Shown here in pieces: positions 1 through 64,000 of a DNA stretch of 64,000 bases. Under the pieces are notes generated by a model. It was not told where the DNA came from and made no database searches. It was given only the letters and a program-made list of their open reading frames with translations. Origin of the DNA: Microcystis wesenbergii NRERC-220 (GTDB lineage: Bacteria; Cyanobacteriota; Cyanobacteriia; Cyanobacteriales; Microcystaceae). The position numbers and the translations under genes were made by a program. Position 1 is the stretch's first letter, and each line of letters opens with the position of its first letter. The stretch is taken from the NCBI RefSeq assembly GCF_032027425.1, contig NZ_JAVSJA010000001.1, forward strand, positions 1,997,501-2,061,500, given 5' to 3'.

Positions 1-46
<46 letters not shown>

Positions 47-220
47 GAATCGTTTGATTCTTTGACTTTTTTTCGTCTCCCCCTTGCGGGTTTGACTTCT
101 TTGTTATAGAATTGCTTCTAAACGAGGCTGTTTTGCTTGGCTTTCAAACTATTGTTTTGTCTAGGTTCCAGCGTCGTTTGTTTCGCTTCGCTTTCGCTTT
201 GCTTCAACCGCGCATTTACC
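47..220 (-). other. rRNA operon leader
   Basis: No reading frame fits here. Placed between the 16S 5' end and the promoter-like sequence at 221-249, this is the transcribed leader of the rRNA operon, which normally carries processing and antitermination signals. I can see pyrimidine-rich and repeated 'gcttcgctttcgctttgcttc' type runs (partly shown) but did not resolve a specific antitermination box. Confidence 0.6.
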
Positions 221-249
221 AATGTATCTAACTTCCCTAAGTTTGTCAA
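221..249 (-). promoter_or_regulatory. Sigma-70-type promoter for the rRNA operon
   Basis: Read on the minus strand there is a perfect -35 TTGACA (244-249), a 17-base spacer and a -10 TACATT (221-226). It points toward the 16S gene about 170 bases away, a normal leader length. Spacing and hexamers are seen directly; promoter activity is inferred. Confidence 0.7.
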
Positions 250-477
250 CCCCTTTTGGCAAAATTTTTTGATCTTTTTTCTATCCCTTGCTACGTAAGC
301 CTTTCGGCTTTTGGTCTTTTTTGCTAGTCCCTTGATTAGAACTGGCGGTGCGGATATATTAGTTTATTTGTACTAAATGTTTTTCTCAATTTAATTTTTT
401 ATTCAGTACCTCTCGATCGCTCGGTCCTTTTTGGGGTATGGTTCCTTGAGAATGTATTTTCTGATCGGAAAGCCCTC

Positions 478-1503
478 ATGTCTCGCCGCGCTGCTTTACA
501 ATCCTATTTACTGGTGCGTTTACTCCTAGCTCCCTTGATGTTATGGACGATCGTGACGGTGGTTTTTCTACTGATGCGTGTTGCCCCCGGTGATCCCACG
601 GATGCGATTTTAGGCAACCGCGCCCCTGAAAGTGCCAAAAATGCCCTAAGAGAACAATTAGGACTGAATAAACCCCTATTTTTCCAGTACCTAGACTATA
701 TTTTTCACCTAATGCGTCTCAATTTAGGAGACTCTTTAACCAGTAAAGGGGTGACTGTGTGGGAGATTATCGCTAAACATTTTCCAGCGACGGTGGAACT
801 AACTTTTTATGGAATGCTAATTGCGGTGATAGTGGGAGTCGGATTGGGAATTATTACCGCTTCCCGTCCGAATACACCCTTAGATGCGGGGGGACGTTTA
901 TTTGGACTGATAACCTATTCCTTGCCGATTTTTTGGGTGGGAATGCTCTTACAGCTAATTTTTGCGGTACAGTTGCGCTGGTTTCCCTTGGGGACTCGTT
1001 TTCCTTTGAGTGAAACTCCACCCCAGACAATTACGGGTTTATACACCCTTGATAGTCTGATGACTCTACAACTAGATAAGTTGCCCACAGCTTTGTATTA
1101 TCTAGCCTTACCTAGTTTTACTCTCGGCATTCTCTTGAGTGGAATTTTTGAACGGATGGTGCGAGTTAATCTGAAACAAACTTTGCAAGCGGACTATGTA
1201 GATGCGGCAAAAGCGAGAGGAATACCAGAAAAAACGATTATGATCGCCCATGCGCTGAAAAATGCTCTAATACCCGCAATTACTGTCTTAGGATTAACTT
1301 TTGCGGCTCTTTTAGGTGGTGCAGTCTTGACGGAAGTTACTTTTTCCTGGCCAGGTTTGGGAAATCAGTTATATAGGGCGATTTCTCTGCGGGATTACCC
1401 AACAGTGCAGGGATTAATGGCTTTTTTTGCGACAATAGTGGTTTTTGCCAGTATTTTTATCGATTTAATCAATGCTTACATTGATCCTCGCATCCGTTAT
1501 TAA
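478..1503 (+). CDS. dppB: Dipeptide/oligopeptide-type ABC transporter permease (DppB/OppB family)
   Basis: 341 residues, a normal length for the family. It is an inner-membrane permease subunit of an ABC importer for peptides or related solutes. An N-terminal membrane segment lies at about residues 12-33, followed by the family-typical 'RxAPGDP' stretch (about 35-41). The cytoplasmic EAA-type loop that contacts the ATPase (DYVDAAKARG, about 239-248) is clear, and several hydrophobic helices follow up to the C-terminal 'IDPRIRY'. No partner permease, ATPase or binding protein lies nearby, as is common in cyanobacteria where these subunits are scattered. The substrate cannot be told from sequence. 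Confidence 0.88.
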   Translation: MSRRAALQSYLLVRLLLAPLMLWTIVTVVFLLMRVAPGDPTDAILGNRAPESAKNALREQLGLNKPLFFQYLDYIFHLMRLNLGDSLTSKGVTVWEIIAKHFPATVELTFYGMLIAVIVGVGLGIITASRPNTPLDAGGRLFGLITYSLPIFWVGMLLQLIFAVQLRWFPLGTRFPLSETPPQTITGLYTLDSLMTLQLDKLPTALYYLALPSFTLGILLSGIFERMVRVNLKQTLQADYVDAAKARGIPEKTIMIAHALKNALIPAITVLGLTFAALLGGAVLTEVTFSWPGLGNQLYRAISLRDYPTVQGLMAFFATIVVFASIFIDLINAYIDPRIRY

Positions 1504-1508
1504 TCAGG

Positions 1509-1651
1509 GAAGTGGGGAGATGGGAGAGGGAGTTTGAGCATTTGTACTAAAATGCTAATACGAAGTTTAAATACAGTACAGCTTGAGATGAATTATGAAG
1601 TGGGGAGAAGGGAGAGGGGAGAGAGAGTCTCAGCATTTGTACTAAAATTAC
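1509..1651. repeat. Two imperfect direct repeats of about 45 bp
   Basis: A purine-rich block (gaagtggggaga...) followed by 'gcatttgtactaaaat' occurs at about 1509-1553 and again at about 1599-1651, between the permease gene and the glycosyltransferase gene. No coding potential is seen. Confidence 0.6.
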
Positions 1652-1728
1652 CAATACATAGATCGGGATTGTTTTTTGTCTCTAGGTTGTTGTTAGGTGA
1701 TTGCTGACTGATTAATAATGGTTGAATG

Positions 1729-2646
1729 TTAATCGGCTTTTCCTTTTAGGGAGACGAAATCGGGCCTATGGGAATTACTATTGTCACCATTTTGCGGGGG
1801 ATGAAAAGGATTTCTCACTTCGGGGGGAGTGGGTAAACCCTGTTTCATTTCCGCTACTTTTAAGAGGATCAAATACTCATAAAAAGCTTGCAGAGTACAC
1901 CAAGCAAAACCAGCTTTACCATCGAGAATTCCTGCCAAGATAAAATACATATAAAACCAACGAAGCAGGGGACGAAAAGGCAATCGTAGAGATAAATCTT
2001 TTAAAGCTCTCCGTCTATCTACTTCGGTTTCACCAAAAAATAAATTTTTCCAACTAACACCACCGTTAGCCAACTGATGCAGGGTTTCTGCCGCTTCATC
2101 GGTAGAGTAACGATTATGTTTTTCAATCCAACGACTTAAACCTTTACTACAGGTATAGTGGGGATAGGTTTCTTGTAAAAAAGAGGTTTTTCCCCGACAT
2201 TCTTCCCTTTCCGTGTGACCATAATCGCTAAACCAGACTTGATCTTTTCTAAATAGACGCATTTGATAACGGGGATACTGGGTGCTGCGACGGATCCAAG
2301 TTCCCATAAACATAACTCTTTCGGCCACATAAAAACCAGTAAATTCCTGTTGTTGCGTGGCACGGAGACATTCTGCGTAGAGTTGGGGTGTCATCCTTTC
2401 ATCTGCTTCGAGAATATAAACCCAATCGTATTTAGTCTCGATATTTTCTAACATCCAAGTTCTTTGTTTACCATGACTCTCGAATTGATGCTGAATCACG
2501 CGCACTGGATAACGAGAAGCAATCTCTACTGTGCGATCGCTACTGTAGGAGTCAACCACAATCACATCATCGGATAGAAGTGCCGATTCCACACAGGCGG
2601 CAATATCAATTTCTTCGTTATGAGTGAGAATGTAAATGGAAAACAT
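1729..2646 (-). CDS. Family 2 glycosyltransferase (WaaE/KdtX-like)
   Basis: 305 residues, with a GT-A fold start. The nucleotide-sugar binding strand is YILTHNEE (5-12), VVDSYSSDRT (30-39) includes the conserved Asp, and EADE (80-83) sits where family members have the metal-binding DxD-like motif. The C-terminal third has hydrophobic stretches (about 225-265), suggesting membrane association. Proteins of this type add a sugar to lipopolysaccharide core or another surface glycan; acceptor and donor are unknown. It stands alone, facing away from trpA. Family assignment is strong; the WaaE-like label is by overall pattern only. Confidence 0.85.
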   Translation of the reverse strand: MFSIYILTHNEEIDIAACVESALLSDDVIVVDSYSSDRTVEIASRYPVRVIQHQFESHGKQRTWMLENIETKYDWVYILEADERMTPQLYAECLRATQQQEFTGFYVAERVMFMGTWIRRSTQYPRYQMRLFRKDQVWFSDYGHTEREECRGKTSFLQETYPHYTCSKGLSRWIEKHNRYSTDEAAETLHQLANGGVSWKNLFFGETEVDRRRALKDLSLRLPFRPLLRWFYMYFILAGILDGKAGFAWCTLQAFYEYLILLKVAEMKQGLPTPPEVRNPFHPPQNGDNSNSHRPDFVSLKGKAD

Positions 2647-2910
2647 AGATATAATATGGTGTTTGATTATACGAAACCCGATCGGGCAGTAGTTCTATTG
2701 TGTACTGGAAAAAGCGGAATGAAAACCCTTATTATCCAAGAAATTTTTTTAAAACTGTCAGACTGAGCCTATTCTAACCTCGATCGCCATTTTGTCAATA
2801 TTCCTTAAGTATTACTCGAAAAATTCTTTACCTGAGCTTGCGGCGACCGGCTACGAGCTATTCCCCACCATGAGATAATAGACGGTGCTTTATGTCTCCA
2901 GTAATTTTCG

Positions 2911-3705
2911 ATGACTGCTGTTTCCGAGTGTTTTCGTTCTCTCCGTTCCCAGGGGAATTGTGCCTTAATTCCCTTTATTACTGCTGGTGATCCCGATTTG
3001 TCCACTACTGCCCAAGCTTTACGCATTTTAGACCGGGCAGGGGCCGATCTGATCGAGTTGGGGGTTCCCTATTCCGATCCTCTTGCGGATGGTCCGGTTA
3101 TTCAAGCGGCAGCCACCCGCGCTTTAAATCGGGGTGTCAAGTTGGAAGATGTGCTAGAAATCGTCAAAAATGCTCAGGGAGAGGTGAAAGCTCCCATTAT
3201 TCTCTTTACTTACTATAATCCCATCTATCATCGCGGGATAGATGTCTTTTTAGACCAAATAAAAGCAGCCGGGGTGAGTGGTTTGGTGGTTCCCGATTTA
3301 CCCCTAGAGGAAGCGGCAAGTCTGCTGCAACCGGCTGCCGCTAAGGGAATTGAAGTGATTTTATTGGTAGCGCCTACCAGTCCCCCGGAACGAATACAAG
3401 CGATCGCCCTGCAATCCCAAGGTTTTATTTATTTGGTTAGTGTCACGGGAGTGACGGGAATGCGTAACCAAGTGGCCACCAGAGTGGAGGAATTGCTCGA
3501 TTCTATCCGTTCTGTCACCGATAAACCCGTGGGGGTAGGATTTGGCATTTCTGACCCGACACAGGCACTACAGGTGAAAAACTGGGGTGCTGATGCGGTA
3601 ATTGTCGGCAGTGCCATGGTTAAACGTCTGGCCGATAATTCCCCCAGCGATGGGTTAAAATCCCTCGAAGAATTCTGCCGCAGTTTAAAACAGGCGATTC
3701 AGTGA
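2911..3705 (+). CDS. trpA: Tryptophan synthase alpha subunit
   Basis: 264 residues. It cleaves indole-3-glycerol phosphate to indole and glyceraldehyde 3-phosphate, passing indole to TrpB. Catalytic Glu49 lies in [10 protein letters not shown] and Asp60 in PLADGP. The phosphate-binding loop (VGFGISDP, then VIVGSAMV) is intact near residues 211-236. trpB lies 22 kb away on the opposite strand, so the two subunits are not co-transcribed, as is usual in cyanobacteria. The start ATG at 2911 gives the family-typical N terminus. Confidence 0.97.
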
Positions 3706-3787
3706 GGGGTTAGAAATTCTTCTAAGGGAATTCCGGCTGCGGGGCGATCGAGGTAGAATCTTTCCCGAATTCCTCGATCGCCTTGAG

Positions 3788-5155
3788 TTAAATTTGAGAG
3801 AGTTCGCGTTCACCCGCTAATTTCAGTGCAGAAGCGGCTTCAGGAATATAGGAAGTTTTCGTTTTAGAGACCATACCTCCCTGTTGTTCGAGTAATTGTT
3901 CTAGACGCATGGTACTCCAATCGGTCAGCATCGAGTTACCTAGCCGGGGGGCCAATTTGTTAATTTTCTCCACGGCGGAGATCCCCAATTCATCCATCTG
4001 TAGGGAAGCTAGATAGCAATCACAGGCGATGTCTATCTCTCCTAATCGTTCGTGACATTGGCCAGCCATAAACCAAGCGATCGCCATTCCAGGTGGGCCG
4101 AGTCTAGTAGCAGAACGATAGATTTTCGCCGCTTCTTCAAATTTATTTTGTTTTAGTAAAATTTCCCCCAGTTTCAGGCGATAACGAGAGTAAAGAGGTT
4201 CCATCGCCACCATTTTCTTCGCTCTCTCTTCGGCGAGATCAATATCGCCTAACCAGAGAGCTTCTTTTGTTCGGCTCTCGAAAACCGTTATTAGATTGTC
4301 GTAGGCGGAAAGTCGTTCGCTCTCGTTTTTACACTCGCGAGTTAGTTCTTCCGCTAGGGATTGACAGAGATCCATTTCACGGACAACCGTTTCTCGCTCA
4401 CCCCGCAGAAGTGGAGCGAAAACAGCCGCACGCTGGAAAGCACTGGTTAAATGTTTAAAATCGAAACGATCGAGGGAAGGTTCGAAGTGAGAGAGTGCCT
4501 CCTTGGCTACTTCTCGCCAATAGGCGACTGCGGCTATATCTCGAAAGGCAGTAGCCTGCAAAACGATTAATTCTACGGCTGCCCCGAAAACCACCAGGCT
4601 TTCTTTAGAAGCGTATTGAACGATTCGTTGAAAATCTTCCAGGTTTTCTGATGTACCGATATCTTCTTGACAAAGGATTTTAGACATCGCCAGGCTGTAA
4701 GCTAATCTAGCGAACGTGGGGTCTCTGCCAATGTTTTCATCAGTAATTGCGGGAATATAGCGAATAATCGCTTCATGAAAGCATAAACTCGATAATAAAT
4801 TAATTGTTTTCAGTTGAGTAGCGGGTGAAAGCTCACGATAATGCTCTAAATGCTCGCAAAGAACTCTCCAACGTTCGGTTCTCAACTCATCGGGGAGGGT
4901 GAGAGGATCGTTAATTGGGTATTGAAAAAGACTGGTCTCTCGAATCAATTGCTCTCGAAAAGAAGCGGGGTGAACGAGAGCAACCGGGGTAACAGATGAC
5001 GTATCGACACCTCGTACTTCGGAGACAAGATTTCGATAACTATAGTCAATTCCCTGAATATGCCAAGCTCCAGATTGATAGGGACTAAGATCGAAATAAG
5101 GACGATGGCTCCAAGTGATCGGAAAATCGTTTAAAAATAGCATACATATTCTCAA
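3788..5155 (-). CDS. Uncharacterised TPR-containing protein next to the precursor peptide gene
   Basis: 455 residues, not recognised as a named family. The first ~90 residues are not repeat-like and are rich in aromatic residues (begins MRICMLFLNDFPITWSHRPY). The middle is helical. Residues ~310-400 contain two to three TPR-like helical pairs (EAAKIYRSATRLGPPG; AWFMAGQCHERLGEIDIA). No signal peptide or membrane segment is visible, so it is probably cytoplasmic. It is the last gene in a minus-strand run downstream of the precursor peptide, separated from it by a perfect hairpin at 5239-5275. Position suggests a helper, immunity, leader-binding or regulatory role for the exported peptide, but nothing in its own sequence proves this. 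Confidence 0.7.
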   Translation of the reverse strand: MRICMLFLNDFPITWSHRPYFDLSPYQSGAWHIQGIDYSYRNLVSEVRGVDTSSVTPVALVHPASFREQLIRETSLFQYPINDPLTLPDELRTERWRVLCEHLEHYRELSPATQLKTINLLSSLCFHEAIIRYIPAITDENIGRDPTFARLAYSLAMSKILCQEDIGTSENLEDFQRIVQYASKESLVVFGAAVELIVLQATAFRDIAAVAYWREVAKEALSHFEPSLDRFDFKHLTSAFQRAAVFAPLLRGERETVVREMDLCQSLAEELTRECKNESERLSAYDNLITVFESRTKEALWLGDIDLAEERAKKMVAMEPLYSRYRLKLGEILLKQNKFEEAAKIYRSATRLGPPGMAIAWFMAGQCHERLGEIDIACDCYLASLQMDELGISAVEKINKLAPRLGNSMLTDWSTMRLEQLLEQQGGMVSKTKTSYIPEAASALKLAGERELSQI

Positions 5156-5238
5156 GAAATGCGATCTTTATCTGGTTGGTATTTCCACGATAGTCAACGG
5201 AGTATCTTGTTTGGCTGAACTACCGTGGAAACTAGGAG

Positions 5239-5275
5239 AAATACAGAGATAAAATACTGATTTATCTCTGTATTT
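5239..5275 (-). terminator. Perfect 15-bp hairpin after the precursor peptide gene
   Basis: AAATACAGAGATAAA (5239-5253), a 7-base loop, then its exact reverse complement (5261-5275). The stem is AT-rich and flanked by short T runs. It lies between the precursor copies and the TPR gene, so it could stabilise or partly end the short precursor message while allowing some read-through. Confidence 0.6.
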
Positions 5276-5285
5276 TATCAATCAG

Positions 5286-5372
5286 TTACATTTGCATATA
5301 ATAGCACCAACAACAACCGCCTACCACTTGACGCAAAGTTTTAAAAGCGGTGATGCTTTCTGGACTGTCGTT
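5286..5372 (-). pseudogene. Duplicated 3' part of the precursor peptide gene with an alternative core
   Basis: A 58-bp tandem copy (5316-5373) of 5398-5455, with one mismatch (5334 versus 5416), repeats the end of the leader. Read in frame from AAC at 5370-5372 it gives NDSPESITAFKTLRQVVGG, then nine residues CCWCYYMQM and TAA at 5286-5288. No start codon lies just upstream in this frame; a TAG is two codons before the copied segment. As drawn the copy cannot be translated alone. Either it is a displaced original core or a spare cassette that recombination could restore to the leader. The sequence facts are direct; the history is inferred. Confidence 0.7.
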
Positions 5373-5455
5373 AGCGGACTACCCATTTGGCAGCAGCACC
5401 GCCTACCACTTGACGTAAAGTTTTAAAAGCGGTGATGCTTTCTGGACTGTCGTTA
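5316..5455. repeat. Tandem duplication, 58 bp at 82-bp offset
   Basis: 5316-5373 and 5398-5455 are identical except for one base. The duplicated segment spans the leader C-terminal half through the GlyGly codons. The sequences just past the GlyGly codons differ completely, so the duplication boundary sits at the leader/core junction. Confidence 0.95.
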
Positions 5456-5529
5456 ACGGCATCGGTGCGAAGCTCGATAATTTCGTTAGTCACCGTGTTT
5501 TTGATCTCGTTGATTTTGATGTTAGCCAT
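5371..5529 (-). CDS. Double-glycine leader precursor peptide (RiPP/bacteriocin-like), 52 aa
   Basis: A short gene found by direct translation: ATG at 5527-5529, TAA at 5371-5373, with GGAG 10 bases before the start. It begins MANIKINEIKNTV. Residues 1-44 look like a charged leader ending in LRQVVGG, with Val at -4 and Leu at -7 from the cut site. The remaining core is AAAKWVVR (8 residues). A C39-type peptidase-ABC exporter, which cuts after GlyGly, is encoded 3.2 kb upstream in the same direction. No modifying enzyme I can name is adjacent. Leader and exporter match established double-glycine secretion logic; the identity of the mature product is unknown. Such short genes are easily missed. 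Confidence 0.75.
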   Translation of the reverse strand: MANIKINEIKNTVTNEIIELRTDAVNDSPESITAFKTLRQVVGGAAAKWVVR

Positions 5530-5630
5530 GAGATGTATTCTCCAAATTTTCGCTAAATGAATGAATCAAATTATTGATTCAAGAAAACCATAACAATTTT
5601 TCAACACCAGATCAACTATCAAAATCGAAC

Positions 5631-5665
5631 AAAAAGAACATAATTTAGTTATTTATGTTCTTTTT
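5631..5665. terminator. Perfect 13-bp hairpin with A/T runs upstream of the precursor gene
   Basis: AAAAAGAACATAA (5631-5643), a 9-base loop, then TTATGTTCTTTTT (5653-5665). It has the A-run/T-run form of a bidirectional terminator. It separates the precursor gene from the small frame at 5727-6008, implying that the precursor has its own promoter between about 5530 and 5630. Confidence 0.55.
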
Positions 5666-5726
5666 GAAAGACTATTTTTTACAAAAACATCATCAAAACG
5701 TAAGGATTCAGGTGCCTCAAATGCAG

Positions 5727-6008
5727 TCACAGAGCGGCTTCTAAAATCTCAGAACTCGCTAAACTAACAGTTTCATTCTCAATAAGCACGAAAATTAAGG
5801 CTTTCAGGGTTTCTGAATGAGAATGAGGATTTGGACATAATTCGCCTAAATGCTTACACAGCATGAGTTTGACTGCTTTTTGTATGGCCTGAATCCTTAC
5901 ATCAAAACCGATTAAACAACGGGCTTCCAAGCTATTTAAAGAAACAAAAATAAGTAATTTATGTACAAAAAACTCTGAACCTGTCTTGTTGGAAGCAAAG
6001 AGAACCAA
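5727..6008 (-). CDS. Hypothetical protein, 93 aa
   Basis: Not recognised. The frame is open between the YgiT-type gene and the precursor peptide gene, on the same strand. It contains two Cys (SLEARCLIGFDV; KLMLCKHLGELC) and is moderately hydrophobic, without a clear signal peptide or motif. No good Shine-Dalgarno is obvious before the ATG. It may be a small member of the peptide locus or a chance frame in AT-rich DNA. Confidence 0.35.
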   Translation of the reverse strand: MVLFASNKTGSEFFVHKLLIFVSLNSLEARCLIGFDVRIQAIQKAVKLMLCKHLGELCPNPHSHSETLKALIFVLIENETVSLASSEILEAAL

Positions 6009-6205
6009 CCAAGCTAACTTAATTGAGTTATTTATTTTTTAAATTAACTGGGAATTCTGTTAATGAATAAATTCAGTAATTTTTAAAAGTGTATGTATTA
6101 AAAATCACTTTGTTGGTTTTTATGCTGAATAAGCTCACTCAAGAATAATCGGATTATTGGTATTTTATTAATCCATATTGTATTAATCTTATAGTAAAAT
6201 AATCC

Positions 6206-6295
6206 GTAGGTTGGGTTAAACGAAGTGCACCCCAACACAAAACATGAAGAATAATAGGGGGATGATGTTGGGTTTCATGCTTCAACCCAACCTAC
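6206..6295. repeat. 90-bp element with perfect 12-bp terminal inverted repeats
   Basis: Starts GTAGGTTGGGTT (6206-6217) and ends AACCCAACCTAC (6284-6295). The interior contains a further 'gttgggttt' block. It overlaps the end of the YgiT-type gene and supplies its stop. It shares its end motif with the repeats at 45.5-51 kb. Confidence 0.8.
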
Positions 6296-6479
6296 AAAAT
6301 AGGCGATCAGCCTTCTGTAAAACTTCCGCAGTGACCGACTCGCTTAGATAATACTCCCCGCAATTCTGACAGATATCCGCAGGGACTTGTTTTAAAATCA
6401 CGATACAATTATCTCTCTCTAAAGTAACGGTAACAAAACCCGATCGAGTCGTACCGTGTTTACAGATCACACATTCCAT
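6282..6479 (-). pseudogene. YgiT-type zinc-finger antitoxin-like protein, C terminus cut by a repeat
   Basis: 65 residues. The paired CxxC motifs of YgiT/MqsA zinc-finger domains are present (Cys3/Cys6 and Cys37/Cys40, in CVIC and CQNC), with the usual ICQNCGEYYLS context. After VLQKADR the frame enters the 90-bp inverted-repeat element, so the last four residues and the stop are foreign. Relatives usually continue further. No adjacent toxin gene is visible. It looks like a leftover of a toxin-antitoxin pair that now sits inside the peptide locus; the zinc finger itself may still fold. Confidence 0.75.
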
Positions 6480-6506
6480 AACTCTTATCTTCCCTTACTA
6501 TGTTTG

Positions 6507-6529
6507 CGGGGTGAGCAATGCCCACCCCG
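6507..6529. terminator. GC-rich hairpin after the PpiC-like gene
   Basis: CGGGGTG (6507-6513) and CACCCCG (6523-6529) pair around a short loop, eight bases after the stop of the PpiC-like gene. There is no T run, so termination is uncertain. The same loop core (tgagca.tgcccac) recurs in the hairpin at 26926-26954, so it may be a dispersed unit. Confidence 0.45.
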
Positions 6530-6536
6530 TTCACGA

Positions 6537-7271
6537 TTAATTACTAAACTCGTATTCTATCTCTTGAATCTTCTCCTTTACCCAGCCGTTAAACAAATCA
6601 ACACCGATTTTCAGAGCCAACTCCTCGGTTAATTTTGGTTTAAGGATTTCCTCGACAAAAATCAGGTGAAAACCCCGATCGCCTTGCAGCGGTTTCAACA
6701 ATCGAGAAGAATCCGATGCGAAAATTGCGGACGAAAGATTCGGTCGTAAATCCTTACGGTAAACAGTACCGCGATAACCCCCCTTGCGTCGTAATTCCAC
6801 ATCCTCGATATAGCGATGCGCTACTTCCTGAAAGCTGATTTCCTCCTCCTGAATCGATTCATACAACTCCTCCGCCATCGCCTGATCTGCTAACACTACC
6901 TCATAGATCACCGCGCCAGTATAATCTAGCTGGTGTTCCACAAAATAGGATTCAATTTTGTCTGCGAAAAGATGTTCGGCTAATTTACCCGATAGTAAAT
7001 TGAATTGAACGATCTCCTCGAAATCATCTAGGGATAAGCCCTGTTTTTCCAACCAATTCCATGTATCTTTGGCGTTATGTAATTCATTGGCGAGACGGAA
7101 TTGATCGGCCGCCTGTTGTAACTCGTCAGTCGTGTTTTTAATCCCCGCTGCCGTGGCGGTTTCGGTGATGATTTTCCGACCGATAATTCCCTCGACTATT
7201 TCGGGAACTTTCCCCGATAGCTTAAGCTGTTGGATAAGGTCTTGATTGCTGATGGTGATACTATGGGACAT
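6537..7271 (-). CDS. PpiC/SurA-like peptidylprolyl isomerase of the peptide-export locus
   Basis: 244 residues, beginning with a helical SurA-N-like part and followed by a rotamase (parvulin) domain at about 120-215 (QEVAHRYIED, then RKGGYRGTVYRKDL and LQGDRGFHLIFVEE). No signal peptide is seen, so it probably acts in the cytoplasm, perhaps holding the peptide unfolded for export. It follows the HlyD gene by 18 bp and is co-directional with the exporter. PpiC-like proteins paired with HlyD and peptidase-ABC exporters recur in cyanobacterial peptide loci (general knowledge). Substrate is inferred. Confidence 0.85.
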   Translation of the reverse strand: MSHSITISNQDLIQQLKLSGKVPEIVEGIIGRKIITETATAAGIKNTTDELQQAADQFRLANELHNAKDTWNWLEKQGLSLDDFEEIVQFNLLSGKLAEHLFADKIESYFVEHQLDYTGAVIYEVVLADQAMAEELYESIQEEEISFQEVAHRYIEDVELRRKGGYRGTVYRKDLRPNLSSAIFASDSSRLLKPLQGDRGFHLIFVEEILKPKLTEELALKIGVDLFNGWVKEKIQEIEYEFSN

Positions 7272-7289
7272 AATGACTCCTGAAAAAAA

Positions 7290-8744
7290 CTACAGTTTTA
7301 ACCCATCTTTTTGCAGATCCTTAAAGGGATCGAGGATGTAATCGATCACCCGACGCTGACGGACGATCGCTTCTGCGGTAGCCGTATCCCCCGGATTGAG
7401 GGGAATACATTGATTTCCCTTTTGAATACAGGAGCGATCGAGTTGAATTTCTAGCTCGAAAACGTTAATTTTTCCGTTGGGCGTTTCCTTTTCGATCGCC
7501 GTCGGTGATTTCTTGGTGATCTTGCCGCCGATAATGCCGTAATCCTGAAAAGGATAGGCATCGAACTTGACTTTTATCGGCATACCGGCGCGGAGAAATT
7601 GACTTTGATCCGTGGGCATTTCTGCCTTGAGAATAAACCGCGATCCCTTCGGTGCTATCTCCGCAACCCGCGTTCCCGACTGCACCACCGCACCCGCGCG
7701 TTTAATCGGTAATGAAAAGATTGTGCCGTCGGTATTCGCCTTTAAAACCCTCTGACTTAGTTGGATTTGGAGCGCTTGCCGTTGGCTCTCGCTTTGGGCG
7801 ATTTCCGATGCCAGTGTTCCGATCTCCGTGTCTAGATTGTTAATCTGCTCCTGTATCCTTAAGAGTGCCAACTCGTTGGAATGGCGGAGACTTTGATAAC
7901 CCCGCTGCCGCTCCTGTAATTGCAGACGCGCTTGGGCGATATCGGCGCTCGTTTGTTGACTCGTCTGACGGTGGTTGCTTTCTAATTCCGCTAGTTTATG
8001 TTGATTTTCTTTTACCTCCGCTTTTCCCCGCTCGTAGAGTTGTTGGCGCTCCTTGGCATTGTCCTCACGCTCGATGAATTGCACCTCCGATATCGCGCCA
8101 TCCTCCCACGCTTTTCGGTAGCGATCGACTTCTTTTAAAGCCGTTTGATAACGACTTTTGAGAATCGGATAATCAGTCTGACTTTGTGCGAGGGCGGTTT
8201 TCGCTTGATTTACCCGCGCCTGTTGTTCTTCTAGGGATATTTTCGCTTTCTTGATTAATGCGTCCACATTCTCCCGCGCTTGTTCGATCGAGGCTTCTTT
8301 TTCCGCTGCTGCCGCGCGATTTTGTTGGCTTTGGGTGGTTAAAGAAATCTCTAACTGACTTTTGACAAGTTTCTGTTGGGAAAGACGACTTTTTTGTCCT
8401 TCTATTTTCTCCTCAATTTGTTGTATTTCCTTGCCGATTAATGAGGAATCTAGGGTTAAAATCGGTTGTCCTGCTTTCACCTCTTGGCCTTCACGGACAT
8501 AGATTTTTTCCACTTTTCCCGTCGCGATAGCATCGATTTTGACTGTTTCTCCTTGGGGTTCCAGTTTTCCTGGTCCGACACCCGTTTCATCGACTTTTGA
8601 GAATATCGCCCAGGGGAGAATGATCGAGACGAAAATAATCAGAAAATAGAGTAAACCACGCGTCCAGGGTAGGGGTAAAGTATCGATCAATTCCTTGGTC
8701 TGGAAAGACCAGTTATCGCGCTCTCTGTCTAGATTGGTGGTCAT
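7290..8744 (-). CDS. HlyD-family membrane fusion protein
   Basis: 484 residues. One N-terminal membrane helix (about 28-50) is followed by a lipoyl/biotinyl-like half (GKVEKIYVREGQEVKAGQP, about 92-110), a long coiled coil rich in Gln, Glu and Arg (about 120-330), the second lipoyl half (about 335-360) and a beta-barrel C terminus with a Cys pair (SCIQKGNQC). HlyD proteins bridge an inner-membrane ABC exporter and an outer-membrane channel, so the peptide is likely sent across both membranes. It lies only 2 bp from the exporter gene, so the two are certainly co-transcribed. Confidence 0.93.
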   Translation of the reverse strand: MTTNLDRERDNWSFQTKELIDTLPLPWTRGLLYFLIIFVSIILPWAIFSKVDETGVGPGKLEPQGETVKIDAIATGKVEKIYVREGQEVKAGQPILTLDSSLIGKEIQQIEEKIEGQKSRLSQQKLVKSQLEISLTTQSQQNRAAAAEKEASIEQARENVDALIKKAKISLEEQQARVNQAKTALAQSQTDYPILKSRYQTALKEVDRYRKAWEDGAISEVQFIEREDNAKERQQLYERGKAEVKENQHKLAELESNHRQTSQQTSADIAQARLQLQERQRGYQSLRHSNELALLRIQEQINNLDTEIGTLASEIAQSESQRQALQIQLSQRVLKANTDGTIFSLPIKRAGAVVQSGTRVAEIAPKGSRFILKAEMPTDQSQFLRAGMPIKVKFDAYPFQDYGIIGGKITKKSPTAIEKETPNGKINVFELEIQLDRSCIQKGNQCIPLNPGDTATAEAIVRQRRVIDYILDPFKDLQKDGLKL

Positions 8745-8746
8745 AG

Positions 8747-11413
8747 TTATTCACTCAATTGATTAGAGTTCAAATTACGGTAAATACCGGGACGGGCCAT
8801 TAATTCTTCGTGGGTTCCACTATCGAGTAATACCCCTCGATCGAGAACGAGAATACAATCTGCGTTCCGCACCGTAGAGAGGCGATGGGCGATAATCACC
8901 ATCGTGCGATTCTGCCGAATTTTCTGGAGATTTGTTTGAATAATCCGTTCCGATTCGGTATCGAGGTGGGAAGTGGCTTCATCGAGGATTAATAACCGCG
9001 GCTCTCCCATCAACGATCGAGCGATGGCGATTCGTTGTCTCTGTCCCCCGGAAAGTAGCCCTCCACCCTCGCCGATTTGAGTTTCGTACCCCATGGGCAG
9101 TGATTGAATAAACTCATGAATTCCCGCTAATTTCGCCGCTTCGATCACATTTTCTAGGGGGTGATCGGGATGACCTAAACTGATATTTTCCCGAATCGTG
9201 GAACCGAAGAGAAAAGTATCCTGATCGACGACTCCCACCTGTTGCCGGAGGGAACTGAGGGCGATCGTACTCAGATCGTAACCGTCGATCGATATCTTCC
9301 CATCGGTGGGGGGATAGAGGCCGATCAGTAATTTCGAGATCGTGGTTTTTCCCGAACCGCTCCGACCGACGATGGCAACGGTTTGACCGGGTAAAATTTC
9401 AAAACTGAGGTTTTCTAAAACATTCTGATCGCTGTCGGTGTGGTAGCGAAAGGTGACATTCTCAAAGCGAATATGTCCCTGTAATTCCGGGAGAAATTGA
9501 CGGGAAAGTTCCTCTAAATTCTCCTCCGGCTTTGCGTCTAGTACATCGTTAATGCGCTCGACGGCGATATTGACTTCTTGAAATTGCGTCCAGAGAACGG
9601 TTAAGCGTTGAAAAGGCGCGATGATCTGGGCAAAAAGCATATTAAAGGCGATCAATTGTCCGATCGATAATTGATTTTGAATCACTAGATAGGCACCGAA
9701 ACAGAGTAACCCCGTCGTCGCTAAAGATTCGATCAGATTACTGAATATCTGGAGATTATTGCCAATGATCTGCCCAGAGAAATTTTTCTTGACCTCCACC
9801 GAGAAAAGGTCTTCCCAGTGCCAACGGGTCGATCGCTCTGTGGCAGTAGATTTGACGGTACGAATACCGGTTAAAATCTCGATCAGGTAACTGCTTTCCT
9901 TAGCGATCGCCTGAAAAATATCCCGGGATATTCGCTGCAGAAAAGGGGTAGAAATTAACGCCAGCAGAAGGAACGGTGGCACGATCGCTAAACTGATGAG
10001 GGCTAATTGCCAGCTATAGCGGAACATCACCGCCACATACACGAAAACCGTTAATAAGTCAAGTAAAATCGAGAGAGCTTCCCCAGAGAGAAAACGCTGA
10101 ATCTTGCGATTTTCCCCGACGCGGGAAATAATATCGCCCACATAGCGGGACTCGAAATAACCGAGGGGAAGGCTGAGGGTATGGCGGATAAAACCGGTGA
10201 TTAATGCCGTATCGATGCGATTAGCGGTGTGATCGAGGAGATAGGCGCGTAAACCAGTAATTGCCACCCGAAAAACCCCGAAAATTAGCGCACCGATCCC
10301 CATCGCCCAAAGGGTAGTTAAGGACCCCTGCACGATTACCCGATCGAGGATTAACTGGGTGAAAATCGGCGTAATTAAGCCGAATATCTGGATAAAAAGC
10401 GAGGCGACGAAAATTTCCAGCAGTACGAACCAATGGGGTTCCAGTAAGCGATAAAACTGCCAGAGAGAGGTTTTATCCTCTTTCGTGTCCCGGAATTTCT
10501 GGTTCGGTTGGAGCAGCAGGGTGAATCCCGTCCATTTACTGGCGAATTCGGCACGACTTAGGGTTAATTGCCCGATCGCTGGATCGCCAATAATCACCTG
10601 TTTGGCGGTAATTTTCCAGATCACAACGAAGTGTTTGCCTTCCCAGTGAGCGGTCGCAACGCGCTCGCTACGCGAGACCGCCGGTAGGGGCTGTTTCCCT
10701 AATCCCTCTAGAGTCGCTTTTACCGGACGGGTGGAGAGGCCGATATTTTCCGCCGCGGTGATCAGTCCCGACAGGGTTGCCCCGTCGCGGTTGACGTTGG
10801 CCATTTCCCGCAAACGGTTGACGCTGATTCTTTTGCCCCAATAACGGGCGATCATGACTAAACCGGCCGCCCCGCAATCGGAGGCGGACTGTTGCTCGAA
10901 GAAGGGATAACGGCGGAGGGATTGCCCGATCCAGTGACCTAACCGCTGCGCTGGAGAGGGAAAATAGGCTCGATCGCTTTTTTTGTCCGTTTCTTCTGTC
11001 TTCGTCCCAAGAAGTTGATCAATTTCCCGCGCCCGTTGTAGTAATGTTTTTTTCAGGGCGGGGTGTTTTTTCAGGATCGGCTTCAGGGCGGACTCGGGGA
11101 TAAGAAGTAGTTCCGCCTTTGCGGAGACTCGAACCGAGTAGGGTGGTCTCTGAGCTACGCCGAAGAGCAGAAAACCCGATCGGGGAAAGAGGGAGAATTC
11201 CCCGAAAAATTCGCCGGTTTTGAGCGCAATCATCTCTTTTTGCTGCGAGTTCGCTATCCGAACTTTGCCGCCAACGACTAGGTATAATCCGGGCTGTAGG
11301 GGCAGTGTACCTGCTTCGGGAGAGAGGGTGATCGCCGTTTTCTGGAGACTCCGCCACTGGGTTTCGGACAGGAATTCCGGCCAGGGATTGACGAGGCTGT
11401 GAGTATCGAGCAT
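8747..11413 (-). CDS. C39 peptidase-containing ABC exporter with N-terminal cNMP-binding-like domain
   Basis: 888 residues from the ATG at 11413, chosen because it follows the HTH gene stop by 7 bp; an in-frame upstream ATG at 11509 would overlap that gene. Domains in order: cyclic-nucleotide-binding-like (about 1-135), C39 peptidase with Cys180 (SASDCGAAG), His261 (GKHFVV) and the following GDPA Asp, six-helix exporter domain (about 330-620), and ATPase with Walker A GRSGSGKTT (~682-690), signature LSGGQRQR (~785) and Walker B LLILDEATSHLD (~809). It should cut double-glycine leaders and export the core. Two short dispersed repeats sit in frame inside the gene (residues ~83-91 and ~245-255). 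Confidence 0.95.
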   Translation of the reverse strand: MLDTHSLVNPWPEFLSETQWRSLQKTAITLSPEAGTLPLQPGLYLVVGGKVRIANSQQKEMIALKTGEFFGEFSLFPRSGFLLFGVAQRPPYSVRVSAKAELLLIPESALKPILKKHPALKKTLLQRAREIDQLLGTKTEETDKKSDRAYFPSPAQRLGHWIGQSLRRYPFFEQQSASDCGAAGLVMIARYWGKRISVNRLREMANVNRDGATLSGLITAAENIGLSTRPVKATLEGLGKQPLPAVSRSERVATAHWEGKHFVVIWKITAKQVIIGDPAIGQLTLSRAEFASKWTGFTLLLQPNQKFRDTKEDKTSLWQFYRLLEPHWFVLLEIFVASLFIQIFGLITPIFTQLILDRVIVQGSLTTLWAMGIGALIFGVFRVAITGLRAYLLDHTANRIDTALITGFIRHTLSLPLGYFESRYVGDIISRVGENRKIQRFLSGEALSILLDLLTVFVYVAVMFRYSWQLALISLAIVPPFLLLALISTPFLQRISRDIFQAIAKESSYLIEILTGIRTVKSTATERSTRWHWEDLFSVEVKKNFSGQIIGNNLQIFSNLIESLATTGLLCFGAYLVIQNQLSIGQLIAFNMLFAQIIAPFQRLTVLWTQFQEVNIAVERINDVLDAKPEENLEELSRQFLPELQGHIRFENVTFRYHTDSDQNVLENLSFEILPGQTVAIVGRSGSGKTTISKLLIGLYPPTDGKISIDGYDLSTIALSSLRQQVGVVDQDTFLFGSTIRENISLGHPDHPLENVIEAAKLAGIHEFIQSLPMGYETQIGEGGGLLSGGQRQRIAIARSLMGEPRLLILDEATSHLDTESERIIQTNLQKIRQNRTMVIIAHRLSTVRNADCILVLDRGVLLDSGTHEELMARPGIYRNLNSNQLSE
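10648..10683. repeat. Palindromic short repeat inserted in frame in the exporter gene
   Basis: Around 'gcggtcgcaacgcgctcgct' (10652 onward) the two ends GCGGTC and GACCGC are inverted, with nested CGCG units. It encodes the extra residues VSRSERVAT between two parts of the C39 domain (LPA and AHWEGKHFVV) that are normally close together. The reading frame is kept. Confidence 0.6.
11143..11168. repeat. 26-bp dispersed repeat inside the exporter gene
   Basis: The 26 bases starting gtggtctctgagctacgccg are identical to 17470-17495, upstream of chlM. Within the exporter they encode the residues LLFGVAQRP in a cNMP-domain loop. The copy is in frame. Confidence 0.85.
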
Positions 11414-11420
11414 AGTTGTT

Positions 11421-11894
11421 TTAAGCTTTGGCTGAAGGAGAAAGATCGACGATGCGGAGCGGCTGTAGCTGTTTGCGGAGGCGATTGATGTGGGTGGGGG
11501 TGAGTGCAACCCCGAATTCTTTCTCTAGATGCCGCGCTAACCAAACTCCCGACCATCGCTTAAAGGAATAGCCGAAATCCCGGGGGGATTTACTAATCAG
11601 TTCCTTCAGGCGATCGAGGTAAGGTTGATCAACTTTTGAAGGGCGACCGCGGCGGTATTTTTGCCAGCGATCGATCTTGCCACTCTCGGCGATCAGTATC
11701 CATTTACTAGCGGTGGCGGCAGTACAATCGAGAAGCTTACGGATCTCGTTCTGGGATTTGCCCTCGTCAGCGAAAAGAATGATTTGAATCCGTTTGCGAT
11801 CAACATCAGAGATATTCGGTTCTGTTGAGATTTCGAGAAGTTGCTGACGTTGGGATGAGGATAGATATTTACCGGTGCTTGATGACATTGACAT
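11421..11894 (-). CDS. Helix-turn-helix protein (IS630-transposase-N-terminus-like) of the peptide locus
   Basis: 157 residues if started at the MSMSS Met (11894); an in-frame ATG at 11972 would add a poor hydrophobic Cys-rich tail. It consists of a helix-turn-helix (EGKSQNEIRKLLDCTAATASKWI), an arginine-rich hinge (KYRRGRPSKV) and a second winged-helix-like region (FKRWSGVWLARHLEKEFG), i.e. the DNA-binding half of an IS630-type transposase without the DDE catalytic half. It ends 7 bp before the exporter gene, in the same direction. Either a captured transposase domain now acting as a regulator of the locus, or a leftover; the intact frame and tight spacing favour a regulator. Confidence 0.75.
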   Translation of the reverse strand: MSMSSSTGKYLSSSQRQQLLEISTEPNISDVDRKRIQIILFADEGKSQNEIRKLLDCTAATASKWILIAESGKIDRWQKYRRGRPSKVDQPYLDRLKELISKSPRDFGYSFKRWSGVWLARHLEKEFGVALTPTHINRLRKQLQPLRIVDLSPSAKA

Positions 11895-12452
11895 AGCCTT
11901 TGCAACTATAAGTAAAAGCAGACAGCAGCAGGTCGGAGCGTTGAGGCAAGAAAGTTGTACTAAGTTGTACAATGGGCTGAATTCCCCGGGTGACGATCTC
12001 TTTCGCTGTCCTTAAATTATTATTTCGGCTGCAAAAGTGAACATTATGAAGTTTATTAAATCCGACATTCCGCAAATCTTCATATACTTTTATATATTTT
12101 TACATTCCCCAAGATGTTTTGACGAAAAACCTTCATTGTAGAACCTACTATTGAGAACATTTTCAATAATTGATTTTTTCTGAGAAAAAAAAAATACAAT
12201 TCTTAACCTTGATAAAAATCCATGATTGTAGCTATTGAATGTTAAGAAGTGCGAAAAGTGGGTAAATTGTTTTTCTCTCGCCCGATCAAACCTCTCTAAC
12301 ACCTAACCCCCATCACCCCATCACCCTATCTCCCCGCTGGCCACTGATAACTGATTGCTGACTACTCAAAATCGTTATGACTATGATATAGTTGTTAAGG
12401 AATGTAAAAATAGTTGCATTTTCCCAGAAACTAGATTAAGGAGATTAAAAGT
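11895..12452. other. Intergenic region, no gene seen
   Basis: AT-rich DNA between the divergent peptide locus and the peroxiredoxin gene, with no credible reading frame. A pyrimidine-rich block with 'catcaccc' units is at about 12310-12335. A -10-like TATGAT at 12382-12387 and an AAGGAG ribosome site near 12439 belong to the peroxiredoxin gene. No convincing -35 was found. Confidence 0.6.
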
Positions 12453-13052
12453 ATGACCGCCGAAGGTTGCTTAAGAGTCGGACAAGCGGCGCCGGATTTC
12501 ACCGCGACCGCCGTTTTCGATCAAGAGTTCAAAACCATCAAATTATCGGATTATCGGGGTAAATACGTCGTTTTATTCTTCTATCCCCTCGATTTTACCT
12601 TTGTTTGCCCCACGGAAATTACCGCTTTCAGCGATCGAGTTAGCGAATTTAGCAGTATCAACACCGAGATTTTAGGGGTGTCCGTCGATAGCGAATTTGC
12701 TCACCTAGCATGGATTCAAACCGAGAGAAAATCTGGTGGTGTCGGTGATGTGGCCTATCCGTTGGTGTCGGATCTGAAAAAAGAAATCAGCACCGCTTAC
12801 AATGTTCTTGATCCTGATGCGGGGGTATCCCTGCGTGGTCTCTTTATCATCGATAAAGAAGGTGTTATCCAACACGCTACTATTAATAATCTTTCCTTTG
12901 GTCGCAGTGTCGATGAAACCCTCCGCACTCTGAAAGCGATTCAATACGTCCAATCCCATCCGGATGAAGTTTGTCCCGCCGGTTGGCAAGAAGGGGATGC
13001 TACCATGGTTCCCGACCCTGTGAAGTCGAAAGTTTACTTCGCGGCAGTTTAG
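12453..13052 (+). CDS. 2-Cys peroxiredoxin
   Basis: 199 residues. Reduces hydrogen peroxide and organic peroxides with thioredoxin as donor, in the cytosol. The peroxidatic Cys52 lies in FTFVCPTE and the resolving Cys174 in DEVCPAGW. The C-terminal YF motif (VYFAAV) typical of the over-oxidation-sensitive class is present. A strong ribosome site (AAGGAG) precedes the ATG by about 8 bases, and a clear terminator follows. It is a single-gene unit. Confidence 0.97.
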
Positions 13053-13101
13053 TTAAAAATCCTCAGAAGTCCCTCCGCTATAGATGGGGGGCAGACTTTT
13101 A

Positions 13102-13132
13102 AAGGGGGGCGAAATAATTCGCCCCTTATTTT
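13102..13132 (+). terminator. Rho-independent terminator after the peroxiredoxin gene
   Basis: GGGGCGAA (13106-13113), loop ATAA, TTCGCCCC (13118-13125), then TTATTTT. A textbook stem and T tract about 50 bases after the stop. Confidence 0.85.
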
Positions 13133-13223
13133 AATCGGAAAATTTTCCAGAAAATTGGCCCCATTAGCCATGACCTCATCTAGAATACTGGCCAGACAAG
13201 TCTAGAAAGAGTCACGGCGATCT

Positions 13224-14483
13224 ATGACTACCAGTAATTATGATTCCGAGTTGACAGTTTTGGGATTACCCGCAGCCAAAGGTAGATGGTTATTAATACC
13301 TCTAGGAATGGGCGTTTTACTCTGTTTAGGGACGGTGTACTCTTGGAGTATCTTTAGAAAACCCCTAGAAACAGAGTTAAATCTCAGCGCCACGGAAAGC
13401 CTATTACCCTACACTGTGGCTTTAGTATTTTATGCCGCTTCTATGCCGATCGCTGGTTTTTTTATCCCCCGGGTAGGCACTCGCAGGATGACTGCTATCG
13501 GCGGAATTATCGTCGGTTTAGGCTATATTCTCGCTAGTTTTGCCGCTCAGATTCAGACAATTATTCTTACCTACGGAGTTATTGCCGGCACGGGAGTCGG
13601 CATCGCTTACGGTGTTCCCATGGCAGTGGTGGCACGCTGGTTTCCCGACAAAAAAGGTTTAGCGGTGGGTTTAACTATCATCGGATTTGGCCTTTCTCCC
13701 CTGATTACCGCACCTTTAGCCAATCGATTGATCAATGAATATAGCGTTAGACCAAGTTTAAGATTTTTGGGGATTATCTTTACAATAATTATTGTGATGA
13801 TTGCCCTCGCCATGAAATTACCCCCCCAGGACTGGCAACCTCCCGCCAATTTAGCTAATCGAAAATCCGACTTTCTGGCCAATTATCCAGTGAATATGCT
13901 GAAAAGTCGCTCATTTTATGGCTTATGGCTTTGCTATGCTATTGGTGCTTTAATTGGCTTGAGTGCCATCGGTATTTCTAGTCCTGTCGCTGAGGAAATT
14001 ATCCAGATCGAGCCGGGGTTAGCCGCTAGTAGTGTTGCGCTATTTGCCTTGTTTAATGGTATTAGTCGTCCTTTGTTCGGTTGGCTGAGCGATCGCTGGA
14101 AACCCCATTATTTAGCGATCGGGGCCTATACACTCATTTTGATTGGTTGTCTGTTGATGGTCAAGGCCGAAAAAGGGGCAGTTACTAGCTATCTAGTGGC
14201 TTTTTGTCTATTTTGGTTTTGTTTAGGGGGATGGTTAGCCCTAGCTCCCGCTACCACTCTCCACTTCTTTAATCCTGACCACTACGCCCAAAATTACGGT
14301 ATTGTTTTTACTGCCTACGGTGTCGGTGCTTTGATCGGCACTTTAGTAACCGGTAGAATTCGCGACTGGTTCGGTACTTACACTTACGCTTTTTATGCTA
14401 TGGCTGTATTGGCAATACTGGGCATTTTTCTCGCTAGTGCCTTACTGAAAAGAGAGCGATCGCAGCTATCAAATCCTAGCTAG
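13224..14483 (+). CDS. MFS transporter, OxlT (oxalate:formate antiporter)-like
   Basis: 419 residues and about 12 membrane helices. The first helix carries GTVYSWSIFRKPLE, characteristic of OxlT-like carriers, and the loop between helices 2 and 3 has the MFS motif (here PRVGTRRM). A second signature, SDRWKPH, is at about 288-294. It probably moves a small organic anion across the plasma membrane; the true substrate is unknown. It stands as a single gene after the peroxiredoxin terminator. Confidence 0.88.
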   Translation: MTTSNYDSELTVLGLPAAKGRWLLIPLGMGVLLCLGTVYSWSIFRKPLETELNLSATESLLPYTVALVFYAASMPIAGFFIPRVGTRRMTAIGGIIVGLGYILASFAAQIQTIILTYGVIAGTGVGIAYGVPMAVVARWFPDKKGLAVGLTIIGFGLSPLITAPLANRLINEYSVRPSLRFLGIIFTIIIVMIALAMKLPPQDWQPPANLANRKSDFLANYPVNMLKSRSFYGLWLCYAIGALIGLSAIGISSPVAEEIIQIEPGLAASSVALFALFNGISRPLFGWLSDRWKPHYLAIGAYTLILIGCLLMVKAEKGAVTSYLVAFCLFWFCLGGWLALAPATTLHFFNPDHYAQNYGIVFTAYGVGALIGTLVTGRIRDWFGTYTYAFYAMAVLAILGIFLASALLKRERSQLSNPS

Positions 14484-14690
14484 TGGGGTTTTACTCAGAT
14501 CGTAACTGATTATAGCGGCCAACTCACGCTTGAGGAGAGATTACCTCTTGGTTAGTTGGAGAAATGCTGCCCTCTTACGGAAACTCGTTGAATGAAGAAT
14601 GCCCTCGCCTTTAGGCAGGGGCGAACGTCAATAAAAACTAAGTTGGAACTAGACAAGTTTCAACCGATCACCAAAAATTAACCTTGAATA

Positions 14691-15038
14691 TTAACGACGA
14701 ATCGGAGCGTTCGCACCGTCGGCGGCGGCGCGAAAAGGTTCCACTGCCTCGCTATAATCGATCGGTAAAATAGCCACCACGTTATCGTGAGGACGGGGAA
14801 TAATTACCCAGGTTTCTAAAGCTGCCCCCTCGGTTTTATTGACGGCTTCAATGCCGGCAGCCATAGCGGTTTTTACCTCCTGTACATCCCCACGAATATT
14901 GAGGGTAAAACGGGCGCTTCCTGCCCTTAAATAGCCAACAATCGTGATCCGTCCTGCTTTTACCATCGCATCGGCGGCCGCTAGAATACCGGGGAAACCT
15001 TTTGTCTCGATCGATCCCACCGCGGGTTGGGCTGTCAT
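14691..15038 (-). CDS. ccmK4: Carboxysome shell protein CcmK4 (BMC domain)
   Basis: 115 residues, one BMC domain forming hexameric carboxysome shell tiles. The start (SAVGSIETKGFPGILAAADA type) and pore region, plus the tail with WVIIPRPHDNVVAILPIDYS, match CcmK4 rather than CcmK1/2. An AGGAG ribosome site sits before the ATG. It follows ccmK3 by 104 bp on the same strand. These satellite paralogs, kept apart from the main ccm operon, are known to form mixed hexamers that tune shell permeability. Confidence 0.94.
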   Translation of the reverse strand: MTAQPAVGSIETKGFPGILAAADAMVKAGRITIVGYLRAGSARFTLNIRGDVQEVKTAMAAGIEAVNKTEGAALETWVIIPRPHDNVVAILPIDYSEAVEPFRAAADGANAPIRR

Positions 15039-15142
15039 AAATTAACTCCTAATAACAAAAATCAGATAAGTTTAATTGATAGAATCCAATCTATTTTCCA
15101 GTCTTTAACTATAGTCTAGTTTGGGGCAAATCGCTAGGGAAA

Positions 15143-15451
15143 TTAACTGCGAAAACGGTCTGACTTAGGCGTATGCTGCACTGGTAAAACCGCCAGTACA
15201 TTTTCTGGAGGATTCGGTACGATGTAATGACTGACCACATTACCACCAAAAGCGGTCATCGCCGCCGCTAATCCTGCCTCTACTGCTGGTTTAACCTCGG
15301 AAATCGGACCGCGAATCGCCACCAAAAATTCGCCCCTTTCCGCTAGATCGAAATAAACTAGGGTGACTCGTCCCCCTTTAACCATGGCATCCGCCGCCGC
15401 TAAAACGGGGGGAAAACCCAGTGTTTGAATGACTCCGACCGCCTCGGGCAT
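15143..15451 (-). CDS. ccmK3: Carboxysome shell protein CcmK3 (BMC domain)
   Basis: 102 residues with a BMC fold: AVGVIQTLGFPPVLAAADAM at the start and HYIVPNPPENVLAVLPV near the end, the latter diagnostic of CcmK3. The pore loop lacks the usual CcmK1/2 Lys-Ile-Gly-Ser sequence. It precedes ccmK4 in a two-gene unit and lies 51 bp after msrA on the same strand, so read-through from the chlM-panB-msrA group is possible. Confidence 0.94.
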   Translation of the reverse strand: MPEAVGVIQTLGFPPVLAAADAMVKGGRVTLVYFDLAERGEFLVAIRGPISEVKPAVEAGLAAAMTAFGGNVVSHYIVPNPPENVLAVLPVQHTPKSDRFRS

Positions 15452-15502
15452 TTTTCCTGATCTCCTGCGAAAGCAATTTTACATTATACCCCGAACCTGT
15501 AT

Positions 15503-15997
15503 TTATATTTTCTTCTGGAAATCCTCGACCGATCGAGCCTGTTTTTTCTCCAAATACTGTTGATGGGACTGATCGGCCAGATAATAATCTCCTGCGGGTT
15601 CGATCAAAGTAACGATATCTTGCTGAAACTTTGCCGATAGTTGTAGTTGACCCTTGGAAGCAGTGGCGATTAACTTTTGTTCCGGGGTGTGATAAAAAAT
15701 AATCGATCGATATTGTTCTCCCCGGTCCGGTCCTTGGCGATTTAACTGAGTCGGATCATGGATTGACCAAAAAACAGCTAATAACGCCTCATAGCTTATC
15801 TCTTGGGGATTATAGGCAATTTGTGCCACTTCCGCATGACCGGTAATTCGCGATAACACATCGAGATAACTAGGATTGGGGAAATTTCCCCCCATATAAC
15901 CCACGGAAGTCGCTAAAACCCCCGATAAACGCCGAAATGCGTCCTCGGTTTTCCAAAAACAGCCGGCCCCAAAGGTGGCTTTTTCGCCGCTATTCAT
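15503..15997 (-). CDS. msrA: Peptide methionine-S-sulfoxide reductase
   Basis: 164 residues. Repairs oxidised methionine (S form). Catalytic Cys13 is in the GAGCFWKTE motif, and the partner residues GHAEVAQI and the FWSIHDPTQ strand are intact. Its start overlaps the end of panB by 8 bp, showing co-transcription. The closing Cys-containing tail found in some MsrA proteins is absent. Confidence 0.95.
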
Positions 15998-16757
15998 TTC
16001 TCCTCACATCCTTGGCAAATTCCACCACTGCTTTTGTAATTGTCTCGCTTAAATTGGCATAAACTTTGGCAAAAGGGGGAGCTTTTTCGGTTAATCCTAG
16101 GATATCCGCCGTTACTAATACCTGACCATCACAATCCTCCCCCGCACCGATACCAATCGTCGGGATAGTCAATTTATCGGTAATAGTAGCGGCTAAATTG
16201 GCGGGAATATGTTCCAAAACCAGGGCAAATACTCCCGCTTTCTCCAAGGCTAAAGCTTCCTCGATTAATCTTTGTGCATCCGATGGGGTTTTTCCCTGCT
16301 GACGGTATCCTAAACGATGCACTGACTGGGGAGTTAATCCGATATGACCCATAACAGGGATGCCTATCTCGGTTAAACGGCTAATCGTCCCGATCATAGC
16401 GGGATAACCTCCCTCTAATTTTACCCCTTGCACTCCCGCTTCCTTTAACATCCTTCCCGCCGAGTGAATTGCCTGACTGACACTTTCCTGATAGCTGAGA
16501 AAAGGCAAATCACAGACAACTAAAGCTTGTTTTACCCCACGAGACACGGCCGCCGCATGGTGAATCATCGCCTCTAGGGTGATCGGTAAAGTGGTAGGAT
16601 AGCCCAAAGCGGTCATAGCTAAGGAATCACCTACCAAGATAATATCAATTCCTGCTCGATCGAGCAGTCGCGCGATCGGATAATCCCAAGCTGTGAGGGT
16701 GACAATCGCGCGTTTTTGCTGTTTCCACTCGATTAATTTGCTGGTGGTGACTGCCAT
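15990..16757 (-). CDS. panB: 3-methyl-2-oxobutanoate hydroxymethyltransferase
   Basis: 255 residues. Makes ketopantoate for pantothenate and coenzyme A. The magnesium-binding [12 protein letters not shown] and the catalytic region VKLEGG are clear, as are [10 protein letters not shown] and the IGIGAG region. Same-strand order is chlM, panB, msrA, with 3 bp and an 8-bp overlap between genes. CoaX, the next pathway kinase, is encoded 20 kb away. Confidence 0.95.
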
Positions 16758-16760
16758 TCT

Positions 16761-17453
16761 TTATTCACTGCGGACAGCTTCGAGGATACGGGAAAAATAG
16801 AAACGAGTGCTAGTCATACTCGTCCGTTCGATTTTAAAGCCATTTTCGTTGAGAGCGGCGACAATAGTTTTTTCCTTGTGTTGATAGGCACGAGTGGTTT
16901 TACTCGGACCGGGGAAAAATTGACCAATTTTCTTGAGAATGGTTAATAAACAGGTTTTAGGGGCAAAACTGAGGATTAAACGGGATTGAGCTAGGGATGC
17001 CAAGTGTTTAATCATGCCTAAGGCTTCTTCTGTGGGATAGTGAATGAGAACATCAAGACAGATGACCGTGTGATATTGGCCGGTTAATGCTTCTAAATCT
17101 TGAACGGCAAAGGTGAGTTTACTGGTATCTGCTAACTCTTTGGCCGCTCTTTCCTTGGCTTCTGTCACCATTTTCTCAGAAATATCACTGGCGAAAATAG
17201 TTGCGCCCGCTTTAGCGAGGGGAATACTCAGACTACCGACTCCACAACCGGCATCACAGATTGAGAGATTGGGCAAATTGTCATCACTTTCTAACCAACC
17301 GATAACGGTATCGAGCGTCTGTTGATGACCGATGCGAATATCTTTTTGTACTTTGTTAACTTCGCCATCCCCATAAATCCGGCGCCAGCGATCGAATCCT
17401 GTGGCGTTAAAATAGTCCTTGACTATGGCTTTATCGTCTAATGTGTTGGTCAT
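16761..17453 (-). CDS. chlM: Magnesium protoporphyrin IX methyltransferase
   Basis: 230 residues. Adds the methyl group from S-adenosylmethionine to Mg-protoporphyrin IX, a committed chlorophyll step. Opens with KDYFNATGFDRWRRIYG, diagnostic of ChlM/BchM. The SAM-binding CDAGCGVGSLSIPLA lies at about 65-79, and the C terminus contains FFPGPSKTTRAY. First gene of the chlM-panB-msrA unit. Confidence 0.96.
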   Translation of the reverse strand: MTNTLDDKAIVKDYFNATGFDRWRRIYGDGEVNKVQKDIRIGHQQTLDTVIGWLESDDNLPNLSICDAGCGVGSLSIPLAKAGATIFASDISEKMVTEAKERAAKELADTSKLTFAVQDLEALTGQYHTVICLDVLIHYPTEEALGMIKHLASLAQSRLILSFAPKTCLLTILKKIGQFFPGPSKTTRAYQHKEKTIVAALNENGFKIERTSMTSTRFYFSRILEAVRSE

Positions 17454-17469
17454 AACGAAATCTAAACGA

Positions 17470-17495
17470 GTGGTCTCTGAGCTACGCCGAAGAGC
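17470..17495. repeat. 26-bp dispersed repeat, second copy
   Basis: Identical to 11143-11168 in the exporter gene. Here it lies 17 bases upstream of the chlM start codon, where it could affect the untranslated leader. Confidence 0.85.
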
Positions 17496-17687
17496 GGAGA
17501 TGGTTATTAGTTTATCCTACCTTAAAGATCTCAACCGTTGCTGCTGATAGCTGACTCCTGACGGTGAAGCAGTGGACCGAGAGCGATGGCAACTCTGTGG
17601 AAAAGCTTAATTTGTTTTCCGCTTCACCGTTAGTTAACCTAAAGTGAATATCATGTAATCGTCCCAAGATCGATTAGTAAGGGTTCC

Positions 17688-19109
17688 ATGTCAATTATTA
17701 CCCATAGAACTAAGATCGTAGCCACGATCGGCCCTGCCAGTAATTCGCCAGAAGTCCTCAAGCAGATGATCGGTGCGGGGATGAATGTAGCGCGGCTAAA
17801 CTTCTCCCACGGTAGCTACGAAGATCATGCGAGAGTTGTTAGTCTTTTACGGCAAATTTCTCAAGAATTAGACAATCCTATCACCCTCCTGCAAGATTTA
17901 CAAGGGCCAAAAATTCGCGTCGGCAATCTCCCCAATGGTTCGATTTCCATCAACGACGGCGATTATCTCACCCTTGTCCCCATGGATGAGTATCGGGGAG
18001 AAGCGAACACCGTTTCGATCGATTATCCCTATCTGGCCGAGGAAGCCAAGTTAGGTGAGCAAATTCTCCTTGATGATGGCTTATTAGAGCTAAAAATCGT
18101 TGAAATTAACGGAAAAGACCTAAAATGTCAAGTATTGGAGGGAGGAATTCTCAAGAGTCGCAAGGGAGTTAATCTACCCCGTCTCAATTTGCGCTTACCT
18201 TCCATGACCGAAAAAGACAAACAAGACCTAGAATTTGGTCTTGCTCAGGGGGTTGATTGGGTTTCCCTGAGTTTTGTTCGTAAAGGAGAAGATATCAAAG
18301 CGATTAAGGCATTTTTAGCCGAGAGAAATCACGCGGATGTGCCAGTGATAGCTAAAATTGAAAAACCGCAAGCGATCGAAAATTTAGAGTCAATTGTCGA
18401 GGAATGTGACGGCATTATGGTGGCCCGGGGCGATTTGGGGGTAGAATTAAGTCCCGAAAAAGTCCCCATGTTGCAAAAACGCATCATCAGACTCTGCAAT
18501 ATGAAAACTATTCCCGTCATCACTGCCACCCAGATGTTAGAAAGCATGATTCACAATCCCCGACCGACTCGGGCCGAGGCTAGTGATGTGGCTAATGCGA
18601 TTATCGATGGAACCGATGCGGTGATGTTATCGGGGGAATCAGCAGTGGGAGATTTTCCCGTCAAAGCTGTGGCTATGTTGGCCAAAATCGCCCATGATGT
18701 GGAAGCGGATGTGAAGTTTGATAATGCTCCCCCCAATCAGTCCGATGAAACTCACGCTCTCAGTGAGGCTTTAGTGGCGATCGATCAAACCCTTGATCTC
18801 CGTTATATTGTCACTTTTACCACCTCTGGCTACACTTCGCTACTGGCTTCTAAGGAACGTCCCTCGGTTCCCGTCATTGCCATGACTCCCAATAAACGAG
18901 TCTATCACCGTCTCAACCTAGTCTGGGGTGTGATCCCGATTCTTCTCGATCATCAGGTGTCCGTCTTTGAGGATGTGTTAAAGCAAACGGAATCAATTCT
19001 ACTTCAGAAAAATCTAGCGCAATCGGGCGATAAAATCCTGATTATGGCGGGAATTCCCATGCAGAAAACTAAAGGCACTAATTTCCTCAAAATTCACAGG
19101 ATTCCCTAA
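17688..19109 (+). CDS. pyk: Pyruvate kinase
   Basis: 473 residues. Last step of glycolysis, phosphoenolpyruvate plus ADP to pyruvate plus ATP. Starts with [11 protein letters not shown]; the nucleotide-site [11 protein letters not shown] and the active-site signature [13 protein letters not shown] (about 219-231) are intact, as is [10 protein letters not shown]. The length fits a form without an extra C-terminal phosphohistidine domain. Preceded by about 230 bp of non-coding DNA. Confidence 0.97.
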
Positions 19110-19120
19110 GTTCTAGGATT

Positions 19121-19260
19121 CAGGGGTCAGTATTCTCCGAGACAGTATTCTCCGAGTCAGTATTCTCCGAGTCAGGAGTCAGCTTTTTTCTCCCCACACC
19201 CCCACTTCCCCACTCCCCCATCTCCCCACCTCCCCATTCCCCACTTCCCCACTTCCCCAA
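19121..19260. repeat. Short tandem repeats and C-rich simple sequence
   Basis: Three imperfect copies of a ~16-bp unit containing cagtattctccgag lie at 19127-19173. They are followed by a long C-rich array of ccccac/cccca units (about 19189-19258), which could form unusual DNA structure. No coding function is seen. Confidence 0.7.
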
Positions 19261-19354
19261 GAAAAACTTTTTGCCGCAAACCCTAGATACAGATTTCGGG
19301 CAGTGGATTGGTTGTGATAGAAATATAAATATCGATCGCTTGCTATCAATCTTG

Positions 19355-20152
19355 ATGAAAAGACGATATTTTCTGGCTTTTATCGGCTCAATTGCCCTTA
19401 GTTGCTTATTATCTGCGGGCATAAACCTTTTTTCATCTACTATCACCACCGCCCAAACCCAGACAATTCTAGTTTCTGCCGCCGCTAGTCTCAAAGAGGC
19501 CCTAGAAGAAATCAAGCCAGAGTTTGAAAAAGCCCATAGTAACATTAAAGTTAACTATAACTTTGGTGCGTCGGGAGCTTTGCAACGGCAAATCGAACAG
19601 GGTGCGCCGGCCGATGTTTTCCTCTCGGCTGCCACTAAGCAAATGGACGCTTTAGCAAAAGCTGGTTTAATCGATACAACTACCAGAAGAAACCTGCTCA
19701 CTAATCGCCTAGTTTTAATCGTTCCCAAGAATTCCGCCCTAAAAATCAGCGATTTTCGTTCCCTGACTAACAGTAATGTCAAAAGAATTGCCGTGGGTGA
19801 ACCGCGCAGCGTTCCTGTCGGTCAGTACAGTGAAGAAGTTCTGAAAAATATCGGCATTTTAGAGCAAATAAGAGCAAAACTGGTCTTTGCCAACTCCGTC
19901 CGTAATGTTCTCGCCGCCGTAGAAACTGGTAACGCCGATGCTGGCATTGTTTACATCACCGATGCCAAAATTTCCGACCGGGTAAAAGTAGTGGCTACGG
20001 CTGCCAATAATCTCCATTCTCCGATTATTTACCCCATAGCTGTGATTAAAGCCAGTAAAAACCCGCAAGCTGCCAAGACTTTCACCCAATATCTCACCAG
20101 CGCAGCCGCTAAAAACATTTTTGAAAAATTCGGCTTCGGAATAGCCAGATAA
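19355..20152 (+). CDS. modA: Molybdate ABC transporter substrate-binding protein
   Basis: 265 residues if started at the ATG at 19355, where a signal peptide follows at once (KRRYFLAFIGSIALSCLLSAG). An in-frame TTG at 19271 would put 28 unlikely residues before it. The mature protein opens with ILVSAAASLKEALEEI, which holds the Ser that binds molybdate. KVNYNFGASGALQRQIEQGAPADVF (given in parts: NFGASGALQ, GAPADVF) is standard ModA. It captures molybdate in the periplasm for the ModBC permease encoded 3 bp downstream. Confidence 0.93.
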   Translation: MKRRYFLAFIGSIALSCLLSAGINLFSSTITTAQTQTILVSAAASLKEALEEIKPEFEKAHSNIKVNYNFGASGALQRQIEQGAPADVFLSAATKQMDALAKAGLIDTTTRRNLLTNRLVLIVPKNSALKISDFRSLTNSNVKRIAVGEPRSVPVGQYSEEVLKNIGILEQIRAKLVFANSVRNVLAAVETGNADAGIVYITDAKISDRVKVVATAANNLHSPIIYPIAVIKASKNPQAAKTFTQYLTSAAAKNIFEKFGFGIAR

Positions 20153-20155
20153 ACA

Positions 20156-21994
20156 ATGTCAGACTTTTCTCCCCTATGGATATCCCTGAAAACCGCCACC
20201 ATTGCCCTGATAATCATCTTTTTTCTCGGTATTGCCGCCGCTTATTGGATGTTAGGCTATCGCGGACGGTGGAAATCCCTAATCGAGGCAGTTTTCGTCG
20301 CGCCCTTAATCTTGCCCCCGACGGTGGTAGGCTTCATTTTACTGCTCCTATTCGGCAAAAACGGACCATTAGGACAGTTATTAGACTTATTTAACTTTCG
20401 CGTCGTTTTTACTTGGTATGCCGCCGTTATCACCGCGACGGTGGTGGCTTTTCCCCTGATGTACAAAACCACCCTAGGGGCTTTTGAACAGGTGGATGCC
20501 AACATCCTACAGGTTGCCCGCACCCTAGGGGCATCGGAAGGGAAAATATTCTGGCGCGTACTTTTGCCCCTTTCCTTCCCCGGAGTATTAGCGGGATTAA
20601 CCCTAGCTTTTGCCCGCGCTTTGGGGGAATTTGGGGCAACTTTGATGTTAGCGGGTAATATTCCGGGGCAAACTCAAACTATCCCGATGGCGATTTTCTT
20701 CGCTGTGGAAGCAGGAGCGATGACTGAGGCTTGGATATGGGTGTTTATTATCATATTAATCTCCCTATCGGGGATTATCGCCGTTAATCTCTGGCAAAGT
20801 CAACGCAAACAGCAATTAGGACGACCGGGAGAAAGCAAACCTAACGAGATGGAGGACTGGCTGCCACCCTGGGAGGGTCGCGATTTTGCCCTTTTAGCAG
20901 CTGAAAATCAGCATTATAAGAATAAAATAGGCTTATTTGTCGATATAGAGAAATATTTACCCGGTTTTAATCTCTCGGTCACTTTTAACTGCCAAAATCA
21001 GCCATTAGGACTATTAGGGGCTTCGGGGTCGGGAAAAAGCCTCATTTTGCGATCGCTGGCTGGTGTGGAAACGCCCTCAAGGGGTCGTATTGTCTTAAAT
21101 GGGCGCATTCTCTTCGATTCCGAAAAGGGAATTAATCTCCCCAGTCGTCAGCGTCGTATCGGTTTTGTGGTGCAGAATTATGCCCTTTTTCCCCATCTCA
21201 CCGTGGCGGAAAATATCGCTTTTGGTCTCTCGCAAAAGTTACCCACAAAAATTATCCGTCAGCAGATTGCCAACCAATTAGAATTAGTGCAGTTACCCGG
21301 CATGGAAAACCGTTATCCCCATCAATTATCGGGGGGACAACAGCAACGGGTCGCCATCGCTCGCGCTTTAGCTAGTCGTCCGGAAGCTTTATTATTAGAT
21401 GAGCCTTTTTCTGCCCTTGATACCCATCTACGCACTCAATTAGAACGTCAGATGATCAAAACTTTAAGTAATTACGATGGCGTGACAATTTTTGTTACCC
21501 ATAATATGGATGAAGCCTATCGAATATGTGAGAATTTATTAGTTATGGAAAAAGGGCGGGCAATTGCTAATAATTCTAAACAGAAAATTTTTGAGCAGCC
21601 AGATAGCGTTAGTTTGGCAAAAATTACGGTCTGTAAGAATTTTTCCCGTGCTATAATCATTAATAATCAACAATTGGAAGCGATTGATTGGGATGTTAAA
21701 TTACACACTGTTTCCAGGATTCCCGACTATTTAACCTATACGGGAATTCGCGCCCATCAAATTATTTTTGGTCGAGATTTAGGCGATATTAATACTTTTC
21801 CCTGTTGGTTAGCTAATGCCATTGAAGGACCCCATCGGGTGACTCTCTATCTGAAACTTAATCAACCCTCTAACCACGACCGCGATTTTCATATCCAAGC
21901 AGAGTTATATAAGGATAAATGGTTAGAAATTAAGGAGCAAGCTTTGCCTTGGACTGTTACTTTATCTCCCCAGCGTTTATTATTATTAAAATAA
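20156..21994 (+). CDS. Molybdate ABC transporter, fused permease-ATPase (ModBC)
   Basis: 612 residues. Residues 1-~220 form the ModB permease, with the EAA loop at about 118-135 (ARTLGASEGKIFWRV) and five to six membrane helices. Residues ~255-612 form the ModC ATPase: Walker A GASGSGKS (~287), signature LSGGQQQRVAIA (~391), Walker B LLLDEPFSALD (~413) and an accessory C-terminal domain. A hydrophilic linker joins them. ModB-ModC fusions are known in cyanobacteria such as Synechocystis. Molybdenum supports nitrate reductase. Same operon as modA. Confidence 0.93.
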   Translation: MSDFSPLWISLKTATIALIIIFFLGIAAAYWMLGYRGRWKSLIEAVFVAPLILPPTVVGFILLLLFGKNGPLGQLLDLFNFRVVFTWYAAVITATVVAFPLMYKTTLGAFEQVDANILQVARTLGASEGKIFWRVLLPLSFPGVLAGLTLAFARALGEFGATLMLAGNIPGQTQTIPMAIFFAVEAGAMTEAWIWVFIIILISLSGIIAVNLWQSQRKQQLGRPGESKPNEMEDWLPPWEGRDFALLAAENQHYKNKIGLFVDIEKYLPGFNLSVTFNCQNQPLGLLGASGSGKSLILRSLAGVETPSRGRIVLNGRILFDSEKGINLPSRQRRIGFVVQNYALFPHLTVAENIAFGLSQKLPTKIIRQQIANQLELVQLPGMENRYPHQLSGGQQQRVAIARALASRPEALLLDEPFSALDTHLRTQLERQMIKTLSNYDGVTIFVTHNMDEAYRICENLLVMEKGRAIANNSKQKIFEQPDSVSLAKITVCKNFSRAIIINNQQLEAIDWDVKLHTVSRIPDYLTYTGIRAHQIIFGRDLGDINTFPCWLANAIEGPHRVTLYLKLNQPSNHDRDFHIQAELYKDKWLEIKEQALPWTVTLSPQRLLLLK

Positions 21995-22029
21995 ACAGAG
22001 ATTTTGATACTAAGTAGGTGGGTGTTAAA

Positions 22030-22096
22030 AATTGTCAGACATCCCCCTTATCAAGGGGGGATCAAGGGGGGATCCCCCCTGCCCCCCTTGATAAGG
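22030..22096. repeat. Inverted G/C-rich repeat beside the ISAs1-type element
   Basis: Runs of 'ccccttatcaagggggg' and 'ccccccttgataaggg' form a long palindrome immediately left of the insertion sequence. The right flank (about 23466-23482) carries a related 'ctaggggcaggggggatc', so the IS may have entered this repeat. Confidence 0.6.
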
Positions 22097-22529
22097 GTAG
22101 GGCTATTTCATTCTCAAGAAAAAAGGAGAAATACGGCTAGAAACGAAATTTTAGCGACATAAAGACAATAATTGGCGGATGTTGTGCTTATTGTGGTCAA
22201 TTCCCTTTGTTAAAGAATCATAACCCTCTAACCTGTACAAGGTTAAAACCCATGTCTTTAACAAGGAAATGTTGATGGGGGAAAGTCCCTTTTTCTGGGG
22301 ACTACGATCCTCGTTTTGAATCACATCCTTTACCCAATGTAAGCGATTTTCAATTTTCCAATCTCCTCTGATTCCCAGAGCAAGATGACGGCAGTTGGGC
22401 GCCTGAGAGGTCAGATAGTAACCTGTTCGCTCAAAGTCATGTTCCTCTCTCCTTCCCTGACGGGTCACCCTAACCACACAGTTAGCCGACTGCCATTTGG
22501 GGTCTATCTCGGCAGTACGGGAAAATAAG

Positions 22530-22653
22530 CTAAGACGCATTTAAAGCGCTTATTCTTAAGATTAGCCGAATCTCCCCCAATCCCTTTACTGTTGCCTCTT
22601 GCAAGAGGCAAGAGGTGTTTAGATATGTGTAATTAATTTTGCTTAGGTACTTA
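22530..22653. mobile_element. Small non-autonomous element in the transposase gene (composite copy)
   Basis: Right half (about 22607-22653) matches the MITE-like family below and ends in TTTTGCTTAGGTACTTA. The left half starts taagacgcatttaaa and recurs at about 63612-63655 near the right edge of the window. It looks like a hybrid of two element families, or two elements joined. Confidence 0.6.
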
Positions 22654-22776
22654 GCCTTAAACAATTTTTTTTGATGGTTTTTTACTTTCACTAAATAATT
22701 GTTCCCTTTTTCTACAATCTTATCGAGCGTTTTTTTTGACAATGCAAGGCATCGAGGGAAAAGGTGACTCCCTTGC

Positions 22777-22882
22777 TAAGTAGTCGTGCAAAATAAATTT
22801 CCTAGTGAAGAAAGGCAAAAGGCACTCTTGCAAGAGGCAAGGGGGGGTTAGATATGTGTAATTAATTTTGCTTAGGTACTTA
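22777..22882. mobile_element. MITE-like element, 106 bp (family TAAGTA...TACTTA)
   Basis: Starts TAAGTAGTCGTGCAAAATAA and ends AATTTTGCTTAGGTACTTA; the ends are imperfect inverted repeats. The interior is variable and made of 'ggcaaaaggc'/'gcaagaggc' units. Other copies: 53106-53210 and 63443-63547. It has inserted in the ISAs1 transposase gene, so it is younger than that IS. Confidence 0.8.
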
Positions 22883-23539
22883 TCTAATATATCTAATAAA
22901 TCCTCTAAGGTCTGAATCTCGCTAGTTTCCTTATTATTCATCACTTTTACCCCCATCACGCCCCCTTTTTGATGACTAAAAAACGAGACGAAATTAAAAA
23001 ATACTTGTTGAGAATCATCATAATTCAACACCGTATTTTTAAGTGCTTTTCCGTCTCCACTGACCCATTCACCTTCGGGAACTTTAGCATTCTCTTTTAG
23101 CCACTCGTTCAATTGTTCTTCGACTTCTTTATAGTTTAATTCTCTTAAAACTCGTCTAATCACTGATGCTCCCGGAGATACGGGATATGGACAGACCGAG
23201 TAACAAAAGATAAGTTACGACGATGGCGTTCTAAAAAACGAGACATTGCTTGATAGCCCAGTTCTCCACTCATGATGGCCAGGATGGTAATAAGCAAGAC
23301 AACTGGCAATCGGTGACGGCATCCTCTCGGCTCTCGGAAGTCAGGAATTTTCTCCAGATAATAAATGAGATTTTTAGGCATATTTTGGCTTATGTCAGGT
23401 TAATATTGTGATTATACACAGTAAACTCTTTTTTACAAGCCCTCTATCGACCTTGAAATAGCCCTACCTAGGGGCAGGGGGGATCAAAGACAAAATCTAT
23501 CTTCTATTTACTTATTAAATAGACTGTAACTTTTGCTGA

Positions 23540-24169
23540 CTAATGCTCAAATATATCTTTGTATTGCTGTAAATCTAAAGCGGTGAAGATGGGGATACAA
23601 CTAAAGCATTTTTGGGCTAATTCCCATCTTTCTTCTCTTTGCAGCATCACAATTAGTTTATCTCGCACTGACAGTAAATAGCGCACATCGTTAGCGGCAT
23701 AACTCAGTTGTTGTGGGGTGAGATTAGCGGCATTTCCCCAATCAGAACTCTGAGCGGTTTTGTCTAATTCTATGCCTTCCAATTCCTGCACGAGACTTTT
23801 TAAACCGTGACTGCTGGTATAAGTCCGAGCGAGTTTACTGGCGATTTTGGTGCAGAAAATCGGTTGAGTGGCAATGCCAAAAGTATGGGATAGTTGAGCC
23901 ACATCAAAACGGGCGAAATGAAAGACTTTTTCTATCCGCTCATCTTCCATGACCTTTTTGAGATTAGGAGCCTCTGTTTGCCCCCTAAAAACGCGAATAG
24001 CGGTGACAAAACCACTGGGATCACAGAGTTGAATTAAACACAGTCGATCGCGCCCCGGTATTAATCCCATCGTTTCTGTATCTACAGCGATCGAATTAAC
24101 CCCTAGATAACGGGATAATAGGTCATCGCTTAAATCTTGATCGCACACTTGAAAATTGTCTAAGTTCAT
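23540..24169 (-). CDS. 3'-5' exonuclease of the RNase D family
   Basis: 209 residues, the DEDD exonuclease core only. AVDTETMGL (about 30-38) supplies the first acidic pair, FHFARFDVAQL the second region, and YAANDVRYLL the last Asp and Tyr (DEDDy). It lacks the HRDC domains of full RNase D (about 370 residues), as is usual for cyanobacterial short forms. Likely role is RNA 3'-end trimming in the cytosol. Single gene. Confidence 0.92.
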   Translation of the reverse strand: MNLDNFQVCDQDLSDDLLSRYLGVNSIAVDTETMGLIPGRDRLCLIQLCDPSGFVTAIRVFRGQTEAPNLKKVMEDERIEKVFHFARFDVAQLSHTFGIATQPIFCTKIASKLARTYTSSHGLKSLVQELEGIELDKTAQSSDWGNAANLTPQQLSYAANDVRYLLSVRDKLIVMLQREERWELAQKCFSCIPIFTALDLQQYKDIFEH

Positions 24170-24179
24170 ATAGTTAGCA

Positions 24180-24223
<44 letters not shown>

Positions 24224-24272
24224 GAAATTTGTAATGCTTTTGCCTATCGCACGACTGCCTTTATTTCCCTGA

Positions 24273-24394
24273 TAAGTAGTTGGACAAAAGTAAAGTTAAC
24301 TGTGGGGTAAGGAGTCTCCGAGTCGGTCGTCAGTAAGAATTGCGGCAATTTACATTTCTTAAGATAGACCACAGAATTTATGTCCGACTACTTA
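24273..24394. mobile_element. MITE-like element, 122 bp
   Basis: Ends TAAGTAGTTGGACA (24273 onward) and TGTCCGACTACTTA (to 24394) are inverted with one mismatch in 14 bp. They share the TAAGTA/TACTTA terminal hexamer with the 105-bp family, but the interior is different, so it is a separate family probably moved by a related transposase. Confidence 0.75.
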
Positions 24395-24459
24395 ACTGAT
24401 AACTGATAACTGATGTTAAAAACTGGTAATTAAATTTAAATATAATCGGGGGGATTTTG

Positions 24460-25449
24460 TCAACGCTTTTTAACAAAAAGTTGTGTAAAATAATATTCAC
24501 CAGCATTATTTTGAGCGATACCGATACCAGTGAGATTATAATCACCAACCATATTTTTTTGATGGCCGGGGCTATTAATCCAACCCTTGACGGCAACACT
24601 AACGGGGTCGGTATATCCCTTCATAAAAGCCAAATTTTCGCCCATTTTTTCTAAAGGAATCATTCTTTGTACTGCCTTCATTCTTCCCTCAAAACCATCA
24701 TGACTAAAAGGAGCCTGTTTATTGGTCATTTTTTGGCTAAATAAGCGAGCTTCATGACTAATGCGAGCATCGAGACGTAGGGGCGGTAAATTTTGAGAAA
24801 TTCGGTAGCGATTAACTTGATAATTAGTGTTTTCTTCAAGGGTAATTAAAAAAGATTGATTCCCGATAGTATCGTAGCTAAGGGTATTAGTAGAAACGGG
24901 AGCGGATTGACGTTTGAGAAATATTTGAGTAAAGTACAATTTTCCTTGATTATCCGTCGCTACTCCAATCCCGGTACTATCAAAATCTCCCTCCATATTT
25001 TCCCGATGACCTTGACTTTTAATCCAACCATCCACAGCAATCATTACCGGGTCATCATAACCTTGATTAACTGCCAGATTTTCCCCTACTGCTTGATAGG
25101 GAACTGAAACGCCAATAGTTTGCGCTCTTTTGTCAAAATCTTGATGACTAAAAGGAACTAAACCCGCGGCCATGCGTTGGCTATGTAATCTTGCTTGTTG
25201 CGAAATTGTCCGATTTAACAGTAGGGGAGATAAATTGCGAGATTGACGATAGCGATTGACCTGTTGATAGATTTTATTCTCTAAAATAAGTAAAGTTGCC
25301 GCATCCAAAGGAGAGGGAGAAGGAGAGGGAGATAAAGATGGTACAAGTTCCGTAAAAGAGCTATAGTTTAAGGCACTACAGGCCATTAAACTTGTCGATA
25401 CAATCATCAAAATTCCTAACTGATAACCCTTCTTAAAAGAACTTTTCAT
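24460..25449 (-). CDS. Lipoprotein with two CAP/SCP domains
   Basis: 329 residues. Signal peptide with lipobox ending LMAC near residue 24, then a Pro/Ser-rich spacer and two CAP (SCP-like, cysteine-rich secretory protein type) domains at about 55-180 and 205-328. Each domain repeats the pattern VNRYR, HSQRMA or LFSQKM, PFSHDGF, VGENLA or MGENLAF, GW..S.GHR.NM and YFTQ.F. It should be tethered to a membrane facing outside the cytoplasm. Function of bacterial CAP proteins is unsettled. The two domains differ enough to be an old duplication. Confidence 0.9.
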   Translation of the reverse strand: MKSSFKKGYQLGILMIVSTSLMACSALNYSSFTELVPSLSPSPSPSPLDAATLLILENKIYQQVNRYRQSRNLSPLLLNRTISQQARLHSQRMAAGLVPFSHQDFDKRAQTIGVSVPYQAVGENLAVNQGYDDPVMIAVDGWIKSQGHRENMEGDFDSTGIGVATDNQGKLYFTQIFLKRQSAPVSTNTLSYDTIGNQSFLITLEENTNYQVNRYRISQNLPPLRLDARISHEARLFSQKMTNKQAPFSHDGFEGRMKAVQRMIPLEKMGENLAFMKGYTDPVSVAVKGWINSPGHQKNMVGDYNLTGIGIAQNNAGEYYFTQLFVKKR

Positions 25450-25522
25450 ATTAAGCTAGTCTGGAACGGGAAACAGGTCAAAACGAATATCAAATTTAGA
25501 TGCACAATAGCTTATCCCTCTC

Positions 25523-25567
25523 ACTGATAACTGATAACTGATAACTGATAACTGATAACTGATAACT
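25523..25567. repeat. Heptanucleotide tandem repeat (CTGATAA)n
   Basis: Six copies of actgata-type heptamers just downstream of trpB. The same unit recurs at about 24395-24412, 56237-56272 and 63555-63608. Confidence 0.9.
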
Positions 25568-25575
25568 GCTCACTG

Positions 25576-26823
25576 TTAACCATTCATCGATAAATATTTA
25601 GCCACCGATTGCACATCTTTATCACCCCGTCCGGAGAAATTAATAACAATGCGAGGACTACCGGTTACTTGCGGGCAAAGAGTTTCTAAATAAGCTAAAG
25701 CGTGGGCAGTTTCTAGGGCCGGAATAATCCCTTCTAAACGGGAAACTCTTTGAAAAGCTTCTAATGCTTCCTTGTCGGTGACGCTGTAATATTCGGCGCG
25801 ACCACTATCTTTTAAAAAGCTATGTTCTGGCCCGACTCCGGGATAATCTAAACCGGCACTAATGGAGTGGGCCTCGATAACTTGACCTTCGCTATCTTGT
25901 AATAAATAACTCATTGCGCCATGTAGAACCCCCGGTTGACCTTGGGTAAGGGTGGCGGCGTGTTTTCCGGAGGCGATACTTTCTCCGGCAGCCTCAACAC
26001 CAATTAAACGCACGGCAGCTTCTTTAACAAACTCATGAAATAAACCCATAGCATTAGAACCACCCCCCACACAAGCGAGGAGAATATCCGGTGAACCGCC
26101 CCATTTTTCCAGACTTTGCTGACGGGTTTCTTGACCGATAACCGCGTGAAAATCGCGCACCATCATCGGATAGGGATGGGGACCGGCCACAGAACCAAGG
26201 ATGTAGTGAGTGGTTTCGACATTAGTTACCCAGTCGCGAATCGCTTCCGAGGTGGCATCTTTCAGGGTTCCCGTCCCGGCGGCCACGGGTTGCACCGTCG
26301 CCCCAAGCAGTCTCATGCGGAAAACATTGAGTTCTTGGCGTTCCATGTCGTGAATTCCCATATAAATCACGCATTCTAGACCAAAACGAGCGCAAACCGT
26401 AGCGGTGGCCACGCCGTGCTGTCCTGCCCCGGTTTCGGCGATAATTCGCTTTTTACCCATGCGTTTGGCTAATAAAACCTGACCGAGGGCGTTATTAATC
26501 TTGTGGGCCCCAGTATGGTTTAAATCTTCCCGTTTTAGGTAAATTTGCGCCCCAGTGCCGTCAGCTTTGGCATAATGGGCGGTGAGACGTTCGGCAAAAT
26601 ATAAGGGACTGGGTCTACCGACGTAATCCTTGAGCAGTTGATTTAATTCTTCTTGAAAATCGGGGTCGTCCTTATACTGATTATAGGCCGTTTCTAGTTC
26701 ACTTAAGGCTGGCATCAGGGTTTCCGGGACGTATTTGCCCCCGTAGCGTCCAAAACGCCCAAAAGCATCGGGATACTGGGTTACTGTGCTGGCTGAGGCG
26801 GTATAAATCGGCGTGATAGTCAT
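25576..26823 (-). CDS. trpB: Tryptophan synthase beta subunit
   Basis: 415 residues. Joins indole and serine to tryptophan using pyridoxal phosphate. The cofactor Lys108 lies in [13 protein letters not shown], and the glycine-rich phosphate loop is [11 protein letters not shown]. The N-terminal [20 protein letters not shown] fits TrpB1 (the form that pairs with TrpA). trpA is 22 kb away. Confidence 0.97.
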
Positions 26824-26925
26824 GTAAACCTTCGATGATAGACTTATGATCCATTATAAATCTAAGGGTTTAGTCTCTGGGTTAACCTGAGTTTCAGGGC
26901 AATCATCGCCTAACCTACTTAATAA

Positions 26926-26954
26926 TCAAAGGGTGAGCATTGCCCACCCTTTGA
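26926..26954 (-). terminator. Hairpin after the GH57 gene
   Basis: TCAAAGGGTG pairs with CACCCTTTGA around a short loop, seven bases after the stop of the minus-strand gene, and is followed by TTATT on that strand. Shares its loop with 6507-6529. Confidence 0.7.
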
Positions 26955-26960
26955 CTGATT

Positions 26961-29531
26961 TTACAGCCAAATACTCACATCAACTTTTAACACCTGTCCT
27001 AATAGTAATAACCATTTTAATTGAGTCATCGGCCAGGGACAGGAAACATCTATTGAATTAGACCGCAAACAATTAGGAACTAGACGATCATGGAAGTAAT
27101 AATAGTATAATTCCTGAGAGCGATCGAGGGATAATCCTAGGTTTAATTGTTGGCTAACTTCACTTAAACGGGTGATTAAGCGGGCATCCTCCTCCGCCGT
27201 TAAAGGATCACCATCGTGTAATAATTTCCAAAGAGATTGCCAGAGCAGACTTTCTAAGGTTTGACGCGCTTCGGGAATATTTAATTGACAGCGTAAATGA
27301 TTGGCTTCCTTAGCAATAGCCAATAATTGATCGAGATTATTTTCCGTCGCTTGCCGATGCTTAAAATCTTTTTCGAGGGCATTAATCACCTGTAAACAAC
27401 GGTGAGAAATGGCAATATCGGCCGCTACCTGTAACTCTTGAGGTACGGGCAGCTCATCCCGTTGGAAAGCCGCTAAAATGCCGTAATTATCCCGATAAAC
27501 TTGGGTGTATAATTGATCGAGACGTTTTTTAGTTTCGGCTGTCACCTTCTGCATGATCCGGTGTCTTTCATCGGCAAAAAGATGGGGTAAAGCAAAAAAG
27601 TTTTCTCCCAATCCGCGCCCCATTTCTACGATCATGGTCGAGACACTGGCCTGTTGTAAAGATTCAAAGAGATGCTCCTTAAGATTGGTATAGATTAACC
27701 GACCGTTAAAAGGTTGAATGCAGCAGTAAAAATCCCAACCTCCTAAATGTAGAACAGCAAAGACAAAATGTTCACTTTCTTGGGTAATTTCTGAGGTTAA
27801 TTCCACCTGTCCCACTGCTAAAGTTAAAGACCCGATCGCTTGTTTTTGATAATCTAATTGACGGGTATTGTAACAATAAATCCGATGATGACCGGGATAA
27901 TCGGTAAATAGGGAACTAATAGCGTAATGGGCCGCCACCTGTTCCAAATCCACCCGCGCAGAAGTGACCAATTGTCGATAGACATCGGCCCCATCTTGAT
28001 ATAACTTAACGTTACTGGGGGCGAAAGCTAGACGACTGAGAAAATTCATTTCTAATTGAATTCCAGCCACTTCTCCAGCTAATTCCAGGGCCCGGCCAGC
28101 ATATCTCAAAATTTGCGTGCCTTCAGGTCGAGAAATTTCCTCAAAAAACCAGCCACAACTGGTAAACATCAATAAAGCCTGTCTTTGCATTTCTAATAAA
28201 CGCAAAGCATCGATTTTCTCGCTTTTACTCAGTTGGCGACTTTGATGCCCGGCGAGGAAATGTTTGATCGCATCTGGGGAGCGATCTAAAATAACTGCAA
28301 TGTAGTCATCCCTTGTCTGCCAAGGATCCCGGAAAAATTCCCGTCCCTGAATCTCATAGACCTTAATCAACTCATCTCTGAGCCAATTTAGGGACTCCCG
28401 CAGGGGTTTACGCCATGTTTGCTGGTAATTGCCCCCTCCCCCGCAACCACAGTCATCCTGCCAACGATTTACGCCATGGACACAACTCCATGCGGTCACG
28501 GGTTTTAATTCCACTTCCCAAGTGGGGGGGCAAATACTGAGATAATGGGCGAAATTGGTGACTGTCCAGCCGTTTTTAGGGAAAGATTCCGTAAAAGCAT
28601 AGCTAAGACACTTCTCTGTCCCCTGTTTGTGGTGGCCGAAGGTTTCCCCATCGGTAGCGACGCTGATTAACTGGGAAGGACGATGATCCCCTTTAATTGC
28701 CTGTCCCAGACGACCGACGAGAAAATCACTGCTGGCTAGGACATCATTAAAGCCCATATCCCGAGAAATTGGACCATCGTAGAAGAAAATATCCAGATAA
28801 CGACCATCGGGGATGTAACAGCGATAGGGACGGGTGGGATCGATTTGACCTCCGGCCACCGCGTGCCATTGGGGATGGGGATCATGGTCGCTAGGGAAAG
28901 GACGACAGCGCAGGGCCTGGGAAGGGGCTAAAATGGTGAATTTAATCCCTTCATCGATTAAAGCTGTCACTGTGGCTAAATCAATGGCTGTTTCCGCTAA
29001 CCACATTCCTTCGGGATCGCGACCGAAACGGTGCTTAAAATCGGCTTTTCCCCAACGAATTTGGGTGTATTTGTCCTGTTTGTTGGCTAGGGGCAGAATG
29101 ATATGATTATAGACTTGGGCGATGGCGTTACCATGACCGTTTAAGCGTTGACAACTTTTTTGATCCGCTGTCAGGATGCGTTGGTAAACTTCGGGATCAT
29201 GGGATTGCATCCATGACATTAGGGTGGCCCCGATGTTAAAGCTGAGATATTCGTAGTTATTAACTATTTTGATCACTTCCCCCCGGTCATTGTAAATGCG
29301 CGCAAAAGCATTGGCACGATAACACTCGTGATGGATGCGTTCATTCCAATTATGGAAGGGATGGGCGCTCGGTTGCCGTTCAATTCTGTCTAGATAGGGA
29401 TTTTCTCGCGGTGGTTGGTAAAAATGTCCGTGAACCGTGATATAAACTCCGTGAGCGGTTTTCAGGGGATCGACCCCCGTATCGGTATAGGAATAAAAGG
29501 TTGTAGAAGGATGTTCAACAAGATAAGTCAT
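26961..29531 (-). CDS. GH57-type glycoside hydrolase with DUF3536
   Basis: 856 residues. The N-terminal half has the family-57 start VHGHFYQPPREN and the central MWLAETAIDLATV, where the catalytic Glu is expected; a second acidic residue near SVATDGETFGHHK is in the expected position. A Cys-rich patch WQDDCGCGGGGN lies near residue 370, and the C-terminal half matches DUF3536. GH57 enzymes act on alpha-glucans (amylase, branching or 4-alpha-glucanotransferase type). Cytosolic, as no signal peptide is seen. A role in glycogen turnover is inferred. Confidence 0.88.
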   Translation of the reverse strand: MTYLVEHPSTTFYSYTDTGVDPLKTAHGVYITVHGHFYQPPRENPYLDRIERQPSAHPFHNWNERIHHECYRANAFARIYNDRGEVIKIVNNYEYLSFNIGATLMSWMQSHDPEVYQRILTADQKSCQRLNGHGNAIAQVYNHIILPLANKQDKYTQIRWGKADFKHRFGRDPEGMWLAETAIDLATVTALIDEGIKFTILAPSQALRCRPFPSDHDPHPQWHAVAGGQIDPTRPYRCYIPDGRYLDIFFYDGPISRDMGFNDVLASSDFLVGRLGQAIKGDHRPSQLISVATDGETFGHHKQGTEKCLSYAFTESFPKNGWTVTNFAHYLSICPPTWEVELKPVTAWSCVHGVNRWQDDCGCGGGGNYQQTWRKPLRESLNWLRDELIKVYEIQGREFFRDPWQTRDDYIAVILDRSPDAIKHFLAGHQSRQLSKSEKIDALRLLEMQRQALLMFTSCGWFFEEISRPEGTQILRYAGRALELAGEVAGIQLEMNFLSRLAFAPSNVKLYQDGADVYRQLVTSARVDLEQVAAHYAISSLFTDYPGHHRIYCYNTRQLDYQKQAIGSLTLAVGQVELTSEITQESEHFVFAVLHLGGWDFYCCIQPFNGRLIYTNLKEHLFESLQQASVSTMIVEMGRGLGENFFALPHLFADERHRIMQKVTAETKKRLDQLYTQVYRDNYGILAAFQRDELPVPQELQVAADIAISHRCLQVINALEKDFKHRQATENNLDQLLAIAKEANHLRCQLNIPEARQTLESLLWQSLWKLLHDGDPLTAEEDARLITRLSEVSQQLNLGLSLDRSQELYYYYFHDRLVPNCLRSNSIDVSCPWPMTQLKWLLLLGQVLKVDVSIWL

Positions 29532-29922
29532 AGAAATGCCTAGAAAATCGTTTTTTTTTCAGCGAAAATAGCTGTAGAATGTAGCGACCTGATGTTTAAA
29601 AAAACTGAAAACCTGGCCGTTTTTCACGGCCTTGGGGTCACAATACCATGTTTTATTTTCCTAGCAAAGCTAAGGTTAACAATTCGCAACTTCTCTATAC
29701 ACAGCCCTAAGTAATACTAAATTTTGTTACAAAATCTAGCTTTTTCGGGTAGGCTGTTGACTATCTGGGGCTGACTGACCATCCTTTGCCATCAGCGTTC
29801 TACCCTAAGAGAGATGCGATCGTTCTTACCCCTGCCCCAAAAGCGATCGCCATTTGCGTTCCTATCCCAAGCAATGACAATTTTAAAGTTTAATCAACAG
29901 GATAACAGCGATCGCATTGAGC
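29532..29922. other. Intergenic region, no gene seen
   Basis: Lies between the GH57 gene and the YoeB-type gene. Contains an imperfect GGCCGTTTTTCACGGCC hairpin near 29615-29632 and several HIP1-like gcgatcgc sites (29818-29910). No reading frame, tRNA or known RNA motif was recognised. Confidence 0.6.
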
Positions 29923-30183
29923 CTAGTCATAATGAAATTTACAACTGATAATAATAATTTCTGTTTCTGTAATTTTATAAACTAAGCGATGTTCATCATT
30001 AATGCGTCTTGACCAATAACCCTTGAGTTGATGTTTTAAGGGTTCGGGTTTACCGATTCCAGAGAAGGGATGGCGCAATATGTCGTCAATTAAATCAACG
30101 ATTTTTTTATAGAGTTTTTTGTCTTCTATCGCCCATTCATTGAATTGTGTAAAAGCTTTCGGATCAAATACTATATTTTTCAC
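29923..30183 (-). CDS. yoeB: YoeB/Txe-family mRNA-interferase toxin
   Basis: 86 residues. FDPKAFTQFNEWAIEDKKLYKKI and PFSGIGKPEPLKHQLKGYWSRRINDEHRLVYKI (shown in part) with the closing KFHYD are diagnostic of YoeB. Such toxins cut mRNA at the ribosome. The catalytic region (Glu46-type, Arg and His near the end) is intact. Its start overlaps the antitoxin gene by 20 bp. Confidence 0.95.
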   Translation of the reverse strand: MKNIVFDPKAFTQFNEWAIEDKKLYKKIVDLIDDILRHPFSGIGKPEPLKHQLKGYWSRRINDEHRLVYKITETEIIIISCKFHYD

Positions 30184-30418
30184 GCCATTCTTTTACAGTA
30201 ATTGTCACTAAGTTTTCTTTCTTTTCTATTCTGTCAATAGCTTCGGATAATTCACGCTGATTGGCTTCTGTTGAAAGAAGATATTCGGTTGTATCGGGTT
30301 CAGGATCAGATACTAAAATAATAATATCCACAGCTGTTCCTTCTTCTAGTTCCGTAGAATAAAGCTCTATTTTTCCTTCTCTGCCAACAATTCCTTTCTG
30401 TTTAATCGCTCTAATCAT
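30164..30418 (-). CDS. Antitoxin partner of YoeB
   Basis: 84 residues from ATG 30418 (an upstream ATG at 30445 is less likely). The N-terminal part (IKQKGIVGREGKIELYS) looks AbrB/DNA-binding-like, while the C-terminal STEANQRELSEAIDRIEKK resembles the toxin-binding tail of YefM-type antitoxins. It precedes and overlaps the toxin, the normal order, and should repress the operon. Confidence 0.85.
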   Translation of the reverse strand: MIRAIKQKGIVGREGKIELYSTELEEGTAVDIIILVSDPEPDTTEYLLSTEANQRELSEAIDRIEKKENLVTITVKEWREKYSI

Positions 30419-30445
30419 GATTTTTTCTCTTAAGATGTCAAACAA

Positions 30446-30856
30446 TTATGGCTATTATATCAAAATCAGCATGAGCTAGAACTGATGAGAAGAAAAGCGA
30501 TCGCACTAATGACACTCAAAGAGATCCCAGTTTTAAGGTTTAATCAACAAGGTGACAGCGATCGCACTCAAGTCGCACGGTAGCACGGTAGTGGACTGTT
30601 TCAGCTAAAATAGGGCAATAGATTTCGGCTTAAAGTCTTAGATTCTAGAATTTATAGCATTTTTCTAATACACCAAATTAGCTGAAACAATCCACTACCA
30701 GATCAGCGATGAAGATACCATATTTAACTTCATTTGTCAAGAAATTCGCTGATTTTTAGGTGCAATCGTCATAAACTCACAGCTGCCATCAATGTGCATG
30801 GTGCGTTCCCCAAAATCGATCGCTGGAGTAGTAGGACTTGCATTAGGGAACGCACC
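30446..30856. other. Accessory intergenic region with HIP1 sites and a MITE
   Basis: No gene. HIP1-like gcgatcgc sites at about 30496 and 30558; the 113-bp inverted-repeat element at 30587-30699; a direct-repeat copy at 30778-30859. Confidence 0.7.
30587..30699. mobile_element. MITE, 113 bp with 22-bp terminal inverted repeats
   Basis: Both ends read GGTAGTGGA-C/T-TGTTTCAG then CTAA, inverted, with one mismatch in 22 bp. The ~70-bp interior encodes nothing. The ends should identify the parent IS elsewhere in the genome. Clean flanking target duplication was not seen. Confidence 0.88.
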
Positions 30857-30859
30857 CTA
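30778..30859. repeat. 82-bp direct repeat, copy 1 (3' side of the methyltransferase gene)
   Basis: Starts tcacagctgccatcaatgtg and ends with an inverted pair GGTGCGTTCCC/GGGAACGCACC that can form an 11-bp hairpin. Copy 2 is at 32101-32182. The methyltransferase stop codon lies at its edge. Confidence 0.85.
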
Positions 30860-31891
30860 GGACTGAGTTATACATTGTTTTTCTTTGTCAGTTAAATCAA
30901 TATATTCAGTTTGTATTCGTTTATTCTTGATTAGTATTCTAAAATAAGGACATTTCCCATTTACTGATAAATCTTTATCATCATTCCCTTTCCTGAATTT
31001 AATTATTTCAAATTGGTCGGGATTGAATTTATGTAAAAATGTTATTGGTACACCCATAACCCCCTTGAAGTCTAAGGGAATGTCTTGGGTTTTATTGACA
31101 TTAATTCCATCATAATTGTCATATTTTGGATATTCAGCTTCATTGCCAAAATATCTTTTTGTGAGAGCTATATCTTCGTACCGCTTTGATGTGTCTAAGT
31201 TGGTTAACCATAAACAATTATTTGGAGAAACTATTCTATTTCCAGAATTGTCAATACGAGCCTCTGTTCCATAAAGTTGATAGTGTTCGGGAACAATAAA
31301 GCCAGAAATACCTCTACCAAGATTTATTCCTAACCAAGCTTTGTTTTCTTTAATTAGTTTGAAAATTTCTTGATAGGTTATTGCATTAATATTGCCAATT
31401 ATCAAAAACTTTTTGTCATATTTAACTAATTGAGCTACATATTCTCTGAATAATGAAAATGGGGGATTAGTAACAACAATATCGGACTTTTTTAATAGTT
31501 CAATACTTTCAGGACTACGAAAATCCCCATCCCCATTAAAGTAAACAATGTCAGTGGAAATAGGTTTATTTTTTTCTCTCTCTGTACCTGTATATTCAAA
31601 GAAAAAACCCTTTTCATCTTCTTCTGTATTAAATAAATCTCTCCCTTGTTCTCGATAACAAGATGTTATTATTTTTTTTAGACCTAACTTTGTGAAGTTT
31701 GCAGCAAAATACTTAAAAAAGTTACTAATTCTGGGGTCATCGCAATTGCAATAAACTACTTTATTTTCAAAATGACTTTTATAATGTTGCAACTCACTTT
31801 CTATATCTGAAAGTTGTGTATAAAACTCGTCACTTTTTAATTTTTTAGCATTTTGCAATAATTTATTTGTTGCATTTCTTACCATTTTCAA
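30857..31891 (-). CDS. EcoRI-type adenine-specific DNA methyltransferase (solitary)
   Basis: 344 residues. Catalytic NPPF at 142-145 (VVTNPPFSLF), SAM region around residue 45-51 (VVYCNCDDP) and the EcoRI-methylase layout. It should methylate adenine, probably within GAATTC or a similar site, but target is inferred. No EcoRI-like endonuclease is visible; the next gene on the same strand is unrelated by sequence. The gene is bracketed by 82-bp direct repeats and its stop codon sits in one of them. AT-rich compared with neighbours, suggesting recent acquisition. Confidence 0.9.
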   Translation of the reverse strand: MKMVRNATNKLLQNAKKLKSDEFYTQLSDIESELQHYKSHFENKVVYCNCDDPRISNFFKYFAANFTKLGLKKIITSCYREQGRDLFNTEEDEKGFFFEYTGTEREKNKPISTDIVYFNGDGDFRSPESIELLKKSDIVVTNPPFSLFREYVAQLVKYDKKFLIIGNINAITYQEIFKLIKENKAWLGINLGRGISGFIVPEHYQLYGTEARIDNSGNRIVSPNNCLWLTNLDTSKRYEDIALTKRYFGNEAEYPKYDNYDGINVNKTQDIPLDFKGVMGVPITFLHKFNPDQFEIIKFRKGNDDKDLSVNGKCPYFRILIKNKRIQTEYIDLTDKEKQCITQS

Positions 31892-32100
31892 CCTTTTTTG
31901 ATTTAATAAATATTTTGTTTTTAGTTATTTACTTTTGGTTATCTAATTAAATATTTCACTGCCTAATACTTGAAGAGAGGTTTTAGAAATTTCAAGCATA
32001 ATATCAAACATTTTTTTGATAAGTAGGGAGGCACAATTATTTGTAGGACGGGTTAGCGGTAGCGTAACATGATCGGGGGTTGGTTTTCATGCTTCTAACT

Positions 32101-32182
32101 TCACAGCTGCCATCAATGTGCATGGTGCGTTCCCAAAAAGCGATCGCTTTGTAGCAGGACTTGCATTAGGGAACGCACCCTA
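32101..32182. repeat. 82-bp direct repeat, copy 2 (5' side of the methyltransferase gene)
   Basis: Nearly identical to 30778-30859 in its first ~35 and last ~30 bases, with differences in the hairpin loop. It lies between the methyltransferase gene and the hypothetical gene at 32222-32872. Confidence 0.85.
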
Positions 32183-32221
32183 CAGCGATAGCGATCTGCA
32201 TTTGAATTGTTAGGCACTATG

Positions 32222-32872
32222 CTAGTTGATGTAAACTTTCTTAATCTCATAAACAAACTCTGGCTTGTTAGCGTATTGCAAAGCCCTATCCCATAGTGGG
32301 TTTGTACGGTCGTTAAGATTATTTGCAAGAGCCTTTATTTCTGGTGGTGCGTCCTTCCGGAAAAAGTCTTTGTTGCTTCGATTTTTATCGTAGCTTATCC
32401 CTGTTATCTTGAATTTCCGTGGTGTTATGTTCTTTGATTTTTGCTGTTCAATGTCCTTATGTGCGGTTTCCCACGTTATAGCTCGTACCATTAAGTAATA
32501 TCTGCCTTCATCAAATTTGCCATTAATGGTGTACACAGATTTTGATGGATACTGAGGTTTTATCTTTCTCTTATACAAGCCACCTACGACGAATCTGAAA
32601 TGTAGATTATCCGAGGACATCTCATAACGTCGGCAATCGACAATATCTACCCAATGCTCTTTTGCTTGAGCGAGATGCTTTTTCACAAAGAGAACTGCAA
32701 AGGACTCTTCGGTCTTTGCGTATTCAAGGTATTTTTTAAGTAGCTTGTCGTCCATATAACAGTCCTCAGAGTAACGATAGGTGGAAACTTTCGGCATATT
32801 CCCCCATTTTAGCGCAATCGCTGGAACTTTTCCCCATATCATACCCAAGAGCTTATTAGCCAGATTAAACAA
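32222..32872 (-). CDS. Hypothetical protein, 216 aa
   Basis: Not recognised. It begins FNLANKLLGMIWGKVPAIAL and carries many Lys/Arg and Tyr residues (GGLYKRKIKPQYPSKSVY; RYYLMVRAITWETAHK). Cytosolic, with no motif of a nuclease that I can name. It lies upstream of the solitary methyltransferase, beyond the direct repeat, on the same strand. It could be a defence-related partner or an unrelated accessory gene. Confidence 0.55.
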   Translation of the reverse strand: MFNLANKLLGMIWGKVPAIALKWGNMPKVSTYRYSEDCYMDDKLLKKYLEYAKTEESFAVLFVKKHLAQAKEHWVDIVDCRRYEMSSDNLHFRFVVGGLYKRKIKPQYPSKSVYTINGKFDEGRYYLMVRAITWETAHKDIEQQKSKNITPRKFKITGISYDKNRSNKDFFRKDAPPEIKALANNLNDRTNPLWDRALQYANKPEFVYEIKKVYIN

Positions 32873-33037
32873 CGTCTTTTAAGTGGATTCCTAACAACAA
32901 GCTCAAATAAAATAGACTTTTCGGGAAGTGTAGCACTAAGTCTTCAATCCACCCCACAATTACCTAATTTTCGGGGAAAAAGTGCCTAAATTTTGCCACC
33001 GGCTGGCACTTTTTGAGGACAAAAAAGCCTAAAAGTT

Positions 33038-33550
33038 TTATCCCACAAAGTTTTTAGCTCTATGCAGCCAACCCGATTTATTGGGTACTTGCAAATGAAG
33101 GACATAATGACCTAAAATCAGGTTATCTGACCATAATTCGTACTCTAGACGCAAATATTCGGGGAAATTATTCCCCTCTAATTTGAGACTACGGGTATAG
33201 TTGCGGAGGCGAAAAGCGTAACCCGGTTGAGAACTTTCGGCATTTAACCAGTAGCGACTGACACCAAAAACCCCTTGCTCCCAAAAATGACGATAGGCGA
33301 ATTTTCCCTGGCCCTGCATGGTCATAATTACCCGATTGGCCGAAATTTCTAGCCAAATTAATTTATTTTGATTATTTTCGGGTTTAAGTGTCTCTATTTC
33401 TGCGAGAGCCACCGGTGGTTGATTGAGGAGAAGATGAAACCGGTGGCGATCCTTTTGGTAGAGGGTAGCGGAAGTGTCTAAAGTGGAGAGGATGGGTAGA
33501 TCTGTCGAGAGCAGACAGAAGGAAACGGGACGGCGGTGATGAGCAAGCAT
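33038..33550 (-). CDS. Conserved-type hypothetical protein, 170 aa
   Basis: No named family recognised. Residues ~10-35 are hydrophobic to mixed, and the rest looks beta-rich (KFAYRHFWEQGVFGVSRYWL; LEYELWSDNLILGHYVLHLQV). It lies between the accessory region and a tRNA gene, on the minus strand. A cyanobacterial conserved protein is likely from its clean frame and composition. Confidence 0.6.
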   Translation of the reverse strand: MLAHHRRPVSFCLLSTDLPILSTLDTSATLYQKDRHRFHLLLNQPPVALAEIETLKPENNQNKLIWLEISANRVIMTMQGQGKFAYRHFWEQGVFGVSRYWLNAESSQPGYAFRLRNYTRSLKLEGNNFPEYLRLEYELWSDNLILGHYVLHLQVPNKSGWLHRAKNFVG

Positions 33551-33697
33551 AGACTAGACTTAATGGTGTCCTTATCTCCACAATAGTGGATTCTCCGCCC
33601 ACCGCTACCGGCACCGGAAATTTTTTTGAGAAAAAATCCAGAAAGCACTTGCATTATTGAGGGACTTATGATTATAATTATTAATTGTGAGTAGCCT

Positions 33698-33769
33698 TCC
33701 TCGGTAGCTCAGTGGTAGAGCGGTCGGCTGTTAACCGATTGGTCGTAGGTTCGAATCCCACCCGGGGAG
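33698..33769 (+). tRNA. tRNA-Asn (GTT)
   Basis: 72 nt cloverleaf: acceptor TCCTCGG with CCGGGGA, D arm TAGCTCAGTGGTAGAGC, anticodon arm CGGCTGTTAACCG with GTT, T arm GTAGGTTCGAATCCCAC. No encoded CCA. Confidence 0.95.
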
Positions 33770-33821
33770 TTAATCAAAAATAGCAGCGGCAATAGTTTTT
33801 TATTGCTGCTTTTTGCTCTGA

Positions 33822-35081
33822 CTAGAGAATTTCAGCGATCGCATTTTCTGGACCGACTAGAGAAATGTAAGGATTTTGAAAATATTTACTGGCTACCGAT
33901 CGCGCTTGTTCGGCAGTAATCTGATTAATAGAATCCAGGAAAGTGCGATCGAATTCAATCCCCAAACCTAAGCTTTCATACCAACCGTATAATTGAGCGA
34001 TTTCGGCGTTAGTTTGTTTACCGAGAGCATATTGACCCAATAACTTATTTTTAGCTGACTGTAACTCCTCCTCACTCAAAGTTACTTGATATAACCTTTC
34101 TGCTTCCTGACGCAATCCCGACACTGCGATCGCTGTGTTTTGGGGTGCAGTTCCCATATAAATGACAAATTGGGAAGAATCGAGACGGGTGGGATAAAAA
34201 GCGGAAACATCGTAGGCTAATCCCCGTTTTTCTCGCAATTCCACGAATAAACGACTAGATAACCCATTCCCCAGATAGGTACTCAATAATTTTAAAACCG
34301 CATAATCATCCTCTTGCACAGAAGAGCCAGGATATCCTAACATAACGATCGCCTGTTGACTAGCTTGGACGGTAGTTAAACAGGTGGGCTGAAAATCAAA
34401 AGCGGCGGGGGGTAAACTAGATAAAGGAAGATCGGGAATTGACCAACTGCCAAAAATTTCCGTCACTGCTTTTACTGCTTGCTCTAGGGTAATACGGCCA
34501 GAAAGACTAATCACTAGGTTATCGGGACGGAAAAAGCGACTATGATAGGCCAGCAGATCATCCCGTTGCAATTGCGAAACCGTTGACTCCGTACCCAATA
34601 AAGACATACCATAGGGATGATCCGGGTACATAGCGGCGCGTAATTGATTAAAAGCCACATTAAAAGGCTGTTCCAATTGAGAGCGAATGCTTTGACGGGT
34701 GAGATTTTTCTCTAATTCGATTTCTGGGGGTGGAAAACTGGGAAAACGAATAATTTCCGCCGCTAGACGCAGTATATCTAAAAAATCCTTGGTAACGGTC
34801 TTTAAACTAACCACAAAATAATCAGTCCCCGTGTCGGCGCTTAAACCGGCCCCCGTGGACTCAATGCGATCGGCAATTTCTAGGGAAGATAACTTTTCTG
34901 TACCTTTGGTGAGCAGCACGGCTAAAAGACGAAATAAACCCGCTTTTTCGGTTTTTTCCCAACGAGTACCCGCATTTTTGAGGAAAATCCTCCCTGCAAC
35001 CAACTCCACGGCCGTATTTTCCACCACTAAAAGGGTGATGCCATTTTCTAAGGTTAAGCGGTGAATGGGGGAAGCGGACAT
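33822..35081 (-). CDS. M16-family peptidase-like protein, zinc motif missing
   Basis: 419 residues with the M16 (pitrilysin/processing protease) fold: DNLVISLSGRITLEQAVKAV and GLSSRLFVELREKRGLAYDVSAFY. The HxxEH zinc site expected near residue 45-50 is absent (KAGLFRLLAVLL), so it is probably the non-catalytic partner, like the alpha subunit of mitochondrial processing peptidase. It lies 3 bp after the active-type M16 gene on the same strand. Confidence 0.92.
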   Translation of the reverse strand: MSASPIHRLTLENGITLLVVENTAVELVAGRIFLKNAGTRWEKTEKAGLFRLLAVLLTKGTEKLSSLEIADRIESTGAGLSADTGTDYFVVSLKTVTKDFLDILRLAAEIIRFPSFPPPEIELEKNLTRQSIRSQLEQPFNVAFNQLRAAMYPDHPYGMSLLGTESTVSQLQRDDLLAYHSRFFRPDNLVISLSGRITLEQAVKAVTEIFGSWSIPDLPLSSLPPAAFDFQPTCLTTVQASQQAIVMLGYPGSSVQEDDYAVLKLLSTYLGNGLSSRLFVELREKRGLAYDVSAFYPTRLDSSQFVIYMGTAPQNTAIAVSGLRQEAERLYQVTLSEEELQSAKNKLLGQYALGKQTNAEIAQLYGWYESLGLGIEFDRTFLDSINQITAEQARSVASKYFQNPYISLVGPENAIAEIL

Positions 35082-35084
35082 CGT

Positions 35085-36362
35085 TTATTCACAGGGTTGC
35101 ATTACTGTAATAGCATATCGCTCCGGGGAGAGATACTGACGAGCCAGACGCTGTAGATCTGACGGTTGCAAACTTTGGATAACTTGGGGATAGATCGTTG
35201 CTAGGTCGGCAGCTCTCAGGGTTTGATAATATCCATAGAGTCCGGCTAATTGGCCCGGGGTTTCTGTGGAGAAAATATAATCGTTAGCTAATAACTGTTG
35301 AGTGCGGTGTAATTCTGCGGGGGTGACGGGATGATCGTGCAGAGATTGAAGATGTTCACAGATAATAGCTTCAATTGCCCCGATTTGTGAGCTAGATAGC
35401 CAAGCGCCGATGGTAAAGAGACTGGAATCTCGTTGCAGGGAAAAATTACTGTTAATATCGAGGACGATTTGCGCTTCTTCCCGCAGCTGTCGCACTAACC
35501 GCGAACAGCGTCCCCCAGCAAGAATTACCGAAAGCAAGTCTAATCCAAAGGCATCTTCTAGGCGATCGCATCCCGGGCCAATCCATCCCATCAAGAGACG
35601 AGAATGTTCTAGGTGGGGTAAATATACTTGGGAACGACGAATTTCGATCAGGGGGGGTTCGGCAGCCACTAGATGGGGGGGGGATTCCGAGGGGACGGGA
35701 AATTCCCGAAAAGATTGCCGGATAATTTCTAAAGCTGGTTGGGGTTCAATTCCCCCGATAATCGCCACACACATATTTTCCGGTTGATAATAGGTGCGAT
35801 GGAAACAGCGCATTTGATTGGGGGTTAATTGCTCTAAACAGGGTTGATCCCCTAGAATAGAGCGTCCGTAGGGATGGTTTTGATAGATACTTCCGCAGAG
35901 GGTTTGGTAGGCAATCCAATCGGGATCATCATAACAGGCCCGTAATTCTTCTAAAACTACATCTTTTTCCCGATAGAATTCCTCATCGTCAATCTCAGCA
36001 TGGAGGAGAATTTCGGCCAGATGGGGTAAGGTATGTTCAATTTGGTCAACACTGGTGGTGAGATAGAAGTGTGCATAATCGTGACTGGTGGCAGCGTTGG
36101 TCATTCCGCCACAATTTTCGATTAAATAGTCGAAGAGTCCGGGGGGAAGTTTTTTCGTCCCCTTAAAGATCATGTGTTCGAGAAAATGGGCCATACCTAA
36201 CCATGGGTCGGGTTCAGCGATCGCACCTGCTTTCACCCACACATCCACCACCACCACAGGAGTCACGGGTAAGTACTGATGAATTACGGTTAAGCCGTGA
36301 TCTAATTGCCATACCTGAGCGGGAAAAGAACTCGTTTGACACTGTGCTATCGACTTGATCAA
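35085..36362 (-). CDS. M16-family zinc peptidase, active type
   Basis: 425 residues. The zinc motif HFLEH is present (WLGMAHFLEHMIFKGT, about 54-69), with the downstream Glu in the EELRACYDD region. C-terminal half has the R/Y signature GGRCSRLVRQLREEAQIVLDI (shown in part). Likely degrades short peptides, for instance cleaved transit or signal peptides. Forms a two-gene unit with the inactive-type partner. Confidence 0.94.
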   Translation of the reverse strand: MIKSIAQCQTSSFPAQVWQLDHGLTVIHQYLPVTPVVVVDVWVKAGAIAEPDPWLGMAHFLEHMIFKGTKKLPPGLFDYLIENCGGMTNAATSHDYAHFYLTTSVDQIEHTLPHLAEILLHAEIDDEEFYREKDVVLEELRACYDDPDWIAYQTLCGSIYQNHPYGRSILGDQPCLEQLTPNQMRCFHRTYYQPENMCVAIIGGIEPQPALEIIRQSFREFPVPSESPPHLVAAEPPLIEIRRSQVYLPHLEHSRLLMGWIGPGCDRLEDAFGLDLLSVILAGGRCSRLVRQLREEAQIVLDINSNFSLQRDSSLFTIGAWLSSSQIGAIEAIICEHLQSLHDHPVTPAELHRTQQLLANDYIFSTETPGQLAGLYGYYQTLRAADLATIYPQVIQSLQPSDLQRLARQYLSPERYAITVMQPCE

Positions 36363-36479
36363 TGTCCGTTAACCAGATTTTTTGTTAAATTCTATACCTA
36401 GGTTATCTTATTCTCTTGCCTGTGCAACCATTAAAAAACTTTTGTCATGATTTCTAGATAATTCCGCCAAATATCAGCC

Positions 36480-36532
36480 TTATCAGTGATCAGTGATCAG
36501 TGATCACTGATCAGTTATGAGTGATCAGATGT
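36480..36532. repeat. Palindromic short tandem repeats (TCAGTGA)n
   Basis: Several head-to-tail and inverted copies of tcagtgatca-type units upstream of the M16 genes. A second heptamer group (tgattac/tgtttac/tgttcac) lies at 36685-36728, just before coaX. The rest of 36363-36748 shows no gene. Confidence 0.85.
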
Positions 36533-36748
36533 GAGTTTTTAGTGAATAGTATGACAGCCTTTCTCGTCAAGGTGAAGCACAAGCTCATTCTTGCTAATCA
36601 AGTATTTCAGATGCAAGAACGAACCTCATGTATCTGAGAAAAGCTGTAAGTGAGGAGTATTAAATAGCATTAACAGTGCTGTCTTTTCACTGATTACTGA
36701 TTACTGTTTACTGTTCACTGTTCACTGAAAATACTTCCCACTAACTAA

Positions 36749-37528
36749 ATGACTGAGCAAGATACTGACTGGATAGGGTTGATGATCGGCAATTCTCGGC
36801 TACATTGGGGGTATTTTCGCGGTCAAACCCTGTTAGCTTGTCTCGATACTCCCCACCTGACCGAACCCCTAAGTAATGAATTTTTGCAACAAATTTTCCC
36901 TAAACTCTTGACAAATAAATGCAACTGTGAATTAATTGTCGCCTCTGTGGTTCCTAGCCAAAGAGAATTATGGGCAAATTATGGCAATTTACGGATAATT
37001 ACTTTAAAAGATATTCCTTTATTGGATTTATATGCAACATTCGGCATCGATCGAGCTTTAGCTGTCTTAGGTGCGGGAAAAAAATACGGATTTCCCTGTT
37101 TAGTCATCGATGCGGGAACAGCCTTAACTTTTACGGGAGTGGATGGGGATAAAAAGCTAGTGGGGGGGGCAATTTTACCCGGGTTAAAGGTGCAATTAGC
37201 CAGTTTAAGGGAACGGACGGCAGCCTTACCAGAGGTGTCCTTACCGGAAAGATTACCGCAGATGTGGGCAAAAGAAACAGCAGAAGGTATAAAAAGTGGG
37301 ATAATTTATACAATTTTGGCGGGAATAGAAAAATTCAGTCAGGAATGGTTAAATTTATATCCAGAGAGCGGGATAATTTTAACAGGGGGAGATGGGGACT
37401 TAATTAGGGATTACTGGCAAGAAAACGCCATTAAATCACCCCTAGTGGATAAGACGATAATTTTTGAGGGAATTGCCGCAGTTAAGGGAATCTCCTCCTG
37501 TTTAATTGACAAAGGCGAACATATCTAG
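36749..37528 (+). CDS. coaX: Type III pantothenate kinase
   Basis: 259 residues. Phosphorylates pantothenate in coenzyme A synthesis. Opens with the ASKHA phosphate motif (here GLMIGNSRLHWG), followed by the second motif VIDAGTALTFT (about 130-140) and GGAILPGLKVQLASL. The third, PEVSLP, is usual. The first motif has Ile-Gly-Asn instead of the more common Asp-x-Gly-Asn, as in other cyanobacterial forms. Single gene beside the glycan cassette. Confidence 0.9.
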   Translation: MTEQDTDWIGLMIGNSRLHWGYFRGQTLLACLDTPHLTEPLSNEFLQQIFPKLLTNKCNCELIVASVVPSQRELWANYGNLRIITLKDIPLLDLYATFGIDRALAVLGAGKKYGFPCLVIDAGTALTFTGVDGDKKLVGGAILPGLKVQLASLRERTAALPEVSLPERLPQMWAKETAEGIKSGIIYTILAGIEKFSQEWLNLYPESGIILTGGDGDLIRDYWQENAIKSPLVDKTIIFEGIAAVKGISSCLIDKGEHI

Positions 37529-37598
37529 TAAAGTCGGGTAAAGTTTTCTCAACTTGGGAAATTTCTGAACAACTAGGCAAAAAATTCAGGATATAGTT

Positions 37599-38666
37599 AT
37601 GGCGATCGTTCTAGTAACCGGTTCTGCTGGTTTAATCGGTTCCGAATCAGTGAGGTTTTTTTGTGATCGGGGTTATACTGTCGTCGGTATCGATAATAAT
37701 ATGCGTCAGGTATTTTTTGGCGAAGACGCTTCGACGGAGTGGAATCGAGCCAAATTATCCCAAGATTACGGGGATAAATACATTCACCATGCTGTGGATA
37801 TTCGGGATCATGAAGCTATTGCAGATATATTTAAAACCTATAGTCATGATATATCCTTAATTATCCACACGGCGGCGCAACCTTCCCACGATTGGGCAGC
37901 TAAAGATCCCTATATGGATTTTAGTGTCAATGCTAACGGAACTTTAGTATTATTAGAAAATACTCGTCAACACTGTCCCCAAGCAGTATTTATTTTCTGT
38001 TCCACCAATAAAGTTTACGGGGATAGACCGAATGAATTGCCTTTAGTAGAAAAAGAATTACGTTGGGAAATCTCGGAAAATCATCCTTATTTTGCTCATG
38101 GTATTGACGAGTTGATGAGTATTGATGCTTGTAAACATTCTTTGTTTGGTGCCTCGAAAGTGGCGGCGGATGTGTTAGTACAGGAATACGGGCGTTATTT
38201 TGAGATGAAAACTGCCTCTTTTCGTGGCGGTTGTTTAACCGGTCCAAGTCATTCGGGAACGCAATTACACGGTTTTTTATCCTACTTAATGAAATGTACG
38301 ATGATCGGCAAAGAATACAGTATTTATGGGTATAAGGGTAAGCAGGTACGCGATAACATTCATAGTTACGATCTGGTCAATGCTTTCTATCATTTTTATC
38401 AGACTCCGCGAGTAGCAGAAGTTTATAATATCGGTGGTAGTCGCTTTAGTAATTGTTCCATGTTAGAAGCTATTCAAGAATGTGAAGCGATTGCGGATAA
38501 AAAGTTAAACTGGCAGTATGTGGAGACTAATCGCATTGGTGATCATATCTGGTGGATTTCTGATGTGAGTAAGTTTAAAAATCATTATCCTGATTGGCAG
38601 TTAACCTACACAGTAACAGATATTCTCAAAGAGATTTTTAGTCAAAACGTTAGCCGTTGGTTATAG
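37599..38666 (+). CDS. NAD-dependent sugar epimerase, CDP-paratose 2-epimerase-like
   Basis: 355 residues, extended short-chain dehydrogenase fold. NAD-binding GSAGLIGSE at 8-16, [12 protein letters not shown] in the middle. The catalytic Tyr of YxxxK is replaced by Phe ([12 protein letters not shown]), although Lys is kept; from memory, close relatives also carry this Phe, so it is probably a family trait rather than a defect. Resembles CDP-tyvelose/paratose epimerases. First gene of a five-gene plus-strand glycan cassette. Confidence 0.85.
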
Positions 38667-38742
38667 TAGATCATTAGATTACTATGTCAAAACTATCTGG
38701 GTCTGTGCGTATAGGCGTTTAAAAAACTGGAGATGGTCAAAT

Positions 38743-40269
38743 ATGCTTGCTTTTAAATCATGGACTGAGAAAATATTATTGTTAATTTTTGCAGTTTGCT
38801 TAATCCATAGTTTGTGGGCGATTAGCAGGGGCTGGAATAATCCTTTGATAGATGCTCACGCCTTTCGTCAAACTCAAACGGCCATCTCGGTCTTTTATTT
38901 ACTCAAAGGTAGTCCTTGGTTAGCCTATGAAACCCCTGTTTTAGGAGTGCCTTGGTCAATTCCGCTGGAGTTTCCGCTCTATCAAGGAATAGTGGCTATT
39001 TTAGTTAAGCTTTTGCAGACTCCCATTGACCAAACTGGTAGATTTGTGAGTGCTTTTTTCTTTTATTTAAGTTTGATTCCTATATATGTAATCCTATCTT
39101 ATTTACAAGTAGCGCGAGCTTTCCGTTGGCTGTTTTTGAGTTTATTTTTAGCCAGTCCCCTTTATCTGTTTTGGGCCAGAACATTCATGATTGAATCAAC
39201 CGCCCTATTTTTCTCTTTAGCTTATCTTGCCTGTATTGCTGTTTATTTTCGCTATAAATCGCCAATTATTGCCTTATTAGCCTGTCTTTTTGGAATCGCT
39301 GCCAGTCTGACTAAAGTAACGACTATGGCTGGATTTTTAATTTTAGCTTGTGTCTGGATAGGTATTAATTGGTTTAAGAAAGACTCATCTCGTAACTTAG
39401 CGAAAGATTTATTGATACCGGTCGTTGTTTTTATAATCATACCCTTCCTTATAGCCAAAATTTGGGTTAACTTTACCGATGCCCAAAAGCTACTCAATCC
39501 CATGGCAGCAGATTTTATCACCTCGAAAGCTTTGAGAGATTGGAACTTTGGAACTATCGCTCAAAAATTATCTCGGTCACAGTGGAGAAATTATCTAACT
39601 AGGACTCTAAATGACGTTTTTGGCGGATTGATAATCAGCGTTATGGCTTTAGTAATATTACCAATTTTCACCTCAAAAAAGTTACTAAGTTATGGCTTAA
39701 GTTTACTATTTATATTGACAGTTGCCATTTTTACCAATTTGCATTTTGTTCACAACTATTATCCCTATGCTAATGCTATCTTTCTCCTCGGTGCTTCTGG
39801 ATTTACCATCATGGGATTAATAGAGAAACAACGGAAAATTTGGCAGTCTGTAGGCTGGTTTTTCCTAGCTTTAATTTTGTTATCACAACTGCAATTTTAT
39901 CGAGCTTTCTGGCATCCTAAAACAAAATTTTATAGTATCAATTACTTAGAAATTGCCTCTCAAGTCCAAAGTATTACTTCTTCTGATGGTGTTTTGTTAA
40001 TCTACGGACATCAATGGAATTCAATGATACCTTACTACAGTCAACGTCGTGCCTTAATGATTTATAGTGAAGCAAGTGAGGAAGAATTAAAAAATGCTTT
40101 CTCTGAGTTATCAAGAGCTAATCATCAAGTTGAGGCGATAGTTTTTTGCAACGAAACAAGAGAAAACCGAGAAGATAAAAAATATTTAAATAGCCTGTAT
40201 AATCCTAATGACAAGCCCGTTTTTTCTAACAAACGTTGTGATATATACACAACAAGACACGGTAAATAA
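38743..40269 (+). CDS. Membrane glycosyltransferase, GT39/ArnT-like
   Basis: 508 residues and about 11 membrane helices. The first periplasmic loop holds DAHAFRQTQTAISV (Asp at about 34), matching the catalytic Asp of GT-C glycosyltransferases. The hydrophilic C-terminal domain follows from about 400. It should use a polyprenyl-phosphate sugar donor outside the cytoplasm, probably the one made by the next gene product. Confidence 0.8.
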   Translation: MLAFKSWTEKILLLIFAVCLIHSLWAISRGWNNPLIDAHAFRQTQTAISVFYLLKGSPWLAYETPVLGVPWSIPLEFPLYQGIVAILVKLLQTPIDQTGRFVSAFFFYLSLIPIYVILSYLQVARAFRWLFLSLFLASPLYLFWARTFMIESTALFFSLAYLACIAVYFRYKSPIIALLACLFGIAASLTKVTTMAGFLILACVWIGINWFKKDSSRNLAKDLLIPVVVFIIIPFLIAKIWVNFTDAQKLLNPMAADFITSKALRDWNFGTIAQKLSRSQWRNYLTRTLNDVFGGLIISVMALVILPIFTSKKLLSYGLSLLFILTVAIFTNLHFVHNYYPYANAIFLLGASGFTIMGLIEKQRKIWQSVGWFFLALILLSQLQFYRAFWHPKTKFYSINYLEIASQVQSITSSDGVLLIYGHQWNSMIPYYSQRRALMIYSEASEEELKNAFSELSRANHQVEAIVFCNETRENREDKKYLNSLYNPNDKPVFSNKRCDIYTTRHGK

Positions 40270-40308
40270 GAGATAATTATCTGTAATTTATATTGAGTTG
40301 AGTTCCTT

Positions 40309-41577
40309 ATGTTAACTAAAATCTACAATAATAAAATTTTTCGATTTCTCATTGCTGGGGGAGTGGCATTTTTAATCAACTTATTCTTCATTTATTGGTT
40401 CATTGACGACTTAGGATTTAATACCCCATTTCTGAAGAATGTTGCTAATGTTATTTCGATAGAAATATCTTTAATTGCTAGTTTCTTTATCTATAGAATC
40501 TGGGTGTGGACTGGGGGAGATTGGACAATTAGAGATGTAATTTTGATACAACTTCCTCTCTATCATCTCTCGGCAGGTTTAGCAGTTTTACTGCGAGTTT
40601 TTTTGGTATTTCCATTCTTAAACTGGCTAGGAGTTAGCCCCGGAGTCAACACAATGATTGGGGTTTTACTGGGAGCTAGTATTAATTATGTCGCCAGTGA
40701 TAGCCTAATTTTTAAACCTAAGAATAAGACAAATGAGACAGAAATGTACTATCCCGAAGGATTAGCACCAGCTTTCGAGATGGACGGTTACTCTCACCCA
40801 CGTCAATCAAGGGATAACTATGCAGTAAAAACCTTATCAATAGTTATTCCTGCTTACAACGAAGAAGATTGCATCGAAAGCACTGCTCACTTAATATCCG
40901 AACGTTTAGAACGGGATAAAATTAATTATGAAATCCTGGTGGTTAATGACAATAGCAAAGATAACACCGAAGCAGTTCTGAAAAAAATCAACCAAGAAAA
41001 TCCCCGCATTCTCTACATCAATAATTATTATCCTAACGGGTTTGGTTTTGCGGTGCGCTGTGGATTAGAAAATTTTAGCGGTGATGCAGTGGCAGTAGTA
41101 ATGGCAGATAATTCCGACTCTCCCGATAACATGGTGGACTATTATTATAAACTCCAAGAAGGCTACGATTGCGTTTTTGGTTCTCGTTTTATCAAAGGAG
41201 GAAAAGTTGTTGATTATCCCATACACAAGTTATTCGTTAATCGTTTGGCCAATCTATTCATTCAAGTTTTATTTGGGCTAAAATTTAATGATACCACTAA
41301 TGCCTTTAAAATCTATCGGAAGGAGGTTATCGAAGGAATATCACCTCTACTGTCTCACCATTTTAACTTAACAGTAGAGATGCCCTTAAAAGCAATCGTG
41401 CGAGGATATTCCTACACGACAATTCCCATCACTTGGCGCAATCGTACCACGGGGATTTCCAAGTTAAAACTCAAGGAAATGGGTAGTCGTTATTTATTTA
41501 TAGTTCTCTCTATCTGGTTAGAAAAATACCTTTCTAGAGGCGACTATAAGCGCAAACCTGTCCAAAAAATCAGATAA
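40309..41577 (+). CDS. GtrA-like membrane domain fused to a family 2 glycosyltransferase
   Basis: 422 residues. Residues ~10-140 form a GtrA-like domain with four membrane helices. Residues ~170-420 form a GT2 domain similar to polyprenol-phosphate mannosyl/glucosyl transferases: LSIVIPAYNEEDCIESTA, VVNDNSKDNTE, MADNSDSPDNM and the closing TTGISKLKLKEMG. This fusion couples synthesis and flipping of a polyprenyl-phosphate sugar. It precedes a SAM methyltransferase gene. Confidence 0.88.
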   Translation: MLTKIYNNKIFRFLIAGGVAFLINLFFIYWFIDDLGFNTPFLKNVANVISIEISLIASFFIYRIWVWTGGDWTIRDVILIQLPLYHLSAGLAVLLRVFLVFPFLNWLGVSPGVNTMIGVLLGASINYVASDSLIFKPKNKTNETEMYYPEGLAPAFEMDGYSHPRQSRDNYAVKTLSIVIPAYNEEDCIESTAHLISERLERDKINYEILVVNDNSKDNTEAVLKKINQENPRILYINNYYPNGFGFAVRCGLENFSGDAVAVVMADNSDSPDNMVDYYYKLQEGYDCVFGSRFIKGGKVVDYPIHKLFVNRLANLFIQVLFGLKFNDTTNAFKIYRKEVIEGISPLLSHHFNLTVEMPLKAIVRGYSYTTIPITWRNRTTGISKLKLKEMGSRYLFIVLSIWLEKYLSRGDYKRKPVQKIR

Positions 41578-41607
41578 AAGTAACCAATAAATTCAGAGGT
41601 TAAAACC

Positions 41608-42297
41608 ATGTTAGACGAGCAAGTAACCCGACAAATGGAATACTTAAAGAGACTTTACGAAAGTCGCTTTAATCCTCAAGAAAGAAAAGCAAAATTAGCT
41701 CTTTGGAAAGTTTTGGTTAATAATTTTTTACAAAATTATGTTACTGTCAATGATACAGTTTTAGATATTGGTGGAGGTTACTGTGAATTTATTAATCAAA
41801 TTCGTTCTAAAAATAAATACTTAATCGATCTTAATCCTGATGCAAAAGTTTTTGCTAATCCTGATGTAACGGTATTGAATCTCAATATTCTCAGTATTAA
41901 TGAGCAGCAAAAACTTGATATAAGATTTGATAAAATTTTTATCTCCAACTTTTTCGAGCATTTAAATAGTGCGGAAGAATTAATCGAAGTTTTGGGATTT
42001 TGTTATGACATTTTAACACCGGGCGGATCACTTCTAGTGATTCAACCTAATTTTAAGTATTCTTATAAAGAATACTATGATTTTATTGATCATAAACTAC
42101 CAATAACTCACCTTTCTTTAAAGGAGTTATTGGAAACAATTGGTTTTAGAATCGATACTTTAATTCCTCGTTTTCTACCATTTTCTACGAAAGGAAGACC
42201 CGCTTCACCCACCTTACTCAAAATTTATTTAAAATTTCCTATTTTCTGGAATTTCTTGGGTGGGCAGCTATTTGTCAAAGCCACTAAACCTAGATAA
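41608..42297 (+). CDS. SAM-dependent class I methyltransferase
   Basis: 229 residues. SAM-binding VLDIGGGYCEFINQI at about 52-66, ILTPGGSLLVIQPNFKYSYKEYYDF downstream (shown in part). Methyltransferases of this type in glycan cassettes usually methylate a sugar or cap a chain. Short gaps to both neighbours suggest one operon. Confidence 0.8.
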   Translation: MLDEQVTRQMEYLKRLYESRFNPQERKAKLALWKVLVNNFLQNYVTVNDTVLDIGGGYCEFINQIRSKNKYLIDLNPDAKVFANPDVTVLNLNILSINEQQKLDIRFDKIFISNFFEHLNSAEELIEVLGFCYDILTPGGSLLVIQPNFKYSYKEYYDFIDHKLPITHLSLKELLETIGFRIDTLIPRFLPFSTKGRPASPTLLKIYLKFPIFWNFLGGQLFVKATKPR

Positions 42298-42355
42298 TTA
42301 CTGACAATACAGTGATTCAAAGTAACCTACAAATACTAATCAAGATTGTACAATT

Positions 42356-43420
42356 ATGACTAGGCAAGTGTTAATTACTGGTGGTGCGGGTTTTGTGGGT
42401 AGTTCTTTAGGTTTAGGATTAGCCCAACTCTATCCCGACTGGAAAATTATCGCTTTAGATAACTTAAAACGTCGCGGTTCCGAGTTAAATATTCCCCGTC
42501 TCAAACAGGCGGGAATTGAGTTTGTTCATGGAGATGTCAGAAATGCGGAAGACTTAGAAGCATCCGCTTTGCCAGTGGATTTAATCCTAGAATGTTCGGC
42601 AGAACCTTCCGTTTTAGCTGGTTATACTTCTCCTGGCTACGTTTTGCAGACTAACTTAATTGGAACGATTAACTGTTTAGAATTAGCTAGACAAACCCAA
42701 GCAGATTTTATTTTTCTCTCCACCAGCCGAGTTTATCCCATCACCTATCTTAATCAATTAAACTATACAGAAACAGATACTCGTTTTCAGTTATCTGAAC
42801 AGCAAGATTTACCCGGGGTTTCTGCTTTTGGTATCAGTGAACAATTTCCCTTAGATTTGCCCCGTTCTCTCTACGGTTCCACTAAGTTAGCATCGGAATT
42901 GATTATTAATGAATATGGGGATGCCTACGGATTAAGAACTTTAATTAATCGCTGTGGAGTTTTAACTGGTCCCTGGCAGATGGGAAAAGTTGATCAGGGA
43001 GTTTTTGCCCTTTGGGTGGCTAATCATTACTTTCAGAAGTCCTTAAAATATATCGGTTATGGGGGTACAGGGAAACAGGTTAGAGATTTTCTTCATGTAG
43101 CTGATTTACTCGATTTAATCGATATTCAGATTGCTAATTTAGAACAATTCAAAGGGCAGACTTTTAATGTGGGGGGTGGGCAAGATTTTTCCTTGTCCCT
43201 TTATGAAACTACAAAACTATGTCAAGAAATCACGGGCAATAGTATAATGATTGAGGCAGTTCCCGAAAATCGCACCGGAGATATGCCAATTTTTATCACT
43301 GATTCCCGCAAAATCAGTTCTATAACTGGATGGCAACCCCAGCGAGACGGTAGAAAATTAATCCAAGATATTTTTGATTGGATTTACACCCATGAAAAGG
43401 AATTAAAAGGTATTTTCTAG
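42356..43420 (+). CDS. NAD-dependent epimerase/dehydratase, CDP-paratose 2-epimerase-like
   Basis: 354 residues. GGAGFVGSSLG is at about 9-19, STSRVYPITYLNQLNYTE is in the middle, and the catalytic YxxxK is intact (SLYGSTKLASEL). Closest in feel to CDP-tyvelose/paratose 2-epimerases. Together with the first cassette gene it gives two related epimerases that could act in sequence on a nucleotide sugar. Confidence 0.87.
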   Translation: MTRQVLITGGAGFVGSSLGLGLAQLYPDWKIIALDNLKRRGSELNIPRLKQAGIEFVHGDVRNAEDLEASALPVDLILECSAEPSVLAGYTSPGYVLQTNLIGTINCLELARQTQADFIFLSTSRVYPITYLNQLNYTETDTRFQLSEQQDLPGVSAFGISEQFPLDLPRSLYGSTKLASELIINEYGDAYGLRTLINRCGVLTGPWQMGKVDQGVFALWVANHYFQKSLKYIGYGGTGKQVRDFLHVADLLDLIDIQIANLEQFKGQTFNVGGGQDFSLSLYETTKLCQEITGNSIMIEAVPENRTGDMPIFITDSRKISSITGWQPQRDGRKLIQDIFDWIYTHEKELKGIF

Positions 43421-43448
43421 TTGCTTTCTGGTTAATATCTCTGGAAAA

Positions 43449-43521
43449 TGGAGAATAGGGAACTCGAATCCCTGACCTCTGCGGTGCGATCGCAGCGCTC
43501 TACCAACTGAGCTAATTCCCC
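43449..43521 (-). tRNA. tRNA-Ala (CGC)
   Basis: 73 nt on the minus strand. Acceptor GGGGAAT pairs with ATTCTCC, with discriminator A. The anticodon arm CTGCG-ATCGCAC-CGCAG gives anticodon CGC. T arm GGGATTCGAATCCC. No encoded CCA. Confidence 0.93.
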
Positions 43522-43652
43522 ATATATGGGCCATAATAGCATTTTTGAGCAGAAAATCCTAGGAACTGGCAAGGGATCGAGGGGCAAAAAATCGGGCGGC
43601 TTGCCTCTGGAAAACTTTAAAATAGAAAAAGTAATCTTGAGGATGATAACTA

Positions 43653-44204
43653 ATGGCGATACTACGCTTAGAGAATGGGACAACCTATACCCAGTTAGCC
43701 GACATTAGTCTGGAATTGGCCAAATTAAATGTTACTTTAAACTATTGGCCGATCGAAAACGAAGCCACCCGTCAGCTACTTAAGCAAGCTTCTCTGACTG
43801 ACGAAGAAAAAGAAATAGTTTTAACCAGCTTAGACGGTTATTTTGAGCAACTTAAGCAAGAAGCGGGTTATCAAGCCAGAGATTTAATCGTTTTACACCC
43901 TGAAATTCCCAATCTCGACACTTTACTGGCCAAATTCGAGCGCTGTCACACCCACGCTGACGATGAGGTGCGTTATATCATTGATGGGGAAGGGGTTTTT
44001 GGCTTTGTTTTTCCCGATGGTTCTCAGGGGGAATTAACTATTCAACCTCAAGAATATATCAATGTTCCCGCCCATAGCGAACACTGGTTTCACCTCACTG
44101 CCAGTAAACGAGTTAAAGCAGTGCGTTACTTCACCACTACCGCCGGATGGGTTCCCGAATACACGGAGACTGTCATTCGTTTTCCTAGTTTAACAGCCCT
44201 GTAG
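43653..44204 (+). CDS. mtnD: Acireductone dioxygenase
   Basis: 183 residues, cupin fold. Methionine salvage step, splitting the acireductone. Metal ligands His99, His101, Glu105 (CHTHADDEVRYI) and His144 (HSEHWFHL) are present. The N terminus and length fit MtnD. Single gene between tRNA-Ala and petG. Confidence 0.94.
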   Translation: MAILRLENGTTYTQLADISLELAKLNVTLNYWPIENEATRQLLKQASLTDEEKEIVLTSLDGYFEQLKQEAGYQARDLIVLHPEIPNLDTLLAKFERCHTHADDEVRYIIDGEGVFGFVFPDGSQGELTIQPQEYINVPAHSEHWFHLTASKRVKAVRYFTTTAGWVPEYTETVIRFPSLTAL

Positions 44205-44302
44205 CCTTTGGTTTTCGGCGATCGCTCTCCCAAGACAGATGAGTTTTGCGGGGATGACAACGCCGGCAGCCACAATCTGTTAAGCGGCAAATTTGTCCTG
44301 TG

Positions 44303-44340
44303 GAAAATCTCCCGTCTAGTGCCTAGCTTGACGGGAGATT
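44303..44340. terminator. Hairpin between mtnD and petG
   Basis: AATCTCCCGTC (44306-44316) and its exact complement GACGGGAGATT (44330-44340), 13-base loop. Lies between the two convergent genes and could stop both. Confidence 0.75.
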
Positions 44341-44370
44341 GTCTCAATTCGGGGGATTGGCGTGATAGAT

Positions 44371-44487
44371 TTAGTCTAAGCCGAATTGATTGCCCCGTTT
44401 GTACTGTAAATAGGCGGCAACGAACAAACCCGCTAGGGTAATGGGAATTAAGCCTAGGACAATCCCTAGCACTAAAGGTTCAATCAC
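44371..44487 (-). CDS. petG: Cytochrome b6f complex subunit PetG, 38 aa
   Basis: A very short gene read from the sequence: GTG start at 44485-44487, TAA at 44371-44373. The product begins [20 protein letters not shown], a single membrane helix, and ends KRGNQFGLD, diagnostic of PetG. An AGGAG ribosome site lies about 9 bases before the GTG. PetG is essential for b6f stability in the thylakoid. Below normal gene-calling length cut-offs. Confidence 0.95.
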
Positions 44488-45108
44488 GTCTGTACTCCTT
44501 GGATTAGCAATTTTTCACCCCTATTTTATCCTAGCAGGGGTTGCCCGCGAAAGATAGGGCGGACAGCAGGTAGATAGGGCGATCGCAGACAATTCTTAAA
44601 TGTCAGATACCTGGCAAAAATCAAACATCTTCCCTTATGGGAGCAGGGAGTGGGGTGTAGGGTGTGGGGTGTGGGGTGTGTGAAATTTCCCTAAATCCCT
44701 ATCTCCCTATCTCCCTATCTCCCTATCTCCCTAAATCCCTGTCTCGGAGTCTCCTGACTCCCCAAAAGGAAAACGGCTCTCTTGGGTTTGGTGGGTAAAA
44801 TGTATTCTAAGATACAGTCTTGCCAGCGAGCGACTGGAACGAACCACAAAGACACAAAGGACACAAAGATTGATCGGTTCTATATAAGTTAAACTTATCA
44901 CACAAAGAATAAGAGAGCCGGAAAACTTCGTATCTCACAATTAATATAACTGCTATATCGGATTTTTGGCATAATTAATTTTTCAAGGATAAAAAACCTA
45001 GAAATCAGATTTTAGGAATGTAAACAAGTTGAATATCGATTTTAGGCGTTGCTGAATCAAGGTATTAATGCCAACTGTGCAGGTTCCCGTGCAAAAGTTA
45101 GTTTGGGT
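44488..45108. other. Intergenic region with microsatellites
   Basis: No gene found. Contains a ggggtgt/ggggtgtg simple repeat at about 44652-44682, 'tccctatc' tandem repeats at about 44697-44735, and AT-rich DNA beyond. Some bases near 45000-45108 may belong to the lost 3' half of the RAYT gene. Confidence 0.6.
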
Positions 45109-45330
45109 CTAGGTTTTAAGAAATTCCACCAAAAAAAATTCAGATCTCAAATCAGGAACGCCTAAAATGAAAATGGCATCGATTGTGAATGGGTGACGTT
45201 GCATAACGTAGCGAAATGCTTCTCGCAAGAGGGAGATGTTTTCGGGTTCGCACAAGAATTTTTGACGCTTGTGGGTGACAAGAGTAAAAAAGTAAGTTCC
45301 TCCCTCAATTTTTGCCCTTCGATACTGCAT
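45109..45330 (-). pseudogene. REP-associated tyrosine transposase (RAYT, IS200-like), truncated
   Basis: The first ~56 residues (MQYRRAKIEGGTYFFTLVTH; LLREAFRYVMQRHPFTIDAIFIL) are the RAYT N terminus. The protein then switches to unrelated sequence exactly where the HUH motif (PDHLH) should follow, so the catalytic centre is gone. Lies at the edge of a region with many ~90-bp inverted-repeat elements, the kind of sequence such enzymes mobilise. Confidence 0.85.
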
Positions 45331-45366
45331 AATAAGTATTGATTATTTTGGCGCATAATCCCCCTT

Positions 45367-45505
45367 GTAGGTTGGATTGACCCAAGGAAACCCAACTATA
45401 GTAATCATGACAATTATCGTCGGTTGGTTTGACTACGAAACTACAGTAGGTTGGGTTGACCTAAGGAAACCCAACTATAGTACGGTTGGATTGACCCAAG
45501 GAAAC
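45367..45505. repeat. Three short direct repeats of a GGTTGGATTGACC unit
   Basis: Copies of 'ggttggattgacccaagga' / 'ggttgggttgacctaagga' followed by aacccaacta at about 45371, 45450 and 45483. Related to the ends of the 90-bp family; also seen at about 46671, 47751 and 48610. Confidence 0.8.
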
Positions 45506-45550
45506 CCCACAAAAAGCCATGAGAGGAGGGGAATAGCGATCGCTAATTCC

Positions 45551-45725
45551 GACGGATTTAGGTGTTGGCTGTTGGGTTTCGCTCTCCCCTAAAATCGAGA
45601 GGTTTTCTTTAACCTATTGATTCGCTCAACCCAACCTACAAAACTGATCACTGAAATGTTGGGTTTCGCTTTCCCTTAAAATCGAGAGGTTTTCTTTAAC
45701 CTATTGATTCGCTCAACCCAACCTA
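45551..45725. repeat. Two tandem copies of the ~90-bp GTTGGGTT element
   Basis: Copy a 45551-45640, copy b 45658-45725 (5' part shorter). Each contains gttgggtttcgct, a gagaggttttctttaacc centre and ends tcgctcaacccaacctac. GTTGGGTT and AACCCAAC are inverted terminal repeats. Confidence 0.88.
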
Positions 45726-45736
45726 CGGACTAATAT

Positions 45737-45935
45737 TGTCAATGACTATGTACAATTATTATTAACTTCGATCAAACAGGGAGTTTCCCAAGCTAATCCA
45801 CCCAGTCAGGTTACTTGAGAATTTGGCTTACAAGTTGGGGGTAAAACGGGGATTCCTTTAGTGACAAAAGGTTCAGCACAAGCTAATATTAAGTTAGCTA
45901 TTGAATGGAAATTTAACCAAGATAAGGGAGGTTAG
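45737..45935 (+). pseudogene. Remnant of a trypsin-co-occurring-domain-like (CU044_2847 type) gene
   Basis: Translating the frame that ends at TAG 45933-45935 gives DYVQLLLTSIKQGVSQANPP, then an in-frame TGA at 45816-45818, then EFGLQVGGKTGIPLVTKGSA and NIKLAIEWKF. The pattern matches, from memory, small trypsin-co-occurring-domain proteins (EFGLxVGG.AGIP...KVxIxWKF). The 5' end is cut by a repeat. It stops 2 bp before the Uma2 gene. Family assignment is tentative; the in-frame stop is certain. Confidence 0.5.
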
Positions 45936-45936
45936 T

Positions 45937-46524
45937 ATGCAAGTTCAAATCGAAAAACGGTATTATACACCGGAAGAATATTGTCGGCTAGAAGAAACAG
46001 CAGAATACAAAAATGAATATTTAGATGGAGAAATTATTCCTATGACGGGAGCAACAACCAATCATAATCTGATTGCTGGTAATTTTTATAAAAATTTTCC
46101 AGCTAAGATTAATAATGAAGATTATTGGACTTTCATGAGTGATGTACGGTTATGGATGCCGACATATCGCTTTTATACTTATCCTGATGTAATGGTGATT
46201 AAAGGCAAACCATTATATGAAGGAAAAGGCACAAATACTGTAACTAATGCCTTAATTATTGTCGAGGTTTTATCGAAATCTACTAGAGATTATGACCGCA
46301 CTGATAAGTTTAAGTTTTATCGCTCAATTCCTGACTTTAAGGAATATATTTTAATTGATCAATACCGTTATTATGTGGAACAATTTTATCAACAAAATAA
46401 TGGAGAATGGTTGTTTAAATTTTATGAATCAGAGAATGATGTTTTAAGGTTGTATTCTGTAGATATTCAAATTTCACTGCTGGATATTTATCAACGAATT
46501 GACTTTAATTTAAGTGAAGAATAA
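45937..46524 (+). CDS. Uma2-family (DUF820) endonuclease-like protein
   Basis: 195 residues from ATG 45937 with AAGGGAGG ahead. It has a PD-(D/E)xK-like core: RFYTYPDVMV (Asp), ALIIVEVLSKSTRDYDRTDKF (shown in part, with the Glu-x-Ser-x-Ser signature) and KFKFYRSIPDFKEYILIDQ. These proteins are abundant in cyanobacteria and their role is unknown. Follows the trypsin-co-occurring-like remnant by 1 bp. Confidence 0.93.
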   Translation: MQVQIEKRYYTPEEYCRLEETAEYKNEYLDGEIIPMTGATTNHNLIAGNFYKNFPAKINNEDYWTFMSDVRLWMPTYRFYTYPDVMVIKGKPLYEGKGTNTVTNALIIVEVLSKSTRDYDRTDKFKFYRSIPDFKEYILIDQYRYYVEQFYQQNNGEWLFKFYESENDVLRLYSVDIQISLLDIYQRIDFNLSEE

Positions 46525-46639
46525 TGATTAAATCCCATCTCAATTATCTACCAAAATCAGTTAATATTGCGATTCTCAAAATCAAGAAGGAAACCCAACA
46601 AAAAAATAAGAGGATCGAAATAGCGATCGCCATTTTCAA

Positions 46640-46817
46640 ATCCTATAGTAATCATAGCAATTATCGTCCGTTGGGTTGAACCAAGGAAACCCAACTATAG
46701 ACGAAAGGAACCCCAACAAAAAGATTCAGACGGATTTAGGTGTTGGGTGTTGGGTTTCGCTTTCCCTGAGAATTGAGAGGTTTTCTTTAACATATTTATT
46801 TGCTCAACCCAACCTAC
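46640..46817. repeat. ~90-bp GTTGGGTT element, copy c, with a leading half-unit
   Basis: Copy c 46729-46817; half-unit (ggttgaaccaaggaaaccc) at about 46672. Interior and ends match the 45.5-kb copies. The wider gap 46525-46871 contains no gene. Confidence 0.85.
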
Positions 46818-46871
46818 GGACTACGGACTTTATGAACGGTGGCTAAATAAGTAATCATTATGTTTCTCATT

Positions 46872-47216
46872 TCAGGTTCGCATTAGATTATATTCTTCGC
46901 GGATTGATGAAGTTAGAGATTCCACTAAGATTAATTTTTCCTCAATTGACAGGGTTTTTCCTTGTTTAATTAATGTTTGTAAAGGCATTTTTTTCAAATC
47001 AAATTCAGGCACAAGTAGAGCCAATTCTTTTGTTTGTTGATTTTGTAAGTCAGTAATTAACTCTTGTAAAAATAGAAAATCATTACTTAAGTCTGAAATT
47101 TCATCTTCATATTTTTCGAGAGTTTCTAGTTGTTGAATACGGTCACTATAATTTTTGAGAAGGGCTTCGAGAGCTTCGATAATAAATTGGATGTCTTTAA
47201 ATGATAGAGTTTTCAT
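46872..47216 (-). CDS. Small helical protein, partner of the Tse2-like toxin
   Basis: 114 residues, mostly helix and rich in Leu, Glu and Gln (EALEALLKNYSDRIQQLETLEK). No named family recognised. The closing EEKLILVESLTSSI resembles addiction-module partner tails. It starts 8 bp after the Tse2-like gene, so it is the likely antitoxin of the pair. Confidence 0.65.
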   Translation of the reverse strand: MKTLSFKDIQFIIEALEALLKNYSDRIQQLETLEKYEDEISDLSNDFLFLQELITDLQNQQTKELALLVPEFDLKKMPLQTLIKQGKTLSIEEKLILVESLTSSIREEYNLMRT

Positions 47217-47224
47217 AGTTTACC

Positions 47225-47572
47225 TCAACTTACACGATAAAAAAATTCACCAATTACCCTTAAGGCTTGTTGATAGGTTTCTATTGACATGGGAAATAAG
47301 GGTTTCCATAACCAGTGATTACCTCGATCATTAATTAATTCTAGCTCACTGGGAATAGAATTCCCCCGATCTAGTTTCCACCAGTTGTTTCCTATTCCCT
47401 GAACGGAAAAGGTGGAAATTCCCCCCGGTGTTTGTCCATCGACAAGGGTTTCTTTTACCCATATTTGCCCATTATTTTCATAGATGGCAATATCTTTGTT
47501 AGGACGAACATGATCCATTCTGGGAGATGTAGCATTACCTCTACGGTATAAATCAACGGGTGTTTTTATCAT
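47225..47572 (-). CDS. Tse2-like ADP-ribosyltransferase toxin (tentative)
   Basis: 115 residues. VDLYRRGNATSPRMDHVRPN, then TLVDGQTPGGISTFSVQGIG and WKLDRGNSIPSELELINDRG, then ETYQQALRVIGEF resemble Tse2-type toxins (LYR...GG.STF...IP..L). I rely on motif memory, so the family call is tentative. In Tse2 this fold gives a cytotoxic enzyme. Its start is served by a ribosome site (GGGAGGTG) that is part of the end of a TPR gene fragment. Paired with the gene at 46872-47216. Confidence 0.6.
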   Translation of the reverse strand: MIKTPVDLYRRGNATSPRMDHVRPNKDIAIYENNGQIWVKETLVDGQTPGGISTFSVQGIGNNWWKLDRGNSIPSELELINDRGNHWLWKPLFPMSIETYQQALRVIGEFFYRVS

Positions 47573-47575
47573 TTG

Positions 47576-47700
47576 TCACCTCCCTAATTCGCGTAAAAGT
47601 TGCATCACCTCTTCATAAGTTGCCATATTATCCTGCTGGAGGAATAATATAGCTGCTTGTTGTAGATAAATTTTTACTTTTTCGGTTTGTTTTAATATGG
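47576..47700 (-). pseudogene. C-terminal fragment of a TPR gene
   Basis: In-frame residues KQTEKVKIYLQQAAILFLQQ then DNMATYEEVMQLLRELGR match the ends of the TPR proteins at 48759 and 51046 (AAELYRQQGN.ALYEKVMEILRLLGAV). The upstream part is cut by a repeat. No start. A third TPR locus must have existed here. Confidence 0.75.
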
Positions 47701-47788
47701 CACATAAAAGACCACGACTACGGACTATAGTAATCATAGCAATTATCGTCGGTTGGATTGACGTAAGGAAACCCAACAAAAAGATTCA

Positions 47789-47877
47789 GACAGATTTAGG
47801 TGTTGGGTGTTGGGTTTCGCTTTCCCTGAGAATTGAGAGGTTTTCTTTAACCTATTGATTCGCTCAACCCAACCTAC
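47789..47877. repeat. ~90-bp GTTGGGTT element, copy d
   Basis: Nearly identical to 46729-46817, so copies c and d are recent relatives. Confidence 0.88.
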
Positions 47878-47892
47878 AAAATTAGACTTTGA

Positions 47893-48234
47893 TTAAGTAT
47901 TGACTGATTCTAGATGCCTTAAAATCTGTTCTCTTAAATTATCCAAATAATTCTCTACCACATCCCAAACTGTATTAAGGTCAATTCCTCCTAAATAATC
48001 ATGTACTAAAATATTCCTAAAACCAGAAATATTACGCCAGTCAACATCGGGAATATTTGCCTTTAATTCCTCCGAAAGCTGTTGAGTTGATTCTGCCAAG
48101 GTTTGTAAGCGTCTAATGATAGCATCGCTGATCATTGAATTAGCAAAAAACTCCTGTTTTCCTCCTTGGCAATACTCCTTAATTTTATCAATACAGTCTA
48201 AAATGTATCCAAGATAAACTTGATCTTCATTCAT
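47893..48234 (-). CDS. hepT: HepT-like ribonuclease toxin (HEPN)
   Basis: 113 residues, all helix. The HEPN catalytic motif R-x4-H-x-Y is present as RNILVHDY (Arg73, His78, Tyr80). Cuts RNA unless AMP-modified by the partner MntA. It overlaps the mntA gene by 4 bp (ATGA), in the order antitoxin then toxin. Confidence 0.93.
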   Translation of the reverse strand: MNEDQVYLGYILDCIDKIKEYCQGGKQEFFANSMISDAIIRRLQTLAESTQQLSEELKANIPDVDWRNISGFRNILVHDYLGGIDLNTVWDVVENYLDNLREQILRHLESVNT

Positions 48235-48524
48235 AACTTAATTGCCTCCTTTAAGATTCGCTGTTTAATTAGATGATGAAGGCTTTTTTCAGTTACTACA
48301 TCCACTTTACACCCTAAGAGATCCTCTAAATCAACTAATAATCCACCAGGAAACCAAGGGGATGTTTTAGCTAAATCATAATCAATTAAAAAATCAATAT
48401 CACTATTTTCGGTTTCCTCACCTCTAGCAACGGAACCAAATACACGCACATTAAAAGCACCATGTTTGGTGGCAATTTTTAGGATATCCTCTCGTTTGTC
48501 TTGTATGAGTTGTTTTAGGGTCAT
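48231..48524 (-). CDS. mntA: MntA-type nucleotidyltransferase antitoxin
   Basis: 97 residues from ATG 48524. Minimal nucleotidyltransferase motif GSVARGEETENSDIDFLID: GS at 30-31, catalytic Asp42 and Asp44. It AMPylates HepT on a Tyr to keep it silent. First gene of the pair. Confidence 0.93.
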   Translation of the reverse strand: MTLKQLIQDKREDILKIATKHGAFNVRVFGSVARGEETENSDIDFLIDYDLAKTSPWFPGGLLVDLEDLLGCKVDVVTEKSLHHLIKQRILKEAIKL

Positions 48525-48599
48525 AAAATAACATCCATCCCGAAGGTTTTTAATGAACAATTAACAGACTAGACTAGAAAAAACTAAATACTGATAACA

Positions 48600-48749
48600 A
48601 TTATCCTAGGTTGAATTGACCCAAGGAAACCCAACAAAAAGCCATGAGAAGCGATCGCCGATTCCGACAGATTTAAGTGTTGGCTGTTGGGTTTCGCTTT
48701 CCCTTAAAATTGAGAGGTTTTCTTTAACCCATTGATTCGCTCAACCCAA
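48600..48749. repeat. ~90-bp GTTGGGTT element, copy e, plus half-unit
   Basis: Copy e 48665-48749 with the half-unit at about 48610-48640. It ends directly where the TPR duplication begins. Confidence 0.85.
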
Positions 48750-50351
48750 GAAAAAGGACTAGACCGCGCCTAATAGCCGTAGGATTTCCATAACCTTTTC
48801 ATATAACGCCGCGTTTCCTTGCTGGCGGTACAGTTCGGCGGCTTGTCGCAAATCTCTGATCGCTTTTTCCCTTTCTAGTCGATAGTAGTAAAGAACCCCG
48901 CGATTGACGTAAGCGATTGCGTATCGGGGATTAATGTTGATCGCCTGATTGAAATCGGACAGGGCGAGGTCGGCTTTTCCCTGTTCGTAGTAAAGATTCC
49001 CGCGATTGTAGTAAGCATTGGCGTATCGGGGATTAATGTTGATCGCCTGATTGTAATCGGACAGGGCGAGGTCGGGTTTTCCCTGATCTTCGTAAAGAGA
49101 CCCGCGATTGTTGTAAGCCGGGGCTAATCGGGGATTAATGTTGAGCGCCTGATTGTAATCGGACAGGGCGCGGTCGGCTTTTCCCTGTTCGTCGTAAAGA
49201 AGCCCGCGATTGCTGTAAGCCAGGGCTAATCGGGGATTAATGTTGAGCGCCTGATTGAAATCGGACAGGGCGAGGTCGGGTTTCCCCTGTTCGTAGTAAA
49301 GAGTCCCGCGATTGTAGTAAGCATTGGCGTTTCGGGGATTAATGTTGAGCGCCTGATTGTAATCGGACAGGGCGCGGTCGGCTTTTCCCTGTTCGTCGTA
49401 AAGAAGCCCCCGATTGTTGTAAGCTTCGGCGAAGCGGGGATTAATGTTGATCGCCTGATTGTAATCGGACAGGGCGCGGTCGGGTTTCCCCTGATCGTAG
49501 TAAAGAAGCCCGCGACCGTTGTAAGCTTCGGCCAATCGGGGATTAATGTTGAGCGCTTTGTTGAATTCAGCGAGGGCGAGGTCGGGTTTCTCCTGTTGTC
49601 GGTAAAGAAGCCCGCGATTGCTGTAAGCCAGGGCTAATCGGGGATTAATGTTGAGCGCCTGATTGAAATCGGACAGGGCGAGGTCGGGTTTCCCCTGTTC
49701 GGCGTAAAGAAACCCGCGATTGTTGTAAGCCTCGGCTAATCGGGGATTAATGTTGAGCGCCTGATTGTAATCGGACAGGGCGAGGTCGGGTTTCTCCTGT
49801 TGTTCGTAAAGAAACCCGCGATTGAGGTAAGCCTCGGCGTATCGGGGATTAATGTTGAGCGCTTTGTTGAATTCAGCGAGGGCGAGATCGTATTTTTTCT
49901 GTTGGATGTAGCCAACTCCCCGGTTATAGTGGCCGATCGCGTCTTGATTGTTCCCTTGAGCGATTCGGGTTTCGGCTGGTTGTCGGCTCTCTAGCGCCAT
50001 GACGGGGCGAACAGTCGCGAGGGTGGAAAGGCTGATTAGGCTAACGGTGGTAAGAAGGGCAAAGGATTTCATGGCTAGTTCCTCGGTGGGGATGGTTTTA
50101 AATTCTACTTAGGGTTGGCTGAATATCGGTGTAAATCCTGCTAAAAAAGGTTTTTGGGCTAAAAAAGCCTAAAAATATTATCCAACAAGGTTTTTAGATT
50201 GATTCAGCAACCCCTACTTAATTCATAGGCTGCTTTTTTGGGAATATGCAGAATAGGCTTTTTTTGTCTAAAAAGCACTAGGCTACTACTATCTAAAGTA
50301 ATTAGAAAGTAGTAAGAGCGATCACTTTTTTTTAAATCCTACAGTAATCAT
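48740..50351. repeat. Segmental duplication containing a TPR gene, copy A
   Basis: 48740-50351 and 51027-52229 begin with ctcaacccaagaaaaaggac and end with taaatcctacagtaatcat. The ~270-bp 5' flanks (50073-50351 versus 51952-52229) are almost identical, with a few differences and one indel in a T run. Confidence 0.93.
48759..50072 (-). CDS. Secreted/periplasmic TPR protein, 11 repeats
   Basis: 437 residues. Signal peptide (about 1-27, ALLTTVSLISLSTLATVRPVMA), then 11 TPR units of 34 residues (x-x-AYxNRGxLYxxQGKPDLAL then SDYNQALNINPR), then an RQQGN-ALYEKVMEILRLLGAV cap. The DNA repeats are 102 bp and very similar, so the gene can gain or lose units by slippage. Its sister gene at 51046 has 7 units. 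TPR proteins act as protein-binding scaffolds. Location outside the cytoplasm is inferred from the signal peptide. Confidence 0.93.
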   Translation of the reverse strand: MKSFALLTTVSLISLSTLATVRPVMALESRQPAETRIAQGNNQDAIGHYNRGVGYIQQKKYDLALAEFNKALNINPRYAEAYLNRGFLYEQQEKPDLALSDYNQALNINPRLAEAYNNRGFLYAEQGKPDLALSDFNQALNINPRLALAYSNRGLLYRQQEKPDLALAEFNKALNINPRLAEAYNGRGLLYYDQGKPDRALSDYNQAININPRFAEAYNNRGLLYDEQGKADRALSDYNQALNINPRNANAYYNRGTLYYEQGKPDLALSDFNQALNINPRLALAYSNRGLLYDEQGKADRALSDYNQALNINPRLAPAYNNRGSLYEDQGKPDLALSDYNQAININPRYANAYYNRGNLYYEQGKADLALSDFNQAININPRYAIAYVNRGVLYYYRLEREKAIRDLRQAAELYRQQGNAALYEKVMEILRLLGAV

Positions 50352-50404
50352 TTTTCCATAGCTCCTTTGCTTCCTTGTAGCCTTGTTTGATTGGCACTGT
50401 GAAT
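50073..50404. other. TPR gene leader and duplicated 5' flank
   Basis: No gene. It contains duplicated DNA with the motifs 'aaaaaaggtttttgggctaa' and 'taaaaagcactaggctac'. A TPR gene promoter should be here, but no clear hexamers were found. The right end touches HicA. Confidence 0.6.
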
Positions 50405-50587
50405 TTATCTGTCACCAGTAAGACTTTTGATAATCTTTTTAGCCAATCGCTCATTAATTTCTCGATGTCTGGGAATTGGTTCTGTTTTTCCAGTATCTGG
50501 ATTATGGTAAATATCATGTTTCCCTCCACGTCTAATCAAGTAGCAGCCAGCTTGCTCCAATTGTGCAATTAAATCATGTCTTTTCAT
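50405..50587 (-). CDS. hicA: HicA-type mRNA-interferase toxin
   Basis: 60 residues, double-stranded-RNA-binding-like fold. DLIAQLEQAGCYLIRRGGKH (with conserved His24), HDIYHNP and IPRHREINERLAKKIIKSL are diagnostic. Overlaps hicB by 4 bp. Some cover to position 50332 stays open in another frame without meaning. Confidence 0.95.
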   Translation of the reverse strand: MKRHDLIAQLEQAGCYLIRRGGKHDIYHNPDTGKTEPIPRHREINERLAKKIIKSLTGDR

Positions 50588-50775
50588 GCGAATTCAAACT
50601 CTGCAACTCTCTTGATTCCGGGGATTTCTTCCGTAGTAAATGTTCTGTAGAGATCGATCAGGTTTTCGATTAATTCTTCTAAGTCAACACCTTGGGTCCA
50701 ATGATCGGGAAATTCATTCAAATAGCCCAAGAACATCCCATCTGATTCTTTCCAATATGTATATGGAATCCTCAT
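50584..50775 (-). CDS. hicB: HicB-type antitoxin
   Basis: 63 residues. Degenerate RNase H-like fold: YTYWKESDGMFLGYLNEFPDHWTQG, then VDLEELIENLIDLYRTFTTEE (both shown in part) match HicB. It lacks the C-terminal DNA-binding domain found in longer HicB, so regulation may be by the complex alone. The pair sits between the two TPR gene copies. Confidence 0.92.
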   Translation of the reverse strand: MRIPYTYWKESDGMFLGYLNEFPDHWTQGVDLEELIENLIDLYRTFTTEEIPGIKRVAEFEFA

Positions 50776-50934
50776 GGTGAAATCCTCATTCTGCGTTGCT
50801 AACGATATTAAGTTGACCCCTATTATAACGGAATTGCTCTCAAGCCACGATCAGCTTTATTATCAGGGTTGGCAGCGAGATTGCCGCCTGACACTTCGTT
50901 AATGCAGCCGACAAAATTTGCGATCGCCTATTGA

Positions 50935-51024
50935 GACGGATTGAGGTGTTGGCTGTTGGGTTTCCCTTTCCCCTAAAATTGAGAGGTTTTCTTTAACCTA
51001 TTGATTCGCTCAACCCCACCGACG
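50935..51024. repeat. ~90-bp GTTGGGTT element, copy f
   Basis: Matches copies a-e; 3' end diverged (caaccccaccgacgg). Lies just left of TPR copy B. Confidence 0.8.
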
Positions 51025-51026
51025 GA

Positions 51027-52229
51027 CTCAACCCAAGAAAAAGGACTAGACCGCGCCTAATAGCCGTAGGAGTTCCATAATCTTTTCATATAACGCCGCG
51101 TTTCCTTGCTGGCGGGACAGTTCGGCGGCTTGTCGGAAATCTCTGATCGCTTTTTCCCTTTCTTGTCGAGAGTAATAAAGAACCCCCCGATTGGCGTAAG
51201 CCTGGGCTTCTCGGGGATTAATGTTGATCGCCTGATTGTAATCGGACAGGGCGAGGTCGGGTTTCCCCTGTTCGTCGTAAAGAAGCCCGCGATTGTTGTA
51301 AGCCAGGGCGAATCGGGGATTAATGTTGAGCGCCTGATTGTAATCGGACAGGGCGAGGTCGGGTTTCCCCTGTTCGTAGTAAAGAAGCCCGCGACCGTTG
51401 TAAGCTTCGGCCAATCGGGGATTAATGTTGAGCGCCTGATTGTAATCGGACAGGGCGAGGTCGGGTTTCCCCTGATCGTCGTAAAGATTCCCCCGATTGT
51501 AGTAAGCCTTCGCGTATCGGGGATTAATGTTGAGCGCCTGATTGTAATCGGACAGGGCGAGGTCGGGTTTTCCCTGTTCGTCGTAAAGAACCCCCCGATT
51601 GTAGTAAGCCTCGGCGAATCGGGGATTAATGTTGAGCGCCTGATTGTAATCGGACAGGGCGAGGTCGGGTTTCCCCTGTTCGTCGTAAAGAACCCCCCGA
51701 TTGAGGTAAGCTTCGGCCAATCGGGGATTAATGTTGATCGCTTTGGTGAATTCAGCGAGAGCGAGATCGTATTTTTCTTGTTGGATGTAGTCAACTCCCC
51801 GGTTATAGTGGCCGATCGCGTCTTGATTGTTCCCTTGAGCGATCCGGGTTTCGGCTGGTTGTCGGCTCTCTAGCGCCATGACGGGGCGAACAGTCGCGAG
51901 GGTGGAAAGGCTGATTAGGCTGACGGTGGTAAGAAGGGCAAAGGATTTCATGGCTAGTTCCTCACTGGGGATGGTTTTAAATTCTACTTAGGGTTGGCTG
52001 AATATCGGTGTAAATCCTGCTAAAAAAGGTTTTTGGGCTAAAAAAGCCTAAAAATATTATCCAACAAGGTTTTTAGATTGATTCAGCAACCCCTACTTAA
52101 TTCATAGGCTGCTTTTTTGGGAATATGCAGAATAGGCTTTTTTTGTCTAAAAAGCACTAGGCTACTACTATCTAAAGTAATTAGAAAGTAGTAAGAGCGA
52201 TCGCTTTTTTTAAATCCTACAGTAATCAT
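51027..52229. repeat. Segmental duplication containing a TPR gene, copy B
   Basis: Partner of 48740-50351. It is 409 bp shorter, matching four 102-bp TPR units missing from the coding part. Confidence 0.93.
51046..51951 (-). CDS. Secreted/periplasmic TPR protein, 7 repeats
   Basis: 301 residues, paralog of the 437-residue protein. The signal peptide and first TPR are identical or nearly so, with four fewer middle units. The same C-terminal cap ends in LLRLLGAV. The central units are more alike within this protein than expected for old duplicates, which suggests ongoing homogenisation. Confidence 0.93.
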   Translation of the reverse strand: MKSFALLTTVSLISLSTLATVRPVMALESRQPAETRIAQGNNQDAIGHYNRGVDYIQQEKYDLALAEFTKAININPRLAEAYLNRGVLYDEQGKPDLALSDYNQALNINPRFAEAYYNRGVLYDEQGKPDLALSDYNQALNINPRYAKAYYNRGNLYDDQGKPDLALSDYNQALNINPRLAEAYNGRGLLYYEQGKPDLALSDYNQALNINPRFALAYNNRGLLYDEQGKPDLALSDYNQAININPREAQAYANRGVLYYSRQEREKAIRDFRQAAELSRQQGNAALYEKIMELLRLLGAV

Positions 52230-52301
52230 AGCAATTATTGTCGGTCAAACTTATCTTTTCTCTTGGTGTAAATCGTCAATTAATTACCTTACTCCTCTTC
52301 T

Positions 52302-52445
52302 CTACTCATTAAAGTAGCGACTAAGAAATTCTTGGGGAGTAATGATTGTAATTCTTTGATTTTTAGCTAATTTAAGGATTTTACCCGGAACTCCTCCCCA
52401 CAACAATCCTGAAATCCAAACATTGACATCTAGAACAACTTTCAT
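52302..52445 (-). pseudogene. PIN-domain toxin with internal deletion, 47 aa
   Basis: ATG 52443-52445 overlaps the antitoxin stop (ATGA), the normal arrangement for this pair. The product VVLDVNVWISGLLWGGVPGK is the PIN N terminus with the first catalytic Asp. Residues ITIITPQEFLSRYFNE at the end match the usual PIN C terminus. About 90 central residues, including the other acidic catalytic residues, are missing. The frame is preserved. Almost certainly inactive. The full-length expectation (about 140 residues) is family knowledge. Confidence 0.8.
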
Positions 52446-52726
52446 GAGTTGGCGCGTCTAATTTGGCGAGCTTCTTTAATCATCTGGCTAATCTCAGCCA
52501 GAGTCGGTTGATTGGGGTCTGGTTCCATTGCTTCTAGTCGCTCAAAGAATTGCTCTAGATTGACTTTATCTTGATGAACTTTTTTGAGAATGATGGAGTC
52601 TTCCGTCAGGGAAATCATGTATTTATCTCCTGGGTTGAGGCGGGTTTGAACTTCAGGAGGAAGTTCGAGGTTTCCTTCTCGATTGATTTGTATGAGTAGC
52701 TCTTTGGTCATCGGCTTCAGAATCAA
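52442..52726 (-). CDS. AbrB-type antitoxin-like protein
   Basis: 94 residues. The N-terminal swapped-hairpin-like DNA-binding region is ELLIQINREGNLELPPEVQTR then LNPGDKYMISL (both shown in part). The C-terminal tail (LAEISQMIKEARQIR) should bind the PIN toxin. Partner of the deleted PIN gene with 4-bp overlap. It may still act as a repressor. Confidence 0.85.
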   Translation of the reverse strand: MILKPMTKELLIQINREGNLELPPEVQTRLNPGDKYMISLTEDSIILKKVHQDKVNLEQFFERLEAMEPDPNQPTLAEISQMIKEARQIRRANS

Positions 52727-53222
52727 CTTTATTAACTTTAGCTGTTAAACAGACTTTATAAATAATCTGATCAAGTTAATTATATATATTTTAGCGAATT
52801 TTTCAAGCTAGGGCTTGCTACCTTGGAATCTAATCTGGGAATTGATGACCCTCAGCGATTCGCGTCTGGAGAGGTAATGTTTCTCCCTCTACATTTATAC
52901 TACCCCAAGAGAGTCCTTCCACAGAATCAATACCACTGGCTACTTGATAACGGATCCAGAACGGTTATTAGCGACGCTTGAGTAAAACCCAACCACACCA
53001 ATGTCGTCAAGAATGTTGGGTTTTGCTCAAACCATTGAATCGAGCAGTTTTCTCCTAAGTATTAAATCGCTCAACCAAACCTACAAGCTTCTATCTGATA
53101 ACTGATAAGTACCTAAGCAAAATTAATTACACATATCTAACCACCTCTTGCCTCCTGCCTTTTGCCTTTTGCCTATCTTCACTAGGAAATTAATTTTGCA
53201 CGACTACTTAACTGATAACTGA
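52727..53222. other. Intergenic region with repeat copies
   Basis: No gene found. Contains a diverged GTTGGGTT-type repeat (about 53013-53090) and the 105-bp MITE-like element at 53106-53210. The remaining DNA at 52740-53010 shows no credible frame. Confidence 0.65.
53106..53210. mobile_element. MITE-like element, 105 bp (family TAAGTA...TACTTA)
   Basis: Inverted orientation relative to 22777-22882; ends TAAGTACCTAAGCAAAATTA and TTTTGCACGACTACTTA. The interior is 'cttgcctcctgccttttgcc' pyrimidine-rich DNA. Ends 12 bp from the stop of the DUF3352 gene. Confidence 0.82.
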
Positions 53223-54902
53223 TTAAGACTTCACTCCCAGGTTAAAGAAAATCGTTCCCCGACGCACAGAATTTTCACTACCTTGGCTGCTAATCGTAAG
53301 AGAACGCAGATTATTAAATAAAGGCTTAATCGATAATTCTAACACCCGCACGATCGGGAATTTTGCCTCGATTACTGGTTGCAATTGTCGCCAATCGACG
53401 TAAAAATAACCATCATTTTCTGCGGGTAGAGCAGTAATTGCCTGTCGAAACTTACCACTACTTAAGATGGGGTTTTTCTGTGCAGATAAAGCTAAACCCA
53501 TCGCTTCCACAGAACTAGCGATAATTTCATAATTATCGACCCTAGTATGCACTCCCGTCACGAGCGTTTCTAGTTGCGCTTTTCCTCCCGGGACCGCCGT
53601 GGTTAACTTTGTCCAAGCTGTCACCGTTCGATCGAGTAAAGGCAGATTAACCACATTATAGCCGCGACTGCGGGCTAACTCATCCAAATGCTCGATCGCA
53701 CTGTCCACCTCTACCCCCATCACCCGTTCCCCTACAAAAACACTATCGGGTTCCATCCCCTTTGAACTAGGCACGAGAGCGAGGCTATATTCGCCTCTAA
53801 CCCAGCTAAAAACGTCTTCAGGCAAATTTAAACCTAAAGGCGACTGGAAGCGGTTTAAGACCTGTGTTATTAATTCCTGTAGGGGACTATCTGCTTCTAA
53901 CCCCTCCTCTACCTGAGTCCAAAAACGATTTAAATCGCGACTAGCGGCGACTAAAAGGCTATTTTCGCCGATAAAAGATAATGCTCCCACGGGACTAGAT
54001 AAAATTGGTGCTTGGTCATCCTGTCCTAAGACTCCAATTAAGGCGGTTTGAGCGACTATTCCCCCAGATTTGAGGGTAAAAGCCGTGGCTAATCGTTGTT
54101 TTGCTTCGGGACTCTCTGGGACGGGTTGATTAGCGATCCAAGCCGATAACGGGGGTAAATTGCCGTAAACTATAGCTATACGCGGTTCGGTGATATTTTT
54201 GAGGGCTTCTCGGTAATCAGGGCTATTTTTTAGGTTTAAATCCGGTACTTGCACGTTATTAAGTGCCTCGCGCAAAACCTTGATATTATTGGCAAAAAGC
54301 ACCGTATCACCGACGACGGCACTAGCGAGAAAACGATTATTATCTCCTGCGGTCAAGGGACGTTGATAAATGAGGTTAACTCCCTTGTAGAGTTCAAAAA
54401 CGAGGTCAAATTTGCCCGAAACCGCCTGTTTTGAGTAGGAAGCTTGCAGAAATTCCTTAGCGCGTTCACCATCTTTACTTTGAATTGCCAAAAGATAACC
54501 CGGTTGGATACCATTATCGGTATCGCGATCGAAATCTAGGGAAGTAACAGCGAGGGTAATTTCCTCCCCTAACCAGGGTTTGATTTCCTTTTGATAATTT
54601 AATCCCGTTTTGCCGAGCAGACTTTTTTCTAAATCTTTAATTTGTTGGTGGGAACGTCGTCGATTAGCCGGTGTAGCGATTAATTGACCAAAAGACTCTA
54701 AACGTTCGGGATTGACCAACAAGGATACCATAACCGGGGCCTGTTTCGGCACAAAAATCGCCGCCGCCGGTTCCCGCAACACCCCACCTTTGAGCAAAGA
54801 CAGAGGACTATCGGCGAGAATCCAAGCAAAACTGGCTGTAGCGACTCCTAGGAGAATGATTACCGTCGCACCTAAAAGATAGAAAAACGATCGCAATTTC
54901 AC
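53223..54902 (-). CDS. DUF3352 domain-containing membrane protein
   Basis: 559 residues. N-terminal membrane anchor (about 5-27), then a large extracytoplasmic domain with the DUF3352 features PAAAIFVPKQAPVMVSLLVN, then YFYVDWRQLQPVIE near the C terminus. Function unknown. It is widely conserved in cyanobacteria and always a single-copy anchor-type protein in my recollection. Single gene. Confidence 0.88.
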   Translation of the reverse strand: MKLRSFFYLLGATVIILLGVATASFAWILADSPLSLLKGGVLREPAAAIFVPKQAPVMVSLLVNPERLESFGQLIATPANRRRSHQQIKDLEKSLLGKTGLNYQKEIKPWLGEEITLAVTSLDFDRDTDNGIQPGYLLAIQSKDGERAKEFLQASYSKQAVSGKFDLVFELYKGVNLIYQRPLTAGDNNRFLASAVVGDTVLFANNIKVLREALNNVQVPDLNLKNSPDYREALKNITEPRIAIVYGNLPPLSAWIANQPVPESPEAKQRLATAFTLKSGGIVAQTALIGVLGQDDQAPILSSPVGALSFIGENSLLVAASRDLNRFWTQVEEGLEADSPLQELITQVLNRFQSPLGLNLPEDVFSWVRGEYSLALVPSSKGMEPDSVFVGERVMGVEVDSAIEHLDELARSRGYNVVNLPLLDRTVTAWTKLTTAVPGGKAQLETLVTGVHTRVDNYEIIASSVEAMGLALSAQKNPILSSGKFRQAITALPAENDGYFYVDWRQLQPVIEAKFPIVRVLELSIKPLFNNLRSLTISSQGSENSVRRGTIFFNLGVKS

Positions 54903-55018
54903 AACCTTGTCCCGAGATGAACCATTAGCTATTTTAAGCCAGCAATTGACCCAAGAATTTCGATCGCTACAATTCTTACCAGACTGACAACCGATAACTC
55001 GCCACCGATAACTAACTT

Positions 55019-55339
55019 TTACCAGCCTTTTTCCGCTTGAGCGAGGACATAATTAGCTACAGCTTCGATATCTTCAGCGCTGAGACGACCACCGAAAGCG
55101 GGCATCGCCCCCATACCTTTGGTAACTTGGGTAACGATAGCTTCAACGGAATCTTTGCCGTATTTAACTAAATCTTCTTTTTTCAGGGTTTTAGCGGCAT
55201 TAACCACGTTTTTACCGCCCATGTGGCAGGAAGCACAGTTAGCACTGAAAATCGAAGCCCCATCAGCTAAAGCGGGACGAGCCATACCGAAAGTAACCAC
55301 AGCCAAGAGCAAGCACAGGGAAATTAATAATCTTTTCAC
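55019..55339 (-). CDS. petJ: Cytochrome c6
   Basis: 106 residues from GTG 55339, preceded by GGAG. Signal peptide (1-25, cut after ALA before DGAS), heme-binding CASCH (Cys35, Cys38, His39) and the axial Met in AMPAFGG (about 79). Carries electrons from cytochrome b6f to photosystem I when copper is low. The start at 55375 is unlikely because it adds residues before the signal peptide. Divergent from petE with operator-like repeats between. Confidence 0.96.
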
Positions 55340-55400
55340 GATAGGTTCTCCTCTATTTCTTAAGAAATTCCCCAACCATCGTCAGAAAAAACCGGTTTTC

Positions 55401-55427
55401 TTGTCAAAAGACAAGCTGTCAAACTTG
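55401..55427. promoter_or_regulatory. Candidate metal/redox operator, copy 1 (petJ side)
   Basis: Contains the palindrome TTGTC-AAAA-GACAA, followed by GCTGTCAAACTTG. It recurs 73 bp away at 55474-55500 with one mismatch. Lies 62 bases upstream of the petJ start. Confidence 0.65.
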
Positions 55428-55473
55428 GTGTAGAATTAATTCATGGGACAGTTAAAAGCAAACTTTTACTTTT

Positions 55474-55500
55474 TTGTCAAAAGACAGGCTGTCAAACTTG
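55474..55500. promoter_or_regulatory. Candidate metal/redox operator, copy 2 (petE side)
   Basis: 26 of 27 bases match copy 1. Ends 31 bases before the petE start codon, so it should overlap the petE promoter or transcript start. Likely binding site for PetR, the BlaI-type copper-responsive regulator known to control petJ and petE in Synechocystis (knowledge); binding here is inferred. Confidence 0.65.
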
Positions 55501-55531
55501 TCATCTTCCCTCGTGTAAAGGATTAACAAGC

Positions 55532-55909
55532 ATGAAAAAATTAGGTTTATTGTTCGCTACCGTGGCGCTAGTCGTCTCTAGCTTCTTCTTCAACACTGCC
55601 TCCGCTGCTGCGGAAACCTTCACGGTGAAGATGGGCGGTGATGCAGGTACACTACAATTTGATCCCCCCGCCCTCACTATTAAAGCAGGAGATACGGTGA
55701 AATGGGTCAATAACAAACTTTCTCCCCATAACATAGTTTTCGATAGCACCAAGGTTCCCGAAGCCCAGGCTGCTAAATTATCCCATAAAGGTCTGGCTTT
55801 TTCCGCTGGTGAGTCCTTTGAAAGCACTTTCAGCGAACCGGGTACTTACACCTACTACTGCGAACCCCATCGCGGCGCCGGTATGGTCGGAACGATTACC
55901 GTTCAGTAA
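55532..55909 (+). CDS. petE: Plastocyanin
   Basis: 125 residues with a signal peptide (1-~27, ASAAAE). Blue-copper ligands His66 (SPHNIVF), Cys110, His113 and Met118 ([11 protein letters not shown]) are all present. Copper electron carrier in the thylakoid lumen that replaces cytochrome c6 when copper is available. AAAGGA ribosome site precedes the ATG. Confidence 0.97.
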
Positions 55910-55931
55910 TTATCCGATTTTAACCAAAAAT

Positions 55932-55964
55932 AACTCGCGGTTAACTGCCGCGGGTTGTTTTTTT
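55932..55964 (+). terminator. Rho-independent terminator after petE
   Basis: AACTCGCGG, 7-base loop, CCGCGGGTT, then GTTTTTTT, 22 bases after the petE stop. Confidence 0.9.
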
Positions 55965-56373
55965 GGGAATTATGAAGACTTTTCAGTTATCAGTAAACAG
56001 GAATCAGTAATCAGTGAGGTTCTTCAGTTTGTCTTATGCAACGGACAGGGTTATAAGGAATGAAACTCTTATAGAGAAAGACATTTGGCGATTTTTGTCA
56101 ATTGTTTTTGAACTAGAACGAACTCATCAATTAAGTTTTTTGCCAGATAAGGATTTAGTCGATTTATGCCCCCCGAGCGAACCATACCAAGTTCAGTAAT
56201 CAGTAAACAGTAATCAGTGAACTGAAAACTCGCATCTGATAACTGATAACTGATAACTGATAACTGATAATTGAAAGGGCTGCCTCCTGAAATATAAAGT
56301 CTCGGTTACAAAAACTCACCTCTGAGCAATTCTCCCTCCACCATAGAAACAGAAGCCCGTAGAAAAATCAGCC
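55965..56373. repeat. Intergenic short tandem repeats
   Basis: Units such as tcagtaaacag/tcagtaatcag (55984-56017, 56194-56216) and (ctgataa)n at 56237-56272. A 61-residue frame at 56014-56199 has no recognisable similarity and no ribosome site, so it is not called. Confidence 0.75.
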
Positions 56374-58101
56374 ATGAAAGAACACGATGTCGTTATAGTG
56401 GGCGGTGGGTTAGCAGGATGCCGCGCCGCCTTAGAAATCAAACGCCTCAACCCGACTATCGATGTTGCTGTCGTTGCCAAAACCCACCCAATTCGTTCCC
56501 ACTCCGTCGCCGCCCAGGGGGGTATCGCCGCCGCCCTGCAAAACGTTGACCCCAAAGATAATCCCAAGGCCCACGCCTACGATACCGTCAAAGGTTCCGA
56601 TTTTCTAGCTGACCAGGATGCAGTGGATATTCTCACCCAAGAAGCCCCCGAAGTTATCATCGAATTGGAACATCTAGGCGTGTTATTCTCCCGTCTCGAA
56701 GATGGACGCATTGCCCAAAGAGCCTTTGGCGGTCACAGCCATAACCGGGCCTGTTACGCCGCCGATAAAACCGGTCACGCCATGCTGCACGAATTGGTCA
56801 GCAATTTAGGCCGTAATCAGGTAAAAATCTACGATGAATGGTACGTTTTGCGTCTTATCCTCGAAGAAGGTACGGCCAAAGGGGTGGTTATGTACCAAAT
56901 CGCCACCGGACAGTTAGAAATCCTCCGGGCAAAAGCAATTATGTTCGGTACGGGGGGCTATGGTCGCGTTTATAACACCACCTCCAACGATTTCGCCTGT
57001 ACGGGGGACGGTTTAGCTTTATCGGCAAAAGCGGGTATTCCCCTAGAAGACATGGAATTTGTCCAATTTCACCCCACTGGACTCTATCCCGTCGGTGTTT
57101 TAATCTCGGAAGCGGTCCGGGGTGAAGGCGCTTATTTAATCAATAGCGAAGGTCGTCGTTTTATGGAAGATTACGCCCCCTCGCGCATGGAATTAGCCCC
57201 CCGGGACATCACTTCCCGGGCCATTACCCTAGAAATTCGCGCCGGCCGGGGGGTAAATCTGGACGGTAGCGCCGGGGGTCCCTTTGTCTATCTGGATTTA
57301 CGCCATTTAGGCCGGGAAAAAATTATGAGTCGCATTCCCTTCTGTTGGGAGGAGGCCCACCGTCTCGTCGGTGTCGATGCGGTAGAGGAACCGATGCCTG
57401 TACGTCCTACAGTTCACTATTGTATGGGAGGCATTCCCGTTAATACCGATGGTCGCGTTCGCTTAAGTGCCGATACCCTCACCGAGGGCTTTTTCTCCGC
57501 CGGGGAATGTTCCTGTGTCTCCGTCCACGGGGCCAATCGTTTGGGCAGTAATTCCCTGTTAGAATGTGTGGTCTATGGGAGAAGAACCGGCAAATCGATC
57601 GCTAAATACGTCGAAAAACGCGCTTTTCCCGTCTTTAATCCCGATATTTACCTTCAGGATGCTAAAGAGGAAATCACCGCTTTATTGACCAAAAAAGGCA
57701 CGATTCGCATCGGTCAACTACGTCAGGAATTCCAAGACTGTATGACCCAACATTGCGGCGTTTTTCGCACCGAAGCGACCATGCGCGAGGGAATTAAACA
57801 AATCGGCGAATTAAAGCGCAAATACGAGCAGATTTACCTCGATGATAGGGGTGATTGCTGGAATACGGAACTAATCGAGGCCTGGGAATTACAAAGTCTC
57901 ATGGTGGTGGGGGAAATTATCCTCACCTCTGCCCTCAATCGTCAAGAAAGCCGAGGGGCCCACTCCCGCGAGGATTTTCCCCAACGGGATGACCAAAATT
58001 TCCTTCAGCATACCCTCGCCTATTATTCCCCCTCCGGCATCGATATCGACTATATGCCCGTGGTGATTCAGGATTTCACCCCCGTGGAACGTAAGTATTA
58101 A
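56374..58101 (+). CDS. sdhA: Succinate dehydrogenase/fumarate reductase flavoprotein subunit
   Basis: 575 residues. FAD-binding [17 protein letters not shown] at 6-22; the covalent-FAD His region [13 protein letters not shown] (about 47-59); active-site HxxGxxR-like [12 protein letters not shown] and the conserved Arg in [14 protein letters not shown]. Oxidises succinate to fumarate and feeds the quinone pool. The iron-sulfur subunit is not adjacent, as usual in cyanobacteria. Confidence 0.94.
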
Positions 58102-58184
58102 CCTCTGGTCGGACGGTAAATGTAAAGGAATTTTACAAACTCCTTGGCATTTACCGAGATTTAGTTCTATACTAGATAAAGCAA

Positions 58185-58258
<74 letters not shown>

Positions 58259-58452
58259 TTAACCTGAAATAGTCCTAATACTGAAAGCCTAGCTTTTAAT
58301 TCTGGGCTGATCTTTACTGCTGCTATGGCTGGAAATTTGGGTAGAAACCTTTAGCGTAAGAGAGTAAAAGAATGCTAGAGGAATTTTGGGGTTAGAAGGA
58401 TATTATCTCGGCATTTTGTCTGCTAATTCAGCATAAAGAGTAACCAAGAGCC

Positions 58453-58704
58453 TTATTTGGGCGATTTTTTCGGCCACTGTTGACGGTGATAACTGCTATA
58501 CTGCCCATGAACATTGACCAGATAGGGAACTAGATAAGTCAGTAATGCCGCCAGCCAGCGATCGCCTGTCATGCGACCAGACATTATAGCATAACCGTGG
58601 TTAATTGTCAATAAAATTGTCCCCACCACTACAGCCACTTTTATCCCAGTGGGGGCAAATTGGGGGGATAATAAAGCCCGAAAATAGCCGATAATTCCTT
58701 TCAT
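58453..58704 (-). CDS. nrtS: NrtS-type nitrate/nitrite transport protein
   Basis: 83 residues with two membrane helices (about 21-40 and 52-70). KVAVVVGTILLTINHGYAI and LLTYLVPYLVNVHG match the NrtS family, small transporters that move nitrate and nitrite in some cyanobacteria. Three bp after the GUN4 gene, same strand. Confidence 0.82.
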   Translation of the reverse strand: MKGIIGYFRALLSPQFAPTGIKVAVVVGTILLTINHGYAIMSGRMTGDRWLAALLTYLVPYLVNVHGQYSSYHRQQWPKKSPK

Positions 58705-58707
58705 TGC

Positions 58708-59271
58708 CTATAAATCGCACTCTATCAGGCGAGTAAAACAAAAAGTCACCATTTTTAACCCGTAGGGAGACTTCCACCAGAGGGCAGGAAAACAGCCTTG
58801 AGGAGCTGCTAGACTAAAATCCCAGTGATCATAATCATCGATACGCCACTCATCTTTGTCGCGCCATCCCACCAATTCCCCAAATTTTCTAATCGTTTCC
58901 GCATCTTGGGTACGCAGGGTGTTAATACTACCACCGACGGCAAAATATAACTTCACCTGAGCGCTAAAACCGAAATGATCGCCGCTATAATTTTTCCAAA
59001 GGCGATCAAGTACCCGAATCACATTAACGGGAAACCGCATCATATCCTCTGGAGTTAAAGTATCGCGGGTTCTGCCGGCAGCTTCGAGGATAACTCGCAG
59101 AGTTTCCGCGTCTGCTTCCCTAAAGTTCCCCTCAGCTAGAAATTGCTGTAATTTACCATAGCGCTCGATGTCCGGTACTAACATCTGCCGCGCTTCGATG
59201 AGGGCAACCCGTTCGCTTAAAGATTGCAATTGAGCTAAAATATCCTGAAGTTGGGCGTTAATATCTGACAT
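58708..59271 (-). CDS. GUN4-domain protein
   Basis: 187 residues from ATG 59271. A short coiled N terminus (MSDINAQLQDILAQLQSL) is followed by the GUN4 domain from about 55 (READAETLRVILEAAGR), closing with FSLAAPQGCFPALWW. GUN4 binds protoporphyrin and Mg-protoporphyrin and stimulates Mg-chelatase; multi-copy GUN4-like proteins occur in cyanobacteria, so this may be the main GUN4 or a paralog. Confidence 0.88.
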   Translation of the reverse strand: MSDINAQLQDILAQLQSLSERVALIEARQMLVPDIERYGKLQQFLAEGNFREADAETLRVILEAAGRTRDTLTPEDMMRFPVNVIRVLDRLWKNYSGDHFGFSAQVKLYFAVGGSINTLRTQDAETIRKFGELVGWRDKDEWRIDDYDHWDFSLAAPQGCFPALWWKSPYGLKMVTFCFTRLIECDL

Positions 59272-59336
59272 AAATATAAGGGAGTTTGTTGACTGCAAAA
59301 ATTACCGATTTATCGGCAAAATAATTGGCAAAATAA

Positions 59337-60467
59337 TTATTGATTTACCGCTTCTAATCGCGACTTGACAAAGCGATTCATCCATGCTTCTAGATAGATG
59401 CGATTGGCTTTTTGTTCTTTTAAATCTGTGGTAGTTAAAGGGTAAGGTGCTAATCCTTGAATGGCTGCCGTTGTTACACAAAACATCGACTTTTGAAAAG
59501 TTTCGCAGATCTGGACTAATAAATCTTCCTCTTGACGAAAACTCTTTTTATAAATGTCGTGCAGATAATCTGGTAAAAAGTGACGCATATCCTGCATTAA
59601 TAGTGTGGGAGGAATCCCTGCACCTCCGATGGGTAAAGGATCTGCATACAAAGCACCATAGGCAAACATTCCTTGATCGTAGGGAATTTGATAGGCTTGG
59701 GCATTATAGGAAATTGTACCGGGGAAAGGTGTTCCGCGAAAGAAAACCGCCTCAACGTAGGGGATTGCTGTATCTGCAAGAAAGGTTAATCCTGCCGATT
59801 TGGGGATCAGATCATAGGTTTGTCCTTTGATTTTTACCTGATAGACAATTGCTTGACTAGCATTATCGACTAAATTTTTCTTAATGTGTGCCACCACTGC
59901 GGGAATACTGGTAATTTGTCCGGCATCGTAGAGATCGGATAAACTTAAAAAAGTATCGGCCATAATTCGCCAAAATTGACCTAAACCGCTATAGTAGGCC
60001 ATCATCCGCATTTGTTCTGGCAAAAATTCAGGAAAGGCTTTATTTAAACTTAAAACTAGGGGATTATTCCTAAATTTGGCTTGAATAACCTTGGCTGTCA
60101 CTTCCCGAAAAGCGGCACTATCTACATAACTATCTAAACCACCCCCACCATGCCAAAACATGGCTTTCATACAGTATTCAGCATACTCAAAATTAATGCG
60201 ATCGTGCCACCAGTGTTGTAGTAATTTCTGCCAAGATACTTGACCATTAAAATATTTAAAGAAAGGGAAAAAAACCAAAAACTGATTTTCCGCAATATAA
60301 ATTAAATTTTTGGAATAAGCATCTAACACCACCCCGTAACTTTTCAGGATACCCACTACCTCGATCAAATTCTGGGGAGTATCTTTTAACAATGCTTCCC
60401 CAGCCGTGAGACGATCAATATAGGATGCTAGGGGATGAGAGGAGGACTTGACAGGGATAGTGACCAT
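59337..60467 (-). CDS. CO2 hydration protein (CupB/ChpX-like)
   Basis: 376 residues. NLIYIAENQFLVFFPFFKYF, CMKAMFWHGGGGLDSYVD and MRMMAYYSGLGQFWRIMAD are diagnostic of the ChpX/ChpY (CupA/CupB) family. It works with a specialised NDH-1 complex to convert CO2 to bicarbonate at the thylakoid membrane. No ndhD/ndhF genes sit beside it, and stand-alone copies are usually CupB (constitutive form), so CupB is more likely than CupA; that choice is inferred. Confidence 0.88.
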   Translation of the reverse strand: MVTIPVKSSSHPLASYIDRLTAGEALLKDTPQNLIEVVGILKSYGVVLDAYSKNLIYIAENQFLVFFPFFKYFNGQVSWQKLLQHWWHDRINFEYAEYCMKAMFWHGGGGLDSYVDSAAFREVTAKVIQAKFRNNPLVLSLNKAFPEFLPEQMRMMAYYSGLGQFWRIMADTFLSLSDLYDAGQITSIPAVVAHIKKNLVDNASQAIVYQVKIKGQTYDLIPKSAGLTFLADTAIPYVEAVFFRGTPFPGTISYNAQAYQIPYDQGMFAYGALYADPLPIGGAGIPPTLLMQDMRHFLPDYLHDIYKKSFRQEEDLLVQICETFQKSMFCVTTAAIQGLAPYPLTTTDLKEQKANRIYLEAWMNRFVKSRLEAVNQ

Positions 60468-60498
60468 GCTAGAAGCTTGATAAAATAACTTTCCTCAT

Positions 60499-60855
60499 CT
60501 ATTTTAACCCATAAAAGCACAACCAATTAGCGGCGGTGGCACGGCGAGTCATGCGGGGATTGAATTCGCCAATTTTATAACCGGTAAACCCCAATTTATC
60601 TTTTAATAATTGTTTATTTTCTGGCAAGATCGATCGAGTTAATTTTACTGTTGGGGGACGATTGGCAATAAAATCTGGGGGTTGAGGATATTCACGTCGC
60701 CAATCTTCCTCTACTTGACTATTATCCCATTTTCCTTGACTTTCATCGTAGCGATAACCTAAAGTTTGCCAGACCAATTTATTAACGGTTTCGTCGTCAA
60801 TTTCATCGTTAATAATCGCCCAAATTGTCTCTATATTTAATTCTGGTAGTTCCAT
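60499..60855 (-). CDS. DUF1823 protein
   Basis: 118 residues. Carries the DUF1823 pattern AIINDEIDDETVNKLVWQTL then GYRYDESQGKWDNS, with RMTRRATAANWLCFY at the end. Conserved in cyanobacteria and plants; function not established. Precedes the CO2 hydration gene by 31 bp. Confidence 0.85.
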   Translation of the reverse strand: MELPELNIETIWAIINDEIDDETVNKLVWQTLGYRYDESQGKWDNSQVEEDWRREYPQPPDFIANRPPTVKLTRSILPENKQLLKDKLGFTGYKIGEFNPRMTRRATAANWLCFYGLK

Positions 60856-60874
60856 AGATCAAGTAAATAGCAGA

Positions 60875-61025
60875 TGGGGTGATGGGGTGATGGGGTGTGG
60901 GGTGTGGGGTGTGGGGTGTGGGGTGTGGGGTGTGGGGTGTGGGGTGTGGGGTGATGGGAGCAAAAAACTGATCAGTGATCACTGATTACTGATCACTGAT
61001 AACTGACTCCTGACTCCTGACTCCT
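60875..61025. repeat. Microsatellites: (GGTGTGG)n and (TGATCAC)n types
   Basis: More than ten copies of a ggtgtgg heptamer at about 60892-60952, followed by tgatcagtgatcactgattac palindromic repeats and 'tgactcc' units (to 61023). Lies between divergent genes. Confidence 0.9.
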
Positions 61026-61058
61026 GCCTACGGCTAAAATAACTGGTAAATAACATCA

Positions 61059-61979
61059 TTGATCATCGTGCGAGCGCAGCCTATTTTGCCTCCTTCCAAC
61101 GCCAAAATTATTTTTATTTTAACTATCGGTGTGGTGTCGGTTTCTGCATCGGCAATTTTTATCCGGTTAGCGATCGAAGCGGTAGGTAATGCTACGATCG
61201 CATTTAGTTTATTTTTAGCGACTTCCCGTCTGATATTGGCTTCTGTTGTCCTAATTCCGAACTGGTTGACCTTATCACGCCAAAAAGTCCCTATTCAAGC
61301 CTATTATTACGCAGTGGGGGCAGGATTTTGTTTAGCTCTCCATTTTGCTACTTGGATTACTTCTCTATCCTACACCTCGATCGCCGCTTCTACCACTTTA
61401 GTCACCACTAATCCCCTCTGGGTTTCTCTGTTGGGTTGGTGGTGGTTTCGAGAAAAACCGACAAAATTAACTTTTATCGGCATTTTTGTGGCTTTAACGG
61501 GGGGATTATTGATTGTTTTAGCCGATCGAGATGTCAGTAGTTCTTATCCTAACCCTTTATTGGGCAATAGCTTGGCTTTAATTGGGGCAATTCTCGTTAG
61601 TGGTTATATTCTCCTCGGACGGGAAGCACAAAGAAAGGGCTTAAATATTAAGAATTATATAACTGTAGCCTACACTACCGCAGGATTAGCTTTATTACCC
61701 AATATTTTCTTCTTCGGTCAAGGTTACGAAAGCTATCCTTTGTCCGTGTATGTTTATGTGTTAATGATGGCGATTTTTCCGCAATTAATCGGTCATACTA
61801 GCTTTAACTGGGCTTTGCGATGGGTAGCACCGACAATAGTAACCATGGTAATTTTATTAGAGCCAATCGCCGCGAGTCTGTTAGGAGTGTTCATTTTTGG
61901 TGAAATACCCCCCCAAGAAGTAATTTATGGCGGATTAATTCTATTAATCGGCGTAGGCATTGCTATTTTGGGCGGATAA
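61059..61979 (+). CDS. EamA-family (DMT) transporter
   Basis: 306 residues and ten membrane helices in two EamA repeats (about 25-155 and 165-305). The first repeat includes AIFIRLAIEAVGNATIA and ends AGGLLIVLA-like, the second WVAPTIVTMVILLEPIAASLLGV. Substrate unknown (possible amino acid or metabolite exporter). The start is uncertain: TTG at 61059 or GTG at 61068. Confidence 0.85.
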   Translation: MIIVRAQPILPPSNAKIIFILTIGVVSVSASAIFIRLAIEAVGNATIAFSLFLATSRLILASVVLIPNWLTLSRQKVPIQAYYYAVGAGFCLALHFATWITSLSYTSIAASTTLVTTNPLWVSLLGWWWFREKPTKLTFIGIFVALTGGLLIVLADRDVSSSYPNPLLGNSLALIGAILVSGYILLGREAQRKGLNIKNYITVAYTTAGLALLPNIFFFGQGYESYPLSVYVYVLMMAIFPQLIGHTSFNWALRWVAPTIVTMVILLEPIAASLLGVFIFGEIPPQEVIYGGLILLIGVGIAILGG

Positions 61980-62226
61980 GCTGTTAGTGTATCTAAATTA
62001 CTGGTTAAGTGTGATCTCGATCGCCGATTGTGATCACAGACAAAGAATAGATTAGTGTACAATGCTAACTGGATGAGAGTTTAGACAATCTGACTCACTG
62101 GAGCAATAGGGGTTGCGGGGAATTAATTCCCTGGCTAGAGTTAGAAATATCCCATCATCTGGGTACTCTGTAGTTGAGGGCTAAAAAAGCCAGTAGTTTT
62201 GAGGAAAAACTTGGGAGGATTAGGAA

Positions 62227-62823
62227 GTGAAATCAAAAGGAAAGAGGATACCGCTAAAACTGTCATCGTCTGAGTCAGGTTTCTCCCTGTTAGAAGTAAT
62301 CATTGCCATTTTGACTATTACCGCTTTCTTAACGGGAACCCTACAGTTAATGGCAGTGGATGCCTTATATAAAGTTCGGTCAGAAAGACAAGCTCAAGCT
62401 AACTTTTGGATTCAAGAAGACTTCGAGGATACCAAATATATAGCTTCGACTTTAAATGTGACTTCCAGTCCCAATTATGTCAGTCCAGATGTATGTACAA
62501 ATATCAATCAGGGTTATGCCACAGCTTTAAGAAGACAACTAACGGATATTAAACTCCCCACCCCTATACCGACGGACCCCCAATTAGTAGCGACCAGAAC
62601 AATTGTCGGTAAAAACTATTCTCTCTATCGGACTTTTAATATTGATAACCAATCGGATAATCCCCATCTTCTCCGTATAGAGTATAAGGTGAAGTTAGCT
62701 GATGATGAAATCGCTAATGACTATCAAACTCAAGAAAGAGACGAAAGAAGCGAACAAGAAGGAAAATTTCTTGCTAAAAGTTCTGTTGAGGTGATTCCCG
62801 ATGCGTCGTTTGAATGTCCATAA
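62227..62823 (+). CDS. Type IV pilin-like pseudopilin (HpsB-like)
   Basis: 198 residues from GTG 62227, preceded by GGAGGATTAGGA. Prepilin cleavage site at Gly18/Phe19 (ESGFSLLEVIIAIL) and a long helix with RSERQAQANFWIQEDFEDTK. It resembles pseudopilins of the hps (polysaccharide secretion/motility) loci by layout and sequence feel. Would be assembled by a type IV pilus-like machine. Confidence 0.82.
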   Translation: MKSKGKRIPLKLSSSESGFSLLEVIIAILTITAFLTGTLQLMAVDALYKVRSERQAQANFWIQEDFEDTKYIASTLNVTSSPNYVSPDVCTNINQGYATALRRQLTDIKLPTPIPTDPQLVATRTIVGKNYSLYRTFNIDNQSDNPHLLRIEYKVKLADDEIANDYQTQERDERSEQEGKFLAKSSVEVIPDASFECP

Positions 62824-63430
62824 AAATCAGGGTTTTACCCTGTTAGAAATTTTGGTAGCTTTGGCAATTACGGGAGTTCTTGCCGCCTTAACCCTGCCTA
62901 ATTTATTAGCTTGGTTAAATAGCAATAAAGTCCAAGAAGCCACCGATTCTATACAATCAGCCCTAGAGGATGCCCAAGGACAAGCTATCCGTCTGGGGAG
63001 AATTTGCACGATTAATTTTACCAACGGGACTGGCAATAATCCCACGGTTTACCGGCAAATAACCGCCAGTGAAGCAGGTTGTTTAGTGGCGACTAATACT
63101 AACGCGGGCTCCTTAAGTCTGCCGCAGGAAATATTTATGGTGGTGAATAATTTTACGAATGTTCCCACTACTAGCAGCAGTCTGGGGGTACAGTTTTCCT
63201 TTCGGGGTCATGTGCCGGGGTTAACCTTTGAGCCGCCGCAAAACCAAGCGATAATCGTATTATATCCCGCCGCCGATGCCTCCGCCGATCCCTATCCCAA
63301 CCAAGAAAAAAAATGTCTAGTTATCGCTTCTCTGTTAGGAATAATTAAACAAGGTACTTATACTGGAACTTCTCTAACTAACCTCGATGCCAGTAAATGT
63401 GAAATCAGTCTCGATGGAACTCAACCCTAA
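62801..63430 (+). CDS. GspH/FimT-type pseudopilin
   Basis: 209 residues, overlapping the previous gene by 23 bp. Prepilin site at Gly11/Phe12 (NQGFTLLEILVALAI), then the globular domain with two Cys (GRICTINF; CLVATNTN) and more near the C terminus (KKCLVIASLL; KCEISLDG). A minor pseudopilin of a type II secretion or pilus system; functions with the upstream pseudopilin. Confidence 0.85.
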   Translation: MRRLNVHKNQGFTLLEILVALAITGVLAALTLPNLLAWLNSNKVQEATDSIQSALEDAQGQAIRLGRICTINFTNGTGNNPTVYRQITASEAGCLVATNTNAGSLSLPQEIFMVVNNFTNVPTTSSSLGVQFSFRGHVPGLTFEPPQNQAIIVLYPAADASADPYPNQEKKCLVIASLLGIIKQGTYTGTSLTNLDASKCEISLDGTQP

Positions 63431-63442
63431 TCAGTTATCAGT

Positions 63443-63547
63443 TAAGTAGTCGTGCAAAATAAATTTCCTAGTGAAGATAGGCAAGAGGCAAAAGGCAAAA
63501 GGCAAAAGCTTTATCGAAATGTGTAATTAATTTTGCTTAGGTACTTA
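63443..63547. mobile_element. MITE-like element, 105 bp (family TAAGTA...TACTTA)
   Basis: Same orientation as 22777-22882. Starts 12 bp after the pseudopilin stop. Interior: ggcaaaaggc repeats, then tgtgtaattaattttgctta. Confidence 0.85.
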
Positions 63548-63554
63548 TCAGGTG

Positions 63555-63832
63555 TGAGTTATCAGTTATCAGTTACCAGATGTGAGTTATCAGGTGTGAG
63601 TTATCAGTTAAGCTAAGACGCATTTAAAACCCTTATTCTTAGATTAGCCGAACCTCTCCCCCCCGATGTCGGGGGGGTTGGGGGGGTGTTGCCTTTTGAC
63701 TCTTGCCTCTTGCCTCGTCTCAACAAGCAATTTAAATTACGAACAGCTTATCAGTTATCAGGTGTGAGTTTTTAGTTTACTGTTTACTGTTTACTGATTA
63801 CTGTTTACTGTTCACTGTTCACTGATTACTGA
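63555..63832. repeat. Intergenic short tandem repeats and G/C-rich palindrome
   Basis: Units gtgagttatca, tcagttatca at 63552-63610; part of the composite element (taagacgcatttaaa, about 63612-63655); a 'ccccccgatgtcggggggg' palindrome (63657-63678); and (tgtttac/tgattac)n at 63775-63835. Confidence 0.8.
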
Positions 63833-64000
63833 TTACTTTTGATTGCTCAGAAATAGTCGTAATTTCAATAAACTGAGAGTTTGACCGAGATTGAGGGGAA
63901 GGAGGGAAATGCCTTCTAAACGGGATTGTAACCAACCATCACCCCAATACCATTCGTGATAGCCATCGATGCCTTGACTCAAAAGCAAGCGTAAACACTG
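63833..64000 (-). CDS. 3' end of an unidentified gene (partial)
   Basis: 55 residues plus stop, in frame to the right edge with no interruption. The reading gives DGYHEWYWGDGWLQSR then LEGISLLPLNLGQTLSLLK. It is not recognised. The stop TAA lies at 63833-63835, directly beside the tandem repeats. Confidence 0.6.
   Translation of the reverse strand, partial: QCLRLLLSQGIDGYHEWYWGDGWLQSRLEGISLLPLNLGQTLSLLKLRLFLSNQK

What the first reader, a model, noticed from the sequence alone, without database searches (positions are those of the whole stretch)
5286..5529. Two alternative cores behind the same leader end: AAAKWVVR and CCWCYYMQM
Seen: a 58-bp copy (one mismatch, 82-bp offset) of the leader's C-terminal half lies just after the precursor stop, and beyond the shared GlyGly it encodes CCWCYYMQM then TAA. 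The copy has no start and a TAG upstream. Inference: unequal recombination at the leader/core junction replaced the expressed core and displaced another. This would be a cassette-like mechanism for peptide diversification. The Cys-Cys-Trp-Cys-Tyr-Tyr core looks more like a post-translationally modified peptide than the expressed one.
Basis: partly seen in the sequence, partly recalled or inferred. Interest (0 to 1): 0.88.

Follow-up and report, generated by a model that had tools for sequence, protein, structure and literature searches.

The report
Fused remnants of two peptide genes
Next to a peptide exporter in a Microcystis cyanobacterium, two neighbouring genes for short exported peptides appear to have been fused by a deletion, so one peptide is still encoded behind a full leader while the other survives as a headless remnant; it illustrates how quickly such peptides are remodelled, but it does not look like a working switch.

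Summary
The last 62 bp of the leader occur twice on the minus strand (5398-5459, 5316-5377; 97%, 82 bp apart). Copy 1 leads to AAAKWVVR, copy 2 to CCWCYYMQM; copy 2 has no ATG, an in-frame TAG before it, and lies in the +1 frame.

The upstream half (leader, AAAKW) matches a relative whose core begins AAAAKW; the flank behind copy 2 matches that of the last gene of a three-gene tandem array in another. The join lies inside core 1 and mid-leader 2, not at the leader/core boundary. Best reading: two tandem precursor genes collapsed by deletion; the second core is a relic. No further leader copy was found in this genome.

Both core types recur: 18 genomes outside Microcystis have a related TPR gene with a short double-Gly precursor upstream; 17 of 18 cores hold Trp, 14 as KW or CW. 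In Microcystis the core end is often disturbed by mobile DNA; two array units differ at 5 positions, 4 within the 24-nt core. The setting is the known cyanobacterial C39-exporter "bacteriocin" cluster; no curated family matched the precursor.

The parts
5371..5529 (-). Precursor ORF with full leader (52 aa); leader 5398-5529, core AAAKWVVR 5374-5397, stop TAA 5371-5373
   Evidence: leader conserved in 5 further Microcystis genes
5398..5459 (-). Repeat copy 1: second half of the intact leader
5316..5377 (-). Repeat copy 2: headless second half of a second leader (no ATG, TAG upstream, +1 frame)
5286..5315 (-). Second core CCWCYYMQM plus TAA
5378..5397 (-). Core-1 remnant and join: first 15 nt (5383-5397) align with the G008 core start AAAAKW (one 3-nt gap); 5 nt unassigned; leader homology resumes at 5377
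5156..5285 (-). 3' flank with hairpin arms 5239-5253/5261-5275; aligns with the flank of the last array gene in G001
5530..5699 (-). Upstream region shared by the six Microcystis leaders; contains inverted repeat 5630-5643/5653-5666; no promoter-like site above chance was found
3788..5143 (-). TPR-repeat protein; in Microcystis found in the same 4 of 12 genomes as the closely matching leader
   Evidence: Pfam TPR_16 7.7e-14
6537..7271 (-). PpiC/SurA-type rotamase (resembles TIGR04500 'putative peptide maturation', 69 bits, below its 180-bit cut-off)
7290..8744 (-). HlyD-type adaptor
8747..11509 (-). C39 peptidase ABC exporter with N-terminal cNMP-binding-like domain
11421..11972 (-). HTH protein overlapping the exporter start; also beside the exporter in six other Microcystis loci and in L074, L075
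6282..6479 (-). YgiT-type zinc-finger (antitoxin-like) ORF between operon and precursor; also inside the G001 tandem unit

Best explanation
The locus is what remains of at least two tandem double-Gly precursor genes downstream of a C39-exporter operon. A deletion with almost no homology at the join (about 1 nt, judged against the G008 core) joined the inside of core 1 (AAAKWVV) to the middle of the leader of gene 2. Gene 1 keeps its upstream region, start and full leader and now ends in a truncated, partly out-of-frame core, AAAKWVVR. Gene 2 lost its upstream region, start and first half-leader, and its core CCWCYYMQM is an untranslated relic. Shown: repeat, frames, similarity of the two halves to different relatives, a tandem array in a relative. 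Inferred: that the window's own ancestor had the array, that the relic is silent, that the exporter cleaves after GlyGly.
For: The upstream half aligns with G008 up to 15 nt into the core (AAAAKW). From copy 2 on, the window aligns with G001 from mid-leader of its third gene through the TPR gene (one gapped alignment, 85.5% over 1595 columns; the cores themselves differ); the leader half of copy 2 is about equally like every leader, so the 3' flank carries this argument. G001 has three precursors in tandem, 1229 bp apart. Copy 2 has the usual GCT (AAND) where copy 1 has a private GTT. No further leader copy in the genome.
Against: No strain with the uncollapsed pair was found. The only same-species genome held (G011, 250 contigs) has no leader match and no close operon. 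The G001 array contains an ISL3 fragment and may be a lineage-specific amplification. G008's AAAAKW gene has leader end VAGG, the window VVGG, so some conversion or recurrent change is also needed. Only 4 Microcystis genomes inform this.
Confidence: 0.66

Rival explanations
1. A single precursor gene ending in CCWCYYMQM received an insertion: a donor allele (leader end plus AAAKW core) entered by homologous recombination on the leader and left by a template switch back to mid-leader. Same final DNA, different history.
For: Both window copies share the VVGG codons GTGGTAGGC; the AKW gene of G008 has other codons there.
Against: Needs a donor and two events; a tandem array is seen in a relative.
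Confidence: 0.2
2. One reading: recurrent cassette exchange at the leader/core junction diversifies the peptide.
For: Divergence between genomes starts right after GlyGly; G001 units 1 and 2 differ at 5 of 1229 positions, 4 in the 24-nt core, P = 7e-7 if random; Prochloron precedent of 24-bp core cassettes (PMC3062557, passages seen).
Against: Breakpoints here are not at the junction; no store of copies with leader homology; several core ends are touched by IS/MITE repeats; G001 unit 3 differs from unit 2 already in the leader's second half (6 positions); leader end and core class show only three of four combinations.
Confidence: 0.09
3. The second core is still made, by re-initiation at TTG/GTG or by +1 frameshifting at CGC-TAA.
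For: The second frame is open to CCWCYYMQM and its stop; one relic-specific change is TTA to TTG.
Against: No ATG and no Shine-Dalgarno-like sequence close to the TTG (my reading); the first half of the leader is missing.
Confidence: 0.03
4. Assembly artefact.
For: Short direct repeat; only this assembly has it among the 12 Microcystis genomes.
Against: A mis-join at a simple repeat would not create two different cores; the assembly is listed as 100% complete, 0.05% contaminated, 2 contigs.
Confidence: 0.02

Closest known systems
Cyanobacterial bacteriocin gene clusters, groups I/II of Wang, Fewer and Sivonen 2011 (PMC3140520; Results section read)
   Same: Long C39 ABC exporter with CAP_ED-like domain, HlyD, SurA/rotamase, nearby double-Gly precursors in arrays with little core conservation; authors report frequent rearrangements partly due to transposases; they list M. 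aeruginosa NIES-843 with one group I and one group II cluster
   Different: The words TPR and tetratricopeptide do not occur in its main text; short Trp cores and a collapsed pair are not mentioned in the Results read; its supplements were not seen
Prochloron cyanobactin core cassettes (PMC3062557, passages seen)
   Same: Near-identical flanks, very different 24-bp cores
   Different: Clean replacement of the core rather than deletion or IS insertion; cyanobactin pathway (no such enzymes seen among the genes scanned here)
NHLP / Nif11-type precursors (PMC2887384, passages seen)
   Same: Conserved leader ending in GlyGly, hypervariable core, C39-type exporter
   Different: The precursor reaches no NCBIfam cut-off and has no Pfam match
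EbfG peptides and PteB in Synechococcus elongatus (PMC4997328, passages seen)
   Same: Small GG-motif proteins whose efficient secretion needs a C39-type peptidase transporter; role in biofilm shown there
   Different: No sequence comparison with EbfG or PteB was made here

Membership tests
Group I/II cyanobacterial bacteriocin cluster | C39 peptidase ABC exporter with N-terminal nucleotide-binding domain | tested here: met
   Peptidase_C39 2.4e-36, ABC_membrane 2e-49, ABC_tran 9.2e-35; cNMP_binding 1.5e-5 but 25.3 bits, just under its 27.5 cut-off
Group I/II cyanobacterial bacteriocin cluster | HlyD and SurA/rotamase genes | tested here: met
   HlyD_3 1.7e-18, Rotamase 4e-11
Group I/II cyanobacterial bacteriocin cluster | Extra modification genes that separate II from I | tested here: inconclusive
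   Only a TPR protein and a YgiT-type ORF among the genes scanned; paper's domain tables not seen
Double-Gly exported peptide | Leader ending GG with hydrophobic -4 and -7 | tested here: met
   V-4, L-7 here; L, V or I at -4 and F at -7 in the MAEIKIN-type relatives. The rule itself is recalled
Double-Gly exported peptide | Cleavage and export by the C39 exporter | not testable with these tools
   needs mass spectrometry
NHLP or Nif11 precursor | Match to the family model | tested here: not met
   only an unrelated 13-bit hit in NCBIfam and no Pfam hit at E <= 1
RiPP | Post-translationally modified core | not testable with these tools
   no established modifying enzyme among the 8 proteins scanned with Pfam and 7 with NCBIfam, though PpiC resembles TIGR04500 'putative peptide maturation' below cut-off; rest of the window not scanned
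Cassette-switching system | Silent donor copies elsewhere in the genome | tested here: not met
   only two leader matches in the genome, both here; donors without leader sequence would be missed
Cassette-switching system | Exchange at the leader/core boundary | tested here: not met
   join is in core 1 and mid-leader 2

The most novel reading that the evidence does not exclude
In Microcystis the core-coding end of this exported Trp peptide is a diversification site: the leader and upstream region are held nearly constant while tandem duplication, deletion, ISL3/MITE insertion and concentrated base changes keep replacing the core, and the 62-bp direct repeat here is a metastable intermediate whose recombination would change which peptide is exported within a population.
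Probability: 0.12. Interest if true: 0.75.

Novelty: new variant of a known kind. Interest (0 to 1): 0.42.

Why it matters
It turns an odd repeat into a record of how exported-peptide genes are remodelled, and it points to a family, a TPR protein paired with short Trp-bearing double-Gly peptides, whose precursor matched no curated family here and whose sequence strings were not found in the open-access papers searched (topic searches, listings seen). The G001 array, with 4 of 5 differences between two units inside a 24-nt core, makes the question of how core hypervariability arises testable within one genome.

Tried and rejected
Simple 82-bp tandem duplication: rejected, because the sequences behind the two leader ends are unrelated. 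Store of silent leader-bearing copies: not found. Four-combination test for exchange at the leader/core border: only three of four (VV-AKW, VA-AKW, VV-CC), so no proof. Viral contigs and plasmids gave no relative. The one genome-contig scan gave two loci only, M. viridis FACHB-1342 (contig length equal to G007 C83) and a Desmonostoc MAG (contig length equal to G235 C63); it missed other genomes that the genome search found, so it was not exhaustive. PHROGs: nothing for the TPR protein, one weak hit (E 0.03) for the precursor. PDB profile search: the 60 rows shown of 72 align only over the TPR repeats. Promoter and terminator scan 5150-6300: 6 promoter-like sites against 4.3 expected, none just upstream of the precursor on its strand, and no terminator-like site. 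Selection in genus g129 (family of G121): in 10 pairs the 13-codon core has 0 (6 pairs) or 1 (4 pairs, all with L091) nonsynonymous codon differences, the 41-codon leader 1-6; consistent with a constrained core, but few and related sequences. The window leader has three private changes, all amino-acid changing, which would fit relaxed constraint on the expressed gene as well.

Full report
Observation. On the minus strand a 52-aa ORF (5371-5529) has a leader ending in GlyGly and the core AAAKWVVR. A 62-nt stretch of its leader end (5398-5459) recurs at 5316-5377 with two mismatches (self-BLAST E 2.9e-25). After the second GlyGly the frame reads CCWCYYMQM and TAA. The second copy has no ATG, a TAG upstream, and lies one base out of frame with the first. 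The TAA that ends AAAKWVVR is itself leader sequence read out of frame. A whole-genome search found only these two leader matches at E <= 1.

Surroundings. The gene lies downstream of HTH, C39-peptidase ABC exporter, HlyD and PpiC/SurA-type genes and a YgiT-type ORF, and upstream of a TPR protein gene, all on the minus strand. Of 12 Microcystis genomes examined, 7 have a full PpiC at 93% identity or more, 4 have the full TPR gene and a fifth (G011) a fragment. Six of 12 have a leader match at E <= 1: the same 4 strongly (best E <= 1e-20), G010 at 0.0015, a related leader without TPR gene, and G006 at 0.41, where no precursor of this pattern was read. No promoter-like site above chance and no terminator-like site was found.

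Comparison inside the genus. Six full leaders in four genomes are nearly identical, as are about 170 bases upstream, and diverge right after GlyGly. Cores: AAAKWVVR (window), AAAAKWTVKWKVAVK (G008), CCRWCCCSSQSVAVGSIPIM (G007), TMAANFFY, TIGATSFY and RGQWRPR (G001, three tandem genes). The window's upstream part aligns with G008 to 15 nt into the core. From copy 2 on it aligns with G001 from mid-leader of the third gene through the TPR gene in one gapped alignment (85.5%). The simplest history is a two-gene array collapsed by a deletion from core 1 into leader 2. Against the G008 core about one base could be shared at the join, so it looks illegitimate rather than homologous; the window's own lost bases are unknown.

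Mobile DNA at the same spot. In G001 copy 2 the core end and stop overlap the antisense end of an ISL3 transposase (PF01610, 3.6e-8); copy 1 differs from it there by a few bases and was not tested separately. In G007 a multi-copy repeat starts about 42 nt into the core (12 of 12 genomes hold matches, 12-37 each). In G008 multi-copy repeats start about 30 nt after the stop (12 of 12 genomes, 13-50 each), so its core itself is not shown to be touched. These counts are lower bounds, as scoring was limited to 40 candidates in most genomes. In G011, listed as the same species, the TPR gene is reduced to a C-terminal piece close to a transposase-like ORF (that label is recalled). So the core end is rebuilt often, but much of this may be decay rather than adaptive change.

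A point in favour of diversification. G001 units 1 and 2 (1229 bp) differ at five positions, four of them in the 24-nt core and all four amino-acid changing; the chance of at least 4 of 5 falling there at random is 7e-7. One clustered event such as a short conversion tract would also explain it. Unit 3 differs from unit 2 at 6 positions in the leader's second half and one upstream before the core diverges, so the leader is not untouched.

The wider family. TPR homologues at E <= 1e-30 were found in 16 of 217 genomes of the family of G121, 10 of 291 of the order and 8 of 386 of the phylum; the sets overlap. Over these calls there are 18 genomes outside Microcystis (one, G756, with a stop inside the matched stretch), and in each a short GG precursor lies just upstream: 14 with a MAEIKIN-like leader and 4 with a different leader. 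The exporter genes lie nearby in L074, L075 and L076 but were not found in the 14 kb of L073; the others were not examined that widely. The core contains Trp in 17 of 18 (not G619), as KW or CW in 14 of 18. With near-identical cores collapsed, 11 of 12 have Trp (about 2 expected from the Trp content of the window's operon proteins) and 8 of 12 have KW/CW (2.4 expected on shuffling, P = 5e-5). The motif was chosen after seeing the cores, and the genomes are related, so these numbers are descriptive. Of the seven Microcystis cores at this leader, five hold Trp (two KW, one CW, one RW, one QW); TMAANFFY and TIGATSFY have none, nor has the G010 core. Both window cores fit the repertoire. No established peptide-modifying enzyme was found among the proteins scanned around the precursor; whether the peptide is modified is open, and the TPR protein (receptor, chaperone, or partner of maturation) is unassigned.

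Literature. Wang et al. 2011 (PMC3140520, Results read) describe this cluster type. A 2026 review of Microcystis secondary metabolism (PMC12838216, passages seen) has no occurrence of bacteriocin or C39. Searches gave no paper, by listing, that describes this precursor or its TPR partner; most subscription papers are not held.

Identity of genomes. G007 C83 has the contig length of M. viridis FACHB-1342 contig49, which makes the genus Microcystis. G001 has the length I recall for M. aeruginosa NIES-843; that is recalled, not from a call.

Verdict. It is an instructive scar in a known kind of exported-peptide cluster, with a possibly undescribed TPR/Trp-peptide family behind it.

Noticed in passing
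L012:10477-13362 (G001): Tandem 1229-bp units, three precursors; between them lie an ISL3 fragment, the end of ppiC and a YgiT ORF; differences between units 1 and 2 concentrate in the core.
   Followed up: yes
L083, L092, L093, L094, upstream of the TPR gene: Precursors with another leader (TELSFEAMETI[AS]GG) but again KW or CCW cores in three of four (L094 has no Trp), beside TPR homologues; in L092 and L093 an ORF that reads like a C39 peptidase (recalled, not scanned) follows directly.
   Followed up: partly
L010:12309-13956, L070:8814-10999, L071:7275-9161: Nif11-like precursors (Pfam Nif11 confirmed in L010) and a radical-SAM/SPASM enzyme (Pfam confirmed in L010 and L071) near the same operon in other Microcystis; not seen in the window between the TPR gene and the ORF at 2911-3705 (trpA by recall).
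   Followed up: partly
L010:6363-6865 and window 6282-6479: G008 has a DUF4258 ORF next to the YgiT-type ORF, like a toxin-antitoxin pair; the window keeps only a shorter YgiT-type ORF.
   Followed up: partly
window 5630-5666: Perfect 14-bp inverted repeat upstream of the precursor, in the block shared by the six Microcystis leaders (less perfect in the relatives); possible regulatory site.
   Followed up: no
window 45045-45162: A copy of a multi-copy MITE-like repeat that also sits downstream of the G007 core.
   Followed up: no
L069:258-1398 (G011): Same-species genome with only the C-terminal end of the TPR gene left, close to a transposase-like ORF.
   Followed up: partly
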